From NCBI GenBank assembly GCA_029974925.1, contig JARKQH010000403.1, positions 1 through 58,320 of the forward strand: a stretch of DNA of 58,320 nucleotides, in the 5' to 3' direction. Positions 1 through 58,320 of this stretch are shown in pieces. This DNA is from Verrucomicrobiota bacterium (GTDB taxonomy: Bacteria; Verrucomicrobiota; Verrucomicrobiia; Limisphaerales; UBA8199). The position numbers and the translations under genes were made by a program. Under the pieces are notes generated by a model, which searched no databases, was not told the origin of the DNA, and saw only the letters and a program-made list of their open reading frames with translations. Within the stretch, counting starts at the first letter, position 1. Every line of letters starts with the position of its first letter.

Positions 1-636
1 GACGTGGGGGATGTGCCGGTGGTGGGAGACTCGTCGGGCCCCTTTGTCTTGCTGGCGCCCAACTCGACGGCCACCGCCGACCAGATTTGCCAAATCGCCA
101 CGCGCACAAACGGCGTGCCGGAGGGGTTCTTCCGGTTGTTAATCTCGAATGGCTCGGGCACGTACACCGAGTTGTCGAGCACCGACCTGGCGGTGGGCAA
201 CACCTATAATCTTGTGGTGCGCTACAATGTGGACACGGCCACTGCCACGCTGTGGGTCAATGCCGCAGACGAGACGGCCCCCGGCGCCACGGCGACCGAT
301 ATCCAGACTCCGATTCAGGCGAACTACGTCTGTCTTCGCCAGGAACCCGACATGGGCAATATTTACATTGACGACCTCACGATCCTTGCCGTTTGGCGGC
401 CGCAGCTCATCACCCTGACTCCGCCTTCCGGCGGGAGCGCGGACCTCTATTTCGCCGGCGGGCCGGGCGATACGCCCGGCGACTTCGCGGTGCAGCGCGC
501 CGCCAGTCCGACCGGCGGGTTCAGCGACGTGTCCGCCACCATCTCCGACCTGGGTGGCGGCCGCTTCAAGGCAGCCGTGCCCGCCGCGGGCGACCAGGGC
601 TTTTACCGGGTCAGACGCCTGCCCTTGAGTTTTTAG
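1..636 (+). CDS. C-terminal fragment of a secreted LamG-like/autotransporter-type protein
   Basis: The frame is open from the left edge of the window and ends at a TAG at 634-636, so the N-terminus lies outside. The visible 211 residues are rich in Thr, Ala, Gly and Asn and contain a beta-sandwich-like stretch ending in YIDDLTIL, which resembles the end of a LamG/concanavalin-type domain. A final domain of about 75 residues follows and ends in GFYRVRRLPLSF. Similar short tails ending in an aromatic-Arg motif close two other secreted proteins in this window. Function is unknown; an extracellular or cell-surface location is inferred from composition only. Confidence 0.6.
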   Translation, partial: DVGDVPVVGDSSGPFVLLAPNSTATADQICQIATRTNGVPEGFFRLLISNGSGTYTELSSTDLAVGNTYNLVVRYNVDTATATLWVNAADETAPGATATDIQTPIQANYVCLRQEPDMGNIYIDDLTILAVWRPQLITLTPPSGGSADLYFAGGPGDTPGDFAVQRAASPTGGFSDVSATISDLGGGRFKAAVPAAGDQGFYRVRRLPLSF

Positions 637-708
637 CTTGGGGCGAGGCTGAAGGTCCCGCGGGTGTTTGTTGTCGCGCGGGGCCCCGACGCGAGGCATA
701 ACTGCAGC

Positions 709-2130
709 ATGCCAAACCGAATCCTGACGGGCCTGGACGTTTTGCTGGTGGAAGACGAGCCGCTGCTGCGGAAACAGGTGGCCGCGCATCTCACGGCGCT
801 CGGAGCGGAGGTGACGGGAGTGGACACCTTGGGGGCCGCGCGGCGGGCGCTGGCTGATCTGACTTTTGATTTTGCCTTGCTTGACCTGAACCTGCCGGAC
901 GGGCGCGGGACCGTTCTGCTCGAGGAAAAGGCGTTTCCGCCCAACACGGCGGTGATCGTGATGACGGCGGAGGGCGGCGTGGCCGGAGCGGTGGAATGCA
1001 TGCGCCTGGGCGCGCAGGATTACCTGGTCAAGCCGTTCGAGGTGGAGGAGTTGCCGCTGGTCATGCAGCGCAGCCGGCAACAGCGCCAGGCGTCGCGGCT
1101 GCAGGAGCACCGCCGGGACCGCCAGATGGAGCCGTTGTTTTTCGGACGGGCGCTTGCGCCTCTTCAAGAACAACTGCGCCGCATCCTCGAGGCCGACCGC
1201 CGGATGCAGGAGCATTTGCCGCCCGTCTTGATTGAAGGCGAGACCGGCACGGGCAAAACCACGCTGGCCCGCTGGCTCCATCAGCAAGGCCCGCGCAGCT
1301 CGCAGCCGCTGGTCGAGGTGAACTGTCCCGCCCTGCCGGAGACGCTGGCCGAGGCGGAGTTGTTCGGACACGAACGCGGCGCGTTCACGGATGCCCGGAC
1401 GGCGCGCATGGGACTGTTCGAGGCGGCGGACGGCGGAACCCTCTTCCTTGACGAGTTGCCGAGCTTGTCCCTCCCCGTTCAGGCCAAGATTTTGAAAGCG
1501 CTGGAGGACCATCGCATTCGGCGGCTGGGAGGCACGCGGGAGATTCCGGTGGACGTCCGGGTGGTTGCCGCCACCCACAGCGACCTGCGCCAACTGGTCG
1601 AGGCGCGCCAATTCCGCGAGGACCTCTTTCACCGGCTGGACCTGTACCGGGTCCGAATTCCACCGCTGCGGGAATGGGGGAGCGAAATTGTGGAACTGGC
1701 GGAACTCCTGGCAAGGCGCCTCTTCCGCCGTCAGCGTCTGCCCGTGCGGCCCGTTAGCGCTGCCGGCCGCCGCCGGCTGCTGTCGTATGCCTGGCCGGGC
1801 AACATCCGTGAATTGGCGCACGAGCTGGAGCGGGCGATTGTGTTCGAGACCGGTGCGGAGCTCGAATTTGAAGCCATAGACCGTTTGCGCAGCGCGGCGG
1901 GCAAAGCCGACCCGGACGACTGGTTTAACCCCCGGTTCCGTTTTCCGGAGCAGGGCTTCGATTTGGAGCAAGCCATCGGCCGGCTCATTCACCACGCCCT
2001 TGCCCAGACCGGCAATAATGTGTCCGCGGCCGCCCGGCTGCTGGGCGTCACCCGCGATTACCTCCGTTACCGCTTGGGCGGGCTCAAACCCGGGCAGCCC
2101 CCCGGCGACCCCTCCTCCCGGGAAGCCTGA
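709..2130 (+). CDS. sigma-54-dependent response regulator (NtrC family)
   Basis: A 473-residue NtrC-type activator of RNA polymerase with sigma-54. An N-terminal receiver domain has the acidic pair E15/D16, phospho-acceptor D59 (LLDLNLPDG) and the lysine of YLVKPF. A central AAA+ domain has Walker A GETGTGKT (about residue 176), the sigma-54 contact loop GAFTDA (about 223, usually GAFTGA) and Walker B GGTLFLDEL (about 243). A C-terminal Fis-type helix-turn-helix follows (NNVSAAARLLGVTRDYLR). The start is placed at the ATG at 709; the open frame extends further upstream, but the receiver domain begins just after this ATG. The membrane histidine kinase at 9227 is a candidate partner, and two sigma-54-like promoters at 8357 and 12925 are candidate targets. 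Cognate pairing is inferred, not shown. Confidence 0.93.
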   Translation: MPNRILTGLDVLLVEDEPLLRKQVAAHLTALGAEVTGVDTLGAARRALADLTFDFALLDLNLPDGRGTVLLEEKAFPPNTAVIVMTAEGGVAGAVECMRLGAQDYLVKPFEVEELPLVMQRSRQQRQASRLQEHRRDRQMEPLFFGRALAPLQEQLRRILEADRRMQEHLPPVLIEGETGTGKTTLARWLHQQGPRSSQPLVEVNCPALPETLAEAELFGHERGAFTDARTARMGLFEAADGGTLFLDELPSLSLPVQAKILKALEDHRIRRLGGTREIPVDVRVVAATHSDLRQLVEARQFREDLFHRLDLYRVRIPPLREWGSEIVELAELLARRLFRRQRLPVRPVSAAGRRRLLSYAWPGNIRELAHELERAIVFETGAELEFEAIDRLRSAAGKADPDDWFNPRFRFPEQGFDLEQAIGRLIHHALAQTGNNVSAAARLLGVTRDYLRYRLGGLKPGQPPGDPSSREA

Positions 2131-2314
2131 CGCCCCTCGCCGCGCTTTTAGGCTTCCCGGCCGGTTTGGTTCCTCCTAAGATGGCGGCATGAGGAACGAC
2201 CGCTGGCAGGTTGACGGGGGTGGGTCGGAAACCGACGCCTATTGAAATTCTCGAAGCCGCTCACGCAATTATCAATTAAACAGTCATCTCAGGCCGGGCT
2301 TAGACTGAGGCACT

Positions 2315-5300
2315 ATGCAAGCCGTTTGTGCGGAACTGAACAGCAACGGGATCGAAACGGGCACGCCGCTGCCGCGGGCGGTGAGTCGTTATCTCGGGGT
2401 GGACCTCGGCGCCGAAACCCTGAAGTTGGTCGAGGTGATCCGCGACGGGGCGGGGCTCAGGTTGGGGCGGATCGAAGTGGTCGAGCACGGCAAGAAACCC
2501 GGGGAGGCATTGTCCGAGACGTTGCGCGATTGGAACTGGGAGGGGCTTGAGGGGGCCATGGCAAGCGGCCGGTTTGCGGCGCGGGTGGCGCTGCCCCGGA
2601 TTCCGACCAAACAAGCCCAATTGCGGGGTTATCGGTTCCTCTTCGGCGGCGGGCCGGCCACGGTGGTGAACATCGGCAGCCAGGGTTTCTCGGTTTTGGA
2701 ATTGCGCGAGGGCGACAGCACCTTTCGGGAGAACAGCCGCTGCTCGCAAGGCACCGGCAATTTTCTCAGGCAACTGGTCGAGCGTTTTTCCCTGTCGGTC
2801 GCGGAGGCCGGGCAACTCTGCGCGGAGGAGACGCAGCCGGCCGCCTTGTCCGGCCGCTGCCCGGTGATCCTCAAAACGGACATGACGCACCTGGCCAACA
2901 AGGGGGAGGAGCGGCGGCGAATCCTGGCCGGGCTCTTTGATGCCGTCTGTGAAAATGTGCTGCTGTTGGTCAAGCCCGGCATAAGTCCCAGCCGGGTGGT
3001 GCTGGTGGGAGGGGTGAGCCGCTGTCCCCGGGTGCGGCGCACTTTTTCCGAGGCCATCCGGCAGCGGGGAATGGAGATGCTGGAGCTGGGGGAGCCGGAG
3101 TGTCAGTGCTTGGAAGCAATTGGATGCGCGGTGGCAGCCGCGGAATCCCCCTGCCGGCCGCCGGGCCTGGAATCGCTCCTTTTACCCCCCTCCCGGTTGA
3201 GACTGGAGCAGTTGCCCGGTTTGCGAAATTCGATGCGGCGGGTTAAGCGCATGCCGGCGCGGCCGATTGCGCCGGTTCGGAAAACGCCGGGGAGGCTGGT
3301 CGTGGGCCTGGACATTGGTTCCACGGGCTCCAAGCTGGTGGTGCTGGAAGCTGCGAACCGGGAAGTCCTTTGGGAACGTTACCGGCGGACCTTGGGCGAT
3401 CCGGTCGGCGCGGCGCAGGACTTGTTGCGGCAATGGCTGGCGGAGCCGGCCGGCGGCTCTGAGGTCGTCGCGTTCGGGGTTACCGGCAGCGGGCGGGAGG
3501 TGGTGGGCTCGTTGTTGCTGTCCTGTTTTGGCCGGGAGGCGGTTTTCATCGTGAATGAAATCGTGGCCCACGCCGCGGGTGCGCTCCATTACGACCCGCG
3601 TGTGGACACGATTTTTGAGATCGGGGGGCAGGACGCCAAGTACATCCGCCTGGCCGACGGCCGGGTGACGGATTGCGCCATGAACGAGGCGTGCAGCGCC
3701 GGCACCGGTTCCTTCATCGAGGAACAGGGCGCCAAATTCGCCGGCATCCAGGACGTGGCCGAGTTGGGCCGGCAAGCCTTGGCCGCGCCAGCCGGCGTGT
3801 CCCTCGGGCAGCACTGCTCGGTGTTCATGGCCGAGGTTATTGACGAGGCCGTGGCTTCCGGCGCCGCCCCGGCCGCCATCCTCTCCGGTCTCTACGATTC
3901 CATCATCCAGAACTACTTGAACCGGGTGAAGGCAAACCGCTCGATCGGCAAGGTGATTTTTTGCCAGGGAATGCCTTTCGCCGCCGATGCCTTGGCCGCG
4001 GCGGTCGCGCGCCAGACGGGTTGCGAGGTCGTCGTTCCCCCCAATCCGGGTACCGTCGGCGCCCTGGGCATCGCCCTGCTGGCGATACGAGAGTTGGATG
4101 CCACGCGCCTTGCGCCGCTGGATTGCCTGAAATTCCTCGCCGCGCGGGTCGAGCAGAAGGACAGCTTTGTCTGCCGCTCGACGTCCGGTTGTGGTGGGGT
4201 GGGGAACCGCTGCCGGATCGAACGGCTGCGGACGCGCATTGACGGGAAGCAGTCGGTCTTCACTTGGGGCGGGGGGTGCGCCTTGCACGATCGGGCCGCG
4301 CGAAAGCGCAAACTGCCGGACCGCGCGCCCGACCCCTTCCGCGAGCGGGAGGAACTGATCACGCAACTCGCCGCCGAATACGCGACGCGACGTGGCGGGC
4401 GGCGCATCGCGGTGACGGATGAGTTCATGCTGAAGGGATTGCTCCCCTTCTTCGCGGCCTTCTTCCACGAGGCCGGCCTCGACCTCGAATTCGTGCGGGG
4501 AGCCGACCGCGCGGTGCTTCGGCGGGGGATTCAACTGGCCAACACGCCCTTCTGCGCGCCGATGCAACTGTTTCATGGAGTGGCGGAGGAAATGGTTCGC
4601 AGTGGAGCCGATTTTATCTTCCTGCCCATGTTGCGCAGCGTTCCAGGGTTGAAGGGCCAGCCGCATTCGTCGGTCTGCCCCATCGTTCAGGCCGGGCCGG
4701 ACGTACTGCGCCATGGCTTTTCCGAAGCGGCGAGATCGCAGGGCGCGGCGGATGCCGCGCGCCAGCCAAAGGTGCTGTCCCCGCGTATTGATTTCGGTGA
4801 AGGGGGCATGGAGTCCAAAGAATTCATCGAATCCTGCCGGCGGCTGGGCCAGGCGCTCGGCTTGAGCGCGAAGACCGTGAACGCGGCTCGGCAGGCGGGG
4901 CTGGCGGCCCAACGCCGCTTTGAGGCTGGCTGCCGGCAGTTGGGCGAACGCACCCTGGCCTTTTGCCAGGCGCAGGGAATTCTCCCCGTGGTGGTCTTGG
5001 GACGGACTTATACGATTTACCACCACGCCCTCAACTCCAACGTGCCGGCGATCCTGCGGGAACAGGGGGCCATTGGCATCCCCGTGGATTGTTATCCTGT
5101 TGGCGAGGCGGTTCCCGTGTTTGGAGACATTTACTGGGGCTATGCCCAACAGATTCTGCGAACGGCTCATCAGGTCCGGCGGACCCCGGGAGTCTATGCG
5201 GTGTACTGCAGCAATTATTCGTGCGGGCCGGACAGCTTTAACCTGCACTTTGTGGGCTATGCGATGGAGGGCAAACCCTGGGCGGTGATTGAAACCGATG

Positions 5301-6814
5301 GCCATCGCGGTGACGCCGGCACCCGGACCCGTGTGGAGGCTTTTCTCCATTGTGCCGAGGAACATCGGCGGGCTGCGGGCGGAGTCGAAACGCTCAACGA
5401 CTTTGCCGCCGTGCGAACCGACCGTCTGGTAGGCGCTGGCCGGCCAGGCAAACCGCGCCATCAGGCGGGCCGGGGCGCAGGCGGGGAACGCCTCCTGGTG
5501 CCGTGGATGGGGCCGTGCTCGGAGGTGGCGGCGGCGATCCTGAACGGCTTCGGTTTGGAAGCCGAGTGCCTCCCGCCGCCGGACCGCGAGGCGCTTCGGT
5601 TGGGACGGCGTTACACCTCGGGCAAGGAATGTCTCCCGCTGCCCTTGACGCTCGGCACGCTGCTGCAACGCCTCGAACGAGCCGGGGCGCACGAGCGGTT
5701 TGTTTATGTTCAGCCCGCCGCGGACGGTCCTTGCCGCTTCGGCGCCTACCACTTGCTGGACCGCATCATCCTCGATCAGCTCGGATGGCGGGACCGAGTG
5801 CGAATTTGGTCGCCCAAAGATGACGACTATTTTCGCGGGCTGCCCGGCGGCGCGGAACTGTTGATGTTTTCGGGCTGCGTCGCGGCGGACCACTTGTTGC
5901 AGGCACGGTTGGATGTGCGGCCGTTTGAGACTTTGGCTGGCGGAGCCGAGGGGGCTTGGCAGCGGTGGCAGCGGCAGTTGATTGCGTTGTTGGCGCACGC
6001 AGCGGCCGAGCAGGGAGACAGCCTGGCGGCTCTGTGGCAGGTGCTCAGCGGCGACCTGTTTGGCATCCCCCGTTTGCTGGACCGCGCCGGCCGGCAATTT
6101 GCCGCGCTTCGAGGGCCGGGGCGGCGCCCCGTGGTGGAGTTGACGGGCGAGATCTACGTTCGCGGCGTGGAATTCAGCAATGATGACCTGGCCCGCAAAC
6201 TTGAAGCCCGCGGGCTCTCGGTCCGGCTGGCGCCGGCCTCGGAATGGCTGGCCTATTGCAGTTACCTGTCGCGCCAGGCAAACAGTTCGGGCCGGTTGGC
6301 GAGCCGTTTTGGGGAGTGGGTGCAGCGCCGCATTGAATGGCTCATCCAGGAGACCCTCGGCTCTCGTTTGGGCTGGCCTGCCGCGCCCGCAACCGGCGAA
6401 ATCCTGGCCGCCGCCGAGCCCTACGTGAACCCGTTGCTGCTGGGGGAGGCTCCGTTGACGGTCGGCGGGGCGGTGCGTGCGTGGCGCCACTCGCAGATTG
6501 ACGCCGTGATCAACGTTGGGCCGCTGGAGTGCATGCCCTCGAAAATCGCGGAAGCCCAGTTCCACCATGTGGCCCGCCGTGAGGGCTTGCTCGCCCTCTC
6601 GCTGTCCTTCGATGGCAGCCCCGTGAACGATTCGGTGCTCGACAATTTCGCCTATGAAGTGCGCGCGCGATTTGAACGGAGAGAAGAACGGATTCCGACG
6701 CCCCATCTCTCCGCCGCGGCGCCTGTCGGCGGCGGGAACTGCGCGGATGCGGTTGCGGCCGGATTGACGCCGGCGGCGGGCGTGTCCCCTCGGGATGAGG
6801 TGGTCTGCCGCTAA
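2315..6814 (+). CDS. giant BadF/BadG/BcrA/BcrD-family CoA-dehydratase activase-like protein
   Basis: A 1499-residue protein related to the ATP-dependent activators of 2-hydroxyacyl-CoA dehydratases and benzoyl-CoA reductases. It has two ASKHA ATPase modules in tandem: the first begins YLGVDLGAETLKLVE (about residue 29) with CSQGTGNFL (about 143); the second begins VVGLDIGSTGSKLVV (about 328) with EIGGQDAKYI and CSAGTGSF (about 459). The Cys in the second is the usual position for the bridging [4Fe-4S] ligand. A Cys-rich linker (CRSTSGCGG...CR, about 620-633, then GGGCALHD) leads to a DUF2229-like region and a C-terminal part related to the dehydratase component. It ends 8 bp before gltS, so the two are probably co-transcribed. 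Its substrate is unknown; no separate dehydratase subunit is present in the window. Confidence 0.85.
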   Translation: MQAVCAELNSNGIETGTPLPRAVSRYLGVDLGAETLKLVEVIRDGAGLRLGRIEVVEHGKKPGEALSETLRDWNWEGLEGAMASGRFAARVALPRIPTKQAQLRGYRFLFGGGPATVVNIGSQGFSVLELREGDSTFRENSRCSQGTGNFLRQLVERFSLSVAEAGQLCAEETQPAALSGRCPVILKTDMTHLANKGEERRRILAGLFDAVCENVLLLVKPGISPSRVVLVGGVSRCPRVRRTFSEAIRQRGMEMLELGEPECQCLEAIGCAVAAAESPCRPPGLESLLLPPSRLRLEQLPGLRNSMRRVKRMPARPIAPVRKTPGRLVVGLDIGSTGSKLVVLEAANREVLWERYRRTLGDPVGAAQDLLRQWLAEPAGGSEVVAFGVTGSGREVVGSLLLSCFGREAVFIVNEIVAHAAGALHYDPRVDTIFEIGGQDAKYIRLADGRVTDCAMNEACSAGTGSFIEEQGAKFAGIQDVAELGRQALAAPAGVSLGQHCSVFMAEVIDEAVASGAAPAAILSGLYDSIIQNYLNRVKANRSIGKVIFCQGMPFAADALAAAVARQTGCEVVVPPNPGTVGALGIALLAIRELDATRLAPLDCLKFLAARVEQKDSFVCRSTSGCGGVGNRCRIERLRTRIDGKQSVFTWGGGCALHDRAARKRKLPDRAPDPFREREELITQLAAEYATRRGGRRIAVTDEFMLKGLLPFFAAFFHEAGLDLEFVRGADRAVLRRGIQLANTPFCAPMQLFHGVAEEMVRSGADFIFLPMLRSVPGLKGQPHSSVCPIVQAGPDVLRHGFSEAARSQGAADAARQPKVLSPRIDFGEGGMESKEFIESCRRLGQALGLSAKTVNAARQAGLAAQRRFEAGCRQLGERTLAFCQAQGILPVVVLGRTYTIYHHALNSNVPAILREQGAIGIPVDCYPVGEAVPVFGDIYWGYAQQILRTAHQVRRTPGVYAVYCSNYSCGPDSFNLHFVGYAMEGKPWAVIETDGHRGDAGTRTRVEAFLHCAEEHRRAAGGVETLNDFAAVRTDRLVGAGRPGKPRHQAGRGAGGERLLVPWMGPCSEVAAAILNGFGLEAECLPPPDREALRLGRRYTSGKECLPLPLTLGTLLQRLERAGAHERFVYVQPAADGPCRFGAYHLLDRIILDQLGWRDRVRIWSPKDDDYFRGLPGGAELLMFSGCVAADHLLQARLDVRPFETLAGGAEGAWQRWQRQLIALLAHAAAEQGDSLAALWQVLSGDLFGIPRLLDRAGRQFAALRGPGRRPVVELTGEIYVRGVEFSNDDLARKLEARGLSVRLAPASEWLAYCSYLSRQANSSGRLASRFGEWVQRRIEWLIQETLGSRLGWPAAPATGEILAAAEPYVNPLLLGEAPLTVGGAVRAWRHSQIDAVINVGPLECMPSKIAEAQFHHVARREGLLALSLSFDGSPVNDSVLDNFAYEVRARFERREERIPTPHLSAAAPVGGGNCADAVAAGLTPAAGVSPRDEVVCR

Positions 6815-6821
6815 CCCACCC

Positions 6822-8102
6822 ATGAGCTTCTCGCCCTGGATTGCCGTGCTGCTCGCGATTCCGGTGCTGCTCTCGGGTGAGTGGCTGGTGCGAAACATCA
6901 AAGTATTCAGCCGGTTCAACCTGCCGGCACCCGTCGTCGGCGGGCTGCTGGTGTCGTTGGTGGTTTTGGCCGGAAATGTCACGGGTTGGTGGCCGGTGCG
7001 AGTCGAGACTACGGTGAACGACCGCTGGTGGACGTGGCTGGTCACCACCGGGCCGGAGTGGGCGACCGCACCCGTCAAGGGAGTCAATCTCCCCTTTCTG
7101 GTGGGCTTTTTCACGTGCATTGGGCTCAACGCGAGCTGGGACCTTGCCCGGCGGGGCAGCGTTCAGGTGGTCTTGTTTCTCCTGGTTGCCGGTGTGCTGG
7201 CGGTGGTTCAGAACCTCGTCGGCATCGGCCTGGCCCTCGCCATGGGCGTCTCGCCGCTGCTGGGCTTGGTCTGCGGCAGTGTGGCCATGACTGGCGGGCA
7301 TGGAACGGCCTTGGGCTTTGCCGCCGAGTTCGAGAAGGCGGGGCTCCCCGGCGCGGCGGTGGTTGGGGTTGCCGCTGCCACCTTTGGCTTGGTGGCCGGA
7401 GGATTGCTCGGCGGGCCGGTGGGGGGCTGGCTGATCCGGTCCAAGGACCTGCGCCCTGTGGCGCGGCCCGAAGTCCACCTCGAAAGCGGCGTGGCGGGCG
7501 CCTCGGGAATCCTGGGCGATCTGCGCGCCACCGCCGGGTTTGGCTGGCAAGCCGTGCTGCACCTCGCGGTGTTGCTGTTGTGCATCAAGCTCGGCGCGTG
7601 GGTGAGTTTTTTCATCCAAAAAAGCCAGGTGACCTTCCCCGTTTACGTCGGTGCGATGCTCGTGGGGGTCGTTCTTCGCAACGCCTTGGATGCTGCCGGC
7701 CGCCCCTGGATCAGGACCGAGGTTGTGGATACCTTGGCGGCGGTGCTGCTAGGCTTGTTTCTCTCCATTGCCATGATGAGCCTGAACCTGGTCGAACTGG
7801 CTAATACGGCGGTGCCAATGATGGTGGTGTTGTTTTTTCAGATTGGGGTGGTCGCGGCGTTCACCCGCTATGTGACCTTCCGCGTCATGGGCCGCGACTT
7901 CGATGCGGCCGTCATGGCCGGCGGTCATTGCGGGTTCGGCTTGGGCGCCACCCCCAATGCCATTGCCAATATGAGAGCCCTCGTGGAGGCCTTCGGCCCC
8001 GCGCCCCGCGCTTTTCTGGTCCTCCCAATTGTTGGCGCTTTCCTGATTGACCTCGTCAACGCGTTCAACATCACGTTTTTCCTAAACCTCCTCAAGCCAT
8101 AA
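6822..8102 (+). CDS. gltS: sodium/glutamate symporter (GltS family)
   Basis: A 426-residue inner-membrane protein with about ten hydrophobic segments. It has the two GltS-type pore signatures, one in each half: MTGGHGTALGFAAEF in the first and MAGGHCGFGLGATPNAIAN in the second. This matches the Na+/glutamate symporter family in length and in internal pseudo-symmetry. The ATG at 6822 is chosen because it starts directly at the first membrane segment; an in-frame upstream ATG at 6795 would overlap the preceding gene. The spacing of 7 bp after the giant activase gene suggests one transcript and hints that glutamate or a glutamate-derived acid may be relevant to the activase. That functional link is inference. 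Confidence 0.9.
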   Translation: MSFSPWIAVLLAIPVLLSGEWLVRNIKVFSRFNLPAPVVGGLLVSLVVLAGNVTGWWPVRVETTVNDRWWTWLVTTGPEWATAPVKGVNLPFLVGFFTCIGLNASWDLARRGSVQVVLFLLVAGVLAVVQNLVGIGLALAMGVSPLLGLVCGSVAMTGGHGTALGFAAEFEKAGLPGAAVVGVAAATFGLVAGGLLGGPVGGWLIRSKDLRPVARPEVHLESGVAGASGILGDLRATAGFGWQAVLHLAVLLLCIKLGAWVSFFIQKSQVTFPVYVGAMLVGVVLRNALDAAGRPWIRTEVVDTLAAVLLGLFLSIAMMSLNLVELANTAVPMMVVLFFQIGVVAAFTRYVTFRVMGRDFDAAVMAGGHCGFGLGATPNAIANMRALVEAFGPAPRAFLVLPIVGAFLIDLVNAFNITFFLNLLKP

Positions 8103-8114
8103 GCAGGCGCTTCG

Positions 8115-8135
8115 GCTCTCAGGCCGGATGAGAGC
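8115..8135 (+). terminator. possible hairpin after gltS
   Basis: Perfect 7-bp inverted repeat GCTCTCA/TGAGAGC with a 7-nt loop, 12 bp after the gltS stop. There is no T-run after it, so termination would have to be Rho-assisted, or the hairpin may only protect the mRNA end. Confidence 0.3.
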
Positions 8136-8234
8136 AGGGCTGCAGGCCCGGGGTCCCTCGGGGCTCAAGCCAGGGGGTGTCCTTTTCCCGAATCAGGCAT
8201 AGGAATCCCACCTGCGGCTGGCAGCCGGTTTTGT

Positions 8235-8245
8235 GGTGAAGCACC
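8235..8245. promoter_or_regulatory. candidate enhancer palindrome 1 (GGTG-AAG-CACC)
   Basis: Short perfect palindrome GGTG/CACC about 120 bp upstream of the sigma-54-like promoter at 8357, within the normal range for an NtrC-type upstream activator site. A similar palindrome lies 31 bp downstream and another lies upstream of the second sigma-54-like promoter. Binding by the response regulator at 709 is inferred. Confidence 0.3.
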
Positions 8246-8265
8246 CTTCTTCGGGGCGGCCGATT

Positions 8266-8277
8266 GGTGCAATCACC
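8266..8277. promoter_or_regulatory. candidate enhancer palindrome 2 (GGTG-CAAT-CACC)
   Basis: Second GGTG/CACC palindrome in the same intergenic region, centred 31 bp (about three helical turns) from the first. That phasing would suit cooperative binding of regulator dimers on one DNA face. Confidence 0.3.
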
Positions 8278-8356
8278 CAGCGGGGGGAGGAAGGTGCCGC
8301 GAGAGGTTTTTTCATAAGTGATTAAGGGATAGCCACCTGAGGATTCAGGCTGCGGC

Positions 8357-8372
8357 TGGCACGCGTTGTGCC
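8357..8372 (+). promoter_or_regulatory. sigma-54 (-24/-12) promoter upstream of the coiled-coil secreted protein
   Basis: The sequence TGGCACGCGTTGTGCC matches the sigma-54 consensus TGGCACG-N4-TTGC at all seven -24 positions and keeps the obligatory GG-N10-GC spacing (GG at 8358-8359, GC at 8370-8371). The only -12 mismatch is G for the first T. Transcription would start near 8383, giving a leader of about 64 nt before the ATG at 8447. Confidence 0.6.
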
Positions 8373-8446
8373 ACTAATCAAATTGATAAAGTGCATGTTT
8401 TAGATAATCATGGAACCAAGGGCGAGCGAATGAGCCGCTTCGTTTT

Positions 8447-8950
8447 ATGAAAACTTCCAAGCTCAGAACGGCCATGTCGGCGGCTGTAATCCTGACCGCC
8501 CTGGCAGCGGACGCTCAAACCACGACTCAAGCGGACCGCGACGGGACGGTGGTGGTTCCGGATCGGCCCACCGCGATTGATGCAAACGTGGCTCCGACGA
8601 CCGCCTTGCGGCCGGTTCGCCCTGAGCGCCCTGAATTGCCCCCACCGGTGAAGGCGCGGATCGAACGGTTCAAACTGGATGCCCGCCAGTACATTGCCCA
8701 GCAGCAGGCGCTCAAACAAAAACTGCAAGGGGCCAACGATCAACAGCGTGCCTTGGTCCGGGCCCAAATGCAGGAACTTCGCGAGCGCTGGCTCGAGCGC
8801 TCGCGCGAGATGCGTCAGGAGTTCAAAGAGCGCTTGCCGGAGGTGAAAGCGCGTCTCGAAGACCATCGCAAGATGCTGGATGAAATCCGTGAGAATGCCC
8901 GGCAGGAAATCCAGGATCGCCAGGACGGCACGCGTCGCGGGGTGGAATAG
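8447..8950 (+). CDS. small secreted coiled-coil protein, function unknown
   Basis: A 167-residue protein with a Sec-type signal peptide (hydrophobic residues about 8-22, then ALAADAQ). A Pro/Arg/Val-rich linker follows (about 35-65), then a long, highly charged helix from about 66 to 160 rich in Arg, Glu, Gln and Leu (RWLERSREMRQEFKERLPEV). It would sit in the periplasm or on the outer face of the inner membrane. I recognise no named family. It is preceded by a near-consensus sigma-54 promoter and followed by the histidine kinase gene, so it may be a stress- or envelope-response product controlled by that two-component system. Charged periplasmic helical proteins can bind misfolded proteins or metals, but nothing in the sequence decides this. 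Confidence 0.7.
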   Translation: MKTSKLRTAMSAAVILTALAADAQTTTQADRDGTVVVPDRPTAIDANVAPTTALRPVRPERPELPPPVKARIERFKLDARQYIAQQQALKQKLQGANDQQRALVRAQMQELRERWLERSREMRQEFKERLPEVKARLEDHRKMLDEIRENARQEIQDRQDGTRRGVE

Positions 8951-9226
8951 CGATGGCGCGGGGGCACCGGGGGATGGCTGCCGCCCCTTGGATTAAGCCA
9001 GGCAGCCGCTGACCGCAGCGACTCGCAACCAAAAAAATCAGAACCAGAACCGCATGAAGGCCGCTACCCTCGGCAGGTTCCCGCGCCACGTGACGCGGAC
9101 GGCGCTCCGCGCGTGGCAGGGGGAAGGGTCTTCCTTTCTTCCGGCAAGTCCGTCCACCGACTTCTCGGGCGGAAAACCTGTCCTGGGCCGAAGCACCGCC
9201 AGGCCTCAGGCGCGCCGAAGGACCGC

Positions 9227-10654
9227 ATGGAGCGAACCCGACAAATAGCTGACACGCTGTTGCGTTCGCAGCGGGCAATGCTCCTGGCCTTGAGCCTGGT
9301 CTTTGCGGTGCTTGCGGCCGTGGTTTTGGCGGCAACACTGAAAGCCGGGCAAAGCATCCGGCGGCAAATCGCCGGCCGCGACGGCGAGGTGCTTTACGCG
9401 ATGGCGTTGATGTACTACGCGCAAGACGTGGCGGACGGTTTGGCCGGGCCAATAACCGATCCAGGCAATCAGTTGAGCATTGTGTTGCGCAGCTCGGAAT
9501 TGCGTGGCGTGTTGGGCGTGCGCCTTTTCCAGACCAACGGGGTTTTTGTCGAGAGTTTTCCGCCCTATGTCACCGAGCGGGACCTGGACCCAGCGCACCT
9601 CCAGCGGCTGCAACAGCTTCGGCCCAGCAGCCAATTCCACGCCGCCCTCGCAGGTTCGGATTTGTTCTACCCGGACGGGCCGGAGAATGGCAACGATGCC
9701 ATGCCGGTGCTCGAGGTGAACGTGCCGCTGCATACCCCCGGCGGGCCGCTTGCCGGCATCGCGCAGTTCCTGCTCGAGGGACAGAGCATCGCCGCGGAAT
9801 ATGCCCGCTTGAACCGGCACCTGGCGGCGCAGGCTTTCGTGGGCTTTGGAGCGGGCGCCTTGATTGTGGGAACAACCCTCCTTTGGGCGTTTGGCCGCGT
9901 GCGCAAATTCCACCGGCTGGTGGCCGAACGGAACGAGGACCTGCTCCGCGCCAACCGTGAGCTGGCGCTGGCGGCGAAGACTTCGGCGCTGGGCGCAGTG
10001 GCCGCTCACCTCATCCATGGCTTGAAGAATCCGCTGGCCGGCCTGCATCAGTATGTGGCCTCCCGGGCCCAGGACTCGACCCTGAACGGAGAATGTGATT
10101 GGGCACAAGCTGTGGCTTCAACCCGGCGAATGCAAAGCCTGATCAACCAGGTCGTCAATGTGCTGCGCGAGGAACAGACCGGCGCCGCCTACGACGTCAC
10201 ACTCGAGGAACTGCGTCAAGCTTTGCTGCGCCGCCTGCAGCCGCTGGCGCTCGAACGAAACGTCGAACTGGCCACGGTGCTGGAGGGGGAGGCGAAGCTG
10301 CCAAACCGCGACGCCAACCTGGTCAGCCTCATTCTGGTGAATCTCGCCGAAAATGCGATTCAGGCCACCCCGCCGGGCAGGCGCGTCACCCTCCGGTTAA
10401 AGGGGGACCCTGTGGACTGGACCTTCGAGGTTCAGGACCAGGGGCCGGGCTTTCCCCCGAATCTTACGGTGTTCATGCCGTGCCACTCGCCTAAGGAAGG
10501 CGGAACGGGAATCGGCCTGGCCTTGGCCAAGCAACTGGCCAATCACCTCGGCGCGGAGTTGGTTCTTTCCTCGAACAGCGCCGAAGGGTGTGTGTTTACC
10601 CTGCGGCTGCGAGCGCAGGTGGCACGGATGGAGGCGATGGCGGCGGCGGGCTGA
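9227..10654 (+). CDS. membrane sensor histidine kinase (NtrB-like)
   Basis: A 475-residue sensor kinase. Transmembrane helix 1 lies at about residues 19-38 and helix 2 at about 203-225; they flank an extracytoplasmic domain of about 160 residues without a recognised name. The cytoplasmic part has the phospho-acceptor motif HGLKNPLAGL (H264), then a GHKL ATPase with N-box NLAENAIQAT, G1 box DQGPGFP and G2 box GGTGIGLALAKQLA. H-box and ATPase resemble NtrB-class kinases that drive sigma-54 regulators. The ATG at 9227 is chosen because the first membrane helix follows it closely and AAGG lies just upstream. Its TGA overlaps the next possible start (TGATG), so the kinase and the Ycf48-like propeller may be co-translated. 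The sigma-54 response regulator at 709 is the only such regulator in view. Confidence 0.9.
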   Translation: MERTRQIADTLLRSQRAMLLALSLVFAVLAAVVLAATLKAGQSIRRQIAGRDGEVLYAMALMYYAQDVADGLAGPITDPGNQLSIVLRSSELRGVLGVRLFQTNGVFVESFPPYVTERDLDPAHLQRLQQLRPSSQFHAALAGSDLFYPDGPENGNDAMPVLEVNVPLHTPGGPLAGIAQFLLEGQSIAAEYARLNRHLAAQAFVGFGAGALIVGTTLLWAFGRVRKFHRLVAERNEDLLRANRELALAAKTSALGAVAAHLIHGLKNPLAGLHQYVASRAQDSTLNGECDWAQAVASTRRMQSLINQVVNVLREEQTGAAYDVTLEELRQALLRRLQPLALERNVELATVLEGEAKLPNRDANLVSLILVNLAENAIQATPPGRRVTLRLKGDPVDWTFEVQDQGPGFPPNLTVFMPCHSPKEGGTGIGLALAKQLANHLGAELVLSSNSAEGCVFTLRLRAQVARMEAMAAAG

Positions 10655-10671
10655 TGCCGAAAGGAGTGCTT

Positions 10672-12768
10672 GTGCGCCGCGCCATTCCCACGTGCCTTGT
10701 TTGGGTTGCCACGGCAAGCGCCTGCTGCTGCGCTTGCGCGGTGGATTTCCCGTTGCGCTGGCGTTGGTCCAACCCGGCCCCTCATGGCGGCAACGTCGTG
10801 GATATGGCGTACTCCCCCGCGCTTTCGCTGGCCATCCAGGTGGCCGAGCGCGGCCAAATTTACGCCAGCCGCAATCTTGACATTTGGAGCGCATGCGACA
10901 GTGGCACGACCAACGCCCTCCGCGCGGTTGCCTTCCTGGGTTCCCGGATTCTGATCGCTGGCGAAAACGGATTGGTCCTGTATGGGGATGACGTTGGCAG
11001 TTTCCGGCCTGGCACCCTGCTGGATGGTCCCACGACCGCTTGGCTGGAGGCGGTGGCAACCTCGCCAACCCTGGCGGTTGCGGCGGGGGATGCGGGCTCC
11101 ATTTACACCAGCCCCGACGGGGTGTTTTGGAAAGAACAGTCCAGCGGCTCCACGGCCTGGTTCCGGGGCGCCGCCTATGGGGGCGGGGTTTTTGTCGTGG
11201 CCGGTGACTCCGGCACCATCCTGACCAGCGCCAACGGCACCAACTGGACCAAACGAACGGTGCCAACCACCGCTCACCTGCATCGCGTCAACTACGGTGC
11301 GGCGCGTTTCACTGCGGTCGGAGATGGGGGGGTGACGGTCTCAAGCACCAACAACGGCGCCTCCTGGTTCACCGAATATCCGGGCGCCACCAATGCGCTC
11401 CAAGCCGCCGTCACCGGCGGCATGGACCGTTTGCTCGATGGGGACCACGAAGTCCGAATTCAGGATAACCAGGTTTGGGTTGACGAATTGGCCAAAACCA
11501 ACGGTCCGCCCCCCTGGACCTATTACACTGCCTTGGGATTCCCGGGCTTCTTCACCATCGCCGGCCATACGGGTTTGCAGGCGGAAGGTTACCAGGTTAG
11601 CGAAATGCCCTATTCCTGGCTGCTGCCGTATAACAGCGTCCGCAACTGGTTGTGGGAGGTTATCCGGCTTCCCAGTTTCTACGTCGCCGTCGGCGACTTG
11701 GGCACGGTGATGACCAGCGGCAACGGCGTGGATTGGGTGCTGGAATTGCCCCCTCCGGCTGTGACAAACGCCATCTTTCTTGGCATTGGCGGCACCACCA
11801 ACCTCCTGGTGGCTGTCGGCGAAGGCGGCAAAGCGATCTACAGCCCCAACATTCTCAGCAACCTTGTGGTTACCAACCTCTCCGGCGTGGTCACTCAGAC
11901 CGTGAGCTCGCTGGGGGTGCTCTGGCTGCCGGTCCCCCTGTTTACCACCAACGATCTCCAGGCCGCTGCGGTGCTCAGCAATTCCCTTTATGTCGTCGGT
12001 GGCGCCAAAGGAGTGCTTTTCAGCAGCCCCGATGGCACCAACTGGACGCCGCGAGTTTCGCCCACCACCAATCTGCTCTCCAGCATCACCGAATGGCCCG
12101 GCGGTTTGGTTGCGGTCGGGGACAGGGGCACGCTCTTGACCAGTGCCAACGGCATTTCGTGGAGCAGAACTTCTGTCGGAACCACCAACTGGCTTTACCG
12201 CGCCCGCTGGCTCAACCACACCCTGGTGATTGTGGGGCAGAAGGGCACCATCCTGACCAGCACCAATGCAGTGAGCTGGTCAAGCCGAACCAGCGGCACC
12301 ACCGCCTGGCTGACCGACGCCGCGTATGTCGGCGACACTTGGTTTGTCATTGGCGCCAGCGGCACGGTGCTGACCAGCAGCAACCTGGTTAATTGGGTCA
12401 ACCGCGGGACAATTACCAAAAAGGCGCTATACGGCGCCGCAACGGACGGGGGCCAGTTGGTGGTCGTCGGTGTGGAGGGTGTCATTCTGCGGAGCCAGGT
12501 GGTGCCTGATTTAACTCCGGTCTCTTTCCTCAATTACTCCCGCGTTACCACGAATGTCCCCCCCACCGCCTACAATATCTATCTGTTCGGCGGCAAGCCG
12601 GATCAACGGTTTACGCTCGACCGCACGACGAACCTGACCAGCCAGGCCTGGACAACGGGACCGTTGTTGGAAATCTTCGATGGCTCCGGCACGCTGTACT
12701 ACGTTGAGACCCTCTCCGGAACCAACCAACCCCCGGTCGAATACTACCGAGCCACCCTGCAACCCTGA
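10672..12768 (+). CDS. secreted Ycf48/HCF136-like beta-propeller protein
   Basis: About 698 residues made of repeated blades carrying the pattern VGDxGTILTSxNGxxW (for example VAGDSGTILTSANGTNWT and VGDRGTLLTSANGISWS), as in Ycf48-like and BNR-type propellers. At least nine blades can be counted. A signal peptide is present (IPTCLVWVATASACCCACA). A C-terminal domain with FTLDRTTNLTSQAW and a final EYYRATLQP resembles the tails of other secreted proteins here. The GTG at 10672 is preferred because AAAGGAG lies 5 nt before it; the ATG at 10654, which overlaps the kinase stop, is the alternative. The coupling to a sensor kinase suggests a cell-surface or periplasmic role in the same pathway, but no ligand is evident. 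Confidence 0.75.
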   Translation: MRRAIPTCLVWVATASACCCACAVDFPLRWRWSNPAPHGGNVVDMAYSPALSLAIQVAERGQIYASRNLDIWSACDSGTTNALRAVAFLGSRILIAGENGLVLYGDDVGSFRPGTLLDGPTTAWLEAVATSPTLAVAAGDAGSIYTSPDGVFWKEQSSGSTAWFRGAAYGGGVFVVAGDSGTILTSANGTNWTKRTVPTTAHLHRVNYGAARFTAVGDGGVTVSSTNNGASWFTEYPGATNALQAAVTGGMDRLLDGDHEVRIQDNQVWVDELAKTNGPPPWTYYTALGFPGFFTIAGHTGLQAEGYQVSEMPYSWLLPYNSVRNWLWEVIRLPSFYVAVGDLGTVMTSGNGVDWVLELPPPAVTNAIFLGIGGTTNLLVAVGEGGKAIYSPNILSNLVVTNLSGVVTQTVSSLGVLWLPVPLFTTNDLQAAAVLSNSLYVVGGAKGVLFSSPDGTNWTPRVSPTTNLLSSITEWPGGLVAVGDRGTLLTSANGISWSRTSVGTTNWLYRARWLNHTLVIVGQKGTILTSTNAVSWSSRTSGTTAWLTDAAYVGDTWFVIGASGTVLTSSNLVNWVNRGTITKKALYGAATDGGQLVVVGVEGVILRSQVVPDLTPVSFLNYSRVTTNVPPTAYNIYLFGGKPDQRFTLDRTTNLTSQAWTTGPLLEIFDGSGTLYYVETLSGTNQPPVEYYRATLQP

Positions 12769-12846
12769 GCCGCCAGACTTTTCCGCCCATCGCCATTAAG
12801 CCGGTCGCCCGGTGGGTGTTTTTCCCCCTTCCTCCGGCAGCGTCTG

Positions 12847-12859
12847 GGTGATTTCCACC
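12847..12859. promoter_or_regulatory. candidate enhancer palindrome 3 (GGTG-ATTTC-CACC)
   Basis: GGTG/CACC palindrome with a 5-nt spacer, about 70 bp upstream of the sigma-54-like promoter at 12925. It repeats the arrangement seen at 8235/8266 to 8357, which supports a shared activator. Confidence 0.3.
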
Positions 12860-12924
12860 ACACGGGCGCGTCAGGCTTCCACTAATTTTCAGGGTTTTAG
12901 GCCATTTTAGCGATTTCCTCTGGG

Positions 12925-12940
12925 TGGCACGCCATTAGCA
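12925..12940 (+). promoter_or_regulatory. sigma-54 (-24/-12) promoter upstream of the Calx-beta protein
   Basis: TGGCACGCCATTAGCA matches the consensus TGGCACG-N4-TTGCA with one mismatch (A for T in the -12 box) and has exact GG-N10-GC spacing (GG at 12926-12927, GC at 12938-12939). Transcription would start near 12951, about 29 nt before the ATG at 12980. Confidence 0.6.
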
Positions 12941-12979
12941 AGGAGACCTCTGAAGTTCACACACAGACCCTTGAAACCT

Positions 12980-15900
12980 ATGAAAGTTTTCCAGCAACTC
13001 CTTGGACTGGCCGGGGCGGTGCTCGCCCTGACGTCATCCGTACTCCCTATCCGGGCAGATAATCCGCCCTGGCCTCCCACCGTCATGGTGGTGGCCTTGG
13101 ACCCTTGCGGGGCGGAGGAAGGCTCGGATACCGCAACCTTTGCCGTGATACGGACTGGCCCCGCCGACGCCCCCTTGGCAGTGCAATATCAACTCGGCGG
13201 CAGTGCGGTCAATGGGGCCGACTACGAACCGCTTTCCGGGTTGGTCACCATTCCCGCCGGCCAATACTGGTCGCCCGTGACCGTTACGCCGGTGGATGAT
13301 TATCTGGTCGAGGGCACCGAATCGGTGGTGATTGCCCTGACACAACCCGCCATCTGGCCACCTCCCTATATCGTCACCTGGCCCGCTGTTGCAGTAGCCC
13401 ACATTGCCGACAATGATTCCCAGCCACCGAACCGGCCGCCTCAGGTCTCCCTGGTCCGCCCGCCGGAGGGGGCGGTCTTCGAAGCGCAAGAGGACATCCT
13501 GCTGGTGGCCCGCGCTTCGGACCCGGACGGTCGCGTTGTCACCGTTGAGTTCTTTGCCGACGGCGTCAGCTTGGGCGTCGTGACGAATCGTCCCGTGGCC
13601 GTGCCTCTTTCCGCAGTGGGCGAGGACCCCGCATTCGAGCTGGACGCAGATGCCTTCCCGGACCTTGACAGCGCCCCGCTGGCTGCGTCGCTGCCCATCC
13701 ACCCGTTCCGCTTGTGGTGGTCCAACGCGCCCCCGGGCGAGCACGTGCTGGCCGCCGTTGCGACCGATAATGACGGGGCCACCAGCCGCTCCGCACCCGT
13801 CCATATCAAGGTCTTGGAGTGCCCTCCGCAACCGATTGTCACCATCCGCGCCGTTGACCCCGTGGCCACCGAACCAAACCCCGACGGAGCCTTGCTCGAT
13901 ACGGCCCTCTTTCGCGTTCACCGCACCGGCCCAACGAATTTCCCCTTGCAGGTCTGGTACCGCATCGGTGGAACCGCTCTCAACGGAGTGGATTACAAAC
14001 CCTTGCCGCGAAGCCTGCTGATTCCCGCCGGCGCCCGCTCCCTGGATGTGATGATTGAACCGCTCGACGATTTGCTGGTGGAGGGCCTCGAAACCGTGGT
14101 GCTCACCATCGAACCGCCGATCTGTATCGCCGTTTATCCGCCGCCACCGGATTGCTACCGGGTGGGCTGGCCGGACACCGCACGCGCCGTGATCCGGGAC
14201 AACGACCTGCCGCCCAACCGGCCGCCGGTGGTGCGCCTGGTCAAACCCGAAGACGGCGACGTTTTTCTGGCTCCCGCCAACATTCGGCTCGTCGCCCTGG
14301 CCCGCGACTTCGACGGTTACGTCACCACGGTCGAGTTCTTCGAGGGAACCAACAGCCTGGGGATCGTGACCAACAATCCGACAACAGCGGATGCCGCGCT
14401 TCCGGCTTTCTCGCTGGTCTGGTCCAACGTTCCTCCCGGGCGGTATGTGCTCAGCGCGGTGGCGACGGACAACGGCGGAGCCTCCACACCCAGCCGGCCC
14501 GCTGAAATCCGGGTCGTCCCGCAGGTTGTCCCCCCAGTGGTCAACCTGCTGACTCTTGACCCGGAGGCGGCCGAGACTCTGCCCACCGGCATTCCCAACC
14601 CGGCTGTGTTTGCCGTGACCCGAACGGGCGGCACGCAGTTCCCGCTGGTCGTTTTCTACTCGATCGGCGGGACTGCCTCCAATGGCCTCGATTACCGGCC
14701 GCTAACAGGGCGGGTTCTCATCCCGGCCGGGGCGGTTTCCAATCACATTGTGGTCGAGCCTATTGATGACCTCCTGGTGGAGGGACTGGAGACGGTGCTC
14801 TTGAAGCTCGAGCCCGCTCCAATCCTCTCGGCCGCGAACACCGCCCCGTACGACTATTACCGGATTGGCAGCAATTACTTTGGACGCGCGGTCATTCGCG
14901 ACAACGACCTCGCGCCCACCAACCTGCCGCCCAAGGTTGCCCTGGTTGAACCGGAGGAGGGCGAGGTGTTTATTGCCCCGGTGGACATCCGGCTGGCGGC
15001 TGCCGCCCACGACCCTGATGGGTGGGTGCGGACCGTCGAGTTTTTCTCCGACGGCACGAGTCTTGGAATCGTAACCAATTCCCTCTCTCCGGGCGGTGGA
15101 CTGGACCCCACAACGGTCACGCCGGAGCAACTCTTCTGGCTGCTCTGGAAAGACGCGCCGCCGGGAACCCACCACCTCACGGCAAAAGCCACCGACAACC
15201 GCGGGGCTGCCTCGGTGTCTGACCCGGTCCGCATCCGAATTCTGCCGCCGCCGATTCCTGTCGTGACGATTGAAGCCACTGATCCCTACGCCAGTGAGGG
15301 CGGCGAGATCACGCCGTGGGCGGTCAGGGACTCCGGTCCCGTCCTGACGAATGCGGACCCCCGCACCGCGGTGTTCACCGTTTTCCGGCGCGGTCCAACG
15401 AACCTCCCCTTGACCGTTTACTATCGGCTGAGCGGCACCGCCCTTAACGGCACGGATTATCGCTTCCTGTCCGGCGAGATCACAATTCCTGCGGGCGCTC
15501 GTGCGGCGCGAATCCTGGTGGTCCCGATAGACGATCCGCTGCCTGAACCGACCGAGACCGTGGTGGCCACCCTTGTGCCGGTGGCTTGTCCCGCGGTCTA
15601 TCCGCCGCCGCCGGGATGCTACATCGTGGGCGATCCCAACGAAGCGCGCGCCTTTATTTTCGATAACGACTTCAACCAGGCGCCCCGCCTGGCCATCCTC
15701 CACCCCCAGGACGGCATGGTGTTTCGCGCGGGGTCGGATATCGAAATTGATGTCGTGGCGCGGGATGCGGACGGCTGGGTGACCAAGGTCCAGTTTTTCG
15801 CCAACGGCGTCCTCATCGGCGAGCAAGGGATGCACTTCATCATCCCGCCTCCGCCAGGCCAGCCGCAAAAATTCTTCATGATCTGGTCCAACGTCCCGCC

Positions 15901-17329
15901 CGCGCTCTATTCGCTGACCGCCAAGGCTACGGATAACCAGGGCGGCATGGCCCTCTCGGATGCGGTGCAAATCAAGGTCGCGCCCCTGCCGCCGTTGCCG
16001 GTGGTGACCCTCCACGCCGTGGACCCCGTCGCAACGGAACCCAACCCGCTTCTTCCGGTCGAGCCTGACACCGCGATGTTCAAAGTGGTCCGCACCGGCG
16101 ATTTGACCCTGCCGTTGACTGTCTGGTATCGCGTCGCCGGCACAGCCTCCAACGGCTTGGATTACGTGGAACTCGCCGGTTGGGTCACCCTCGCCGCGAA
16201 TTCTTCCTCCGCCCCCATTGAGATTCGGCCGTTGGACGACAACGTGGCCGAGGGAACCGAATCCATCATTCTCTCACTGGTGCAGCCGCCGTGCGTGGCC
16301 AGCGACCCCGTCACTCCCGGCTGTTACATCGTGGGACGGCCCGGTCGCGCCATCGCTTACTTGCGCGACAATGACTCGCCCCCGAACCAGCCTCCCACGG
16401 TGGCCATCGTCAGCCCGCCCAATGGCGCGGTGTTCACTGCGCCGGTCACTGTGCGGCTGGTAGCGGCAGCCGCCGATCCGGACGGTTGGGTGACCACCGT
16501 GGAGTTTTTTGACGGCTCCACCAGCCTCGGCATTGTCAGCAACCGGGCTTGGGTGCTCGACACCGAGCTGGAAAGGCTGCCCGAACTGGGTCTGGCTATC
16601 CTGCCGGACCAGGACTTGACCCACCCGTTCTCCTTGCTCTGGTCGAACGTCCCGCCCGGCCGCCATGAGCTGACCGCTGAGGCTACGGATAACACCGGCA
16701 ACCACGCGCGTTCACGCCCCATCGTGATTACCGTCCTCGAACCGGTCAGTCCGCCGGTGGTCAGCATCATGGCCGTTGACCCCATCGCTCGCGAAGGCAC
16801 CACCAACACCGCTGCCTTCCGCGTCCGGCGGACGGGAGCCACCAACGACTCGCTCACCGTGTCCTACACGATCCGCGGCACCGCCCTCAACGGCGTGGAC
16901 TACGCCGCGCTCCCCGGCCGGATCACCATCCCCGCGGGCCGCCGCTCCGCCCGGATCCTGATCGAGCCGCTGGACGACAACCTCGTCGAACGCTGCGAGA
17001 CCGTGGTCTTGCGGCTGCTCGAGTCGTCGGTGGACCCTCTCAGGTACCTCATTGGCCGGCCGGCTGCCGCCATGGCTGTCATCCTGGACAATGATTATCA
17101 CCTGCCACCCTCGTGCTGGTTGCCCGATGGCAACCTCCACTTCCGGTGGGCTGTCCCGCCGGGCATGCCCTACCGCGTGGAGGCCTCCACCAACCTCCTG
17201 GATTGGGAGGCCGTGGTCTGCGATGTCGCGGCTGAATCAGCGGCCAGCTTCCTGGAAAACCGCGAAGACGCTTCTCCTTGCCGTTTCTTCCGGATTGTCC
17301 CGGAATTCGGTGACCTCGAGGAGGATTGA
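12980..17329 (+). CDS. giant secreted Calx-beta/Ig-like repeat protein
   Basis: A 1449-residue secreted protein with a signal peptide (LGLAGAVLALTSSVLPIRA). The body alternates six Calx-beta domains with five bacterial Ig-like domains. Each Calx-beta unit carries ADPVATE-like openings, GGTALNGVDY-type loops, ITIPAG and a DDxLVEGxE turn and closes with a DND motif. Each Ig-like unit opens with a PPxVxLVxPxxGxVF pattern and carries DPDGWVxTVEFF and WSNVPPG. The DND and DPDG acidic loops are typical Ca2+ sites. The C-terminal domain (YRVEASTNLLDW, then RFFRIVPEFGDLEED) resembles other surface-protein tails here. A sigma-54-like promoter precedes it and a strong terminator follows, so it is probably a single-gene transcript. 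Likely role: Ca2+-stabilised adhesin or matrix protein. The ATG at 12980 is chosen over an in-frame TTG at 12971. Confidence 0.88.
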   Translation: MKVFQQLLGLAGAVLALTSSVLPIRADNPPWPPTVMVVALDPCGAEEGSDTATFAVIRTGPADAPLAVQYQLGGSAVNGADYEPLSGLVTIPAGQYWSPVTVTPVDDYLVEGTESVVIALTQPAIWPPPYIVTWPAVAVAHIADNDSQPPNRPPQVSLVRPPEGAVFEAQEDILLVARASDPDGRVVTVEFFADGVSLGVVTNRPVAVPLSAVGEDPAFELDADAFPDLDSAPLAASLPIHPFRLWWSNAPPGEHVLAAVATDNDGATSRSAPVHIKVLECPPQPIVTIRAVDPVATEPNPDGALLDTALFRVHRTGPTNFPLQVWYRIGGTALNGVDYKPLPRSLLIPAGARSLDVMIEPLDDLLVEGLETVVLTIEPPICIAVYPPPPDCYRVGWPDTARAVIRDNDLPPNRPPVVRLVKPEDGDVFLAPANIRLVALARDFDGYVTTVEFFEGTNSLGIVTNNPTTADAALPAFSLVWSNVPPGRYVLSAVATDNGGASTPSRPAEIRVVPQVVPPVVNLLTLDPEAAETLPTGIPNPAVFAVTRTGGTQFPLVVFYSIGGTASNGLDYRPLTGRVLIPAGAVSNHIVVEPIDDLLVEGLETVLLKLEPAPILSAANTAPYDYYRIGSNYFGRAVIRDNDLAPTNLPPKVALVEPEEGEVFIAPVDIRLAAAAHDPDGWVRTVEFFSDGTSLGIVTNSLSPGGGLDPTTVTPEQLFWLLWKDAPPGTHHLTAKATDNRGAASVSDPVRIRILPPPIPVVTIEATDPYASEGGEITPWAVRDSGPVLTNADPRTAVFTVFRRGPTNLPLTVYYRLSGTALNGTDYRFLSGEITIPAGARAARILVVPIDDPLPEPTETVVATLVPVACPAVYPPPPGCYIVGDPNEARAFIFDNDFNQAPRLAILHPQDGMVFRAGSDIEIDVVARDADGWVTKVQFFANGVLIGEQGMHFIIPPPPGQPQKFFMIWSNVPPALYSLTAKATDNQGGMALSDAVQIKVAPLPPLPVVTLHAVDPVATEPNPLLPVEPDTAMFKVVRTGDLTLPLTVWYRVAGTASNGLDYVELAGWVTLAANSSSAPIEIRPLDDNVAEGTESIILSLVQPPCVASDPVTPGCYIVGRPGRAIAYLRDNDSPPNQPPTVAIVSPPNGAVFTAPVTVRLVAAAADPDGWVTTVEFFDGSTSLGIVSNRAWVLDTELERLPELGLAILPDQDLTHPFSLLWSNVPPGRHELTAEATDNTGNHARSRPIVITVLEPVSPPVVSIMAVDPIAREGTTNTAAFRVRRTGATNDSLTVSYTIRGTALNGVDYAALPGRITIPAGRRSARILIEPLDDNLVERCETVVLRLLESSVDPLRYLIGRPAAAMAVILDNDYHLPPSCWLPDGNLHFRWAVPPGMPYRVEASTNLLDWEAVVCDVAAESAASFLENREDASPCRFFRIVPEFGDLEED
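13081..17097 (+). repeat. coding repeat array: six Calx-beta units alternating with five Ig-like units
   Basis: The Calx-beta units begin near 13081, 13834, 14530, 15256, 15997 and 16747, a period of about 700-750 bp, with an Ig-like unit between successive pairs. The units are diverged at DNA level but keep the same order of motifs, which points to old duplication of a two-domain module followed by drift. Confidence 0.8.
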
Positions 17330-17350
17330 CTCTGTGGAATGGTTGTGGTG

Positions 17351-17386
17351 CCGCCAGCCCGGGGCTCTCCCTTGGCTGGCGGTTTT
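17351..17386 (+). terminator. intrinsic terminator after the Calx-beta gene
   Basis: Perfect 9-bp GC-rich stem CCGCCAGCC/GGCTGGCGG (17351-17359 and 17374-17382) with a 14-nt loop, followed directly by TTTT. It lies 22 bp after the Calx-beta stop codon. Confidence 0.75.
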
Positions 17387-17604
17387 CCTGGGGGGCCCGG
17401 GGGGTGTCGGCGCGGGTTGCGGCGTCGCTTCATCGTGACCTCGAGCGGCTGAATTTCGCTTTCCCTCATGCTCGCCACGCCGTAGCCTCCGCGCTTGATG
17501 GTGCTTGGACGCGAGTTTTGTTGGTGGTACTCGCCGCAAGAAGCGGTTTTGCGAGCCTGGCCCTGCGCCTGTGGGCGTTCTGGGAGCAACAAAGGAAGAA
17601 TTTC

Positions 17605-19080
17605 ATGACCTCGTCCAATTCCATGGCCTTCCGGGCCTTTCTCGCCGTGGCGTTGATGATAGGCTTCTATCTGCTGGCCGTCGGCGTTGCCCTCGGCTTG
17701 CTCTACATTCCTTATGCCGAAGTGGTGTACGCTCATCGGATTCACCTCAAGCTGGCCCTTGGGTGTCTGCTGGGCGGTTTGGCGATCCTGTGGTCCGTCG
17801 TTCCGCGTGTGGACAAGTTTGTTCCGCCGGGCCCGCGGCTGACTCCGGACCAGCAGCCGCGGCTGTTTCAGGACATCGCCCAGGTTGCCCGAGCTGTGGG
17901 CCAGGAGATGCCCGCGGAGGTTTACCTCGTACCGGATGTCAACGCTTGGGTGAGCCAGCGCGGCGGCATCATGGGGTTTGGGGGCCGGCGCGTCATGGGT
18001 CTCGGGCTGTCCCTCATGCGGCTGCTCTCGCGGTCCGAGTTTCAGGCCGTTCTTGCGCATGAGTTTGGCCATTACCATGGCGGCGATACCCGTCTCGGTC
18101 CCTGGATTTACAAAACGCGGGCCGCCATCGGGCGAACCCTGCAATCGCTCGGCGATGGTTCCATTCTCCAACTGCCGTTCCTGTGGTACGGCAAAATGTT
18201 CCTGCGGATCACCCATGCGGTATCCCGCTGTCAGGAGTTCCAGGCCGACGCCTTGGCCGCGCGCACGGTCGGGGCGAGGCCGCTGATCACGGGCCTGCAA
18301 ACCGTTCACGGCGCGGGTCCGGCCTTCCAGCATTATTGGATTGGCGAATGCGCGCCCCTCCTCCAAGCGGGCTTTCAGCCGCCGCTCGCCGAGGGTTTCT
18401 ACCAATTTGTCCAATCCTCCACCATCGCCGGAATCATCCGGCAAGCCATCGAGGAGGAAATGCGCAGCGGCAAAGCCGATCCCTACGACACCCATCCGCC
18501 CCTCAAGGAACGCGTTGCCGCGGTGATGGAGTTGCCCCCCGCCAGCCGCGCGCTCGATGATACCCCCGCCATTGCTTTGCTCGAGAACCTGCCGGGCCTC
18601 GAAGCCGGCTTGCTGGCTGCCATGGCCGGCCCCGAACACGCCGCCCGTCTGGCGCCCGTGAGCTGGGCCGAGGTGTGCGAAAAAGTCTATTTGCCGCAGT
18701 GGCGGCGTCTGGTCGCGGCGAACCGACACGCGCTCGACGGCCTCACCCCGGAATCGCTGCCGGAACGGGTCGCTGAGCTGCCCAAACTCGCGCCTGCGTT
18801 CGTCCAGGCCAACGGCGACAAGATCAATCCCGAAGCTTCGGAGGGATTGGCTGCGGCGGTCATTGGGGCGGCGGTGCTCCTGGCGGTTCTTGCCCGCGGG
18901 GGGACGGCCGAAACCGACCCGGGGAATCCGGTCTCCGTCACTCTTCACGGCGTCCCCCTCCAGCCCTTCAACTTGGTCAGGCAGCTTGCCGGTCGTGAGC
19001 TCTCGGCCAGTGCCTGGGCTGAGCAATGCCGGCAGCTCGGCATCACTGGGTGGAACCTGGGCCAGGGCGTGTCCTCCTGA
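17605..19080 (+). CDS. M48-family membrane zinc metalloprotease
   Basis: A 491-residue protease of the HtpX/Ste24-like M48 group. Two membrane helices come first (about residues 9-36 and 46-63). The zinc motif is HEFGH (H152 to H156), with the third-ligand segment CQEFQADALAART at about 208-220. After the catalytic domain comes an unusually long C-terminal part of about 270 residues, which is cytoplasmic or periplasmic depending on topology and resembles no named domain. The ATG at 17605 is preferred because AAAGGAAG sits 6-7 nt before it and the first membrane helix follows; the frame remains open upstream but that stretch contains the terminator. Likely role: quality control of membrane proteins. 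Confidence 0.88.
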   Translation: MTSSNSMAFRAFLAVALMIGFYLLAVGVALGLLYIPYAEVVYAHRIHLKLALGCLLGGLAILWSVVPRVDKFVPPGPRLTPDQQPRLFQDIAQVARAVGQEMPAEVYLVPDVNAWVSQRGGIMGFGGRRVMGLGLSLMRLLSRSEFQAVLAHEFGHYHGGDTRLGPWIYKTRAAIGRTLQSLGDGSILQLPFLWYGKMFLRITHAVSRCQEFQADALAARTVGARPLITGLQTVHGAGPAFQHYWIGECAPLLQAGFQPPLAEGFYQFVQSSTIAGIIRQAIEEEMRSGKADPYDTHPPLKERVAAVMELPPASRALDDTPAIALLENLPGLEAGLLAAMAGPEHAARLAPVSWAEVCEKVYLPQWRRLVAANRHALDGLTPESLPERVAELPKLAPAFVQANGDKINPEASEGLAAAVIGAAVLLAVLARGGTAETDPGNPVSVTLHGVPLQPFNLVRQLAGRELSASAWAEQCRQLGITGWNLGQGVSS

Positions 19081-19242
19081 CGCCCTCGCCTTCTTCCCAT
19101 GCCAGCGCCTTACAATCGGCTTGCTCAAAAAGGGCGTCCGCCACCCCTTTTGGCTTGATTCACTTTGCTGTGGGCCAGCACATTGCCTCTATATGTCCCA
19201 GTCCTTTGCCGGCCTTTGTTTAAATCCAGCGATTGCTCTGCC

Positions 19243-20112
19243 ATGAAAATTGGGTTTCACACTGACGCGTTCAATTCCGCCTATTGGTCTTTCGAGAAGT
19301 GCCTTCAGTGGGCTGAACGGAACGAAGTTCACTACATCGAGTGCGGTCTGATTGACGGCGTGAGCTGGATTCATGGCTTGGGCTATCAGCCTCATGTGGC
19401 GCTCTATGAGGACCCGGTTTTGCTGCGGCGTAAAATGGCCCGATACGGCGTCGCTTTTTCCCAAGTGGATGCGGCCTATCCCTTGTCGCAGGCCGACGGC
19501 CCGCTGCGCGGAGTGCCGTATGTGATGAAAGCCATCGCCTGGGCGGCCCAGGCGGGAGCTCCTTGCGTGGACACAACCGACGGACTGCATGCTCCGGCCG
19601 GACTGCGCGAGCGGGAAGCCATGGCGCTGATGAAGCGCAGCTACCAGCAGATTCTTGAGGTGGCGGAGGCGCACAAGATCGTGGTCAATATTGAACCCCA
19701 TGGTTACTTTACCACCAACCCGGACAGGATGGCCGAGATGCAGGCGTTCAGCCGCAGCCCCTTCCTCCGGATGAACATGGACACGGGCAACACCTTCATC
19801 GCGGGCAACGACCCGGTGAAATTCCTCAAACGTTTTCTCAAGCGCGTCGCCCACGTGCATGTCAAGGACGTTTCCGAGTCGCTCGCCGCCGCCTTGCGCG
19901 GCCACGACACGGGCATCGCTGTTTCCCACTGCGCGCTCGGCGAGGGGGTCAACGCGGACCGTATCCGCCGATGCCTCGCCTTGTTGCGCGATGCCGGCTA
20001 CACCGGCGTGCTGAGCATCGAATGCGAGGGCGCGGGCGGTCCGATGATCGAAAAATCGCTTGCCTGGCTGCGCCAAACGCTCAAGGACCTGCGCATCAAG
20101 GAAACCCGCTGA
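19243..20112 (+). CDS. sugar phosphate isomerase/epimerase (AP endonuclease-2 TIM-barrel family)
   Basis: A 289-residue cytosolic TIM-barrel protein. Candidate metal ligands are seen at the usual strand ends: VVNIEPHGYF (Glu), NMDTGNTF (Asp), HVHVKDV (His) and LSIECEGAGG (Glu). The start MKIGFHTDAF is the normal beginning of the first barrel strand. It is 35 bp upstream of a Tat-secreted Gfo/Idh oxidoreductase, followed by ThuA and SMP-30 genes, a grouping common in Planctomycetes and Verrucomicrobia for catabolism of keto-sugars or cyclitols. The exact substrate cannot be read from the sequence. Confidence 0.85.
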   Translation: MKIGFHTDAFNSAYWSFEKCLQWAERNEVHYIECGLIDGVSWIHGLGYQPHVALYEDPVLLRRKMARYGVAFSQVDAAYPLSQADGPLRGVPYVMKAIAWAAQAGAPCVDTTDGLHAPAGLREREAMALMKRSYQQILEVAEAHKIVVNIEPHGYFTTNPDRMAEMQAFSRSPFLRMNMDTGNTFIAGNDPVKFLKRFLKRVAHVHVKDVSESLAAALRGHDTGIAVSHCALGEGVNADRIRRCLALLRDAGYTGVLSIECEGAGGPMIEKSLAWLRQTLKDLRIKETR

Positions 20113-20147
20113 ACCCTGGCGTGCCGCCACTTCCGGCTTTAATCACC

Positions 20148-21566
20148 ATGAATCGTCAAACTCAGACCTCGGCCGGCGGCCTCTCCCGCCGGGCCTTCTT
20201 GCGAACCTCAACCCAGGCCGCCGCCGCCGCCGCGATTGCCCTGGACGTCTCCCGCTTTGCCCATGCCCAGGGCAGCGACATCCTGCGCGTCGGGCTGATT
20301 GGCTGCGGCGGCCGCGGCGCCGGCGCCGCCGTGCAAGCGCTGACGGCGGACCCCGGGGCGCGCCTGGTCGCCCTGTGCGACATCTTTCTTGACCGGGTTC
20401 AGGCGAAGCTCGCCAAAATCCGTGAGGCCAGGCCTGATCAGGTGCAGGTGGATGCCGACCATTGCTTCACCGGTTTTGCGGCCTACAAAAAGGTGATTGA
20501 AGCCTCCGACGTGGTGCTCATTGCCAACGCGGCGAAGTTCCATCCGCTGCAGATGCTGGCGGCCATCCAGGCGGGCAGGCATGTCTTTGTTGAAAAGCCC
20601 CACGCCATTGATCCCGCCGGCATCAAAGTTGTGCGTGCTGCCTGCGAGCTCGCCCGCGAGAAGCGGCTGTGTGTCGTCTCCGGCTTGCAGAGCCGTTACC
20701 ACCCCGGCATCGCGGAGACGGTGCAGCGCATTCAAGACGGTGAAATCGGGGAGGTGGTGGCCATCGAGGAGAACTTCCTGCGCGCGCCTTACGTGATTGT
20801 CGCCCGTGACCCCAAACTCAGCGAGCTCCAATATCAGTGCAGCACGCAATATCATTTCAACTGGCTTTCGGGCGACGATGTCACTCAGTCGCTGGTGCAC
20901 AACTTCGACCGCGCGAGCTGGGTCCTCGGCAACCAGACTCCCGTCAAATGTCATGGCTTGGGTGGACGCTCCTCCATGACCGCCGAGGAATATGGCAATG
21001 TCTTTGATCATCACTCGGTCGTTTACGAGTTTGCCAACGGCGTCCGGATGTATGGCTTTTGCCGGACCACCACCGGGTGCTACGATGAAAGCTCGAGCAT
21101 TGTGCTGGGCGCCAAGGGACGGGCCTCGGTGGCCCGTTGTGAAATCCGTGGGCCAAAGGTCTGGCGCTGGAAGGACAAAGCGGATGCCTACCAGCTCGAG
21201 CATGATCGGCTGTTTGCCGCCATCCGTTCCGGCGAGCCCATCAACAACGGCGATTACATGGCCAACAGCACCCTGATCGCCATCATGGGCCAAATCTCGT
21301 GCTACACCGGCAAGGAGGTAACCTGGGAACAAATCACCCATTCAGACTTCCACTTTCCTCCCAAACCGGAAGACTGCCGTGACGACATGGAGCCGCCCGT
21401 CAAGCCGGGGCCTGACGGGACCTACCCGGTTTATATTCCGGGCCAGACGGTGCTGCTGGAGACTCCACCGCCGCCCGGCGAACCGCCCGCGGCTGGATCG
21501 CCGGAAAGCGCCCGGCCCCCCGCCCAAGGAGCCAATCCTCCGGCCGGCAATCCGCCGGGACGTTAA
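20148..21566 (+). CDS. Tat-exported Gfo/Idh/MocA-family oxidoreductase
   Basis: A 472-residue NAD(P)-dependent oxidoreductase. A twin-arginine signal (LSRRAFLRTS, then an Ala-rich hydrophobic core) is followed by a Rossmann fold (RVGLIGCGGRGAGAAVQAL) and the EKP-type catalytic-region motif HVFVEKPHAIDPAG. The C-terminal half holds the alpha/beta substrate domain. The last 70 residues are a Pro-rich tail (PPPPGEPPA) of unknown role. Tat export means the enzyme folds with its cofactor before secretion, as known for glucose-fructose oxidoreductase; here the exact sugar is unknown. The start at 20148 is fixed by the signal peptide. Neighbours are a sugar isomerase and a ThuA protein. Confidence 0.88.
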   Translation: MNRQTQTSAGGLSRRAFLRTSTQAAAAAAIALDVSRFAHAQGSDILRVGLIGCGGRGAGAAVQALTADPGARLVALCDIFLDRVQAKLAKIREARPDQVQVDADHCFTGFAAYKKVIEASDVVLIANAAKFHPLQMLAAIQAGRHVFVEKPHAIDPAGIKVVRAACELAREKRLCVVSGLQSRYHPGIAETVQRIQDGEIGEVVAIEENFLRAPYVIVARDPKLSELQYQCSTQYHFNWLSGDDVTQSLVHNFDRASWVLGNQTPVKCHGLGGRSSMTAEEYGNVFDHHSVVYEFANGVRMYGFCRTTTGCYDESSSIVLGAKGRASVARCEIRGPKVWRWKDKADAYQLEHDRLFAAIRSGEPINNGDYMANSTLIAIMGQISCYTGKEVTWEQITHSDFHFPPKPEDCRDDMEPPVKPGPDGTYPVYIPGQTVLLETPPPPGEPPAAGSPESARPPAQGANPPAGNPPGR

Positions 21567-21587
21567 ACCACTCGTGCTCCCTTTGCC

Positions 21588-22316
21588 ATGACATCCCATT
21601 TCTGGAGTTTGCTGCTGCTGACGTTCACCGGCTTGAGCGCCCTGGCCGCTGAGAAAGCCAGGGTTCTCCTCGTCACCGGGATTGATCATCCGGCCCATCT
21701 TTGGCGGGAGACTGCGCCCGCCCTGAAGGCGGTCCTTGAGCGCAACAACCGTCTCGAGGTTCGGATCGTCGAAGACCCGCACTTCCTGGATTCAGCCGCG
21801 CTGAAAGCTTACCGGGCAGTTGTGCTCCACTTTCAGAACTGGGAAGCTGTCGGCCCCGGTGCGGCCGCGCGGGAGAATCTGCGCCGTTTCGTCGCCGAGG
21901 GCGGGGGATTGGTCAGCGTCCATTTTGCCTGCGGTGCCTGGCACGGTGAATGGCCGGAATTCCAGAATATGGTGGGGCGGGTCTGGCACGGCCAGGGACC
22001 CGGCAAGCCCCAGCACGATCCCCGCGGCCGGTTTACTGTGCGCATCGTGGATCGAATGCATCCCGCTGCCGCCGGCCTGGAAGACTTTGAAACCGACGAT
22101 GAGCTTTACACCTGTCTGACCGGCGACGCGCCGATTCACCTTCTGGCGGAGGCGACCTCGAAGGTGGACAAGCGGGATCATCCCATGGCCTTCGTCCGCC
22201 ACTATGAAAAGGGCAGGGTGTTCCTTACCACCCTGGGCCATGACGTCCGGGCTCTGACCAACGGCCCCGTCGCGCGCTTCCTCGAGCAGGGCTGTGCCTG
22301 GGCGGCCGGCCGGTGA
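21588..22316 (+). CDS. secreted ThuA-domain protein
   Basis: A 242-residue protein with a signal peptide (FWSLLLLTFTGLSALAA) and one ThuA/class-I-glutamine-amidotransferase-like fold (VLLVTGIDHPAHLWRETAP at the start, GGGLVSVHFACGAWHGEW in the middle, VFLTTLGHD near the end). ThuA proteins act on keto-sugars or trehalose-type substrates, but most secreted members are uncharacterised. It lies 21 bp after the Gfo/Idh gene, so co-transcription is likely and a common sugar pathway is inferred. Confidence 0.85.
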   Translation: MTSHFWSLLLLTFTGLSALAAEKARVLLVTGIDHPAHLWRETAPALKAVLERNNRLEVRIVEDPHFLDSAALKAYRAVVLHFQNWEAVGPGAAARENLRRFVAEGGGLVSVHFACGAWHGEWPEFQNMVGRVWHGQGPGKPQHDPRGRFTVRIVDRMHPAAAGLEDFETDDELYTCLTGDAPIHLLAEATSKVDKRDHPMAFVRHYEKGRVFLTTLGHDVRALTNGPVARFLEQGCAWAAGR

Positions 22317-22454
22317 GACCGCCGCGCTGCGACCGCAATTCGTTTCCGCATTTCATGGACCCATTCGGCCGGCGTCCCGATCGGGGCCGTCCTGCCGTCC
22401 AGGGAAGTCACCCGGGGATTGCCATTTTTTCAACGGCCGTGCAGCATCGCTGCC

Positions 22455-23405
22455 ATGATGAACCGCATTATCATTCCACTGGGGGTCTGGGCTGCCGCGT
22501 TTTGCGTCGTGGCCGCGGACCTCGAGCCAACGGCTCCCGGCGCCCGTCTCGAAAAACTGGCAGGTGACTTTTCCTTTACCGAAGGACCCGCAGCCGACGC
22601 GCAGGGCAACGTCTATTTCACCGACCAACCCAACGACCGGATTCTGAAATGGAGCGTGGGCGGAGGCCTTTCCACCTACCTCCAGCCGTGCGGGCGGGCC
22701 AACGGCTTGACTTTTGACCGCGAAGGCAACCTGTGGGCTTGCGCGGATGAGAAAAACGAGCTGTGGCGCATCAGCCCCGACGGCAAGAAGACCGTTGTGC
22801 TCAAGGATTTCCAAGGAAAGCTTTTCAACGGCCCGAACGACATCTGGATTTGCTACCGCCCATCCGGGGTCCTGCGGTCACCGGCGGACACGGCCGCGGC
22901 AGGGCGGCAATCCGCAGCCTGGATTTACTTCACCGACCCTTATTACAAACGGCCCTACTGGAATCGGGGTCCCAAGGAACTCCCGGAAACTGTTTATTTG
23001 CTGGAGCCGCGCAGCGGGCAGGTGCGTCGCGTCATTGACGACTTGAAACAGCCCAACGGCATCATTGGCACACCCGACGGAAAAACCCTTTATGTGGCTG
23101 ACATCGGAGCCAAGAAGACCTACCGCTATCGCATCGCGCCTGACGGGGCGCTGGAGAACAAAACCTTGTTCTGTGAACTGGGCTCCGACGGCATGACAAT
23201 TGACGAGGCGGGCAATGTGTATCTTACAGGGAAGGGAGTCTCGGTGTTCAATCCCGAAGGCCGCCAAATTGCCCAGATAGACGTGCCCGAGCCCTGGACC
23301 GCCAACGTCTGTTTCGGTGGCGCCGACCGCCGCACCCTCTTCATCACAGCCAGCAAGGGTCTTTACAGCATGCGCATGCGCGTCCGCGGCGTGGACAGCC
23401 AGTAA
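22455..23405 (+). CDS. secreted SMP-30/gluconolactonase-family protein
   Basis: A 316-residue six-bladed propeller with a signal peptide (IIIPLGVWAAAFCVVAA). Family motifs are FTEGPAADAQGNVYFTD in blade 1 (metal-ligand Glu), GPNDIWI-type and PNGIIGTPDGKTLYVAD segments (Asn), and LGSDGMTIDEAGNVYLT (Asp). Gluconolactonase-type members hydrolyse sugar lactones, which would fit downstream of the Gfo/Idh dehydrogenase if that makes a lactone. The start is either of two adjacent ATGs at 22455 and 22458. A 138-bp gap separates it from thuA, so it may have its own promoter. Confidence 0.85.
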   Translation: MMNRIIIPLGVWAAAFCVVAADLEPTAPGARLEKLAGDFSFTEGPAADAQGNVYFTDQPNDRILKWSVGGGLSTYLQPCGRANGLTFDREGNLWACADEKNELWRISPDGKKTVVLKDFQGKLFNGPNDIWICYRPSGVLRSPADTAAAGRQSAAWIYFTDPYYKRPYWNRGPKELPETVYLLEPRSGQVRRVIDDLKQPNGIIGTPDGKTLYVADIGAKKTYRYRIAPDGALENKTLFCELGSDGMTIDEAGNVYLTGKGVSVFNPEGRQIAQIDVPEPWTANVCFGGADRRTLFITASKGLYSMRMRVRGVDSQ

Positions 23406-23564
23406 CCCGACACGATGCCCGATGGAACCAGTCCCCCCGGCGCTTCAGTTCTTGTCCGCGGGGAATTTCTTTCGCCAACACCGCTACAAAGGATAATCTT
23501 GCCGGCGGGAATAAGGTTAAGACTGTGCTCTCGCAGGCTGCCGGCCCCCGCGCGGCCCTCGGCA

Positions 23565-23900
23565 TCAGGTTTTCAGTCTCCCGAGGAACTCGGTCGCCGT
23601 CAGGCCGTAAATCTTGATGGTTTTGTGGCGGGACGTATGTCCGCGAACCAGTTGAATCTGGCTCCGCGGCCAGTCGAGTGTCCGGGCAAGAAGCCGGATC
23701 AGCGCGTCGTTGGCCGCAGCGTCCACCGGCGGTGCCGTTACCCGCACCCGAAGTTCCGAAGCGAGCGGGTCCCCAATTTGATTGGCGGCGGCGCGGGGCT
23801 GGAGCTTGAGGGCAAGGAGTATCCCATCGGTTTCCTGGCGCAGATAGGCTGGCAAAGACTGTGACGGCCCAGTAGAAACTGAGATGCTGCGATCGCGCAT
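23565..23900 (-). CDS. DUF167 (YggU-family) protein
   Basis: A 111-residue cytosolic protein with the family signature ELRVRVTAPPVDAAANDALI and the SSxxxRHKT-like stretch GHTSRHKTIKI. DUF167 proteins are small alpha/beta proteins of unknown molecular function. The ATG at 23900 is chosen because AAGG lies 8 nt upstream; an in-frame GTG at 23906 is too close to that site. It lies 138 bp downstream of cobA/hemD on the same strand and may be the last gene of that operon. Confidence 0.85.
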   Translation of the reverse strand: MRDRSISVSTGPSQSLPAYLRQETDGILLALKLQPRAAANQIGDPLASELRVRVTAPPVDAAANDALIRLLARTLDWPRSQIQLVRGHTSRHKTIKIYGLTATEFLGRLKT

Positions 23901-24044
23901 AGTCACAGCCTTACAAATAAGCTAAAGGGCGGCCTGGCGGAAAGATTTGTCTTCGGCCGCAAAGGGGAGGGGAGGGAAGAAGGCAAGCGGGTGGACCAGA
24001 GGTCGGAGCTCATGGTTCTACGACGAAGGTTGGTTTCCACCCAA

Positions 24045-25565
24045 TCAAATGGCAGAGAGCACCGCGGCGACGAGGCCTTCAATGGTGTGGGGTTTGGCTT
24101 CCACGCGGGGCTTGATCCCGAGCACCGCCAGGGCTTTGGAGGTTTCGGGGCCAATCGAAGCGACCTGCAGCCGCGGATGCTTCACCAATAATGCCGGAAG
24201 ATCGAACCGGGCATGGAATTGTTCCACCGTCGAGGCGCTGGTGAAGGTGAGCCAATCGGCCCCTTGTTCGATGAGCTTGGCCGCGTCGCCGCCGGGTTCG
24301 CCGGGATCCGGCACAGTGCGATAGCACGCGATGTCATCCACAATGGCCCCCAGCGCCTCGAGGGCGCGCGGCAGTTCGGGATTGGCCACCTCCGCCCGCA
24401 GCAGGCAGATTTTAAGGTTTTCGATGCTCTCGAATTTGGCAAAGGCCTGGGCAATGCTCGACGCCAGCGATTCCTCCGGCATCAGGTCCACCTGCAAATG
24501 GAGTTCCTGCAGTTTCCGCGCCGTGCCGGGTCCGATGGCGGCGATGCGCGCCCCGCCGAGGTCGCGCATGTCATGGAACTGCCGGAAGAAGTACTCGAAA
24601 AACTTGGTGACGCCGTTCGGGCTGGTGAACACCAGCCAGTCGTACGAGTTGAGCTCCAGCAGCGCGTCCACGATGTCCTCCCGGCGGGTGGGGGGCTCGA
24701 AGGTGATGGTGGGCACCTCCAGCACTTCGGCGCCCAGTTCACGCAATTGACGGGAAAGCTGCGAGGCCTGCTCGCGCGCGCGGGTGACGACCAGTCGCCG
24801 TCCAAACAATGACCGGCGTTCAAACCAGTTCAATTTCGACCGGAGCTTCACCACCTCGCCAATCACCGCCACGGTGGGCGGGCCGATCTGGCTTTCGGCA
24901 ACCACCTGCCCGATCGTGGCCAGCGTGCCCTCCACCGAGCGTTGGCGGTCGGTGGTGCCCCACTGCACGACGGCGATGGGGGTCGAAGGTTCCATCCCCT
25001 CGGCGACGAGCCGTTCGGCGATTTGGCCGATGCGTTGGGTGCCCATCATGATCACCTTGGTCCCGGGCGTTTTCGCCAGGTGCGCCCAGTCAATGCTCTC
25101 CGATTCGCGCGCCGGGTCGTCGTGCCCGGTCAGCAGCGTCAGGCGCGAGCAGCAATCGCGATGGGTGAGCGGCACGCCGGCGTAATTCGGCACCGCCACA
25201 AAGGAAGAGACGCCGGGAACGACCTCAAACGGAATGCCCGCATCCGCCAGTTGTTCGGCTTCTTCTCCCCCCCGGCCGAACACGTAAGGGTCGCCGCCCT
25301 TAAGCCGCACAACCGTTTTGCCCTCGCGCGCTTTGGCGATGAGCATTTGATTCAGCTCCTGCTGCGAGAGAACATGCGCGCCGGCCCGCTTGCCGCCAAA
25401 AACAATCTCAGCGCTGCGGGGGGCGAGGCGCAGCAATTCCGGGTTGACCAGGGCGTCATAGACGACCACGTCGGCGCGCCCCAGCAGCTCCGCGCCCCGC
25501 ACGGTGAGCAGCCCCGGGTCGCCAGGGCCCGCTCCAACCAAATAGACGGTTCCAAGGGTCTTCAT
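24045..25565 (-). CDS. cobA/hemD: fused uroporphyrinogen-III C-methyltransferase / uroporphyrinogen-III synthase
   Basis: A 506-residue bifunctional enzyme. Residues 1 to about 245 are a SUMT/CobA domain (VYLVGAGPGDPGLLTVRG, VVRLKGGDPYVFGRGGEE) that methylates uroporphyrinogen III to precorrin-2. Residues about 255 to 506 are a HemD domain (GRRLVVTRAREQ, WLVFTSPNGV, TFTSASTVEQF) that cyclises hydroxymethylbilane to uroporphyrinogen III. The fusion places the branch point between haem and sirohaem/cobalamin in one chain. It starts 4 bp after hemC on the minus strand. Confidence 0.95.
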   Translation of the reverse strand: MKTLGTVYLVGAGPGDPGLLTVRGAELLGRADVVVYDALVNPELLRLAPRSAEIVFGGKRAGAHVLSQQELNQMLIAKAREGKTVVRLKGGDPYVFGRGGEEAEQLADAGIPFEVVPGVSSFVAVPNYAGVPLTHRDCCSRLTLLTGHDDPARESESIDWAHLAKTPGTKVIMMGTQRIGQIAERLVAEGMEPSTPIAVVQWGTTDRQRSVEGTLATIGQVVAESQIGPPTVAVIGEVVKLRSKLNWFERRSLFGRRLVVTRAREQASQLSRQLRELGAEVLEVPTITFEPPTRREDIVDALLELNSYDWLVFTSPNGVTKFFEYFFRQFHDMRDLGGARIAAIGPGTARKLQELHLQVDLMPEESLASSIAQAFAKFESIENLKICLLRAEVANPELPRALEALGAIVDDIACYRTVPDPGEPGGDAAKLIEQGADWLTFTSASTVEQFHARFDLPALLVKHPRLQVASIGPETSKALAVLGIKPRVEAKPHTIEGLVAAVLSAI

Positions 25566-25569
25566 ACTC

Positions 25570-26562
25570 CTACTTTTTCAGTTGGGCGGCCACCCATTGC
25601 CCGAGTTCCACGGCCTGGTTTCGGGGACGCGAGGCCCGGGCCCGCCGCACCGGCTGCGCGGCGAAGGAGACGGCCGAAATTTCAAGGGTTTCTCCCGCCA
25701 CCCACGCGTAGGCCGCGACGGGGCTCTGGCAGCCGCCGCCCATCGCGGCCAGAAACGCTCGTTCGGCGGTTACACACTGGGCCGTAGGTTCGTGATTGAG
25801 CTGCTGACAAATGGCGGCCAGCGGCTCATCGTTGTCCCGAATCTCCAAGCCAATGGCGCCTTGGCCCACGCATGGCAGCATTTCGTCCAGCTCCAGTATG
25901 GTGGCCCGCAAGCCCGCGGGCACGTCCTGCCCTTCGATCGCGCCGGCCGGGGAAACCGCGTACCGCAAACGGGACATTCCAGCGAAGGCGAGGATCGTGG
26001 CATCCAGCGACCGCTGGCTGGCCAGCTTCTGCATCCGGGTCAGGACATTGCCCCGAATATCCGGTGTCTTGAGTCCCGGATTGATTGCCAGCAATTGTGC
26101 TTTGCGCCGCGTGCTGCTGGTGGCCACCACCGTGCCGGCGGGCAGGTCCTTTATGCGCACAGGCGCTCTGAAGCCGCCCCCGCGGCCCTCCGCCCCGGCA
26201 GCTTGGGCGTCGCGATAGAGCAGAACATCGCGCACGTCCGCCCGCTCGGTGACCGCCCCCAGGCGGAGGCCGGTCGGCAGCTCGGTCGGCAAATCCTTCA
26301 GGCTGTGAACCGCCAGGTCGGCCTCGTGATTCAACAACGCCACCTCGAGTTCCTTGGTGAACAGCCCCTTCGGCAGGTTCCGGCCCTCGTGAGCCAGCGC
26401 CGCCGTTTGCAGTTTGTCGCCGGTGGTCTTGATGACCTTGAGTTGAAACTCGAGGGCGGGAAACGCAGCCTGGCAGCGAGCCATCACCATGTGGGCCTGG
26501 GCCAGCGCCAGGGCGCTTCCCCGCGTGGCGATGCGAATTGGAGGGTTGGCGGCGGTCATCAT
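25570..26562 (-). CDS. hemC: porphobilinogen deaminase (hydroxymethylbilane synthase)
   Basis: A 330-residue cytosolic enzyme that joins four porphobilinogens into hydroxymethylbilane. Typical features are IRIATRGSALALAQA at the N-terminus, HSLKDLPTELP with the catalytic Asp region, STRRKAQLL, and the dipyrromethane-cofactor Cys in GGGCQSPVAAYA. The ATG overlaps the hemA stop (ATGA), so the two genes are translationally coupled; a second ATG follows directly. Confidence 0.96.
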   Translation of the reverse strand: MMTAANPPIRIATRGSALALAQAHMVMARCQAAFPALEFQLKVIKTTGDKLQTAALAHEGRNLPKGLFTKELEVALLNHEADLAVHSLKDLPTELPTGLRLGAVTERADVRDVLLYRDAQAAGAEGRGGGFRAPVRIKDLPAGTVVATSSTRRKAQLLAINPGLKTPDIRGNVLTRMQKLASQRSLDATILAFAGMSRLRYAVSPAGAIEGQDVPAGLRATILELDEMLPCVGQGAIGLEIRDNDEPLAAICQQLNHEPTAQCVTAERAFLAAMGGGCQSPVAAYAWVAGETLEISAVSFAAQPVRRARASRPRNQAVELGQWVAAQLKK

Positions 26563-27593
26563 GTCGGCCTGGGGTTGGGAACCGGCGCTTTGTCCAACAG
26601 CGCGGCGGCTCGTTCCTGAATGATCTGCTCGCAGCGCGCGATTTCCTGCCGGCGCTGCCTGAGGGAGTCCTCGGCGATGGCTTGCAGATCGTCAATGTTG
26701 TAAAGGAACACGTTCTCCATCAGATTGACCTCCGGCTCGATGTCGCGGGGCACCGCGATGTCAATGAGGAACAAGGGACGGTTCCGGCGGAGGCGCATCA
26801 GGGGCTCGAGCCGGCTGCGGTCCAGAACATAGTGCGGCGCCGACGTGCTGCTGACGACGATGTCCACGGCCGCAAATTCGGCGGTCCAGTCCTCAAACGG
26901 GACGGCCCTTCCCCCGAGGGCCTCCGCCAGCGCGACGGCTTTCTCAGGCGACCGATTTGTCACCAGGATGGCGCCCGCCCCCCGGGAGAGCAACGCCCGC
27001 GCCGTCTTCTCGCTGGTATCGCCCGCCCCGATGACAAGCACGTTTTTCCGGGCGAGGTCGGAAAAGATTTTTTCCGCCAGCTCGACGGCAACGGAACCGA
27101 CCGAGACGCTGCCGCGCTGAATGTTGGTTTCGGTGCGGATTTGTTTGGCGACATTGAAGGCGCGCTGGAAGGCCTTGTTGAGCCGGGCCCCGGTGTGGCC
27201 GTTTTTCAAGGCCAGGTCGTAGGCTTTCTTGAGCTGGCCGAGGATTTCCGTTTCACCCACCACCATGGAGTCCAGCCCACAGGCCACTTTGAACAAGTGA
27301 TGCAGGCTTTGGGGTTCGACCAGGCGGTACAGCTCGTTGCCCACCGGCTGGTCGTATTGCCGTGAATCCACCAGCCACGCCTCGAGGCCCTGAAACACCT
27401 GCTGCGGTTCGCGCGAGGTGGCCGCGTAAATCTCCACCCGGTTGCAGGTCGAAAGAATCACCGCTTCCTCGGCGTGCCCGGTCTTTCGCAACGAATCCAG
27501 CGCTTCCGGCACGCCCGTCTCTGGAAAGGCAAAACGTTCCCGCACCGTTACGGGACAGGAATGATGACTCAAGCCAAGGACGATAATGGGCAT
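26559..27593 (-). CDS. hemA: glutamyl-tRNA reductase
   Basis: A 344-residue enzyme that reduces Glu-tRNA to glutamate-1-semialdehyde, the committed step of C5-pathway haem synthesis. The catalytic Cys sits in ILSTCNRVEIYA, the substrate-binding segment is VACGLDSMVVGETEILGQ, and the NADPH fold is NVLVIGAGDTSEKTARAL. The protein is shorter than many HemA proteins (about 420) because the C-terminal dimerisation helix region is reduced. It lies 63 bp downstream of the HemX-like gene and overlaps hemC. Confidence 0.95.
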   Translation of the reverse strand: MPIIVLGLSHHSCPVTVRERFAFPETGVPEALDSLRKTGHAEEAVILSTCNRVEIYAATSREPQQVFQGLEAWLVDSRQYDQPVGNELYRLVEPQSLHHLFKVACGLDSMVVGETEILGQLKKAYDLALKNGHTGARLNKAFQRAFNVAKQIRTETNIQRGSVSVGSVAVELAEKIFSDLARKNVLVIGAGDTSEKTARALLSRGAGAILVTNRSPEKAVALAEALGGRAVPFEDWTAEFAAVDIVVSSTSAPHYVLDRSRLEPLMRLRRNRPLFLIDIAVPRDIEPEVNLMENVFLYNIDDLQAIAEDSLRQRRQEIARCEQIIQERAAALLDKAPVPNPRPT

Positions 27594-27656
27594 CTCAGCA
27601 AGCGGGCGGTCCGGAGATGCTCCGGACGGCGGTCAGGAGGCCTGTTGGGAGCGCGC

Positions 27657-28484
27657 TCATGGGTTGTGCAGGGGGGAGAGGGCGTTGGTTCCCCAGAAGG
27701 TCAGCAGCACGAACGCGAAACTGCCCAGCGCGCCGAGCGCGAAACGCCGTCCGGTTTGGTCGAACACCCAACGCATCAGAATCAGTCCCAGATAAAGCAG
27801 CCAGACCAGGGCGGACCAGAGGACCTTGGGATCGGTGCGAAACGCCTGCGGATTCTGAAGATGCGTCAGACCCAGGGCGCCGATCGCCAGCCCAACCGTC
27901 AGCAACCCAAAACCCGCCACCAGCAACCGCCCCACCACCAACTCCAGCCGCTGAATGGGCGGCAGCAGCGAAAACACGGCTTGCAGCTTGTGAAACTTCA
28001 GATTCCGTTCCTGGGTCAGATACATCAGGGCGGCGACCGCGCTCAAACCAAAACAGCCATACGCCAGCGACAAGGACGCTGCGTGCAGGCTGGTCCAGAG
28101 CTTTGGCACTTCCGGCCGGGCGGCCTGCACCGTGTCCAGCCCCGGCATCAGCGCAAAAACGCCCACCGCAAAGAGCACGGGAGAAGCGAATGCGCCGAGA
28201 AACCGGACTCGCCGCCAAAGGCCGATCACCAGGTACACCGCGACAATCGTCCACGTCGAAAAGATCGTCGCCTCATAGAGGTTGGATACGGGGCAATGGT
28301 TCAGCCGGTAACCGCGAAGGAACATCGCGGCGGTGTGAAATCCAAATGCGAGCAACAGGAGGCAATAGACGATGCGATTGTGGTGACGAAAGCCCTGGCG
28401 CCAGAGAAAAATCGAGTAGATCATGCTTGCGCCGTAAACCATCACGGCAAGCATGAAAACATGGCGTTCTGTAAACCAGTCCAC
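27657..28484 (-). CDS. hemX: HemX/CcsA-like membrane protein
   Basis: A 275-residue integral membrane protein with about eight helices. It matches the cytochrome c assembly (CcsA/HemX) family, including the DPKVLWSALVWLLYLGLI segment and a Trp-rich last helix. It lacks the WWD haem-handling motif of true CcsA/ResC, and it is the first gene before hemA, as in the Bacillus hemAXCD cluster. HemX there limits HemA levels; an equivalent role is inferred. It starts at a GTG (28484-28482); no better ATG lies before the first helix. Confidence 0.8.
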   Translation of the reverse strand: MDWFTERHVFMLAVMVYGASMIYSIFLWRQGFRHHNRIVYCLLLLAFGFHTAAMFLRGYRLNHCPVSNLYEATIFSTWTIVAVYLVIGLWRRVRFLGAFASPVLFAVGVFALMPGLDTVQAARPEVPKLWTSLHAASLSLAYGCFGLSAVAALMYLTQERNLKFHKLQAVFSLLPPIQRLELVVGRLLVAGFGLLTVGLAIGALGLTHLQNPQAFRTDPKVLWSALVWLLYLGLILMRWVFDQTGRRFALGALGSFAFVLLTFWGTNALSPLHNP

Positions 28485-28561
28485 AGTCTCAAATTAGCCC
28501 GGGAGAGAGGGTCTGCAAGCCGTAAGTGCGCGGCGGCTGGCACAAGGCATGCCGCGGTTCT

Positions 28562-29965
28562 TCAGCTCAGCAAGGCGCGGCAGGCTGAACGCAGTTTGCG
28601 CAGGTTTGTTTCCGACCGGGCTTCGATGTAACAGCGAATCAACGGTTCGGTGCCGCTGGCGCGGAACGCAACCCACTCCCGGTTTGGCAACAAGTACTTG
28701 TAGCCGTCGGTGGTAATGAACTTCTCGACCTTGAACGAACCAATGCTTGCGAGCCCGCTGCCCAGCTTCGCCAGCAACGCTTCTTTGGTGTCGGGCTGGA
28801 TGCGAAGGTTGATGCGCTCGGTGTGAAACTCGCCGATTTGCTTTTCGAGGTCTTTCAAAATCCGGCCCAATGACTTGCCTTCGGCCGCCACCAGCTCCGC
28901 CATCAGGAGGCACGCCAGAATTCCGTCTTTCTCCGGCACATGACCTTTGACGCTGAGACCGCCGGACTCCTCGCCGCCCACGATAATCGGCTCGCTCTCC
29001 ATCAGTGCGCCAATGTATTTGAAGCCGACGGGGGTTTCATGCACCTTCACTCCCAACAGCTCGGCCACCGCGTCCACCTGGTGGCTCGTGGGCACGGTTC
29101 TCACCACCGCTCCGGTCCATTTGCGGTTCTTCCTCAGGTGATAGAGTGCCAGCGCCAGCACCTGGTTGGGCGTCAGCCAGGTGCCGTCCTTGTCCACAAT
29201 CCCGAAACGGTCCGCGTCGCCGTCCAACCCGAGCCCGAGTTGCGCTTTGCCGCTTCGAACAAACCGGCTTGCTTCCGCCATCCCTTCCGCATTGGGTTCC
29301 GGGTGGTGCCCCCCAAACAGCGGATTCAGCTCGTTATGAAAAACGGTGACTTTCGCCCCCGCCTCCGTTAGAAGCCGGTCAAGGTAGCCGTGGCCGGTTC
29401 CGTACATGAGCTCGACCGCAACTTTGAGGCGGGCCTTGCGAATGACGTCGAAATCCACCAGCTTCCGCAGTTGCTTGAAATAGGCCGGCTGCGGGTTGAT
29501 GGTCTTGCACGAAAAAGTTCCCACGACCGCCGCGTCGAAACTCCAATTCTCCGCCAGCCGCCGGGCGGCGTTCGCCTCGATCTGGCGGGTGACCTCGGGG
29601 TGCGCCGGTGCGCCGTTGCTGGTGGAGAACTTGAGCCCCTGGTACTCCGCCGGGTTGTGGCTGGCGGTCATATTGATGCCGCCGATGGCCTTCCGGACAC
29701 GGATGGTGTGAGCGATCACCGGCGTGGGGGTGTCGCGGTCGCACAACAGAGGGGTGAACCCGTTGCGCTCCAGAACCTCCGCGGCCGCCAGCGAGAATTC
29801 ACGTCCCAGGAAGCGCGTGTCGTAGCCCATGATCACTGTCCGGGATTTCGGCTCGGACAAGGTGGACAGGTAATCTGCAATGGCCTGCGTCGCCAGGCGC
29901 ACATTGTCGAAAGTGAAGTCCCGCGCGATCAGCCCGCGCCACCCGCTGGTTCCAAACTTGATCAT
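28562..29965 (-). CDS. phosphoglucomutase/phosphomannomutase-family alpha-D-phosphohexomutase
   Basis: A 467-residue cytosolic enzyme interconverting hexose 1- and 6-phosphates. All four signatures are present: the phosphoserine loop TASHNPAEYQG, the Mg2+ loop GLDGDADRFG, the sugar-binding loop GGEESGG and the phosphate-binding RASGTEPLIRCYIEA. Whether it prefers glucose, mannose or glucosamine phosphate cannot be told; the phosphoserine context TASHNP is more typical of PGM/PMM than of GlmM. It starts 4 bp after nuoA on the same strand. Confidence 0.93.
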   Translation of the reverse strand: MIKFGTSGWRGLIARDFTFDNVRLATQAIADYLSTLSEPKSRTVIMGYDTRFLGREFSLAAAEVLERNGFTPLLCDRDTPTPVIAHTIRVRKAIGGINMTASHNPAEYQGLKFSTSNGAPAHPEVTRQIEANAARRLAENWSFDAAVVGTFSCKTINPQPAYFKQLRKLVDFDVIRKARLKVAVELMYGTGHGYLDRLLTEAGAKVTVFHNELNPLFGGHHPEPNAEGMAEASRFVRSGKAQLGLGLDGDADRFGIVDKDGTWLTPNQVLALALYHLRKNRKWTGAVVRTVPTSHQVDAVAELLGVKVHETPVGFKYIGALMESEPIIVGGEESGGLSVKGHVPEKDGILACLLMAELVAAEGKSLGRILKDLEKQIGEFHTERINLRIQPDTKEALLAKLGSGLASIGSFKVEKFITTDGYKYLLPNREWVAFRASGTEPLIRCYIEARSETNLRKLRSACRALLS

Positions 29966-29969
29966 ACGC

Positions 29970-30359
29970 TCAATGCTTCCAATCGAAGGCTTCCTTCTTC
30001 ACCGCGTAGATGTAGCCCACCAGCAGCACCCCCAGAAACGTCAGCATCGCGCCCAGAATCAGGCCCGCCTGGTCCGCCAGCATGTCCCGGTAAACCACCG
30101 CCCAAGGGTACAAGAACACCACCTCAATATCGAAGAGGATGAACAGCATCGCCACGAGGTAGAATTTGATGGAGAGCCGGCTGCCGCCCCCGCCGGCCGG
30201 CAACATCCCGCATTCATACGCCGTGTCCTTGATCTTCGAACGCCGGCCTTTCTTGCCCAACAGAACCGACCCGATCAACATCCCCGCCGAGAAAACCACC
30301 GCCAGAATCCCCAGCAGCAGCACCGGCAAATATTGTTTCAGTTCTTCGGACAATTCCAT
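29970..30359 (-). CDS. nuoA: NADH-quinone oxidoreductase subunit A (isolated)
   Basis: A 129-residue membrane subunit of respiratory complex I with three helices and the two family signatures: YECG in the first loop and FLYPWAVVYRDM after FDIEVV. NuoA helps form the quinone-tunnel region. No nuoB or other complex I gene is beside it; instead a phosphohexomutase follows after 4 bp. In most genomes nuoA begins the nuo operon, so the rest of the operon must be elsewhere or complex I subunits are scattered. Confidence 0.93.
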   Translation of the reverse strand: MELSEELKQYLPVLLLGILAVVFSAGMLIGSVLLGKKGRRSKIKDTAYECGMLPAGGGGSRLSIKFYLVAMLFILFDIEVVFLYPWAVVYRDMLADQAGLILGAMLTFLGVLLVGYIYAVKKEAFDWKH

Positions 30360-30497
30360 GCGCGGGAATTTACGGGCGGCGGTCGAATTGGCAAGCGGAA
30401 AGCCCCTGAAAGCCCCGGTTGCAACGCGCCGGGATTCGGGCGGTGAGGGCGGCCTTTGAGGGGGAAACCGCGGGCAGGCGTCGCCGCGCGCGGGGGC

Positions 30498-30525
30498 TTG
30501 ACTTTCCCGAGGGGAGTGGTAGCCT
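30498..30525 (+). promoter_or_regulatory. possible sigma-70-type promoter for the DUF2330-like gene
   Basis: TTGACT (30498-30503), a 16-nt spacer and TAGCCT (30520-30525), 12 bp before the start codon. The -35 box is good but the -10 box matches only three of six positions, and the distance to the ATG is short. Confidence 0.2.
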
Positions 30526-30537
30526 TGGCCGCGAGGG

Positions 30538-32241
30538 ATGCGACGGTTGCTGGCAACTTTGACGTTGGTCTTGCTGCCGCTGCTTGCGGCGGCCGACGGA
30601 AAGGTCTATGTCACCACCGCCGTGGCCAGCCCTGTTAACATCCCGGACCAAAGAGCCTTGATCCACTTCACCAACGGCGTGGAACGGCTGGTCATCGAAA
30701 CACGATTTACCTCGGCGGGCACCCACTTTGCCTGGGTGCTGCCACTGCCCCGCCAACCCGTCATCGAAGAGGCGACCCCAGGCTTGTTTCCTACCTTGCA
30801 GTATTTGTTTCAGCCGCGCGTCGAGCACGCCGTGCCCCGGTACTTCATTGGGGTCTGCTGCTGCCTGGGCCTGGTTTACCTTCTTTTGTTTGTCCGGCCT
30901 CAACGGCCGGTCCATTGGCTGGACCTGGCCGCCTGTCTGTTGGTCGCTGGTTCCCTCGGACTGGTGGACCCGGCCTTGGGGACCCTCACGGGTGTCGCGT
31001 TGGCCGCCTCGATTGCTGCCGTCCGGGTTTTCAAAACCACGGCACTGACCATTCTTTTCCTGATCCTGATTTATTTCGTGTTGCTGGCCATGATGTTCCC
31101 GGCGCTGGGACGCGCCCAAGCGGGCGCAATCGCGTCGTCGCATCCGGCCGTCTCGATTCTTGAACGCAAGATCGTTGGCGCATTTGAAATCACCACCCTT
31201 GCGTCCGAGGACGCCAGTGCCCTCGGCAGGTGGCTGCGCGATCAGGGCTTTGGCGTCTCGACCAACAGCGAACGGGTGATTGCCGATTACGTCAGACAGC
31301 AATGGGTATTTGTCGCGGCAAAACTGAATCGCGGGTCAAACCATGCCGCTTCCGAAACCACGACCATCCATCCCTTGTCCTTCACCTTTCCCACCGCCAG
31401 GCCCCTTTACCCGATGCGGCTTACGGGCGTGGACAATGGCCCCGTCAGTGTTGAGTTGTTTGTTTTTGGACCTGACCGGGCGCAGGCGCGGGGATTCGAG
31501 GTCAAGGATTGCGTTCAGCCGGATTACCCTCCGCCGCCCTCTGACTGGACAAGTCGAAAGTCTGAAAGGATAGCCATCGTGCATCCCTTGCTCCGAAAGT
31601 GGGTTGAGGGCGCGCCGGTGGCTACACGCTTGACCAGCACCCTCGCTCCGGAGGCCATGCGGGAGGACGTGGTCATCAACTGGGTTCCTTTCTCCAAACA
31701 GCGGGCGCGCCTCTACAGCCCGGCCGGTGCGCGAGTGCGCGCCTTCAATTGGGCCAGTGGGGTGTTCGCTGCGGGACTGCTGGCGGCATGCGGCGTCTCC
31801 TACAGGCGCAAGGCGTTGATCTGCCGGTTCCCCTCACTGACTTGGGCCCTGGCCGCCCTGGTTCTTTTCACCGGTGCCTTCATCTATCTTGCCTCGCCCA
31901 AGGTCGAGGTGCGGTTGGTTAAAGCACCCGCAGTTCGGGCCCGCCTCAGCGTGGAAAGTGTGGGACGGTCATTAACGGACGGGGCTCACCCGGACCCGGC
32001 GGTGCTTTCTGCCGAAGCGCGAGAGCTCCTTCGCAACATGCACGGCATGGCCGGCATGGGGTCCGAAAACGTGCTGCTTGGCGGCGAGATTCGCGAGGAA
32101 GACTCTCCCGGCAATTACACCATTCGGCGTGGCGGAGGTGGCGTCGAATTCGTGACGTACGATTTGTGGGGCGCCGAGCATGTCCTTCGAACGATTCCCC
32201 TGCGACCCGAGTCCAGTTTGACGACGGAGGACCGTGAATAG
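30538..32241 (+). CDS. DUF2330-like secreted/membrane protein
   Basis: A 567-residue protein with a signal peptide (LLATLTLVLLPLLAAADG), then a DUF2330-like segment (IPDQRALIHFTNGVERLV and HFAWVLPLP). Four membrane segments lie between about residues 100 and 190, and two more at about 402-421 and 433-453. The DUF2330 fold is thus split by membrane helices, with a second extracytoplasmic region at about 190-400. Function is unknown in this family. It is transcribed away from nuoA across a 178-bp divergent region and converges on the 592-residue membrane protein. Confidence 0.65.
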   Translation: MRRLLATLTLVLLPLLAAADGKVYVTTAVASPVNIPDQRALIHFTNGVERLVIETRFTSAGTHFAWVLPLPRQPVIEEATPGLFPTLQYLFQPRVEHAVPRYFIGVCCCLGLVYLLLFVRPQRPVHWLDLAACLLVAGSLGLVDPALGTLTGVALAASIAAVRVFKTTALTILFLILIYFVLLAMMFPALGRAQAGAIASSHPAVSILERKIVGAFEITTLASEDASALGRWLRDQGFGVSTNSERVIADYVRQQWVFVAAKLNRGSNHAASETTTIHPLSFTFPTARPLYPMRLTGVDNGPVSVELFVFGPDRAQARGFEVKDCVQPDYPPPPSDWTSRKSERIAIVHPLLRKWVEGAPVATRLTSTLAPEAMREDVVINWVPFSKQRARLYSPAGARVRAFNWASGVFAAGLLAACGVSYRRKALICRFPSLTWALAALVLFTGAFIYLASPKVEVRLVKAPAVRARLSVESVGRSLTDGAHPDPAVLSAEARELLRNMHGMAGMGSENVLLGGEIREEDSPGNYTIRRGGGGVEFVTYDLWGAEHVLRTIPLRPESSLTTEDRE

Positions 32242-32314
32242 CACGCCGCGCCGACAGTCAACAAGGCGCGGCAGGCCCGCGGCGGCTTTCCCGTCCGAAG
32301 GCTCGGACCCGGGT

Positions 32315-34093
32315 TCAGCGGGACGGATAGCGCCAAACCCAGTCACCTTTGGTGGGATCGGCCCGGCCGCTTTTGTTGAATTCAATTTTGCCCCCCTCAT
32401 CGGTCCGGTTCCACCCCACCGAGTAGAGCACGAACTGGTGCTCGGTGGCGAGGTGGTATCGCAGGGGCTGGCCGTCAATCAGGTCATGCGGCAGGGGGTC
32501 AATGAATCGGGGAGCCAGGGCCGCAAGCGTTTCAGGATATCGGCCATTCGCCAGGCGGTATCGCTCCAAGGCACAGGCCACCCGCGCCTGATCAATATAC
32601 GACTGGATCTGCGCATTCTTTTGCGCAACTCCCGCCATGCCCGGCAGCAACAGGCTTGCAAAGATATTATAGGGGTTCCGTCGTGAAAGCCGCCGCTCCA
32701 TGAGAGACCTGAACTGACTTACAATTTCCGGCCGCACCAGCCGTGATTTGGGGTCAACGGCAACCAGCAGGCAACTCCGGTAGAGCTGACCGATGGCGTA
32801 TTTGTTTTGGTCGAACCAACCCGACGGAACGAGCTGGAACACTGCCGCCCCCAAAGACTTTTCCCAAGGAGCGGGCTCCCCGGATTCGGCGCCGGGCACT
32901 CCCTCGCTGAAGATTTTCTGCCAGCCAACTTTGCGCGCGTAATCAATCGTCCAGAGACTCAGGGCGCGTTCTCCGCGCATGGCAAAATGGTAATCAGCCA
33001 GAAAGTCAAGCCGGACCAGCTCACCCTCCAGTGATGCCAGGTCCGCCTCCGTCCAGCACCGGTCGTTGAGGCCCTCCCACACTGGCTGCAAGGCGATTTG
33101 CACCATGGCCGCCCGCACCAGGTGTGAGATGAGGAACGGCTCGTGCCGAAGGTATTCCGTGATGCGCACCAGGGCCCGAATGTCCTCGAGGGCTGTGGGG
33201 CGGTCGCCGGCTTTCAGCGCGGCGGTCGCGTGCAGTGAAAGGTAGGTGGCGCAGCCGCGCATCCGTGCCAAATGCGGCAGCAGGGCCGCGATGCCCGCGT
33301 CGTAATTCACCCAGAAACGGCCGTGTGGGCGCCGCGCGGTTTCAATCAGCAGTTGGCGGTTTTGTTCGAAGCGGCTGAGCGCCAGGAGCACGTCCTTGGC
33401 CGGACTTTGCGGGCTGGCGGCGACCAGGAAATAATTGGTCGAGGTGCCGTTGGCGGCGGCGAACAGGTTGTTGCTGCCGCGATAGAACGCCTGCCAGGCG
33501 GCCAAATCCACCGGCGTCGCCTCCTGCCAGCCACCGTAGCGAGGCGCTTCCCGGCCCTCGGGTCCATAGATGTCGAAAAGGGTTCGCTTGCTCGACGGAT
33601 CCTCGTCGCCGGTTCCCGAAGGGGGGGGCTGAGCGGACCGGAGGTCGCTCCAAAGGGGGCTCGCAAAAAAATTCTCCTGCTCGGGTACGGGGGGCGGGAC
33701 ATAGGCCGAAAGGTCAAATCGTTCGCCCAAGGCCTCCTCGCTTCGCTTGAACTCGAGCCAGGCCCGGCGGCCGCGCCAGTTCTCGACGGCATACAACAGA
33801 GCAACGAGGGTAGCCAGGCACAGAGCGACGAAAAAACGGTAGCGCAGCAACCAGGCAAGGCCCCGGCGAACCGGCGGTATCCAGGCCAGAACAAAGCAGG
33901 GCAGACTCACCAGGAAGCCCAACGCGAAACCCAGCGCCGCAAATGCCAGCGGCACGTTTGGCTGCGACAACACAGTGCCCCCTGTCACCAGGGTGCCGAT
34001 CAACCCGCACACGCTTAGCAAGGCCAGCCAGAAGAAAAAGTGACGGGGCTCGGTCCACGCCCGCTGGAGGATTTCGTTCAGGCTCTTTTTCAT
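32315..34093 (-). CDS. membrane protein with pseudopilin-like C-terminal domain
   Basis: A 592-residue protein of unknown function. Three membrane helices lie at about residues 18-42, 49-71 and 87-106, then a long soluble region made mostly of helices, and finally ALERYRLANGRYPETLAAL with YSVGWNRTDEGG near the end. That final pattern resembles the C-terminal domain of type II secretion pseudopilins and recurs in many uncharacterised Verrucomicrobia/Planctomycetes proteins. Its ATG overlaps the stop of the anti-sigma gene (ATGA), so it is probably the output or the sensed partner of the sigma/anti-sigma pair. A role in envelope sensing is inferred from that context only. Confidence 0.65.
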   Translation of the reverse strand: MKKSLNEILQRAWTEPRHFFFWLALLSVCGLIGTLVTGGTVLSQPNVPLAFAALGFALGFLVSLPCFVLAWIPPVRRGLAWLLRYRFFVALCLATLVALLYAVENWRGRRAWLEFKRSEEALGERFDLSAYVPPPVPEQENFFASPLWSDLRSAQPPPSGTGDEDPSSKRTLFDIYGPEGREAPRYGGWQEATPVDLAAWQAFYRGSNNLFAAANGTSTNYFLVAASPQSPAKDVLLALSRFEQNRQLLIETARRPHGRFWVNYDAGIAALLPHLARMRGCATYLSLHATAALKAGDRPTALEDIRALVRITEYLRHEPFLISHLVRAAMVQIALQPVWEGLNDRCWTEADLASLEGELVRLDFLADYHFAMRGERALSLWTIDYARKVGWQKIFSEGVPGAESGEPAPWEKSLGAAVFQLVPSGWFDQNKYAIGQLYRSCLLVAVDPKSRLVRPEIVSQFRSLMERRLSRRNPYNIFASLLLPGMAGVAQKNAQIQSYIDQARVACALERYRLANGRYPETLAALAPRFIDPLPHDLIDGQPLRYHLATEHQFVLYSVGWNRTDEGGKIEFNKSGRADPTKGDWVWRYPSR

Positions 34094-34683
34094 ATCATAA
34101 ATCTTTCAAGTACAGAAGGTTGGATTGCGGATGAATCCGTCCGAGGTCCCGGCGGGACTGGTTCGCCTTCGCCGGCTTTTGAGGACGCGACCGATTCGGC
34201 AAAATCCGCCATTAACAGGCGCTTTTGCCACAAGGCCATCCGCATTTCGGCAGCGGAAGGCGTGGGCGCCGCCGCGCCGGGCGGTGCCGCCGGTTCGCGC
34301 GCCGCGCCGTGCAGGGACAGGATCACGACCCACACCGCCGCCAGGCCGGCCCACGCTGCCGGTGATGGCCGCAAAGCGGTCCGGAGGTATTGGCTTAGGC
34401 TTGCCCACCGCGGGCGGATTCCGCGTGAGGCCGAAGGGCGCGGAGCCGGCGCGTTCTTGGGGGAGGACAGCACCTGTTCCTCAATGGCTCTCCACAGGGC
34501 GCTGGTCTCTTGACGTTGCCTGAGGCGAGCCATGATGGGTGTGTCGAGTGCCTTCCGACTGGCGAACTCGCGCGCGCACTCCGCGCAGCTCTCCAGGTGC
34601 TGCTCGACTTCCACCGTTGTCCGCGCGTCCAATTCGGAATCCAACCACGCATCGTACAGGCGCTGAATCTCGTCACAGTTCAT
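34090..34683 (-). CDS. zinc-finger (ZAS/HC2) transmembrane anti-sigma factor
   Basis: A 197-residue protein. The N-terminus starts MNCDEIQRLYDAWLDSEL and carries the zinc motif HLESCAEC (HxxxCxxC) of anti-sigma domains. After a helical region comes one membrane helix (AWAGLAAVWVVILSLHG, about residues 107-123) and a Pro/Ala-rich periplasmic tail. This fits a membrane-bound inhibitor of the ECF sigma factor encoded directly upstream (stop of the sigma gene 2 bp before this ATG). The start at 34683 has AAGGAGAA 6-7 nt upstream. Release would require a signal at the membrane or periplasm. Confidence 0.88.
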   Translation of the reverse strand: MNCDEIQRLYDAWLDSELDARTTVEVEQHLESCAECAREFASRKALDTPIMARLRQRQETSALWRAIEEQVLSSPKNAPAPRPSASRGIRPRWASLSQYLRTALRPSPAAWAGLAAVWVVILSLHGAAREPAAPPGAAAPTPSAAEMRMALWQKRLLMADFAESVASSKAGEGEPVPPGPRTDSSAIQPSVLERFMI

Positions 34684-34685
34684 AG

Positions 34686-35264
34686 TCAGTTCTCCTTGCG
34701 AAGTTTGGTGCCGGGATGGCAACGGCCTAACAGGAGACGCATCTTCTGTCTGGCCCGGGCAAGGTTGCCCATGACGCTCCCCAACGGAATGCCCAGGGTG
34801 TCGCTGATTTCGCGGTACCGCAGTTCGCCAATGGCGCGCAACAAGAGAACCGCTCGTTCCGTGTCGGTCAAAGTCCTCAGGCCGGCGGTAAGCGCCGGCT
34901 CCAGGACCTTGTCCAACTCCGCTTCGGAGATCGGCGCGGCCCCGTTGAGCCTTGGCGGGTCTCCGGCCGCAAGCTGCTCCAATTCCTCCGGCTCAAGTTG
35001 GAATTCGTGACGGGCCAGGCGCACGCGCTTCCGATTGATGGCCAATGCCTCCCGGGTCACGATTTGGAACATCCACGCCCGGAAACTTGCCCCCTCGCGA
35101 TACCGATCAAATGCGGCAAAACCCCGTAACACCGCGTTCTGCAGTGCGTCGGGAGCCTCCTGAGGTTCCCAGACCAGACGCCGACAATAGTTCTCCAGGT
35201 CCTGCTCGATGGGCTTGACCAGGGCCAGGAATCGGTCGGCGTCGCTTGTCCCGGGTTCGCTCAT
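34686..35264 (-). CDS. ECF-type sigma factor
   Basis: A 192-residue sigma factor with region 2 (DALQNAVLRGFAAFDRYR, then FRAWMFQIVTREALAINR) and region 4 (LRYREISDTLGIPLGSVMGN, a helix-turn-helix). There is no region 1 or 3, as usual for the group. It is the first gene of a three-gene operon with its likely anti-sigma factor and a membrane protein. Autoregulation is common in this class; no ECF-type promoter was clear in the 155 bp upstream. Confidence 0.92.
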   Translation of the reverse strand: MSEPGTSDADRFLALVKPIEQDLENYCRRLVWEPQEAPDALQNAVLRGFAAFDRYREGASFRAWMFQIVTREALAINRKRVRLARHEFQLEPEELEQLAAGDPPRLNGAAPISEAELDKVLEPALTAGLRTLTDTERAVLLLRAIGELRYREISDTLGIPLGSVMGNLARARQKMRLLLGRCHPGTKLRKEN

Positions 35265-35419
35265 GTTTTCTCTTTCTGTTTAGATAAAGCCGGCTCCCCC
35301 TCGTTTTATTACAGTTTTCTTTCGATTTTTGTTGGATGCCGCCTCCGACCATTTCGGATGCCGCCCCCCAAATTGCCTGTTGCCCAACGCGATTCATGCC
35401 CTTCCGCAGACGGCGGCCC

Positions 35420-37210
35420 TTACAGCCTTCCCTGCGCCCAGAGCATGAGGCCCGCAAGCAGCTTCGCCCCGGAGGTGTCAATAATTGCATCCTCCGCCAT
35501 GAGTGGCTGAGTGGGTGGGGGAACCAGACGCGCCAGAACGTCCAGGTTGAAAAGCGGTTCCAGAAGTTTGCGCCCCGGCTCCGCCTGTTGGCGAATGGCT
35601 CTCCAACCCGGACCATTGAAATCCAGCACCCGGTAGTAAAACCGCCGTTCACGCTGCCTTCGTGGCAGCCAATGTTGCAGGGTGGAATGCAGACTCAGCA
35701 GGCGCTGCTTCCCCCAAGACGGGCGAAGCGGGATTAACGGCCGAATGTCGTACGCATTCCGGTCCAACGGCAGGCGCGCAAGGTCGGGAAAGCGGGTGAT
35801 GACCAGGTGCTCCTGCAACCGGCGGCGGAGCATTGAACCCAGCGGTATGCCGCTCATGACCTCGAGCACTTTGCGGTCGGTGGTGGGCAGAACCGGCCAG
35901 CCCCATAGTCCGTGCAGCCCCAGCACGGGCGAAGTGTGGAACCGGTGGCGGTGCAGGATGGTGTACGCCCAAGCCTTTTGGAAATCCTCGCCACCACAGG
36001 CCTCGAAATCCTGGCGCATCCGCTCGATCGAGCGGTCAATCGCGTCCGAGAACCTCTCCGGACGCAGCAGTTGTCGCAACACCGGCGCGGGAATGCCCCA
36101 GCGGTTGTCCCGCGCGAACAGATGCTCGAAGCGTACGCGCCCCTCGGGATCCGTCTGAGATTGCTGAACCACGATGCCGCCGCCGATTACGATATCCATC
36201 GCCTGGCCGGAGGTAAAACCCCCGGATGCCGGGGGAGTCTGCCGTTGCTGCCAGCAGAATACGGCATTGAAGCCGTTGGCCAGGCTGCGCCACTGGACCT
36301 CTCGCTGCGCAAACTCGGGGTAGCTTGCCTCGTCCACCGGCTGGGTTTCGTGCTCGAGTCTCAGGGCCTTGACCACCTTCCGGGCACAGTGCATTTCCAG
36401 ATCGCCCGAGTCGCCCCACGTGATGGCCTTGGGGCGCAGGCAACGCTGGCGCAGGAAGCCCCCCAGCATCCGCGAGTCCAGCCCGCCTGAGAACAGCATC
36501 TCGTAGCGCGGTCCCCCCGGCATGTGCCGCGCAATGGCTTGGTCCAGGCTGGAGGCTGCCAGCTCGGCATGGGCTTCGAAGTCCAGGCCGAAATAGCGGT
36601 CCGAAACCGGAATGCGATACTGAGCCTGCTCCCGGGCTTCGCCTCCTTCCCAAATCAGCAGGTTGCCAGCTCCCAGCCGCCGCGCCCCGGCCCAGAGCGT
36701 CCGGCCGTCGAGCAAGTAATTCGCTGTGAGAAGGCCGGCCAGGCCCTCAAGGTCCAACCGCCCGCACCACCCCGCATGGCAACGAAACAATTCAGGACTG
36801 GACGCCACAAGCAGAGCCCCGCCCACGCGGTAATAATAAACCGGGAACCGGCCCAGAATATCGGCTCCCACCAACAGCCGCCCCGGGCGGCGCCAGACCA
36901 GCGCGCCGTAAAGCCCGTCAAAAGGGGCGGGAATTGCGCCGGGCGCGGCTGCCCACGCCTGGGCCACCTCGCGCGCCGAAAGACTCCGCGGCGCGCCATC
37001 CAGCGCCTGGCCAAACAGCAGCGCCACCGTATCGGACGCTTGCCAACAGTTGGCCGGTCTTCCCCACGGGGAGGCCCAGACGGCTGCAACGTCCGACGTA
37101 TCGAATGAAGCAATGGGAAGCCCCAATTCTTCGAGCTGTCGCCCCGCGCGGGCCACACAATGCGCGCGGGCCTTGGGACTTTCGTCCACCACCGCGAGAA
37201 AGTGGCTCAT
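35420..37210 (-). CDS. asparagine-synthetase-like (lasso-cyclase-like) ATP-dependent ligase
   Basis: A 596-residue protein with an N-terminal Ntn-hydrolase-like domain and a C-terminal PP-loop ATP-pyrophosphatase domain (EMLFSGGLDSRMLGG, the SGGLDS loop at about residue 241). The N-terminus is MSHFLAVVDES: the catalytic Cys2 of glutamine-dependent AsnB is absent, so it is unlikely to hydrolyse glutamine. Loss of that Cys is common in lasso-peptide cyclases and other amide-forming homologues that adenylate a carboxylate and attack with a different amine. The start overlaps the stop of a small upstream ORF (ATGA). Real substrate unknown; surface-polysaccharide amidation is the main alternative to peptide cyclisation. 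Confidence 0.8.
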   Translation of the reverse strand: MSHFLAVVDESPKARAHCVARAGRQLEELGLPIASFDTSDVAAVWASPWGRPANCWQASDTVALLFGQALDGAPRSLSAREVAQAWAAAPGAIPAPFDGLYGALVWRRPGRLLVGADILGRFPVYYYRVGGALLVASSPELFRCHAGWCGRLDLEGLAGLLTANYLLDGRTLWAGARRLGAGNLLIWEGGEAREQAQYRIPVSDRYFGLDFEAHAELAASSLDQAIARHMPGGPRYEMLFSGGLDSRMLGGFLRQRCLRPKAITWGDSGDLEMHCARKVVKALRLEHETQPVDEASYPEFAQREVQWRSLANGFNAVFCWQQRQTPPASGGFTSGQAMDIVIGGGIVVQQSQTDPEGRVRFEHLFARDNRWGIPAPVLRQLLRPERFSDAIDRSIERMRQDFEACGGEDFQKAWAYTILHRHRFHTSPVLGLHGLWGWPVLPTTDRKVLEVMSGIPLGSMLRRRLQEHLVITRFPDLARLPLDRNAYDIRPLIPLRPSWGKQRLLSLHSTLQHWLPRRQRERRFYYRVLDFNGPGWRAIRQQAEPGRKLLEPLFNLDVLARLVPPPTQPLMAEDAIIDTSGAKLLAGLMLWAQGRL

Positions 37211-37356
37211 GAAAACAGCGGGGCGATTGTGCTGGAAACCGTCGGGTTCTTTCCATCCGGTGGCAACAGAGCCGCCCCCGTGATCACCTGGGGAAATTGG
37301 GGCAGGGGTGGCATGCGGTCCTGCCGGCGGGGTGGAAGGACGAATGCGGGTTTCAT
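37207..37356 (-). CDS. small ORF coupled to the asparagine-synthetase-like gene; possible peptide precursor
   Basis: A 49-residue frame, Pro-rich and Cys-free, ending in STIAPLFS; its TGA overlaps the ATG of the downstream ligase gene. The ATG at 37356 has GAAGGG about 13 nt upstream, a weak ribosome site; in-frame ATGs at 37392, 37437 and 37467 are alternatives (61, 76 and 86 residues). Residues 26-34 read TGAALLPPD: a Thr two places before Ala28 and an Asp at position 7 from Ala28 (or position 8 from Gly27) would fit the geometry of a lasso-peptide core. The usual YxxP leader motif is only hinted at (FVLP), and no leader protease or RRE gene is in view. It could instead be a leader for translation coupling, or not expressed. 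Confidence 0.35.
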   Translation of the reverse strand: MKPAFVLPPRRQDRMPPLPQFPQVITGAALLPPDGKNPTVSSTIAPLFS

Positions 37357-37607
37357 TGTTTCGGGTTTGCCCTTCGGTTTGGTTGGCGGCATGGCGGGGA
37401 TTGTGCCGTGGCGGGGCAGGGCGTCAAGGCGGTGCATCCTGGCCGGGGGACGGGGACGCTGGTTCATAAATATAAGAATGTCGAATGGTGAGTATTAACA
37501 GGCCAAAATTCGTGTTCCCAAGCATAACCCCCACTTGCACCCTCCATTGCCAGAGGTTATGAATCTCCGCGAACAAAAACCAGATGAAGTCCGGCGAATG
37601 TTGTCTT

Positions 37608-37628
37608 GGTCAAGCGGTCAATGGTCAA
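37608..37628. promoter_or_regulatory. three direct GGTCAA repeats upstream of the act operon
   Basis: GGTCAA occurs at 37608-37613, 37616-37621 and 37623-37628, with centre spacings of 8 and 7 bp. They end 22 bp upstream of the likely -35 box, a position typical for an activator site. Binding protein unknown. Confidence 0.35.
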
Positions 37629-37649
37629 AACTTGTCATGGATAAAACAA

Positions 37650-37679
37650 TTGACGTTTAGGGCAAAAGCGCAATATTCA
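37650..37679 (+). promoter_or_regulatory. candidate sigma-70-type promoter of the act operon
   Basis: TTGACG (37650-37655) followed after 17-18 nt by ATATTC/TATTCA (37673-37679). It would start transcription near 37687, about 94 nt before actA. Confidence 0.3.
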
Positions 37680-37780
37680 CAAATCCTGTATGTGGTGTAA
37701 GGCGCAATCTGATGGCGGCCGATCCTTGCGGGTTGATCCACTGCGAACCGCCGGGGATTGGACCTGACCCTTTTGACACA

Positions 37781-38434
37781 ATGTCTGCGATTTTTCCAAA
37801 ATGGACGAATCGGTTGCCCCTGATGGTGCTGACGGGTGGCTTGCTGGTGGGGGGGGCCTTGGTGGCCGGGGCGTGGTATTACCTGACCCCCAAGTACTCG
37901 CGCGTGGGTTACAAGCCCATTCAGCCGGTGGCCTTTTCGCACAACACGCACGTGAATCAGTTGGGCATGGACTGCCGGTATTGCCACAACGCTGTCGAGC
38001 AGTCGTGGTATTCGAACCTTCCGGACAGTGCCAAGTGCATGAACTGTCACAACCAGGTATTGAAGGATGATCCGCGCCTGGCCCTGGTGCGGGAGAGCGC
38101 GGCGACCGGACAGCCGATTCCGTGGGTGCAAATCCATCGCGTGCCGGATTACGTCTATTTCAACCATTCGGTTCACGTCACGCGGGGCATTAGCTGCGTG
38201 GAATGCCACGGGCAGATTGACCGAATGGAAGAGGTTTACCACGCGCAGCCCTTGAGCATGACTTTTTGTCTGGATTGCCATCGGCATCCGGAGTTGAAGC
38301 TGCGTCCGTTGGACAAGATTACTGACATGAATTGGCAGCCGGAATCCCCCTTGCAACAGCGTGAGTTTGGACAGCGCGCCATAAAGAATTGGAAAGTCGA
38401 ATCGCTGGAAAACTGCTCCGCATGCCACCGATGA
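37781..38434 (+). CDS. actA: alternative complex III subunit ActA, pentahaem cytochrome c
   Basis: A 217-residue protein with one N-terminal membrane helix (LPLMVLTGGLLVGGALVAGA) and five CxxCH haem sites: CRYCH, CMNCH, CVECH, CLDCH and CSACH. This matches the pentahaem ActA of alternative complex III, which passes electrons from the Fe-S subunit ActB to mono-haem partners on the periplasmic face. The ATG at 37781 is chosen because the membrane anchor follows; the open frame extends upstream. Its stop overlaps the actB start (ATGA). Confidence 0.95.
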   Translation: MSAIFPKWTNRLPLMVLTGGLLVGGALVAGAWYYLTPKYSRVGYKPIQPVAFSHNTHVNQLGMDCRYCHNAVEQSWYSNLPDSAKCMNCHNQVLKDDPRLALVRESAATGQPIPWVQIHRVPDYVYFNHSVHVTRGISCVECHGQIDRMEEVYHAQPLSMTFCLDCHRHPELKLRPLDKITDMNWQPESPLQQREFGQRAIKNWKVESLENCSACHR

Positions 38435-41400
38435 ACCCTCTGCCCTCCGCTTCCCCGCCTCCGGAATCCGGCCGCGCTTATTGGCGGAGCCTGGATGAAC
38501 TGTCCGACACGCCCGAGTTCCGCCAATGGCTCGAGCGGGAATTTCCCGAGGGGGCCAGCGAGTGGTTTGACCCGGTGTCGCGGCGGCACTTCGTGCGGAT
38601 CATGTCGGCGTCGTTTCTCCTGGCGGGTTTGGGCCTGGCGGGGACCGGGTGCCGGCGGCCCGAGCAAAAGATTCTCCCGTTCAGCAAAATGCCGGAGAAT
38701 TACACCCACGGAGTGCCGCAGTATTACGCCACCTCGATGCCGGCGCGGGGCGGCTCGTTACCCCTGGTGGTCAAATCGCACGACGGCCGCCCAACGAAGA
38801 TCGAAGGCAATGCCTTGCATCCCGATAGCAACGGCGGCACCGACCGTTTCGCCCAAGCCTCGATCCTGAACCTTTATGATCCCGACCGCGCGACGCGTTT
38901 CCTGAAGGACGGAATCGCGACCACGCCCGAGGCGGCGCTGGATTTTCTTGCCACGCTCTCCCGGCAGCTCCAGACCGGCGGAGGCCGGAAGCTGGCCTTG
39001 CTGGTCGAACGCAATTCTTCTCCTTCCCGGGAGCGGCTGCTTAGCCTGCTAACCGAAAAGCTGGGGGCGCGGGTCTTTTTGTATGAGCCGGTGCAGACCG
39101 CGGCGGATCAATTGGCGGCGCAGCAGGCCTTCGGCCGGGCGGTAAAACCCATTCCGCATTACGACCGGGCCCGGACGATCCTCTCGCTGGACTGCGATTT
39201 TCTGGGGTCTGAGGACGGCGTGCACAACCATATCCGGCGCTTTGCGCAGGGGCGGAAGATCGAGAAGCCAGACGACTCACTCAACCGGCTGTATGCGGTG
39301 GAGAGCCTGCTCACTTTAACCGGGGCCAACGCGGATCACCGGTTGCGGGTGCCGAGCAGCGGGGTGGCGCTGGTGGCCGCCGCCATTGCCGCCCACATCC
39401 TGCGGGGGGACTCCCGGCCTCAAGGATTGGATCAGATCGCCCCGCCACCCGGCGTGGACCCGAGGTGGATTTTGGAATGCGCCAAGGATCTTTTGCAGCA
39501 CCAGGGTCAGAGCCTCGTGGTTGCCGGCCACCGCCAGCCTCGCGTGGTTCATTTGCTGGCCTATGCCATGAATGTGGCCCTCGGCAACGTCGGCAAGACG
39601 CTGGTCCTGAATGAAGCGCCGCCGTTGCGGGAACAGAACCTTCCGGAACTGGCTCGCGCTCTTCATGCCGGCGAGGTCGAAACGCTGGTAATCCTCGGCT
39701 GCAACCCGGTGGCGACCGCGCCGGCGGATTTGGACTGGGCCAGTGCGCAAAAGCGGGCGCGGACGGTGGTGCGGCTGGCATATTACGAGGACGAAACCGC
39801 CCCCCTCTGCACGTGGCACCTGCCGGCAGCTCATTTCCTGGAGTCCTGGGGGGATGGTTTGGCTCAGGACGGCAGCCTCGTTCCGGTTCAACCGCTGATT
39901 GCCCCGCTGTTTGGCGGGTTGACCGAGCTGGAGGTGTTGGCCCGGATTGCGGGTTATCCCACCTCCAGCCCCTACGAAGTGGTTCGCGAGACCTTTGCCG
40001 GGTTCGTTAAAGGGGCGAACTTCGAGGAGGCGTGGAAGAAATTTCTCCATGACGGTTTCCTGGCCGGGTCGGCGGCCCGGCCGGTCGCGGCCACGTACAA
40101 TCCAGCGCCGCTGTCGCAGGCGCTGCCGAGCCTCCAACCCGCGTTGCCGTCCAAAGACCGGCTCGAGGTGGTCTTTCATCTGGATTACAGCGTGGACGAC
40201 GGCCGTTACAACAACAACGGCTGGCTGCAGGAAATGCCGGACCCGATCACCAAAATGACCTGGGACAACGCGGTCCTCATCAGCCGCAAAACCGCCCAGG
40301 AGCTCGGGGTGAAGAACCACGAGATGGTGGAAATCGCCCTGGGGGGCCGCGTCACGCGCGGCCCGATCTGGATTCAACCGGGCATGGCCGACTACTCGCT
40401 CGGGCTGGCGCTGGGCTATGGCCGGACCCGTACCGGGCGCGTGGGGCACAAAACAGGTTTTGATGTCTATCCGCTGCGGACCACCGGAGCCGAACATTTC
40501 GCCGTTGGGGCCAGCCTCAAGCCCCTGGGCACGACCTATCCGCTCTCGTGCACCCAGGACCATTGGTCCATGGAAGGTCGGCCGATTGTGCGCGAGGCCA
40601 ATTTGAGCCAATATCGGGAGCATCCGGACTTTGCCACGCGGATGAACGCCGAGGAACCTCCGGTCAACCAGCCCCTCTATCCAAACCCGTTGGACAAGTT
40701 GAAACCCAGTGCGCTGCATCAGTGGGGCATGGCCATTGATCTGAACCGGTGCGTGGGCTGTTCCGCGTGCATCATGGCATGCCAGAGCGAGAACAATGTT
40801 CCCATCGTGGGCAAGGAGCAGGTCCGCCGGGGGCGCGAGATGCACTGGATTCGGATTGACCGCTACTACGCCGGCAATCCCGCGCAACGGCAGTACACGG
40901 ACAGCTACAAACGCGAGCAGCAGCAGCAGTTCGAGGCCTGGGTGGATGACCCGCAGGTGGTGACGCAGCCCATGCTCTGCCAGCATTGCGAGGCGGCGCC
41001 ATGCGAGAACGTCTGCCCCGTCAACGCCACGGTACATGATCACGAGGGCCTTAATGTGATGGTGTACAACCGCTGCGTCGGCACCCGGTATTGTTCGAAC
41101 AACTGTCCTTACAAGGTGCGCCGCTTCAACTACTTTGATTACAACAAACGGCCCATCACCGCGCTGTATCTCGGGCCTTTTGGACGGCGCAAGGACGATG
41201 AATGGGACCTGCTGAAGATGGTCAAGAACCCCGACGTCACCGTGCGCATGCGCGGGGTGATGGAAAAATGCACCTTCTGCACTCAGCGAATTGAAGCGGC
41301 CAAAATCGCGCAGAAAGTCAAAGCGGGCGCGACGGGCGAGGTGGTGGTGCCGGAGGGAACCTTCACCACGGCCTGCGCCCAGGCGTGCCCCGCGGGCGCA

Positions 41401-41664
41401 ATTGTTTTTGGCAACCTGAATGACCCCAACAGCCGCGTGGCCAAACTCAAACAGCAGGACCGCAATTACAGCGTCCTGGACCTGCTGCTGACCAAGCCCA
41501 GGTTGACCTACCTGGCCCGGGTGCGGAACCCCAACCCGGCGATGCCGGACTACCAGGAAGCGCCGCTGAGTTTCGAACATTTCCGCGAAAAAATGGGTGA
41601 TCCCTTCAAGCACTCCAACACGGGCTCTGGACAGGGTCACGCGACAGGGAAAGGAGGCCACTGA
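38431..41664 (+). CDS. actB: alternative complex III subunit ActB, fused molybdopterin-like/Fe-S protein
   Basis: A 1077-residue periplasmic subunit. An extended Tat region ([14 protein letters not shown], then [19 protein letters not shown] and a lipobox-like LAGTGC) leads to a molybdopterin-oxidoreductase-like domain that lacks an N-terminal Fe-S Cys set and, in known ActB, carries no molybdenum. The last 320 residues are a ferredoxin-type domain with Cys clusters [11 protein letters not shown] (about 774), [14 protein letters not shown] (about 850), [12 protein letters not shown] (about 881), CTFC (about 947) and CAQACPAG (about 981). In characterised ActB these bind three [4Fe-4S] and one [3Fe-4S] cluster. 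Start and stop overlap actA and actC. Confidence 0.95.
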
Positions 41665-43094
41665 TGGCCGCGCGAGCCACTCCCTTGACCATTCCCGAGC
41701 CCCCGGCCGAGCTGCAGCGGCCGTTGCTGGTGGACAACTACCGCAGTTTCGGCTGGATCTCCAACCGCGTTTGCTCGCTCACCGAGGGCAAGGCCCCGGT
41801 CTGGTGGTGGGTGTTGTTCATTCCGAGTGTTCTGGCGCTGGGGATGTTGCTGTTCATGCTCGGTTATCAAATTTCCACGGGCGTGGGCGTTTGGGGCAAC
41901 ATGCATCCGGTGATGTGGGGCTGGGATATCATCAATTTCGTCTGGTGGATCGGCATCGGCCATGCCGGTACTCTCATTTCGGCCATTCTCTTCCTCCTCC
42001 GCCAGCGCTGGCGCACGGCGGTGAACCGGGCGGCCGAGGCCATGACCATTTTCGCGGTCATGTGCGCGGGCATTTACCCGGCCTTGCACGTGGGGCGGGT
42101 TTGGTACGACTGGTGGCTGTTCCCGATCCCGAACTCGAACTCCATCTGGCCGCAGTTCCGGTCCCCGCTGATGTGGGACGTTTTTGCCGTTTCGACCTAT
42201 TTCACCGTCTCGGTGTTGTTTTGGTACATGGGCCTGATTCCGGACCTGGCGGTGATGCGAGACCGGGCGCGGACCAGGATTCGTCAGTTCGCTTACGGGC
42301 TGTTTGCCCTGGGATGGACCGGCTCGAACCGGCACTGGAGCAATTACGAAAAGGCCTACCTGATTCTCGCGGGGCTTTCGACCCCGCTCGTGCTTTCGGT
42401 TCACTCCATCGTGTCGCTCGACTTCGCCGTTTCACAGGTGCCCGGCTGGCATACCACCATTTTCCCGCCTTATTTCGTGGCTGGCGCGATCTTCTCCGGA
42501 TTCGGCATGGTGCTGACGCTGCTGATCCCGCTGCGGAGCATCTTCAAACTCGAGGACATCATCACCCTGCGGCACATAGACGTGATGTGCAAAGTGACCC
42601 TGGCGACCGGCTCGATTGTGGGTTACGCCTATGGCATGGAGTTTTTCATTGCGTGGTATAGCGGCAGCCCCTATGAGCGCTTCGCGTTTATCAACCGGGC
42701 GCTCGGGCCGTATTGGTGGGGGTATTGGACCATGATTGTCTGCAACGTGGTGGTGCCGCAGTTGTTCTGGTTCAAGTCCTTGAGGCGCAACCTGGTGGTG
42801 GTGTTCATCATTTCCATTCTCGTTAACATCGGGATGTGGTTCGAACGCTTTGTCATCATCGTGATCTCGCTGCATCGGGACTTTGTGCCGGCCAACTGGG
42901 GTTACTACTCGCCCTCGTGGGTGGATATCTGCACCTACGTTGGCACCTTTGGCCTGTTTTTCACCCTGTTCCTGTTATTTATCCGGTTCTTGCCCATGAT
43001 CGCGATTTCCGAAGTCAAGGGCGTCACCCCGCAGTCGGATCCGCACCATCCGCTGGGCGGCGCCAAAATCAAGGAGATGGCCCTCCATGAATAA
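41664..43094 (+). CDS. actC: alternative complex III subunit ActC, NrfD-like quinol-oxidising membrane subunit
   Basis: A 476-residue integral membrane protein of the NrfD/PsrC family with about ten helices. Segments such as [20 protein letters not shown] and [20 protein letters not shown] are typical of ActC. In the structurally known complexes this subunit holds the quinol site next to the ActB [3Fe-4S] cluster. The ATG at 41664 overlaps the actB stop (TGATG), and the stop overlaps the actD start by 8 bp. Confidence 0.95.
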
Positions 43095-43626
43095 TGCGCC
43101 CAAACCCTACGGCATCATTGCCGAATTCCGCACGGCGGCGGACATTTTGCACGCCGCGGAGAAAGTGCGGGACGCCGGCTATCAGAAGTGGGATGTTTTC
43201 ACACCCTTTCCCGTGCATGGCATGGACCGCGCAATGGGACTCAAGAATTCGAAGGTGGGTTGGTTCGCGTTTCTCGGGGGGGTGGCGGGGTACACGACGG
43301 GGATGTTGATGATCTGGTTCATGAACGCCCTGGACTATCCGCTGGTGGTGGGGGGCAAGCCGATGTTCAGTCCGTTTTACGCCTTCCCCCCTTCTTATGA
43401 GCTCACGATTTTGTTCGGGGCCTTCGGCTCGCTGTTCGGGATGTTGTTCTTGAACCGCCTGCCGCGGTTGTACCATCCCCTGCTCAAGAACCGCCGCTTC
43501 GCGCTCGTGACGCATGACCGGTTCTTTCTGGTCATCGAATGCGCGGACCCGAAGTATTCGGAGGCCCAGGCTCGCAAATTGCTTGAAGAAGCCGGCAGCC
43601 GGCACATCGAAATGGTGGAGGACTGA
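43087..43626 (+). CDS. actD: alternative complex III subunit ActD (DUF3341)
   Basis: A 179-residue membrane protein of the DUF3341 family: a cytoplasmic alpha/beta start ([20 protein letters not shown], then [18 protein letters not shown]) and two helices (about 59-83 and 102-122). ActD is a structural subunit without cofactors. It has GGAG upstream inside actC and overlaps both neighbours. Confidence 0.93.
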
Positions 43627-44270
43627 TGCGCTACTTTTTCGCCCTCTTCGCCGTTTCCGTCGCGGCCGTGATTGCTCTGTTGGGTTTTCGCGGCAGCCAC
43701 TTCCGCAAGCCGCCGCTTTACATTTTTCCGGACATGGAATTTCAATTGAAGCTCCGCCCCCAGGCGCCCAGCGGCTTCTTCCCCAACGGCCGGACCTCGC
43801 AACTGCCGGTCCCAGGCACGATTGCGCGCGCGGTGCCGGTGCAGACGGCATCGGGGCCGGTGTTCCCCTTTGAGGATGCGCCGGTTAACACGGGCTGGGT
43901 TGTCGGAACGACCAATTTTGTCGAGCACAATCCGCTGCCGATCACTTCCGCATTACTCAAGCGCGGCCAGCAGCGATACACCATCAACTGCGCCCCTTGC
44001 CACGGCGGGCTGGCGGATGGGAACGGCATTACGCGGAAGATCGGGGCAATGGCCGTGGTTGCGAATCTGCATGACAAACGCATTGTCGAGATGCCGGATG
44101 GAGAGCTGTTCTACGTGATTACACATGGGCGCAACCTGATGGGGCCGTACGGGGCCCAGGTCTCGATCGAGGACCGGTGGGCCGTGGTTGCCTACCTGCG
44201 GGCGCTCCAACTGGCCCGGCTGGGGGAACCCGAGGATTTGCCGCCGCAACTGCGAACCTTGCTGAAATAG
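43626..44270 (+). CDS. actE: alternative complex III subunit ActE, mono-haem cytochrome c
   Basis: A 214-residue periplasmic cytochrome with an N-terminal membrane anchor/signal (YFFALFAVSVAAVIALLGF), one CxxCH site (CAPCHGG, about residue 122) and a late Met in NLMGPYGAQV as the probable sixth ligand. ActE is the usual exit cytochrome of alternative complex III toward a terminal acceptor. ATG overlaps the actD stop (TGATG). Confidence 0.93.
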   Translation: MRYFFALFAVSVAAVIALLGFRGSHFRKPPLYIFPDMEFQLKLRPQAPSGFFPNGRTSQLPVPGTIARAVPVQTASGPVFPFEDAPVNTGWVVGTTNFVEHNPLPITSALLKRGQQRYTINCAPCHGGLADGNGITRKIGAMAVVANLHDKRIVEMPDGELFYVITHGRNLMGPYGAQVSIEDRWAVVAYLRALQLARLGEPEDLPPQLRTLLK

Positions 44271-44277
44271 TGGCTCT

Positions 44278-45537
44278 ATGAAGAAGTCCATGTCCACCCC
44301 CCTGGATTTGTCGCGCTGGCGGAAGGTGCCCCTGCTGTTGACGGCGGGCGGCGGCTTGGTGGCTCTGCTGGGCTTGCTGGTCAACCGGGAGCAGTTTGCC
44401 TTTTCGTGGCTGCTGGCGTTCATGTTCTTTTTGAGCTTGAGCGCCGGGGCGTTGTTCCTGGTGATGGCCCATCATCTGTTTGATGCGGGGTGGTCGGTGC
44501 CCCTCCGCCGGTTCCTTGAGCACCTCGCAAATCTGTTCCCGTGGCTGGCGGTCCTGTTTGTGCCGATCGCGCTGCTGGCGCCGACGCTTTACCAGTGGAT
44601 GAGCCTGGATCCGCATCTGGACCATGCGTTGCACGCGAAGCAGCCCTTGTTCACGCGGCCGATGTTTTACGCGGTGGCCGCCATCTGTTTCGGCGTGTGG
44701 ATCTTCCTATCGAACCGGCTCCGTCACTGGTCGCTTGAACAGGACCGCTCCGGCGCGGCCCTGCCCACCCACCGCATGCGCTTTTATTCGTGCGTCGGAA
44801 TCTTTCTGTTTGCGATCACGTTGACGCTGGCGGCAATCATGTGGATGAAGGCGCTCCAGCATCAGTGGTTTTCAACGATGTACGGGGTGTACTATTTTGC
44901 GGGAAGTGTCTGGATGACCCTGGGGACGGCATACCTCATCACCCTGGTGCTGGACCGGCAGGGGGTGCTGACCGATACCCTGCATGATCACCAGTATTAT
45001 TTCCTGGGCTCGCTGCTGTTCGCGTTCACGGTGTTTTACGCCTACATTCATTTTTCCCAGTATTTCATCATTTGGAACGGGAACATGCCGGAGGAGACCT
45101 TCTGGTATGTGCTGCGCGAGAAGGGCACCTGGTGGTGGGTGGGAATGGTGATCATTTTCGGGCATTTTTTCCTGCCATTCCTCGCTTTATTGCGCATAGA
45201 TGTGAAGAGTATGTTTGGGTTCATGGCGCCGCTCTGCGGCTGGACCTGGCTGATGCACTACCTTGACTTGTCTTTCAACATTATGCCGGTGAAGCATCCC
45301 GACGGGTTCGTCCTGCATTGGATTGACCTCGGGTGCTGGGCATTCATGGCGGGGTTGCTGACGATGATCTTTCTGCGGGAGTACGGCAAGCATCCCCCCT
45401 ATCCCCTGAAGGACCCGCGGCTGGTGGAGGCAATGGGGTTCGCGCATCCGATTCCGACGCAGATATCCGGCGGAGAGCTGGATGAATGCGATGACACGCC
45501 GGCTGTGCATCCGGAAGTGCAGGGAGGTCGCCAATGA
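44278..45537 (+). CDS. actF: alternative complex III subunit ActF, NrfD-like membrane subunit
   Basis: A 419-residue ten-helix membrane protein paralogous to ActC. It has the His/Trp-rich conserved segments of ActF (AIMWMKALQHQWFSTMYGVY, GTWWWVGMVIIFGHFFLPF). In known complexes ActF has no cofactor and may form a proton-conducting path. An alternative start at 44290 has no clearly better ribosome site. Confidence 0.93.
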   Translation: MKKSMSTPLDLSRWRKVPLLLTAGGGLVALLGLLVNREQFAFSWLLAFMFFLSLSAGALFLVMAHHLFDAGWSVPLRRFLEHLANLFPWLAVLFVPIALLAPTLYQWMSLDPHLDHALHAKQPLFTRPMFYAVAAICFGVWIFLSNRLRHWSLEQDRSGAALPTHRMRFYSCVGIFLFAITLTLAAIMWMKALQHQWFSTMYGVYYFAGSVWMTLGTAYLITLVLDRQGVLTDTLHDHQYYFLGSLLFAFTVFYAYIHFSQYFIIWNGNMPEETFWYVLREKGTWWWVGMVIIFGHFFLPFLALLRIDVKSMFGFMAPLCGWTWLMHYLDLSFNIMPVKHPDGFVLHWIDLGCWAFMAGLLTMIFLREYGKHPPYPLKDPRLVEAMGFAHPIPTQISGGELDECDDTPAVHPEVQGGRQ

Positions 45538-45908
45538 ACGAAGGTGGATTGAAACAAGGTGCTTCAGCCGCCCTGGCGGTGGCGATTGTGGGGACGTTCC
45601 TGATCGTGGCCGGACTCGTGGGGGTGATGCGGCGGCATACGCAGGCGCCGCTGGTGGATGCGGCGCGGATCGCGGAGCGGAGCAAGGCGCTGGCGGAACT
45701 GCGGGAAGCGGAGGCGGTGGCCTTGAGCACGCCGGCCTGGATTGACCAGGCCAAGGGCCTGGTCCGGCTGCCCATTACCAATGCCATGGACTTGGTGCTG
45801 CGGGCCTGGGAGAATCCGGCCGCGGCCAGGTCCAACCTGATTGCGCGGGTTGAGAAAGCCACGGCGGCGCCGCCCAAGGCGCCGGAGAAACCCAGTGAGT
45901 TCGAGTGA
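45534..45908 (+). CDS. small single-helix membrane protein of the act operon
   Basis: A 124-residue protein with one N-terminal helix (ALAVAIVGTFLIVAGLVGVM) and a periplasmic domain containing WIDQAKGLVRLPITNAMDLV. The WxDxxKGxVRxPIxxAM pattern is shared by small proteins found beside cytochrome oxidase and complex III genes in several phyla. No cofactor motif is present. GGGAGG lies 6 nt before the ATG, and both ends overlap neighbours, so it is probably a subunit or assembly factor bridging complex III and the oxidase-like module. Confidence 0.7.
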   Translation: MNEGGLKQGASAALAVAIVGTFLIVAGLVGVMRRHTQAPLVDAARIAERSKALAELREAEAVALSTPAWIDQAKGLVRLPITNAMDLVLRAWENPAAARSNLIARVEKATAAPPKAPEKPSEFE

Positions 45909-47374
45909 TGGTTTCTCCGGAGGCAAAGGCCAAAGCGGCGGCAGGCGCGCCGGCGATTGACGCTGGGAGCGCCGAGGAGACCGTTTCGTGCCGGTGGCCC
46001 TTGCTGGTTTTGTTTTTGGGCGCGGCGGGGTGGCTGGTGGCAGGCTCGCTGCTGGGGCTCCTTGCCTCGATCAAATTTCATTCACCGATGTTTCTGGCTG
46101 AACCGGCCTGGCTCACGTACGGCCGGGTGAAGGCAGCCAGCGCGGCCCTCCTGGTTTACGGCTTTTGTGTCCCTACCGCGCTCGGAGTGGGCTTGTGGTT
46201 GATGTCGCGCCTGGGGCGCGTGGCCCTGGCCGGGCCGGTCGTGGCGGGATTCGGCGGGGGGCTCTTGCATGCGGGCGTGGCGGTGGGTTTGGTGGGAGTG
46301 TTGCGGGGTGACGGGACGGGATTTCTTCATTTGGAGTTTCCGGCGGGGGCGGCGGGCCTGGTTTTTTTGGGGTATTTGTTGCTCGGGACGGTTGGGGTGC
46401 TGACGTTGTATCGGCGCCGGGAAGCGCGGATGGAGGCGGCGCAATGGTTTGTGCTGGCAGGGTTGTTTTGGTTTGGGTGGATCTATTCGACGGCGAATTT
46501 GTGTTTGTTGGTGTTCCCGGTGCGGGGTGTGGCCCAGGCAGCCATCAATTACTGGCATACAGGCAACTTGCTCGGGGTGTGGATGGGGTTGATGGGGCTG
46601 GGGACCGTGTTTGCCTTGCTGCCTAGGCTGGCGGGGCGTGAACCGGGCCGGGAGTATGTCGCCATGTTTGTTTTTTGGGTCTTGTTGTTGTTCGGGAGCT
46701 GGACAGGCATCCCGGCGACGGCGCCGTTGCCGGCCTGGATGCCGGCCCTTAGCACTGTGGGCACAGTCTTGAGCGGATTGGGCGTGCTGGGAGTGGCGGT
46801 CATTGTTCATCAAACACTGGCTGGCAGGTATGGTTCGGTATGGCGGGATGAGCGGTTGCGGTTCCTGGGGTTGGGTGTGGCCGCGTATGTCGTGGGAGGG
46901 GTCATGCAAGTCGTTGAGGCTCTCAGCGGGAGGTCGTGGATGCTGCACTTCACCTGGTTCACAGCCGCGCGGGAGTGGATGCAGGTTTATGGTTATCTGG
47001 CTCTGGTGATGTTCGGGACGGTTTATGCCATTGTGCCGGCGTTGGTGGGGGTGGATTGGTGGAGCCGGCGTTTCTTGCGGTTGCATTTCTGGCTGGCGGG
47101 CGCCGGTTTGTTGTTCGTGGCGGCCCCGCTGGCGGCGGGCGGTGTGGTGGAAGCCGCGAGGCTGTTGAATCCTGCACTGGGATTTGTGGAAGTGAGCCGT
47201 GGAACGCTGATGTTTTTGCGGCTGAGCACGATTGGCGAGCTCTTGATTTTGGCTGGGAACGGCTTGTTCTTCGTGAATCTGGCGGGGACGGTGGCGGGTA
47301 TTTGTCGGCGCGCCCTGGCCGATGCACTCCGACGTTGGGGCGCGGAGACGACGGGAGAGGGGGCTGCGGCATGA
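45908..47374 (+). CDS. CcoN-like (cbb3 oxidase subunit I-like) membrane protein lacking all haem/copper ligands
   Basis: A 488-residue protein with about twelve helices that aligns with cbb3-oxidase subunit I: WLTYGRVKAASAALLVYGF matches the first haem-ligand helix, NLLGVWMGLMG the CuB helix, and HFTWFTAAREWMQVYGY the last ligand helix. The family ligands are all replaced: low-spin haem His is S78, CuB His is G219, the CuB His-His pair is G267-I268, and the His-x-His of helix X is R355/W357. The chain has only seven His in all, with no HH or HxH. It is therefore unlikely to bind haem b, haem b3 or CuB. Codon use is shifted toward TTG, GGG and GTG relative to neighbours. It overlaps both neighbours. 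Likely a structural membrane scaffold. Confidence 0.85.
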   Translation: MVSPEAKAKAAAGAPAIDAGSAEETVSCRWPLLVLFLGAAGWLVAGSLLGLLASIKFHSPMFLAEPAWLTYGRVKAASAALLVYGFCVPTALGVGLWLMSRLGRVALAGPVVAGFGGGLLHAGVAVGLVGVLRGDGTGFLHLEFPAGAAGLVFLGYLLLGTVGVLTLYRRREARMEAAQWFVLAGLFWFGWIYSTANLCLLVFPVRGVAQAAINYWHTGNLLGVWMGLMGLGTVFALLPRLAGREPGREYVAMFVFWVLLLFGSWTGIPATAPLPAWMPALSTVGTVLSGLGVLGVAVIVHQTLAGRYGSVWRDERLRFLGLGVAAYVVGGVMQVVEALSGRSWMLHFTWFTAAREWMQVYGYLALVMFGTVYAIVPALVGVDWWSRRFLRLHFWLAGAGLLFVAAPLAAGGVVEAARLLNPALGFVEVSRGTLMFLRLSTIGELLILAGNGLFFVNLAGTVAGICRRALADALRRWGAETTGEGAAA

Positions 47375-48276
47375 GGCATGGCGCGTTGGTTTATCTGGGG
47401 GCTTTTTTTGCCCTCGCCCTGTCGTGGACGGGTTTTGTGCTGACACCGCAGATGCAGGTGGGACAAATGGTGGCAACGAACACGGTGCCGGCAGGGGCCC
47501 GCTATCCGGTGGCGCGGCCGGGTTTGGCGCAACAGGGACTCCAAGTGTATCGGGCAAACGGTTGCGCCTATTGCCATAGCCAGCAGGTTTGGCAGCAGGG
47601 CACCGTGTTTGATGTCATGTTGACCGATGGCGGAACCAACCAGCCAGGGGTGGTCGCGGCCCTGCAGGCGGTGATGCCCCGCTTGTCCCGGCCGGAAGCT
47701 TTGCAGTTGCTCGAAGGGTTGCCCAAGCCCGTCCTGCGGGGCGTCAGCCGGGAGGAGGCGGAAAGCGCGGTCAAGAAGCTGACGACGAGCGGAGCCAAGG
47801 CCACCCTGTGGATCGAGGCGGTGGGGCCTGATCTTGCCCGGGGCTGGGGAAAACGGCGAAGTGTGCCGGAAGATTTCTTGTATGATTACCCCGTGCTGCT
47901 TGGGGCGCAGCGGGTTGGACCCGACCTGGCTGACGTCGGTGTTCGTCAGCCGGATGTGGGCTGGCATTTGAGGCATTTGTATGCGCCAGCATCGGTCGTG
48001 ACCGGCTCGGTCATGCCGGGGTATCCGTATCTGTTCGAAAAGCGGCGTGTCGTAGGGGCGGGGTCCGCAGACGCCCTGGCGTTGAGCGGGGACCATGCTC
48101 CCGAGGTCGGATACGAGGTCGTGCCGAAGCCGGAAGCCAAGGCGCTCGCAGCTTATCTGGTGAGCTTGCGCGCGGACGCGCCCTTGTTTACCGCGCCGTT
48201 CAGTGTGGGGGCCTCGGGCGGCCCGGCGGCGCCGGCAACCAACGCGGCGCCAACTGCGGGAGGGGGTGTTCCATGA
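47371..48276 (+). CDS. ccoO: CcoO-like mono-haem cytochrome c with an inserted L7/L12-like domain
   Basis: A 301-residue anchored cytochrome c: N-terminal helix (ALVYLGAFFALALSWTGFVL), haem site CAYCHSQ (residues 65-71), and the conserved CcoO second half (RVGPDLADVGVRQPDVGWHL, SVMPGYPYLF with Met215 as probable axial ligand). Between them, residues about 79-147 do not belong to CcoO and resemble the C-terminal domain of ribosomal protein L7/L12. The C-terminus is a Gly/Ala/Pro tail. CcoO normally brings electrons to CcoN; here the CcoN-like partner has no metal site, so electrons may go to the next cytochrome or to a soluble acceptor. It overlaps its neighbours (ATGA at both ends). Confidence 0.88.
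   Translation: MRHGALVYLGAFFALALSWTGFVLTPQMQVGQMVATNTVPAGARYPVARPGLAQQGLQVYRANGCAYCHSQQVWQQGTVFDVMLTDGGTNQPGVVAALQAVMPRLSRPEALQLLEGLPKPVLRGVSREEAESAVKKLTTSGAKATLWIEAVGPDLARGWGKRRSVPEDFLYDYPVLLGAQRVGPDLADVGVRQPDVGWHLRHLYAPASVVTGSVMPGYPYLFEKRRVVGAGSADALALSGDHAPEVGYEVVPKPEAKALAAYLVSLRADAPLFTAPFSVGASGGPAAPATNAAPTAGGGVP
47605..47811 (+). other. ribosomal protein L7/L12 C-terminal-domain-like insertion in the CcoO-like cytochrome
   Basis: Residues about 79-147 start with VFDVMLTDGGTN and contain EALQLLEGLPKPVLRGVS and REEAESAVKKLTTSGAKA. They follow, in order and spacing, the L7/L12 pattern EFDVVLxxxGxNK, EAKDLVExAPxxVKEGVS and KEEAExxKKxLExAGAxV. The match covers the whole small domain of about 70 residues. 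It sits between the haem-binding CxxCH and the Met-ligand half of the cytochrome. Confidence 0.75.
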
Positions 48277-48875
48277 GCGTTGAAATGCGGCGCCCTGCGC
48301 AGCCGGCAACTGAGGGGCGGGAGGAGCCGACGCCGCAAGGTGCGGTCCCGATGTGGCTGTTTATCCTCCTGTTCGTGGCGTTGTTTTGGGGTATGAACTA
48401 TTTTGACCGCCACGGCGCGTGGTTCAACGGGCGGGTGTACGCCCCCTACCGGTCGCTCGCCGAGTTGCAGATGCATCAGCCGCCCACGGGCGGCATCAAT
48501 TTGGAGCGCGGCCGCGCCGTTTACGAAAGCGTATGTGCGCTTTGTCATGGCGTGGATGGGAAGGGCAAGCCCGGACAGGCGCCGCCGCTGGCGGGGGCGG
48601 AGTGGGTGCTGGGGCCCGTGAACCGCTTGGTGCGGATCCCCTTGGCGGGGTTGACGGGGCCAATCGAGGTCAACGGACAACAATGGAATCTGGCGATGCC
48701 GGCAATGGGAGCGGCGCTGTCGGATGAGGATTTGGCGGCAGTCTTGAGCTACATGAGGACCTCGTGGGGGAACAAGGGCACGGAGGTTACTGCCGAGCAG
48801 GTGGGCGCCGTCAGAAAGGAGATCGGCAACCGAACGCAACCGTTTACGGCTGCGGAGTTGCTGACCGTGCAGTGA
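48273..48875 (+). CDS. membrane-anchored mono-haem cytochrome c (CcoP-like)
   Basis: A 200-residue protein with a cytoplasmic start, one helix (MWLFILLFVALFWGMNYF) and one class-I cytochrome c domain: CALCHG at about residue 89 and a candidate axial Met in NLAMPAMGA. Canonical CcoP has two haems, so this is a one-haem version, matching the third position of a cbb3 operon. It is the last gene of the ten-gene act operon; a weak hairpin follows. Confidence 0.88.
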   Translation: MSVEMRRPAQPATEGREEPTPQGAVPMWLFILLFVALFWGMNYFDRHGAWFNGRVYAPYRSLAELQMHQPPTGGINLERGRAVYESVCALCHGVDGKGKPGQAPPLAGAEWVLGPVNRLVRIPLAGLTGPIEVNGQQWNLAMPAMGAALSDEDLAAVLSYMRTSWGNKGTEVTAEQVGAVRKEIGNRTQPFTAAELLTVQ

Positions 48876-48877
48876 GC

Positions 48878-48904
48878 CCGGCCCTTTCGGCTTGAAACGG
48901 CCGG
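48878..48904 (+). terminator. weak hairpin at the end of the act operon
   Basis: Perfect 6-bp stem CCGGCC/GGCCGG with a 15-nt loop, 2 bp after the last stop codon, but no T-run follows. It may only attenuate read-through into hemE. Confidence 0.25.
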
Positions 48905-49047
48905 AGGCGGAATCCAAAGGCAACGGCAGCACGGCAAAAAAATTATAGCGGGGGCCTCTATTCGGGGTTATTTTGCCGACTTTGAGCACCCACGATGGGT
49001 CGGGACTGGCAACGCCTTGGCTGGCGCCGCCAGCGACCCAAAGCGAA

Positions 49048-50163
49048 ATGACTAAGCGTGTTGATTCAGACAGCTTCGCTCCCCGCCCACGCAAAGGCGG
49101 TGTGCGACAGCAAGCCGGTACCCACGAGGGCCTTCCGCAGACCAATCGCCAGCGTTTTTTGGCCGCATGCCGGTGCGAGCGGGTGGATCGTCCCCCCGTG
49201 TGGCTGATGCGACAGGCGGGACGGGCCTTGCCGGAATACCGTGCGCTGAAAGAGAAATACACTTTTCTGGAACTGGTGCAGACGCCGGAGCTGGCTGCGG
49301 AGGTGACGTTGCAGCCGATTCGGCGATTTGGCTTTGACGCGGCGATTTTGTTCAGCGACATCCTGGTCATCGCGGAAGGGCTGGGGCAGAAATACCAGTT
49401 TCGGGACCAAGGGGGCATCGAGATGGAGTTTCTGCTCAAGGGCGCAGACGACATCGAACGGCTCGAAGTGGGGGCGGTTTGCGAACGACTTGAATATGTG
49501 GCCCGGGCCCTGAAACTCATCAAGGGCGAACTGAGAGGACGGACGGCCTTGATCGGTTTCGCGGGCTCGCCCTGGACCTTGGCCAATTTCATGATCCAGG
49601 GCGGCGGCGTAAAGGAATACACCAAAGCCAAGGCGCTTTTCTACACCGACCCGGGCCTCTTCAGGCGGTTGATGGAAAAGTTGACCTCGGCCGTCAGCGA
49701 CTTTTTACGGCTCCAAATTGACGCGGGGGCGGAAGCAGTCCAGATTTTTGATAGCTTGGGCGGGGTGTTGTCCGATGGCAGTTTCGGGCCCGCCTCGGCA
49801 ATGTGGATCAAAAGAATTGTGGAATCAGTGAACGGCCGGGTGCCAGTGATTGTTTTTAGCAAGGGCGCGCACGGGAATTGGAAAGACTTGGTCCAGACGG
49901 GGGCCAATGTCCTGGGAGCGGACTGGACGGTCCGGTTGGCGGAACTGGCGCTTCGCCTGCCGGCGACGGTTGGGCTGCAAGGGAACCTGGACCCGTTCGT
50001 CCTGAGCACCTCCCCCGAGGTGGTGGGCAGCGAAACCAGCCGCATCTTGCGGGAGATGAATGGGCGGCCCGGGCACATATTCAACCTCGGGCATGGCGTG
50101 ACGCCCAACGCGAAGCTGGAAAACATTGAGCGCCTGGTCGCGACCGTTCGCGAATTCAAATGA
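49048..50163 (+). CDS. hemE: uroporphyrinogen decarboxylase
   Basis: A 371-residue enzyme that removes four acetate carboxyls from uroporphyrinogen III. Hallmarks are PPVWLMRQAGRALPEYR near the start, FSDILVIAEGLG, GFAGSPWTLANFMIQGG and NLGHGVTP near the end. The N-terminus before RFLAACR is about 25-30 residues longer than usual, so a later start (for example the GTG at about 49098) is possible. The stop overlaps the hemN start (ATGA). Confidence 0.94.
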   Translation: MTKRVDSDSFAPRPRKGGVRQQAGTHEGLPQTNRQRFLAACRCERVDRPPVWLMRQAGRALPEYRALKEKYTFLELVQTPELAAEVTLQPIRRFGFDAAILFSDILVIAEGLGQKYQFRDQGGIEMEFLLKGADDIERLEVGAVCERLEYVARALKLIKGELRGRTALIGFAGSPWTLANFMIQGGGVKEYTKAKALFYTDPGLFRRLMEKLTSAVSDFLRLQIDAGAEAVQIFDSLGGVLSDGSFGPASAMWIKRIVESVNGRVPVIVFSKGAHGNWKDLVQTGANVLGADWTVRLAELALRLPATVGLQGNLDPFVLSTSPEVVGSETSRILREMNGRPGHIFNLGHGVTPNAKLENIERLVATVREFK

Positions 50164-51536
50164 GCATGCTGACCGTTGATCTCGATCTGGTGAAGAAGTA
50201 CAACGTGGCCGGACCGCGTTACACTTCCTATCCCCCCGCGACCCGGTTTACCGAAGCGCTGAAGTGGGCCGACCTGGCCGGGCTGGTGCTCGAAAACAAC
50301 CGGACGGAACGGGATCTGTCGCTTTATTTCCACATTCCCTTTTGCGAGACGCTTTGCTGGTATTGCGGCTGTACCACGGTCATCACCCTGAATCACGCCC
50401 AAGGGGAGGCTTACGTGCGCTACCTGGACCGGGAGATGGCCCAGATGAGCACTTTGCTCAGCCCCCGCCGAAAGGCCGTGCAATTGCATTGGGGTGGGGG
50501 GTCCCCCACCTTCCTGGCTCCGGACGAAATCCGGCGGCTGGGGGAGAGCATCCGGCGGCATTTTGTTTTTTCGGAGGACATCGAGGCAGGGGTGGAAGTG
50601 GACCCGCGCCGGCTGACACGGGATCACCTGGTGGCCCTGCGCGAAATCGGGTTCAACCGCGCTTCGATCGGGGTCCAGGACTTCGACCCGACGGTGATGA
50701 AAGCAGTGCATCGGGAGCAGCCGCGGGCGCTGGTCGAGCAGGTGCTGGGCTGGGTGCGGGAGCTGGGCTTCAGCTCGGTGAATTTCGACCTGATTTATGG
50801 TCTGCCGTATCAGACCGTGGAGTCCTTTAATCGAACGCTGGACGCCGTGGTGGAGATGGGCCCGGACCGGCTGGCGGTATTCAGCTACGCCCATGTGCCG
50901 TGGGTCAAGCCGGCGCAACGGATTCTGGAACAAAAAGCGTTGCCCGGCGCGGAAGTCAAACTCCAGCTTTTGAAAACCGTCATCGAGCGTCTGACGGCGG
51001 ACAACCGATATGTGTACATCGGCATGGATCATTTTGCCCGGCCGACCGACGAGCTGGCGGTGGCCCAGAGCCGGAAGCAACTGCAACGCAATTTCCAAGG
51101 CTACAGTACCCGCGGTGGGGCCGATATTTACGCCTTCGGCATGTCCTCCATTTCACAGATTCCCGAGGCCTACTGGCAGAATGAAAAGGACCTGCCCAAG
51201 TATTACGCCGCACTCGACGCGGGCCGGGTGCCCCTGGCGCGCGGGTATCGCGTCACCGAGGAGGACAAAATCCGGCGGGAGACCATCATGCGGGTGATGT
51301 GCGACTTGTCTTTGAACTACGCGGCGATGTCGCAGCGTTTGGGGATAGATTTCGCCGCGCACTTCGAGCGCGAGCTGGAATCGCTCGCGGGGTTCGAGGC
51401 GGATGGCTTGGTGCGGCGCACGGCGGAGGGAATCGAAGTGACCGGCACCGGCCGCCTCTTCATCCGCAACATCGCCATGAGCTTTGATAACACGCTGGCG
51501 CCCGAGGGCGAGCGGAAACATTCGCGGACGATTTGA
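50160..51536 (+). CDS. hemN: oxygen-independent coproporphyrinogen III oxidase (radical SAM)
   Basis: A 458-residue radical SAM enzyme. The N-terminus has KYNVAGPRYTSYPPA, which distinguishes true HemN from the HemW haem chaperone; the cluster motif is CETLCWYCGC (CxxxCxxC plus a following Cys). It converts coproporphyrinogen III to protoporphyrinogen IX without O2, so haem can be made at low oxygen. It overlaps hemE and lies 57 bp before the hemY start. Confidence 0.95.
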   Translation: MSMLTVDLDLVKKYNVAGPRYTSYPPATRFTEALKWADLAGLVLENNRTERDLSLYFHIPFCETLCWYCGCTTVITLNHAQGEAYVRYLDREMAQMSTLLSPRRKAVQLHWGGGSPTFLAPDEIRRLGESIRRHFVFSEDIEAGVEVDPRRLTRDHLVALREIGFNRASIGVQDFDPTVMKAVHREQPRALVEQVLGWVRELGFSSVNFDLIYGLPYQTVESFNRTLDAVVEMGPDRLAVFSYAHVPWVKPAQRILEQKALPGAEVKLQLLKTVIERLTADNRYVYIGMDHFARPTDELAVAQSRKQLQRNFQGYSTRGGADIYAFGMSSISQIPEAYWQNEKDLPKYYAALDAGRVPLARGYRVTEEDKIRRETIMRVMCDLSLNYAAMSQRLGIDFAAHFERELESLAGFEADGLVRRTAEGIEVTGTGRLFIRNIAMSFDNTLAPEGERKHSRTI

Positions 51537-51592
51537 AGGGGGACTGCCTGCAGGATGCTGCGAACTCACTGGAAACCGGTGACGAAAGAAGG

Positions 51593-53038
51593 ATGAGCCC
51601 TGTTGCAATCATCGGCGCGGGAATCACCGGGTTGACCGCTGGCTTCTACCTCCAGCGCAAGGGCATCCCGGTCACGGTCTATGAAGCCGGCTCCCGGGTG
51701 GGAGGGGTCATCGAGTCCCTCCGGAGCCATGGCTTTCTGGCTGAGTTCGGCCCCAACACAATCCTCGAGACGTCGCCCAGAATTGGGGAGTTGATTCGCG
51801 ACGCGGGGCTGCAGTCCCGGCGGCTGGATCCGGACCCGCGGGCCTCGGCGCGTTACGTCGTCCGTTACCGGCGCCCGATTGCCATGCCGGCCTCGCCGCT
51901 GGGTTTTTTCACCACGAAACTTTTCACCGCCAAAGCCAAGCTGGCCGTGTTGCGGGAACCGTTTGTGCCGCCCCGCCGCGACGGCAAGGAGGAGAGCGTG
52001 GCGGAGTTCGTGGTGCGCCGGCTGAATCAGGAGTTTCTCGACCACGCGATTGACGCCCTGGTGGCGGGAGTTTATGCGGGGGACCCGCACAAACTGTCAG
52101 TGACGCAAGCCTTCCCGAAGCTGGGGCAGCTCGAGGAGCGCTACGGCTCTCTGATTCGCGGTCAAATCTTCGGCGCCCGCGAGCGGAAACGGCGCGGAGA
52201 AGTGGCCAAGGACCGCGCGCCCAAGTTCTCATTTGATGAAGGGCTGCAGGTGCTGCCCGAAACCCTGCGGGAGCAGTTGGGGCAGGGGGTGCGGCTCAAC
52301 ACGAAGGTGACAGGTTTGCGGCGGGTGGGCGGCGCTTGGGAGCTACGCTATGTGGCGGGGCGGCAGGAGGGCCGGGCGGAGCACAGCGCGGTAATCTACG
52401 CCGGCACGGCGCATGCCCTGGCTGAACTGGGAGTCGAGGCGCAGCCCCCCATCAGTCTCGAGGCATTCGCCGAAATCCGATATCCGCCGGTGGCCAGTGT
52501 CGTGCTGGGATTTCGCCGGCAGGACGTGGCGCATCCCTGTGAAGGCTTTGGCATGCTGATTCCGAAGGTTGAAGGCTTCAAGATTTTGGGAACCATTTTT
52601 TCGAGCTCGTTGTTTCCCAATCGGGCGCCCGCGGGGCACCTCACCCTGACCAGTTACGTCGGCGGGGAACGCTACCCCGATCTGGCCGGATTGCCGCCCG
52701 ACCGCCTGACCCAAATCACCTGCGATGATTTGAAGGTCCTGCTTGGAGTCAGCGGCCGCCCAATCTTTGAGCATACCGTTTACTATCCCCGCGCCATACC
52801 GCAGTACGTGGTGGGCTACGGTCGTTACCGGGAGCTGATGAACGAGATTGAAACGCAGGCGCCGGGCCTGTTTTTTGCCGGCCATTACCGCGACGGAATT
52901 TCGTTAAGCGATTCGATCGTATCGGGCTGCAAAGCCGCCGAGCGTGTGGCTGCCTGGATGGCGCAAGCCCGTTCCGGACCTCCGGAGGAGAGCGGCCTCC
53001 GGCCGTCTGGCGCTCCCGCTAAAGGGCACATTCGATGA
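51593..53038 (+). CDS. hemY: FAD-dependent protoporphyrinogen oxidase (HemY/HemG type)
   Basis: A 481-residue flavoprotein with the dinucleotide fold PVAIIGAGITGLTAGFYLQR, GGVIES, and a C-terminal GLFFAGHYRDGISLSD stretch. It oxidises protoporphyrinogen IX to protoporphyrin IX, normally using O2. The start is the ATG at 51593 right after GAAAGAAGG. Its stop overlaps hemH (ATGA). Confidence 0.93.
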   Translation: MSPVAIIGAGITGLTAGFYLQRKGIPVTVYEAGSRVGGVIESLRSHGFLAEFGPNTILETSPRIGELIRDAGLQSRRLDPDPRASARYVVRYRRPIAMPASPLGFFTTKLFTAKAKLAVLREPFVPPRRDGKEESVAEFVVRRLNQEFLDHAIDALVAGVYAGDPHKLSVTQAFPKLGQLEERYGSLIRGQIFGARERKRRGEVAKDRAPKFSFDEGLQVLPETLREQLGQGVRLNTKVTGLRRVGGAWELRYVAGRQEGRAEHSAVIYAGTAHALAELGVEAQPPISLEAFAEIRYPPVASVVLGFRRQDVAHPCEGFGMLIPKVEGFKILGTIFSSSLFPNRAPAGHLTLTSYVGGERYPDLAGLPPDRLTQITCDDLKVLLGVSGRPIFEHTVYYPRAIPQYVVGYGRYRELMNEIETQAPGLFFAGHYRDGISLSDSIVSGCKAAERVAAWMAQARSGPPEESGLRPSGAPAKGHIR

Positions 53039-54078
53039 AGAAAGCGGTTTTGTTGGTGAACCTGGGTTCTCCGGACTCGCCCTCGGTGCCGGATGTCAGG
53101 CGCTATTTGCGGGAGTTTCTCATGGATGGAAGGGTGCTGGATGTGCCCTGGCCGGTGCGTTTCTGCATCGTCCATTTCGCGATTTTGCCTTCGCGGCCGA
53201 AGGCGTCCGCGCACGCCTATCAAAGCATCTGGACGCGGGCGGGGTCGCCCTTGGTGGTGACCAGCCGGAACGTCCAGCGCCAACTGCAGCAACGGGTTGA
53301 AGTGCCGGTCGAGCTGGCCATGCGCTACCAAAATCCCTCCATTCCCAACGCGGTCAAGCGCCTGGCTTCACAAGGGGTTGACGAACTGCTCTTGATTCCG
53401 CTTTTTCCCCACTACGCCATGTCCAGCTACGAAACCGCCGTCGAGCGCGTTCGCGAGGTGGCCGCCCGCCGGGCTCCGGCGATGCGAATTGTGGTCCAGC
53501 CGCCTTATTACGAAGACGCGGACTATATTGCGGCGCTGGTGGGCAGCGCGCAGGACTATCTGGCCGAGCCCTACGACCACCTGCTGTTCAGCTTTCACGG
53601 CGTGCCGGAACGGCAAATTCGAAAATCGGACCCAACCGGTCACCATTGTCTCAAGGCGCCAAACTGCTGCGAGACGCCCAGCCCGGCGCATGCCTTCTGC
53701 TATCGGGCGCAGTGTTTCAAGACCGTGGCGGCCTTCAACCGGGCGGCGGGCATCCCGGCCGGGAAGAGTTCGGTTGCGTTTCAGTCGCGGCTGGGGCGTG
53801 ACCCCTGGTTGACCCCCTACACCGACCAACAGGTGGCCGCCCTGGCCCGGGGCGGGGTGAAACGGTTGCGGGTGATCTGCCCCGCATTTGTCTCAGATTG
53901 TTTGGAGACGATTGAGGAGATTGGCATGCGCGGCAAGGAGACGTTCCTGGAGGCGGGCGGAAAGGATTTCAAGATGATCCCCTGTCTGAACGAGCATCCG
54001 CTCTGGATTGCCGCCCTGGAGCGGATGGTGCAACGGTTTCTCGCCCCCGCAAAAGCCGGCGTGGCTGTGGGAGTCTGA
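53035..54078 (+). CDS. hemH: ferrochelatase
   Basis: A 347-residue enzyme that inserts Fe2+ into protoporphyrin IX. LLVNLGSPDSPSVPDVRRYL opens the chain; the catalytic His lies in LLFSFHGVPERQI. A loop with five Cys (CLKAPNCCET... FCYRAQC) follows; similar internal Cys sets bind [2Fe-2S] in some bacterial ferrochelatases, which is possible here. CPAFVSDCLETIEEIG is the late family motif. Last gene of the late haem operon. Confidence 0.94.
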   Translation: MKKAVLLVNLGSPDSPSVPDVRRYLREFLMDGRVLDVPWPVRFCIVHFAILPSRPKASAHAYQSIWTRAGSPLVVTSRNVQRQLQQRVEVPVELAMRYQNPSIPNAVKRLASQGVDELLLIPLFPHYAMSSYETAVERVREVAARRAPAMRIVVQPPYYEDADYIAALVGSAQDYLAEPYDHLLFSFHGVPERQIRKSDPTGHHCLKAPNCCETPSPAHAFCYRAQCFKTVAAFNRAAGIPAGKSSVAFQSRLGRDPWLTPYTDQQVAALARGGVKRLRVICPAFVSDCLETIEEIGMRGKETFLEAGGKDFKMIPCLNEHPLWIAALERMVQRFLAPAKAGVAVGV

Positions 54079-54354
54079 ATTGTTCCAGGGCGCAGGAACC
54101 CGGCATACGGGAGCCCGCCGCAAAGCGGCGCCTTGGGTAAACGTTTTGCAGGCCTGACGTCCTGGCCGGCCCTCGGGGCGGCAAATGCTTGCGGTGGCCT
54201 TGAGGGCGGCTGCTCATCCCCATGACTTGTCCAGCCGCTTTACGGTCCCGCGGCCCGGCCATGCGAACGCCCCCGGCAAGAAACTTTTTCGTGACTCCGC
54301 CCCACAACTTCCCTTATTTTCGCTCCGTTTTCGGAATTCTGAAACCAAACAGAC

Positions 54355-55656
54355 ATGCAAACGCGTTTTGACCTGACCCAGGCCGACATTCCCCAAAGTT
54401 GGTACAACCTCTTGGCTGATTTCCCCGAACCCCTGCCGCCGCCGCTTCACCCCGCAACCCGGCAGCCGGTCCCTCCCGAGGCCTTGGAGGCGATTTTCCC
54501 CAAGAACCTGGTGCATCAGGAAATGTGCCCCGACCGATATGTTGAAATCCCCGGACCGGTTCGGGACATTTATGCCTTGTGGCGGCCGACGCCGTTGATG
54601 CGCGCGGTGCGGTTCGAGAAGGCGCTGCAAACCCCGGCGCATATCTACTACAAATATGAGGGAGTCAGCCCGGCCGGCAGTCACAAGGTGAACACCTCGG
54701 TTGCGCAGGCCTTTTTCAACAAGGAAGCCGGCACCAAACGCCTGGCCACGGAAACCGGGGCGGGGCAGTGGGGCGCCTCCCTGGCCATGGCCTGCAAATT
54801 GTTTGGCCTCGCGTGCAATGTTTATATGGTCAAGGTGAGCTATCAGCAGAAGCCCTACCGGCGCATGCTGATGCACACCTGGGGCGCAACGGTGCATCCC
54901 AGTCCCAGCGACCAGACCGAATACGGACGGAAGCTCCTGGCCGAAGACCCGCACTGTCCGGGCAGCCTCGGTATTGCGATCAGCGAGGCGATCGAGGACA
55001 CCATCAAGACCCCCAATACCAAGTACTCGCTCGGCAGCGTGCTCAACCATGTTTGTCTGCATCAGACCGTCATTGGCCAGGAAACCATCCGTCAAATGGA
55101 GTTGGCGGGGGAGGAGCCGGACACAATTTTCGGTTGTTGCGGGGGCGGCAGCAATTTCGCGGGCCTGGTTTTCCCCTTCATCCAGAAGAAGATCAAGGAG
55201 GGGAAGAAATACCGCATTATCGGTGTGGAACCGTCCGCCTGTCCGTCGTTGACCAAGGGCGAGCTGCGCTACGACTTTGGCGACACGGCCGAGACCACGC
55301 CCTTGCTCATGATGTACACGCTGGGTCACAAGTTTATTCCGCCCTCCATCCATGCGGGGGGCTTGCGATACCACGGCATGGCGCCGATGGTGAGCCACGC
55401 CTTGAAGCTCGGTTTGATCGAAGCCGAGGCTTATCACCAGACCCGGGTGTTCGAATCGGCCACCCTGTGGGCGCAAACCGAGGGCATTGTGCCCGCGCCC
55501 GAATCCGCGCACGCAATTGCGGCGGTGGCCGAGCACGCCGTCAAGGCTCGCGAAGCCGGGCGGAAAACCGTGTTGCTGTTCAATCTTTCCGGCCATGGCC
55601 TGTTGGACCTCAGTTCCTATGAGACGTTCATGACCGGAAAACTGCAGGACGTTTAA
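54355..55656 (+). CDS. trpB: tryptophan synthase beta chain, TrpB2 type
   Basis: A 433-residue PLP enzyme. The PLP lysine lies in [13 protein letters not shown], the substrate loop in ETGAGQWG and the phosphate loop in [11 protein letters not shown]. The N-terminal extension and length fit TrpB2, which condenses indole and serine, often without a TrpA partner. No trpA lies next to it. A 276-bp gap upstream contains a hairpin but no clear promoter. Confidence 0.93.
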
Positions 55657-55673
55657 ACCCGTAAAATAAACCC

Positions 55674-56564
55674 ATGAGAAGAATCAAAACCATTCAGACC
55701 ATCCCCGGCCTGCTGGTCGCAGGTCTCATCCTCATTCCCGGACTGCTGTCCGCCCAACCGTCGGCGCACTACGTGCCGGGAGTAGAGGGCATCAAGGGCG
55801 CATCGCTGCCGCCTCCGGGCGTCTATGTGCGCGACTACAACGTCTTTTACTTCGCCAACCAGGTGAATGACTTCAGCGGCGATGAAATCCCCGGCGTTGA
55901 CCCGGAGGTCTTCATTTACGCCAACGTTCCCAGGATCATTTGGATCACCGAGCTGAAAGTGCTGGGGGGAAACATCGGGGTGGATGCCCTGATTCCGCTG
56001 CAGTACACGGATATCGGCCTGATTGATGACAGCACCTTCGGCGTGGGTGACGTATTCGCCGAAGTCACGTGGTCCCGGCACTTCCAACAGTTTGACCTGT
56101 CCCTCGGATACGGTGCCTACGCTCCCACCGGGAACTCGGACCCCGCTCCGCTGAACACCGAACCGGGGCTGGGTTACTGGACCCACATGTTCACCGCCGG
56201 AGCCACCTGGTACCCCGACAAAGACAAAAAATGGGCCCTGTCGGCGTTGAACCGTTACGAAATCAACACGGAGAAGGACGACACCGAAGGCTGGAGGCCG
56301 GGCCAGGTCTGGACGCTCGAATACGGACTGAGTTATGGCCTTCGTCCGACGGTTGACGTGGGAGTGGTTGGCTACTATCAACTGCGGACCACCAAGAGCA
56401 CGGGGGCGGAGGACCGGGAGCAGGTCGCCGCGATTGGTCCGGAAGTCAGTGCGTTTTGCACCAAGCTCGGCTTGAATACCTCCCTGCGCTACCTTTACGA
56501 GTTCATGGCAGAGGGACGTCTCCAGGGACACACCGTTGCCCTGACCCTCACCAAGAAGTTTTAG
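55674..56564 (+). CDS. SphA/phenol-MetA-degradation-like outer-membrane protein
   Basis: A 296-residue protein with a signal peptide (IPGLLVAGLILIPGLLSAQP) and a mature part made of alternating beta strands with aromatic ends (FDLSLGYGAYAPTGN, VDVGVVGYYQLRTT), ending in a Phe (VALTLTKKF), as in outer-membrane barrels. It resembles the SphA / phenol_MetA_deg family of transport-like proteins, whose substrates are mostly aromatic or lipidic. It starts 17 bp after trpB but is followed by a strong terminator. Confidence 0.8.
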   Translation: MRRIKTIQTIPGLLVAGLILIPGLLSAQPSAHYVPGVEGIKGASLPPPGVYVRDYNVFYFANQVNDFSGDEIPGVDPEVFIYANVPRIIWITELKVLGGNIGVDALIPLQYTDIGLIDDSTFGVGDVFAEVTWSRHFQQFDLSLGYGAYAPTGNSDPAPLNTEPGLGYWTHMFTAGATWYPDKDKKWALSALNRYEINTEKDDTEGWRPGQVWTLEYGLSYGLRPTVDVGVVGYYQLRTTKSTGAEDREQVAAIGPEVSAFCTKLGLNTSLRYLYEFMAEGRLQGHTVALTLTKKF

Positions 56565-56609
56565 CGGTTTCACTGCGGTTTTGGAGCCATCCTCCGAGTC
56601 CGCAGGTTT

Positions 56610-56646
56610 CAACTCTCAACCCTCCACGGAGGGTTGAGAGTTGTTT
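56610..56646 (+). terminator. strong intrinsic terminator after the SphA-like gene
   Basis: Perfect 15-bp inverted repeat (56610-56624 and 56629-56643; arms CAACTCTCAACCCTC and GAGGGTTGAGAGTTG) with a 4-nt loop, followed by TTTGTTG. The stem is symmetric enough to work on both strands. Confidence 0.75.
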
Positions 56647-56713
56647 GTTGTGGAATAATCCGTTTGCCACCGCATCAGCCCCCGCACCAGACTGACAGCA
56701 TTGAAGGCTGGAT

Positions 56714-57739
56714 ATGACTGACACTCAATGGCAGCAATTATTGGACGTTATTGACGGCCGGCCCGCAGCCCGGCCGCCCGTCGGTTTTATCATTGATTCG
56801 CCCTGGCTTCCCAACTGGCATGGCAGTGACATCCTGGACTACTTCACCAACGAGGAGCAGTGGTTTCAGGCCAACCGGAAGGCCGTCGAAACCTTTCCCG
56901 ACGTGACGTTCCTGCCGGGCTTTTGGTCCGAGTTCGGCATGTGCACCGAGCCGTCGGCGTTCGGCACCAAATGCGTGTTTTATCAGAACGAGTTTCCTTT
57001 CGCGGAGAAGCTGATCCACGACGTCAGTCAGATCAACGACCTGGCGGAGCCGAATCCCGCCACCGATGGACTGTTGCCCTTCATGTTGAACCGGCTCAGG
57101 AGCACCCGGTCCCGCCTCGAAGATTTGGGCCATCGAATTCGGTTCTCCGTATCGCGCGGTCCGCTGAACATCGCCACCTTCCTGATGGGAACCACGGAAT
57201 TCCTGATGGCGCTCAAGACCGATCCGGAGCAAGTGCACAAGCTGTTGCGTATCATCACCCGCTTCCTGAAGAACTGGCATGAATTGCAGCGCCAGACCTT
57301 CCCTTCCATTGACGGGATGTTCCTGTTGGACGACATCGTGGGGTTCATGGGCGAGGCGGATTTTTTAGAGTTCGGGTTGCCGTACCTCAAAGAGCTGTAT
57401 GCCGCGGACGTGCGGGTGAAATTCTTCCATAACGACGCGGAGTGTGCAAAATCCATCAAGTACTATCCCGAGATCGGCATCAACTTCTATAATCCGGGCA
57501 TTTTCAACAGCCTGGCCGAGTTGCGCCAGATGTCGGGCAACCGCCTGGCGCTGCTGGGCAACATTCCCCCGAGAGACGTGCTGGCTCGGGGGACGCCCGA
57601 GGCGGTGAGCGACGCGGTGCGAAAGCTGCTGGCGGAAAATCGCGACACCTGCCGCTGGATGCTTTCCTGCGCGGGGGGCATGCCGCCGGGCGTCTCTACC
57701 GCCAATCTTAAGGCCTTTATTGCCGCGGCCCAGGCCTGA
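56714..57739 (+). CDS. URO-D-family protein, methyltransferase-like paralogue of HemE
   Basis: A 341-residue TIM-barrel protein of the URO-D superfamily (VSRGPLNIATFLMGTTEFLM, FFHNDAECAKSIKYY, SCAGGMPPGVSTANL). It lacks the RQAGR porphyrinogen-binding motif of HemE, so it is more likely related to MtaA/MtbA-type cobamide methyltransferases or other demethylases. The start at 56714 has GAAGG 6 nt upstream. No corrinoid protein gene is adjacent. Substrate unknown. Confidence 0.82.
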   Translation: MTDTQWQQLLDVIDGRPAARPPVGFIIDSPWLPNWHGSDILDYFTNEEQWFQANRKAVETFPDVTFLPGFWSEFGMCTEPSAFGTKCVFYQNEFPFAEKLIHDVSQINDLAEPNPATDGLLPFMLNRLRSTRSRLEDLGHRIRFSVSRGPLNIATFLMGTTEFLMALKTDPEQVHKLLRIITRFLKNWHELQRQTFPSIDGMFLLDDIVGFMGEADFLEFGLPYLKELYAADVRVKFFHNDAECAKSIKYYPEIGINFYNPGIFNSLAELRQMSGNRLALLGNIPPRDVLARGTPEAVSDAVRKLLAENRDTCRWMLSCAGGMPPGVSTANLKAFIAAAQA

Positions 57740-57864
57740 GCGAGCGCGGCGGTCAGGCGGCGGGTATTCAAGGCTGCGGGCCCACGCCCACCGCTCCCTC
57801 GGGCGGTATGGCGGCACGGCCTGCAGGGACGGCGGGCGGACGGCGACGGCCTGCCTCTGACAGG

Positions 57865-58242
57865 CTAAACCCGATTCGGAACGGCAAAAGGCTCGCGGTA
57901 TTCGCGCGTCAGCAGGGCGTTGGCGCGCGGGTTGTCGCGGAATGTTTCTGTGGCGGGGTCCATGCGGAGCACGGGGCCGATGGTCAGGGGGGTGAGCTTG
58001 AGTGCCACCTTGTTGGCGATCAGGTGCTCCTCCATGCGGGCCAGGGTTTCGAGCGCCGCCGGGTCTTCGTTCAATTGTTCGCGAATTTCCTCGGGGGCGG
58101 CCTGGCGCCCAAGCCGGTGGGAGATGTTTCCAGTATGGCACAAGGCGCTGGAGAGGTGGCCTTCGAGGATGTCGGCTTTCAACCTTGAAACGGCAGTTGG
58201 GGAGCTTGCCAACAGGGGCAAGTAATTGGTGTCATGGGCCAT
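57865..58242 (-). CDS. C-terminal part of a Gfo/Idh/MocA-type protein, possibly a broken gene
   Basis: A 125-residue frame that matches the C-terminal end of Gfo/Idh proteins common in this phylum: ADILEGHLSSALCHTGNISH, GRQAAPEEIREQL and a final ANALLTREYREPFAVP. The NAD-binding and catalytic part is missing. Upstream in this frame a TGA occurs nine codons before the ATG, and a different frame ending at 58232 runs in from the right edge. Either a frameshift has split the gene or the ATG-started piece is a real short gene. Confidence 0.5.
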   Translation of the reverse strand: MAHDTNYLPLLASSPTAVSRLKADILEGHLSSALCHTGNISHRLGRQAAPEEIREQLNEDPAALETLARMEEHLIANKVALKLTPLTIGPVLRMDPATETFRDNPRANALLTREYREPFAVPNRV

Positions 58243-58320
58243 GCCGCTGCAAATTGCGTCCGTAGAGGTTCACCCGCAAGGTGAAGTCCTCGATCCCCGC
58301 GCCGCCGCCGCCCGCGCGGT
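58232..58320 (-). CDS. C-terminal fragment of a gene running off the right edge
   Basis: On the minus strand a frame enters at the right edge and ends in FTLRVNLYGRNLQRHGP with a TGA at 58234-58232, overlapping the start of the previous entry by 11 bp. About 29 residues are visible, too few to identify. It is either the last gene of an upstream operon or the frameshifted upstream part of the Gfo/Idh-type protein. Confidence 0.3.
   Translation of the reverse strand, partial: RAGGGGAGIEDFTLRVNLYGRNLQRHGP

Follow-up and report, generated by a model that had tools for sequence, protein, structure and literature searches.

A CcoN-like subunit without metal ligands, probably kept as a cytochrome scaffold, in the alternative complex III operon of Verrucomicrobiia

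The operon for alternative complex III (ACIII) in a 58,320-nucleotide stretch of DNA from a Verrucomicrobiota bacterium (the whole of which is called the window here) contains a gene for a subunit I of the haem-copper oxidase type, related to CcoN of the cbb3 oxidases, which retains none of the six His ligands of haem and copper (0/6). Ligand-less proteins of this kind, referred to below as dead, recur across the class Verrucomicrobiia alongside sister proteins, encoded in the same operon, that are active or half-active, which goes beyond what an earlier reading of the window from its sequence alone (the sequence-only reading) had foreseen. That the protein is dead in this sense is nearly certain. 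We also consider it probable that its ancestor was an active oxidase whose gene lay in the ACIII operon and that it now serves as a metal-free membrane scaffold of 12 helices, keeping cytochromes c of the CcoO and CcoP types anchored beside ACIII.

The gene is unbroken from its ATG at 45908 to its TGA at 47372-47374 (488 aa), and its ORF overlaps both flanking genes. Its product scores above the cut-off of the Pfam COX1 profile for the haem-copper oxidase superfamily (103.1 bits, cut-off 34.8) and below that of the ccoN equivalog TIGR00780 (only 66.5 bits, cut-off 583), and its sequence matches in the PDB are solved CcoN only. An AlphaFold model from an alignment of 93 (pLDDT 94.5, pTM 0.93) has the 12-helix fold of subunit I of the haem-copper oxidases. 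The top Foldseek matches of this model are CcoN chains (TM 0.84-0.86), as are the top VIA matches (Z 48-50, rmsd 1.7-2.1 over 441-450 residues), and the VIA Z values against NorB (cNOR), at 42-44, lie below those for CcoN. Judging from the predicted structure, the protein is a genuine haem-copper oxidase relative with the CcoN fold.

The ligand columns were taken from a MAFFT alignment that includes the canonical fused CcoNO of the source genome (G000:C235) and the active CcoN proteins encoded in the same operon in relatives. The cross-linked Tyr is gone as well (Table 1); R355 occupies the b3 His column and W357 that of the second low-spin haem b His, and the loop of CuB His 2 and 3 is without His under both gap placements. 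The sequence-only reading had listed the residues that replace the ligands, all correctly except for CuB His 2 and 3, where it gave Gly-Ile and the alignment has Pro-Ala followed by a two-residue loop deletion. It was right that the haem-ligand helix aligns without gaps, as HFTWFTAAREWMQVYGY pairs with HFTHHTISHAHTGMYAF of the active homologue L065, and that every ligand is lost, as no other His falls in the ligand columns. Each ligand His is retained by fewer than 11% of the 94 dead homologues, and the Tyr by none (its column is Gly or Ala in 86/94), compared with 18/18 in the active act-linked proteins; the loss is therefore not a matter of chance.

Table 1. Features of the ACIII operon and its CcoN-like gene in the window.
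Feature	Position	Strand	Basis
actA, pentahaem cytochrome c of ACIII	37712..38434	+	five CxxCH
actB, Fe-S / molybdopterin-like ACIII subunit	38389..41664 (ORF as listed)	+	position, conservation, synteny
actC, NrfD-like membrane subunit	41664..43094	+	Pfam NrfD, 80 bits
actD	43087..43626	+	position, synteny
actE, mono-haem cytochrome c	43626..44270	+	CAPCH motif
actF, ActC paralogue	44278..45537	+	position, synteny
orf124, small protein, one likely membrane helix	45534..45908	+	synteny; most loci have it between actF and ccoN
ccoN-like pseudo-oxidase subunit I without metal ligands	45908..47374	+	ORF, profile, alignment and predicted-structure evidence
S78 codon, replaces low-spin haem b His (TM2)	46139..46141	+	alignment column
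G219 codon, replaces CuB His 1	46562..46564	+	alignment column
G263 codon, replaces cross-linked Tyr	46694..46696	+	alignment column
P269-A270 codons, replace CuB His-His pair; 2-residue deletion just after	46712..46717	+	alignment column
R355-E356-W357 codons, replace His-x-His	46970..46978	+	alignment column
ccoO-like mono-haem cytochrome c	47371..48276	+	Pfam FixO, 80 bits (cut-off 29.6); CxxCH
CAYCH haem c motif of CcoO-like protein	47563..47577	+	
Ribosomal L7/L12 C-terminal-like domain within CcoO-like protein	47608..47808	+	PF00542, 41.8 bits
ccoP-like mono-haem cytochrome c, one membrane anchor	48273..48875	+	Pfam Cytochrom_C, 49 bits
CALCH haem c motif of CcoP-like protein	48534..48548	+	

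In the window, actA through the ccoP-like gene form a single operon, in which neighbours from actF through ccoP overlap by 1 or 4 bases. The ACIII part is complete, actABCDEF including a pentahaem ActA, a mono-haem ActE and an NrfD-like ActC, and actB probably starts at an ATG near 38422. The small protein encoded by orf124 matches no Pfam family above cut-off and is a possible ActG or CcoQ analogue; a motif resembling W(I/V)D...VRLPI..AM recurs in its family. The CcoO-like protein scores under the cut-off of the TIGR00781 equivalog. Its L7/L12-like domain lies between the haem motif and the FixO part and occurs in 10 of the 68 CcoO homologues scanned, and CcoO is often 290-330 aa long in the order of the window, against 200-245 in active-type loci. 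CcoP is not the di-haem protein of the cbb3 complex, having one CxxCH in the window and likewise in active act-linked loci. The haem biosynthesis genes hemE, hemN, hemG and hemH (48973-54078) directly follow the operon.

A match is present in 84 of 97 relatives, nearly all with the same gene order, and the arrangement actABCDEF-orf-ccoN-ccoO-ccoP is kept across the class in nearly all loci with enough flank; the expected co-occurrence of ligand-less homologues with actABCDEF is thus borne out. The window's order contributes 77 scorable act-linked CcoN proteins, of which 75 are dead and two (L065 and L067) fully active. The 36 scored in the rest of the class comprise 19 dead proteins, 16 active ones and one, L128, that retains just the low-spin haem b pair, with CuB His 1 replaced by Asn, the Tyr by Ser, CuB His 2 and 3 by Gln-Arg and the b3 His by Tyr. 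This H-N-S-Q-R-x-Y-H pattern recurs in four more genomes (L184, L189, L190 and L277), so that the haem-b-only group looks like a stable class. One genome (G050) has a dead ccoN in its act operon (L080) and an active stand-alone ccoNOP elsewhere (L162:1209-4029), followed by a copper-ATPase-like gene, a duplication in which the two copies divide the labour. In Chthoniobacter flavus Ellin428, a draft genome, the dead ccoN is split over two frames (L218:14553-16050), by sequencing error or real decay. In scans of genome contigs, the single CcoN-like protein as query gave 0 matches, and an ActC alignment worked as a query.

The presence of the active act-linked homologues L065 and L067 in the same order, and of 16 more in the class, supports the proposed descent from an active oxidase. 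In a CcoN tree computed without the ligand columns, most dead sequences group together (support 94/91), probably in part through long-branch attraction; the dead L135 is nested in the active family f63, and L128, likewise within an active clade, stands beside the active L130. A single ancestral loss, with all dead sequences as one clade, was rejected by the AU test (p=0.009), and the metal site has therefore been lost repeatedly. Family f66, which has active and dead members, could be kept together without rejection (p=0.166). At least 9 changes between the dead and active states are needed on the ActABCDEF tree. Because sets of ligands are easier to lose than to regain, repeated loss is the simplest reading of this pattern, and horizontal transfer or replacement of a ccoNOP cassette may explain some lineages.

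The dead proteins are under purifying selection. In close pairs with unsaturated dS, dN/dS ranges from 0.05 to 0.36, above the values for ActC and well below 1, which together with the intact ORF agrees with the sequence-only reading that the gene is kept by selection. The haem c motifs are retained too. C65, C68 and H69 of CcoO (C-x-x-C-H) are invariant in 68/68 aligned homologues; in dead-type loci one CxxCH is present in CcoP (88/88) and in ActE (94/94), and ActA has five haem motifs in 78 of the 79 scored. Seven CcoO sequences seemed to lack CxxCH, which proved to be an effect of the start codon chosen or of a contig edge. Columns conserved in active act-linked CcoN are mostly kept in the dead proteins, except near the metal site; conservation falls most sharply in helices 6-9, and only a little in TM1, TM2 and the N-terminal loops. 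Since the haem c motifs are kept and the drop lies largely around the metal site, selection acts on the cytochromes and the scaffold and not on the oxidase centre. It counts against the scaffold reading that the periplasmic loops, where docking might leave a sign, are not significantly better conserved than the helices (permutation p=0.12).

Of the dead genomes of the order, about nine in ten have a further PF00115 match, the commonest being an A-type subunit I of ~610 aa, and the source genome also has an A-type subunit besides its canonical fused CcoNO. Seven dead loci, from four families, have an A-type coxI on the same strand that begins 1.4-2.4 kb downstream, and the same is seen in three further methanotroph genomes; a coxI of this type also follows ccoP in Chthoniobacter flavus and in L214. 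Three observations weigh against the scaffold reading. No A-type oxidase was found adjoining the operon in the window's own order, the dead protein is the sole PF00115 match in six genomes of that order (three of the six with a full-length cytochrome bd), and the active act-linked L134 likewise has coxI downstream.

Five genomes of family f65 (2.2-2.5 Mb) carry the AMO/PmoA family and would on that account be verrucomicrobial methanotrophs. In all five the dead ccoNOP adjoins an aa3-type oxidase operon; four have the order actABCDEF-orf-ccoN(dead)-ccoO-ccoP-coxA-coxC, with coxB further on. The fifth (G168) has a nos operon after actF, ahead of the small ORF that precedes ccoN (L282:9478-16045), and a nos operon inside the act cluster, matching this one, has been described for Methylacidiphilum caldifontis IT6 (PMC11102522). 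The ligand-column strings of the five CcoN proteins, SESSHGFV in four and ADAAHLQT in G362, are all dead. A search of the five genomes for a canonical ccoN in another place found none, and their remaining PF00115 proteins are of the A type, ba3 and NorB; other candidates for 'cbb3' in these genomes proved to be the ba3 oxidase and NorB and were rejected. In the literature, a 'cbb3-type oxidase' beside ACIII has been credited to verrucomicrobial methanotrophs and Opitutaceae (PMC8498564, PMC6688271 and PMC11102522, citing Refojo 2010; for methanotrophs also PMC10205796), and has been linked to high oxygen affinity in methanotrophs (PMC6688271). Because the CcoN of the five genomes is without ligands and a canonical ccoN was not found, the published oxidase appears to be the dead protein. 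On this evidence, the act-linked ccoN of the methanotrophs could hardly encode an oxidase.

ACIII oxidises menaquinol and delivers the electrons, by way of ActA and ActE, either to an oxidase or to a soluble carrier (PMC5928083, PMC8552683). A CcoN that has lost its haem b, haem b3 and CuB sites, and would itself hold no haem, may have been kept as a membrane scaffold that holds CcoO and CcoP at the haem wire of ACIII, where the two would serve as its electron exit. Physical assembly on ACIII is suggested by the shared operon. Electrons would then run from menaquinol through ActA and ActE to the haems c of CcoO and CcoP and on to a further acceptor, as a rule an oxidase of the aa3 (A) type, reached directly or via a soluble cytochrome. 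For an adaptor role of the dead CcoN, we regard the evidence as tipping moderately in favour.

The retention of the haem c motifs and the dN/dS values argue against decay, that is, against a non-functional remnant carried along by its operon context. The protein does evolve fast relative to ActC, and the split gene of Chthoniobacter flavus (L218) would fit such a process; however, intact ORFs in dozens of genomes and dozens of families, dN/dS well below 1 in close pairs, a predicted fold of high confidence and translational overlaps with the neighbours make this highly improbable. The high divergence of CcoN while the ACIII subunits stay conserved, and the adjoining A-type coxI in several lineages, would also suit an assembly factor or stabiliser, not a permanent subunit, which inserts and matures CcoO and CcoP or the neighbouring A-type oxidase. 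Against this, the gene is kept beside CcoO and CcoP also in loci that, like the one in the window, have no oxidase genes after them, and we consider such a role unlikely.

The sequence-only reading had offered a proton channel as an alternative. In this view the protein would be a route for protons or other ions that is coupled to ACIII, the former proton channels of CcoN moving ions without redox chemistry. The 12-helix fold is retained, and a channel-region Asn and Tyr, assigned by position and invariant in active sequences, are ~80% conserved in the dead ones. However, the column of S240, by our numbering the serine of the K-pathway analogue in CcoN, is Ser in all active homologues and Ala in 78% of the dead, no new conserved polar residue has arisen in the dead sequences, and helices 6-9 are where conservation falls most; the proposal is not borne out and we rate it as quite unlikely. 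The protein might instead use another cofactor or substrate (a quinone, a lipid, another metal, or haem held by other residues) in a new catalytic role. L128, L184, L189, L190 and L277, with their low-spin haem b pair and a Tyr at the b3 His, speak for this to the extent that the family's use of cofactors has changed before, yet no new candidate ligand is conserved among the dead sequences and the replacements vary by family, so that we hold it to be very unlikely. The best reading is one that the sequence-only reading had also put forward, a haem-free scaffold linking ACIII with cytochromes.

Taken over the class, the evidence inclines us to the view that a large part of Verrucomicrobiia has an ACIII with a built-in metal-free oxidase subunit that serves solely as a cytochrome platform, that the oxidase centre has been given up on many independent occasions, in some cases with low-spin haem b alone left in place, and that the 'cbb3 oxidase' of the methanotrophs does not exist as an oxidase. 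Repeated evolution within one operon provides a natural series (active, haem-b-only and haem-free) for the study of the non-catalytic roles of subunit I, and the same series bears on how ACIII hands its electrons on. It also undercuts genome-based claims of high oxygen affinity in methanotrophs through a cbb3 oxidase, and automatic annotation of a 'cbb3-type oxidase' beside ACIII in this class needs a check of the ligands. In the openly readable literature that we searched, no report of a ligand-less CcoN or of a metal-free core subunit of a haem-copper oxidase was found.

With CcoN of the cbb3 oxidases (C-type haem-copper oxidases; PDB 3mk7, 8smr and 6xkw), the protein shares the full-length 12-helix fold, the CcoO and CcoP partner genes and many structural residues; in contrast to them, it has lost the haem and copper ligands and the Tyr, it scores far under the ccoN equivalog cut-off, and its CcoP is mono-haem. 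NorB has the superfamily fold in common, but retains its haem ligands and is less similar than CcoN. The gene cluster is the same as that of the 'cbb3-type oxidase' published for methanotrophs and Opitutaceae, where it was reported as a working oxidase. Supercomplexes of ACIII are known with caa3 in Rhodothermus marinus (PMC5928083) and with aa3 in Flavobacterium johnsoniae (PMC8552683), and direct electron transfer to the oxidase is possible in them. An act cluster followed by oxidase-like genes is common to these organisms and to the operon described here, whereas in the latter, known from its genes, the first oxidase-like subunit is dead and a real A-type oxidase comes after it in some lineages.

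Follow-up and report, generated by a model that had tools for sequence, protein, structure and literature searches.

The CcoO/FixO-like cytochrome c subunit encoded at 47371-48276 of the window, i.e. the whole stretch of 58,320 nucleotides that was analysed, contains an L7/L12 C-terminal domain (CTD), as established by sequence, structure and phylogeny. We propose, with a probability of roughly 0.55, that this subunit is part of a cytochrome relay linked to alternative complex III (ACIII), in which the L12 CTD may serve as extracytoplasmic spacer or docking module and the CcoN-like neighbour as ligand-free scaffold.

An L7/L12 domain between the two heme c halves of a CcoO-type subunit

The CcoO-like gene and its relevant elements are located as follows:

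47371..48276, + strand: CcoO/FixO-like mono-heme c subunit of 301 aa that carries the L12 insert (PF02433 2.2e-22, PF00542 1.4e-10; CcoO chains in the PDB)
47563..47577, + strand: CxxCH heme c attachment motif (C65-H69), just 5' of the insert (from the sequence; invariant in 41 homologues)
47608..47808, + strand: ribosomal L7/L12 CTD (residues 80-146; structural domain about 77-151; Pfam, AF2 and fold comparison)
48013..48015, + strand: Met215 in SVMPGYPYLF, 3' of the insert (conserved in at least 90% of homologues)

The protein is composed of one N-terminal transmembrane (TM) helix, the CxxCH motif (residues 65-69), about 74 further residues and the Met half typical of FixO, with Met215 probably being the axial heme ligand, as in the CcoO family. 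The FixO profile PF02433 scores 80.1 bits (cut-off 29.6; best stretch 164-226), and CxxCH motif, Met half and TM anchor are all found. With both CxxCH and MPxYP conserved across homologues, the site for heme c is intact.

The initial annotation had claimed an L7/L12-type domain at 47605-47811, between the CxxCH and Met halves, and had suggested a profile search, a structure prediction and a survey of homologues as checks. The claim holds in all these respects. PF00542 (Ribosomal_L12) matches the open reading frame above its cut-off (41.8 versus 25.9 bits, E 1.4e-10, profile positions 1-66 of 67), with limits agreeing within one codon; the insert stretch alone reaches 43.1 bits, and a search of the window's genome with the same profile also found the insert. 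The placement is exact, as homologues without the insert align as 1-77 and 151-295. With phmmer, bL12 chains (8yeq, 2.8e-7; 1ctf, 2.2e-5) and a CcoO chain (8smr, 9.9e-16) were found in the PDB for one and the same protein. Neither equivalog level is reached, i.e. the protein scores 70.0 bits against CcoO TIGR00781 (threshold 200.65) and 34.2 bits against bL12 TIGR00855 (threshold 84.4), the latter match being to the CTD only, without the N-terminal dimer domain. As the insert lies between two c-type heme halves and behind one N-terminal TM helix, it can soundly be predicted to be extracytoplasmic.

Fold and probable origin of the insert

In the AF2 model (41 homologues) the insert has pLDDT values of 94-98, and its elements (strand 77-86, helix 91-101, helix 107-113, strand 119-125, helix 127-139, strand 143-151) follow the order of L12. 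Comparison by VIA-align gave a Z-score of 13.5 and an rmsd of 1.0 Å over 68 residues with the E. coli L7/L12 CTD (1ctf) and a Z-score of 14.1 with bL12 in 8yeq; bL12 CTDs rank top, at 34-35% identity, so that the predicted fold is that of the L7/L12 CTD, as the initial annotation had expected. ClpS chains superpose on the insert as well (Z about 9-10), which might suggest that the insert resembles L12 in fold alone, without descent from it. We consider this hardly credible, since the PF00542 score exceeds the Pfam cut-off, the identity to bL12 structures is 34-35% with L12 ranked above ClpS, and the domain tree places the insert within the ribosomal L12 of the window's order. A ClpS-like fold without L12 ancestry was thus ruled out by sequence and tree.

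The window's genome encodes a separate ribosomal L12 elsewhere (89.5 bits in the PF00542 search). In a tree of 81 CTDs over 71 columns, which has low internal support, all inserts from CcoO group in a single clade (SH-aLRT 87); the order's own ribosomal L12, together with all non-ribosomal copies, is separated from the ribosomal L12 of other orders by a branch with a support of 98. By profile scores 30 of 55 inserts are closer to the rplL of their own order, the copy in the window not being among them. The most likely source of the domain is the rplL of the order itself, a scenario that the tree favours, at low internal support.

Distribution of the insert

Among 58 relatives some CcoO homologues align through the insert and the others as 1-77 and 151-295, implying the same insertion point every time. 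The genome samples were drawn from Verrucomicrobiota. In 88 of 387 genomes sampled across the phylum CcoO is matched at E 1e-20 or better; the match extends into the insert in only two (G000 and G053), both from the window's own order, and the insert is absent from every genome of this sample outside that order. Within the order, CcoO was found in 201 of 245 sampled genomes, and in at least 83 the match runs through the insert without a break. One scan of the contigs of public assemblies found insert-bearing relatives in Verrucomicrobiota only. An assembly or annotation artefact is ruled out, as no fewer than 83 genomes of the order share the identical architecture.

A CcoN-like partner without heme and copper ligands

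The gene directly upstream encodes the presumed partner subunit:

45905..47374, + strand: CcoN-like heme-copper oxidase subunit I lacking each of the six heme b/b3/CuB histidines (PF00115 2.1e-29; ligand columns; fold)

The ligand columns were set by a reference oxidase subunit I on another contig of the same genome (C235), which keeps the six histidines; the CcoN-like protein has S, G, P, A, R and W at these columns. Its AF2 model (pLDDT 92.7) has a TM score of 0.85-0.88 to cbb3 CcoN (3mk7_A), i.e. the fold is kept. The reference on C235 is one of two other oxidase subunit I genes that are present elsewhere in the genome.

The loss is not restricted to the window. Of 105 distinct loci only 12 have all six histidines, and none of these 12 carries the insert, whereas the 58 loci with insert retain none of the six (42 loci), one (13) or three (3), and never six. 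The three CuB histidines are retained at L001, L002 and L122. A single event on the CcoN tree accounts for the loss of the ligands. The insert falls inside this ligand-less lineage and requires 9 changes by parsimony (gain plus losses), at least 3 of them forced by well-supported branches. Between closely related CcoN genes without ligands dN/dS is mostly 0.13-0.22 (0.63 in one pair), and these are therefore maintained rather than decaying genes. The gene at 45905-47374 and about 90 related loci may be described as a pseudo-oxidase lineage behind ACIII under purifying selection.

One might argue that the CcoN-like protein is redox-active with replaced ligands, constituting an unusual oxidase or NO reductase with the L12 domain as regulatory part of CcoO, and the complete cbb3 CcoN fold as well as the three CuB histidines at the loci just named would fit this idea. 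It is nevertheless improbable, as no one position retains histidine, 42 of the 58 insert loci lack all six with substitutes being mostly A, G, P and Q, and the genome has genes for other oxidases at other places.

The ACIII gene neighbourhood

The genes around the CcoN- and CcoO-like pair are the following:

37661..38431, + strand: ActA-like multiheme cytochrome (open frame; PF14522 1.6e-15)
38365..41661, + strand: ActB (open frame; 8k9e_B 1.1e-252)
41601..43091, + strand: ActC, NrfD-like (open frame, true start inside; PF03916; 6f0k_C 4.6e-199)
43000..43623, + strand: ActD (open frame, true start inside; PF11821 ActD 2.2e-66)
43626..44270, + strand: ActE-like cytochrome c (PF13442 4.9e-13 and position)
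44278..45537, + strand: ActF of alternative complex III (6f0k_F 2.1e-63)
45534..45908, + strand: orfX, small conserved membrane protein between ActF and CcoN-like (conserved in relatives' loci)
48273..48875, + strand: CcoP-like mono-heme cytochrome c (PF00034 1.5e-12, PF13442; adjoins the module in relatives)

A complete ActA-F set is thus located upstream of the oxidase-type genes; orfX matches no Pfam family above its cut-off. The linkage to ACIII is conserved at both ligand-bearing and ligand-less verrucomicrobial loci with enough flanking sequence. The oxidase setting in which the CcoO-like host had initially been seen does not stand: the partner CcoN lacks the heme and CuB ligands and the genes belong to an ACIII cluster, and from these two features of the locus we conclude that the CcoO-L12 host probably does not belong to a working oxidase.

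Sequence change and selection on the insert

In 40 inserts of standard length, as compared to 51 ribosomal copies, K65 (kept in 2/40), K70 (2/40), R73 (5/40), G79 (6/40) and K84 (3/40) are lost, and L80 is gone from nearly all. K65, K70, R73 and K84 are each found in 51/51 ribosomal copies, where G79 and L80 are invariant, too. We take these six positions to be the translation-factor-binding face of L12. Positions of the fold core are retained (G62 39/40, P91 38/40, A103 36/40, G114 34/40), and a new GTN motif has appeared (T63 36/40, N64 36/40). Judging from these residue counts, the translation-factor face is erased and the fold core is kept. As the surface used on the ribosome is gone, any docking would be new. 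The intact L12 CTD fold might still invite the idea that the domain binds translation factors and ties the respiratory complex to ribosomes or to co-translational insertion. This is extremely unlikely, since K65, K70, R73, L80 and K84, invariant in the 51 ribosomal copies, are lost and the domain resides behind a TM helix within a periplasmic c-type heme domain.

For most pairs dN/dS of the insert is 0.10-0.36 (up to 0.63), and the insert generally evolves faster than the CcoO flanks. Its length varies, with 70-residue inserts and a partly lost fold at L075 and L129, and very enlarged inserts at L049, L058, L060 and L128. In the CcoO homologue at L049 (4697-5938, - strand) the insert looks like a tandem of two L12-like domains. 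Between the CcoO genes of L093 and L092 the insert is 70% identical (dS 1.6) and the downstream part 95% (dS 0.2), which looks as if the insert region was swapped by recombination.

The fast evolution, the up to 9 changes on the tree, the partial loss of the fold and the enlarged copies fit an insert that is weakly constrained. The main rival to our relay and docking model sees in the L12 domain a passenger, tolerated in a permissive loop of a module already free of catalysis, folded only so as to spare the heme domain and having no partner. The faster evolution relative to the flanks, the several branches of the tree on which the insert is absent or lost and the size variation with internal duplications all speak for such a passenger. 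Against it stand the at least 83 genomes of the order that carry the insert, the mostly low dN/dS values and the conservation of both fold core and new GTN motif in 40 divergent copies, and we regard this explanation as a possibility to be taken seriously, though a rather doubtful one.

Other proteins with L12 CTDs in the order

Further non-ribosomal proteins of the order contain L12 CTDs:

L210 716-2284, - strand: GntP permease with L12 CTD after a hydrophobic segment (also L213; genomes G448, G568)
L224 154-1554, + strand: TPR protein with L12 CTD
L225 700-2250 and 2211-3566, - strand: two adjoining proteins with N-terminal hydrophobic stretch (membrane-anchored) and C-terminal L12 CTDs

The GntP permease, found in the PF00542 survey in two genomes of one genus, scores 506 bits as GntP with the insert at 263-328, and GntP relatives in the order without insert match 1-258 and 331-522 only. 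On the domain tree the GntP, TPR and membrane-anchored copies group with the order's ribosomal L12. We tentatively suggest, at slightly less than even odds, that the rplL-derived L12 CTD of the order has become a general-purpose module for insertion into non-ribosomal proteins, most of them located in the membrane or envelope. L205 (229-552, - strand) and L206 (237-512, - strand) encode short proteins in which no more of L12 than alpha4-alpha5 is present and the C-terminus is hydrophobic; such partial matches were seen in many of the surveyed genomes.

Discussion

The CcoO-like protein shares with CcoO/FixO of cbb3 oxidases (PF02433; 3mk7, 8smr) the N-terminal TM helix, the CxxCH motif, the GPDL...MPxYP Met half and the gene order CcoN-CcoO-CcoP, but differs in the additional 74-residue L12 domain after CxxCH and the ligand-free CcoN partner, and it stays below the NCBIfam equivalog cut-offs. 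With the bL12 CTD (PF00542; 1ctf, 8yeq) the insert has the beta-alpha-alpha-beta-alpha-beta fold (1.0 Å) and a homologous sequence in common, whereas the N-terminal ribosome-binding domain and hinge are absent, the factor residues are lost and the domain would sit in an extracytoplasmic cytochrome. The arrangement of ActA-F directly upstream of oxidase-type genes resembles ACIII and ACIII-oxidase supercomplexes (6f0k, 6btm), such as the ACIII-CIV supercomplex of Flavobacterium johnsoniae (PMC8361435); however, as the oxidase-type core in the window has no heme or copper ligand at all, it cannot be a normal complex IV. In Methylacidiphilum, from the same phylum, ACIII is co-located with cbb3-type genes, which the available passages of the source describe as oxidase, mentioning neither ligand loss nor an L12 insert (PMC6688271). 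In the Nitrospina cbb3 one CuB site is changed and most ligands are kept. Our search of the open literature found no L12 domain in a cytochrome oxidase, nothing on point for non-ribosomal PF00542 proteins or ligand-less oxidases beside ACIII, and no paper that names the factor-binding residues of L12.

How might the module work? Without heme b ligands in CcoN, electron transfer from CcoO to heme b is impossible, which is why we propose a cytochrome relay on ACIII instead of a terminal oxidase. In our preferred reading the CTD of the order's rplL would have entered the loop that follows the CxxCH helix in a CcoO-type subunit of a cbb3-like module behind ACIII, and this may have happened when the CcoN of the module was already devoid of heme and CuB ligands. 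The L12 domain would fold outside the cytoplasm, beside heme c, where it may act as a rigid spacer or as a docking module, keeping an electron partner in place or in orientation. Such a partner might be found among the subunits of ACIII, in the adjacent CcoP-like cytochrome or in a separate oxidase; for this particular role our confidence is moderate and it is a guess. Electrons would pass from ActA/E via CcoP/CcoO to a separate acceptor, and the dead CcoN would serve only as membrane scaffold. The relay itself is what we infer from the ligand-free CcoN behind ACIII.

A universal translation domain has thus found a new use, in a different compartment and process, with its binding face erased and its fold kept. 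The oxidase core on which it rides is conserved and attached to ACIII, but apparently dead as a catalyst. This raises the question whether, in these widespread and mostly uncultured bacteria, a pseudo-oxidase may serve ACIII as scaffold for a cytochrome wire, the contacts of which would be set by the L12 domain.
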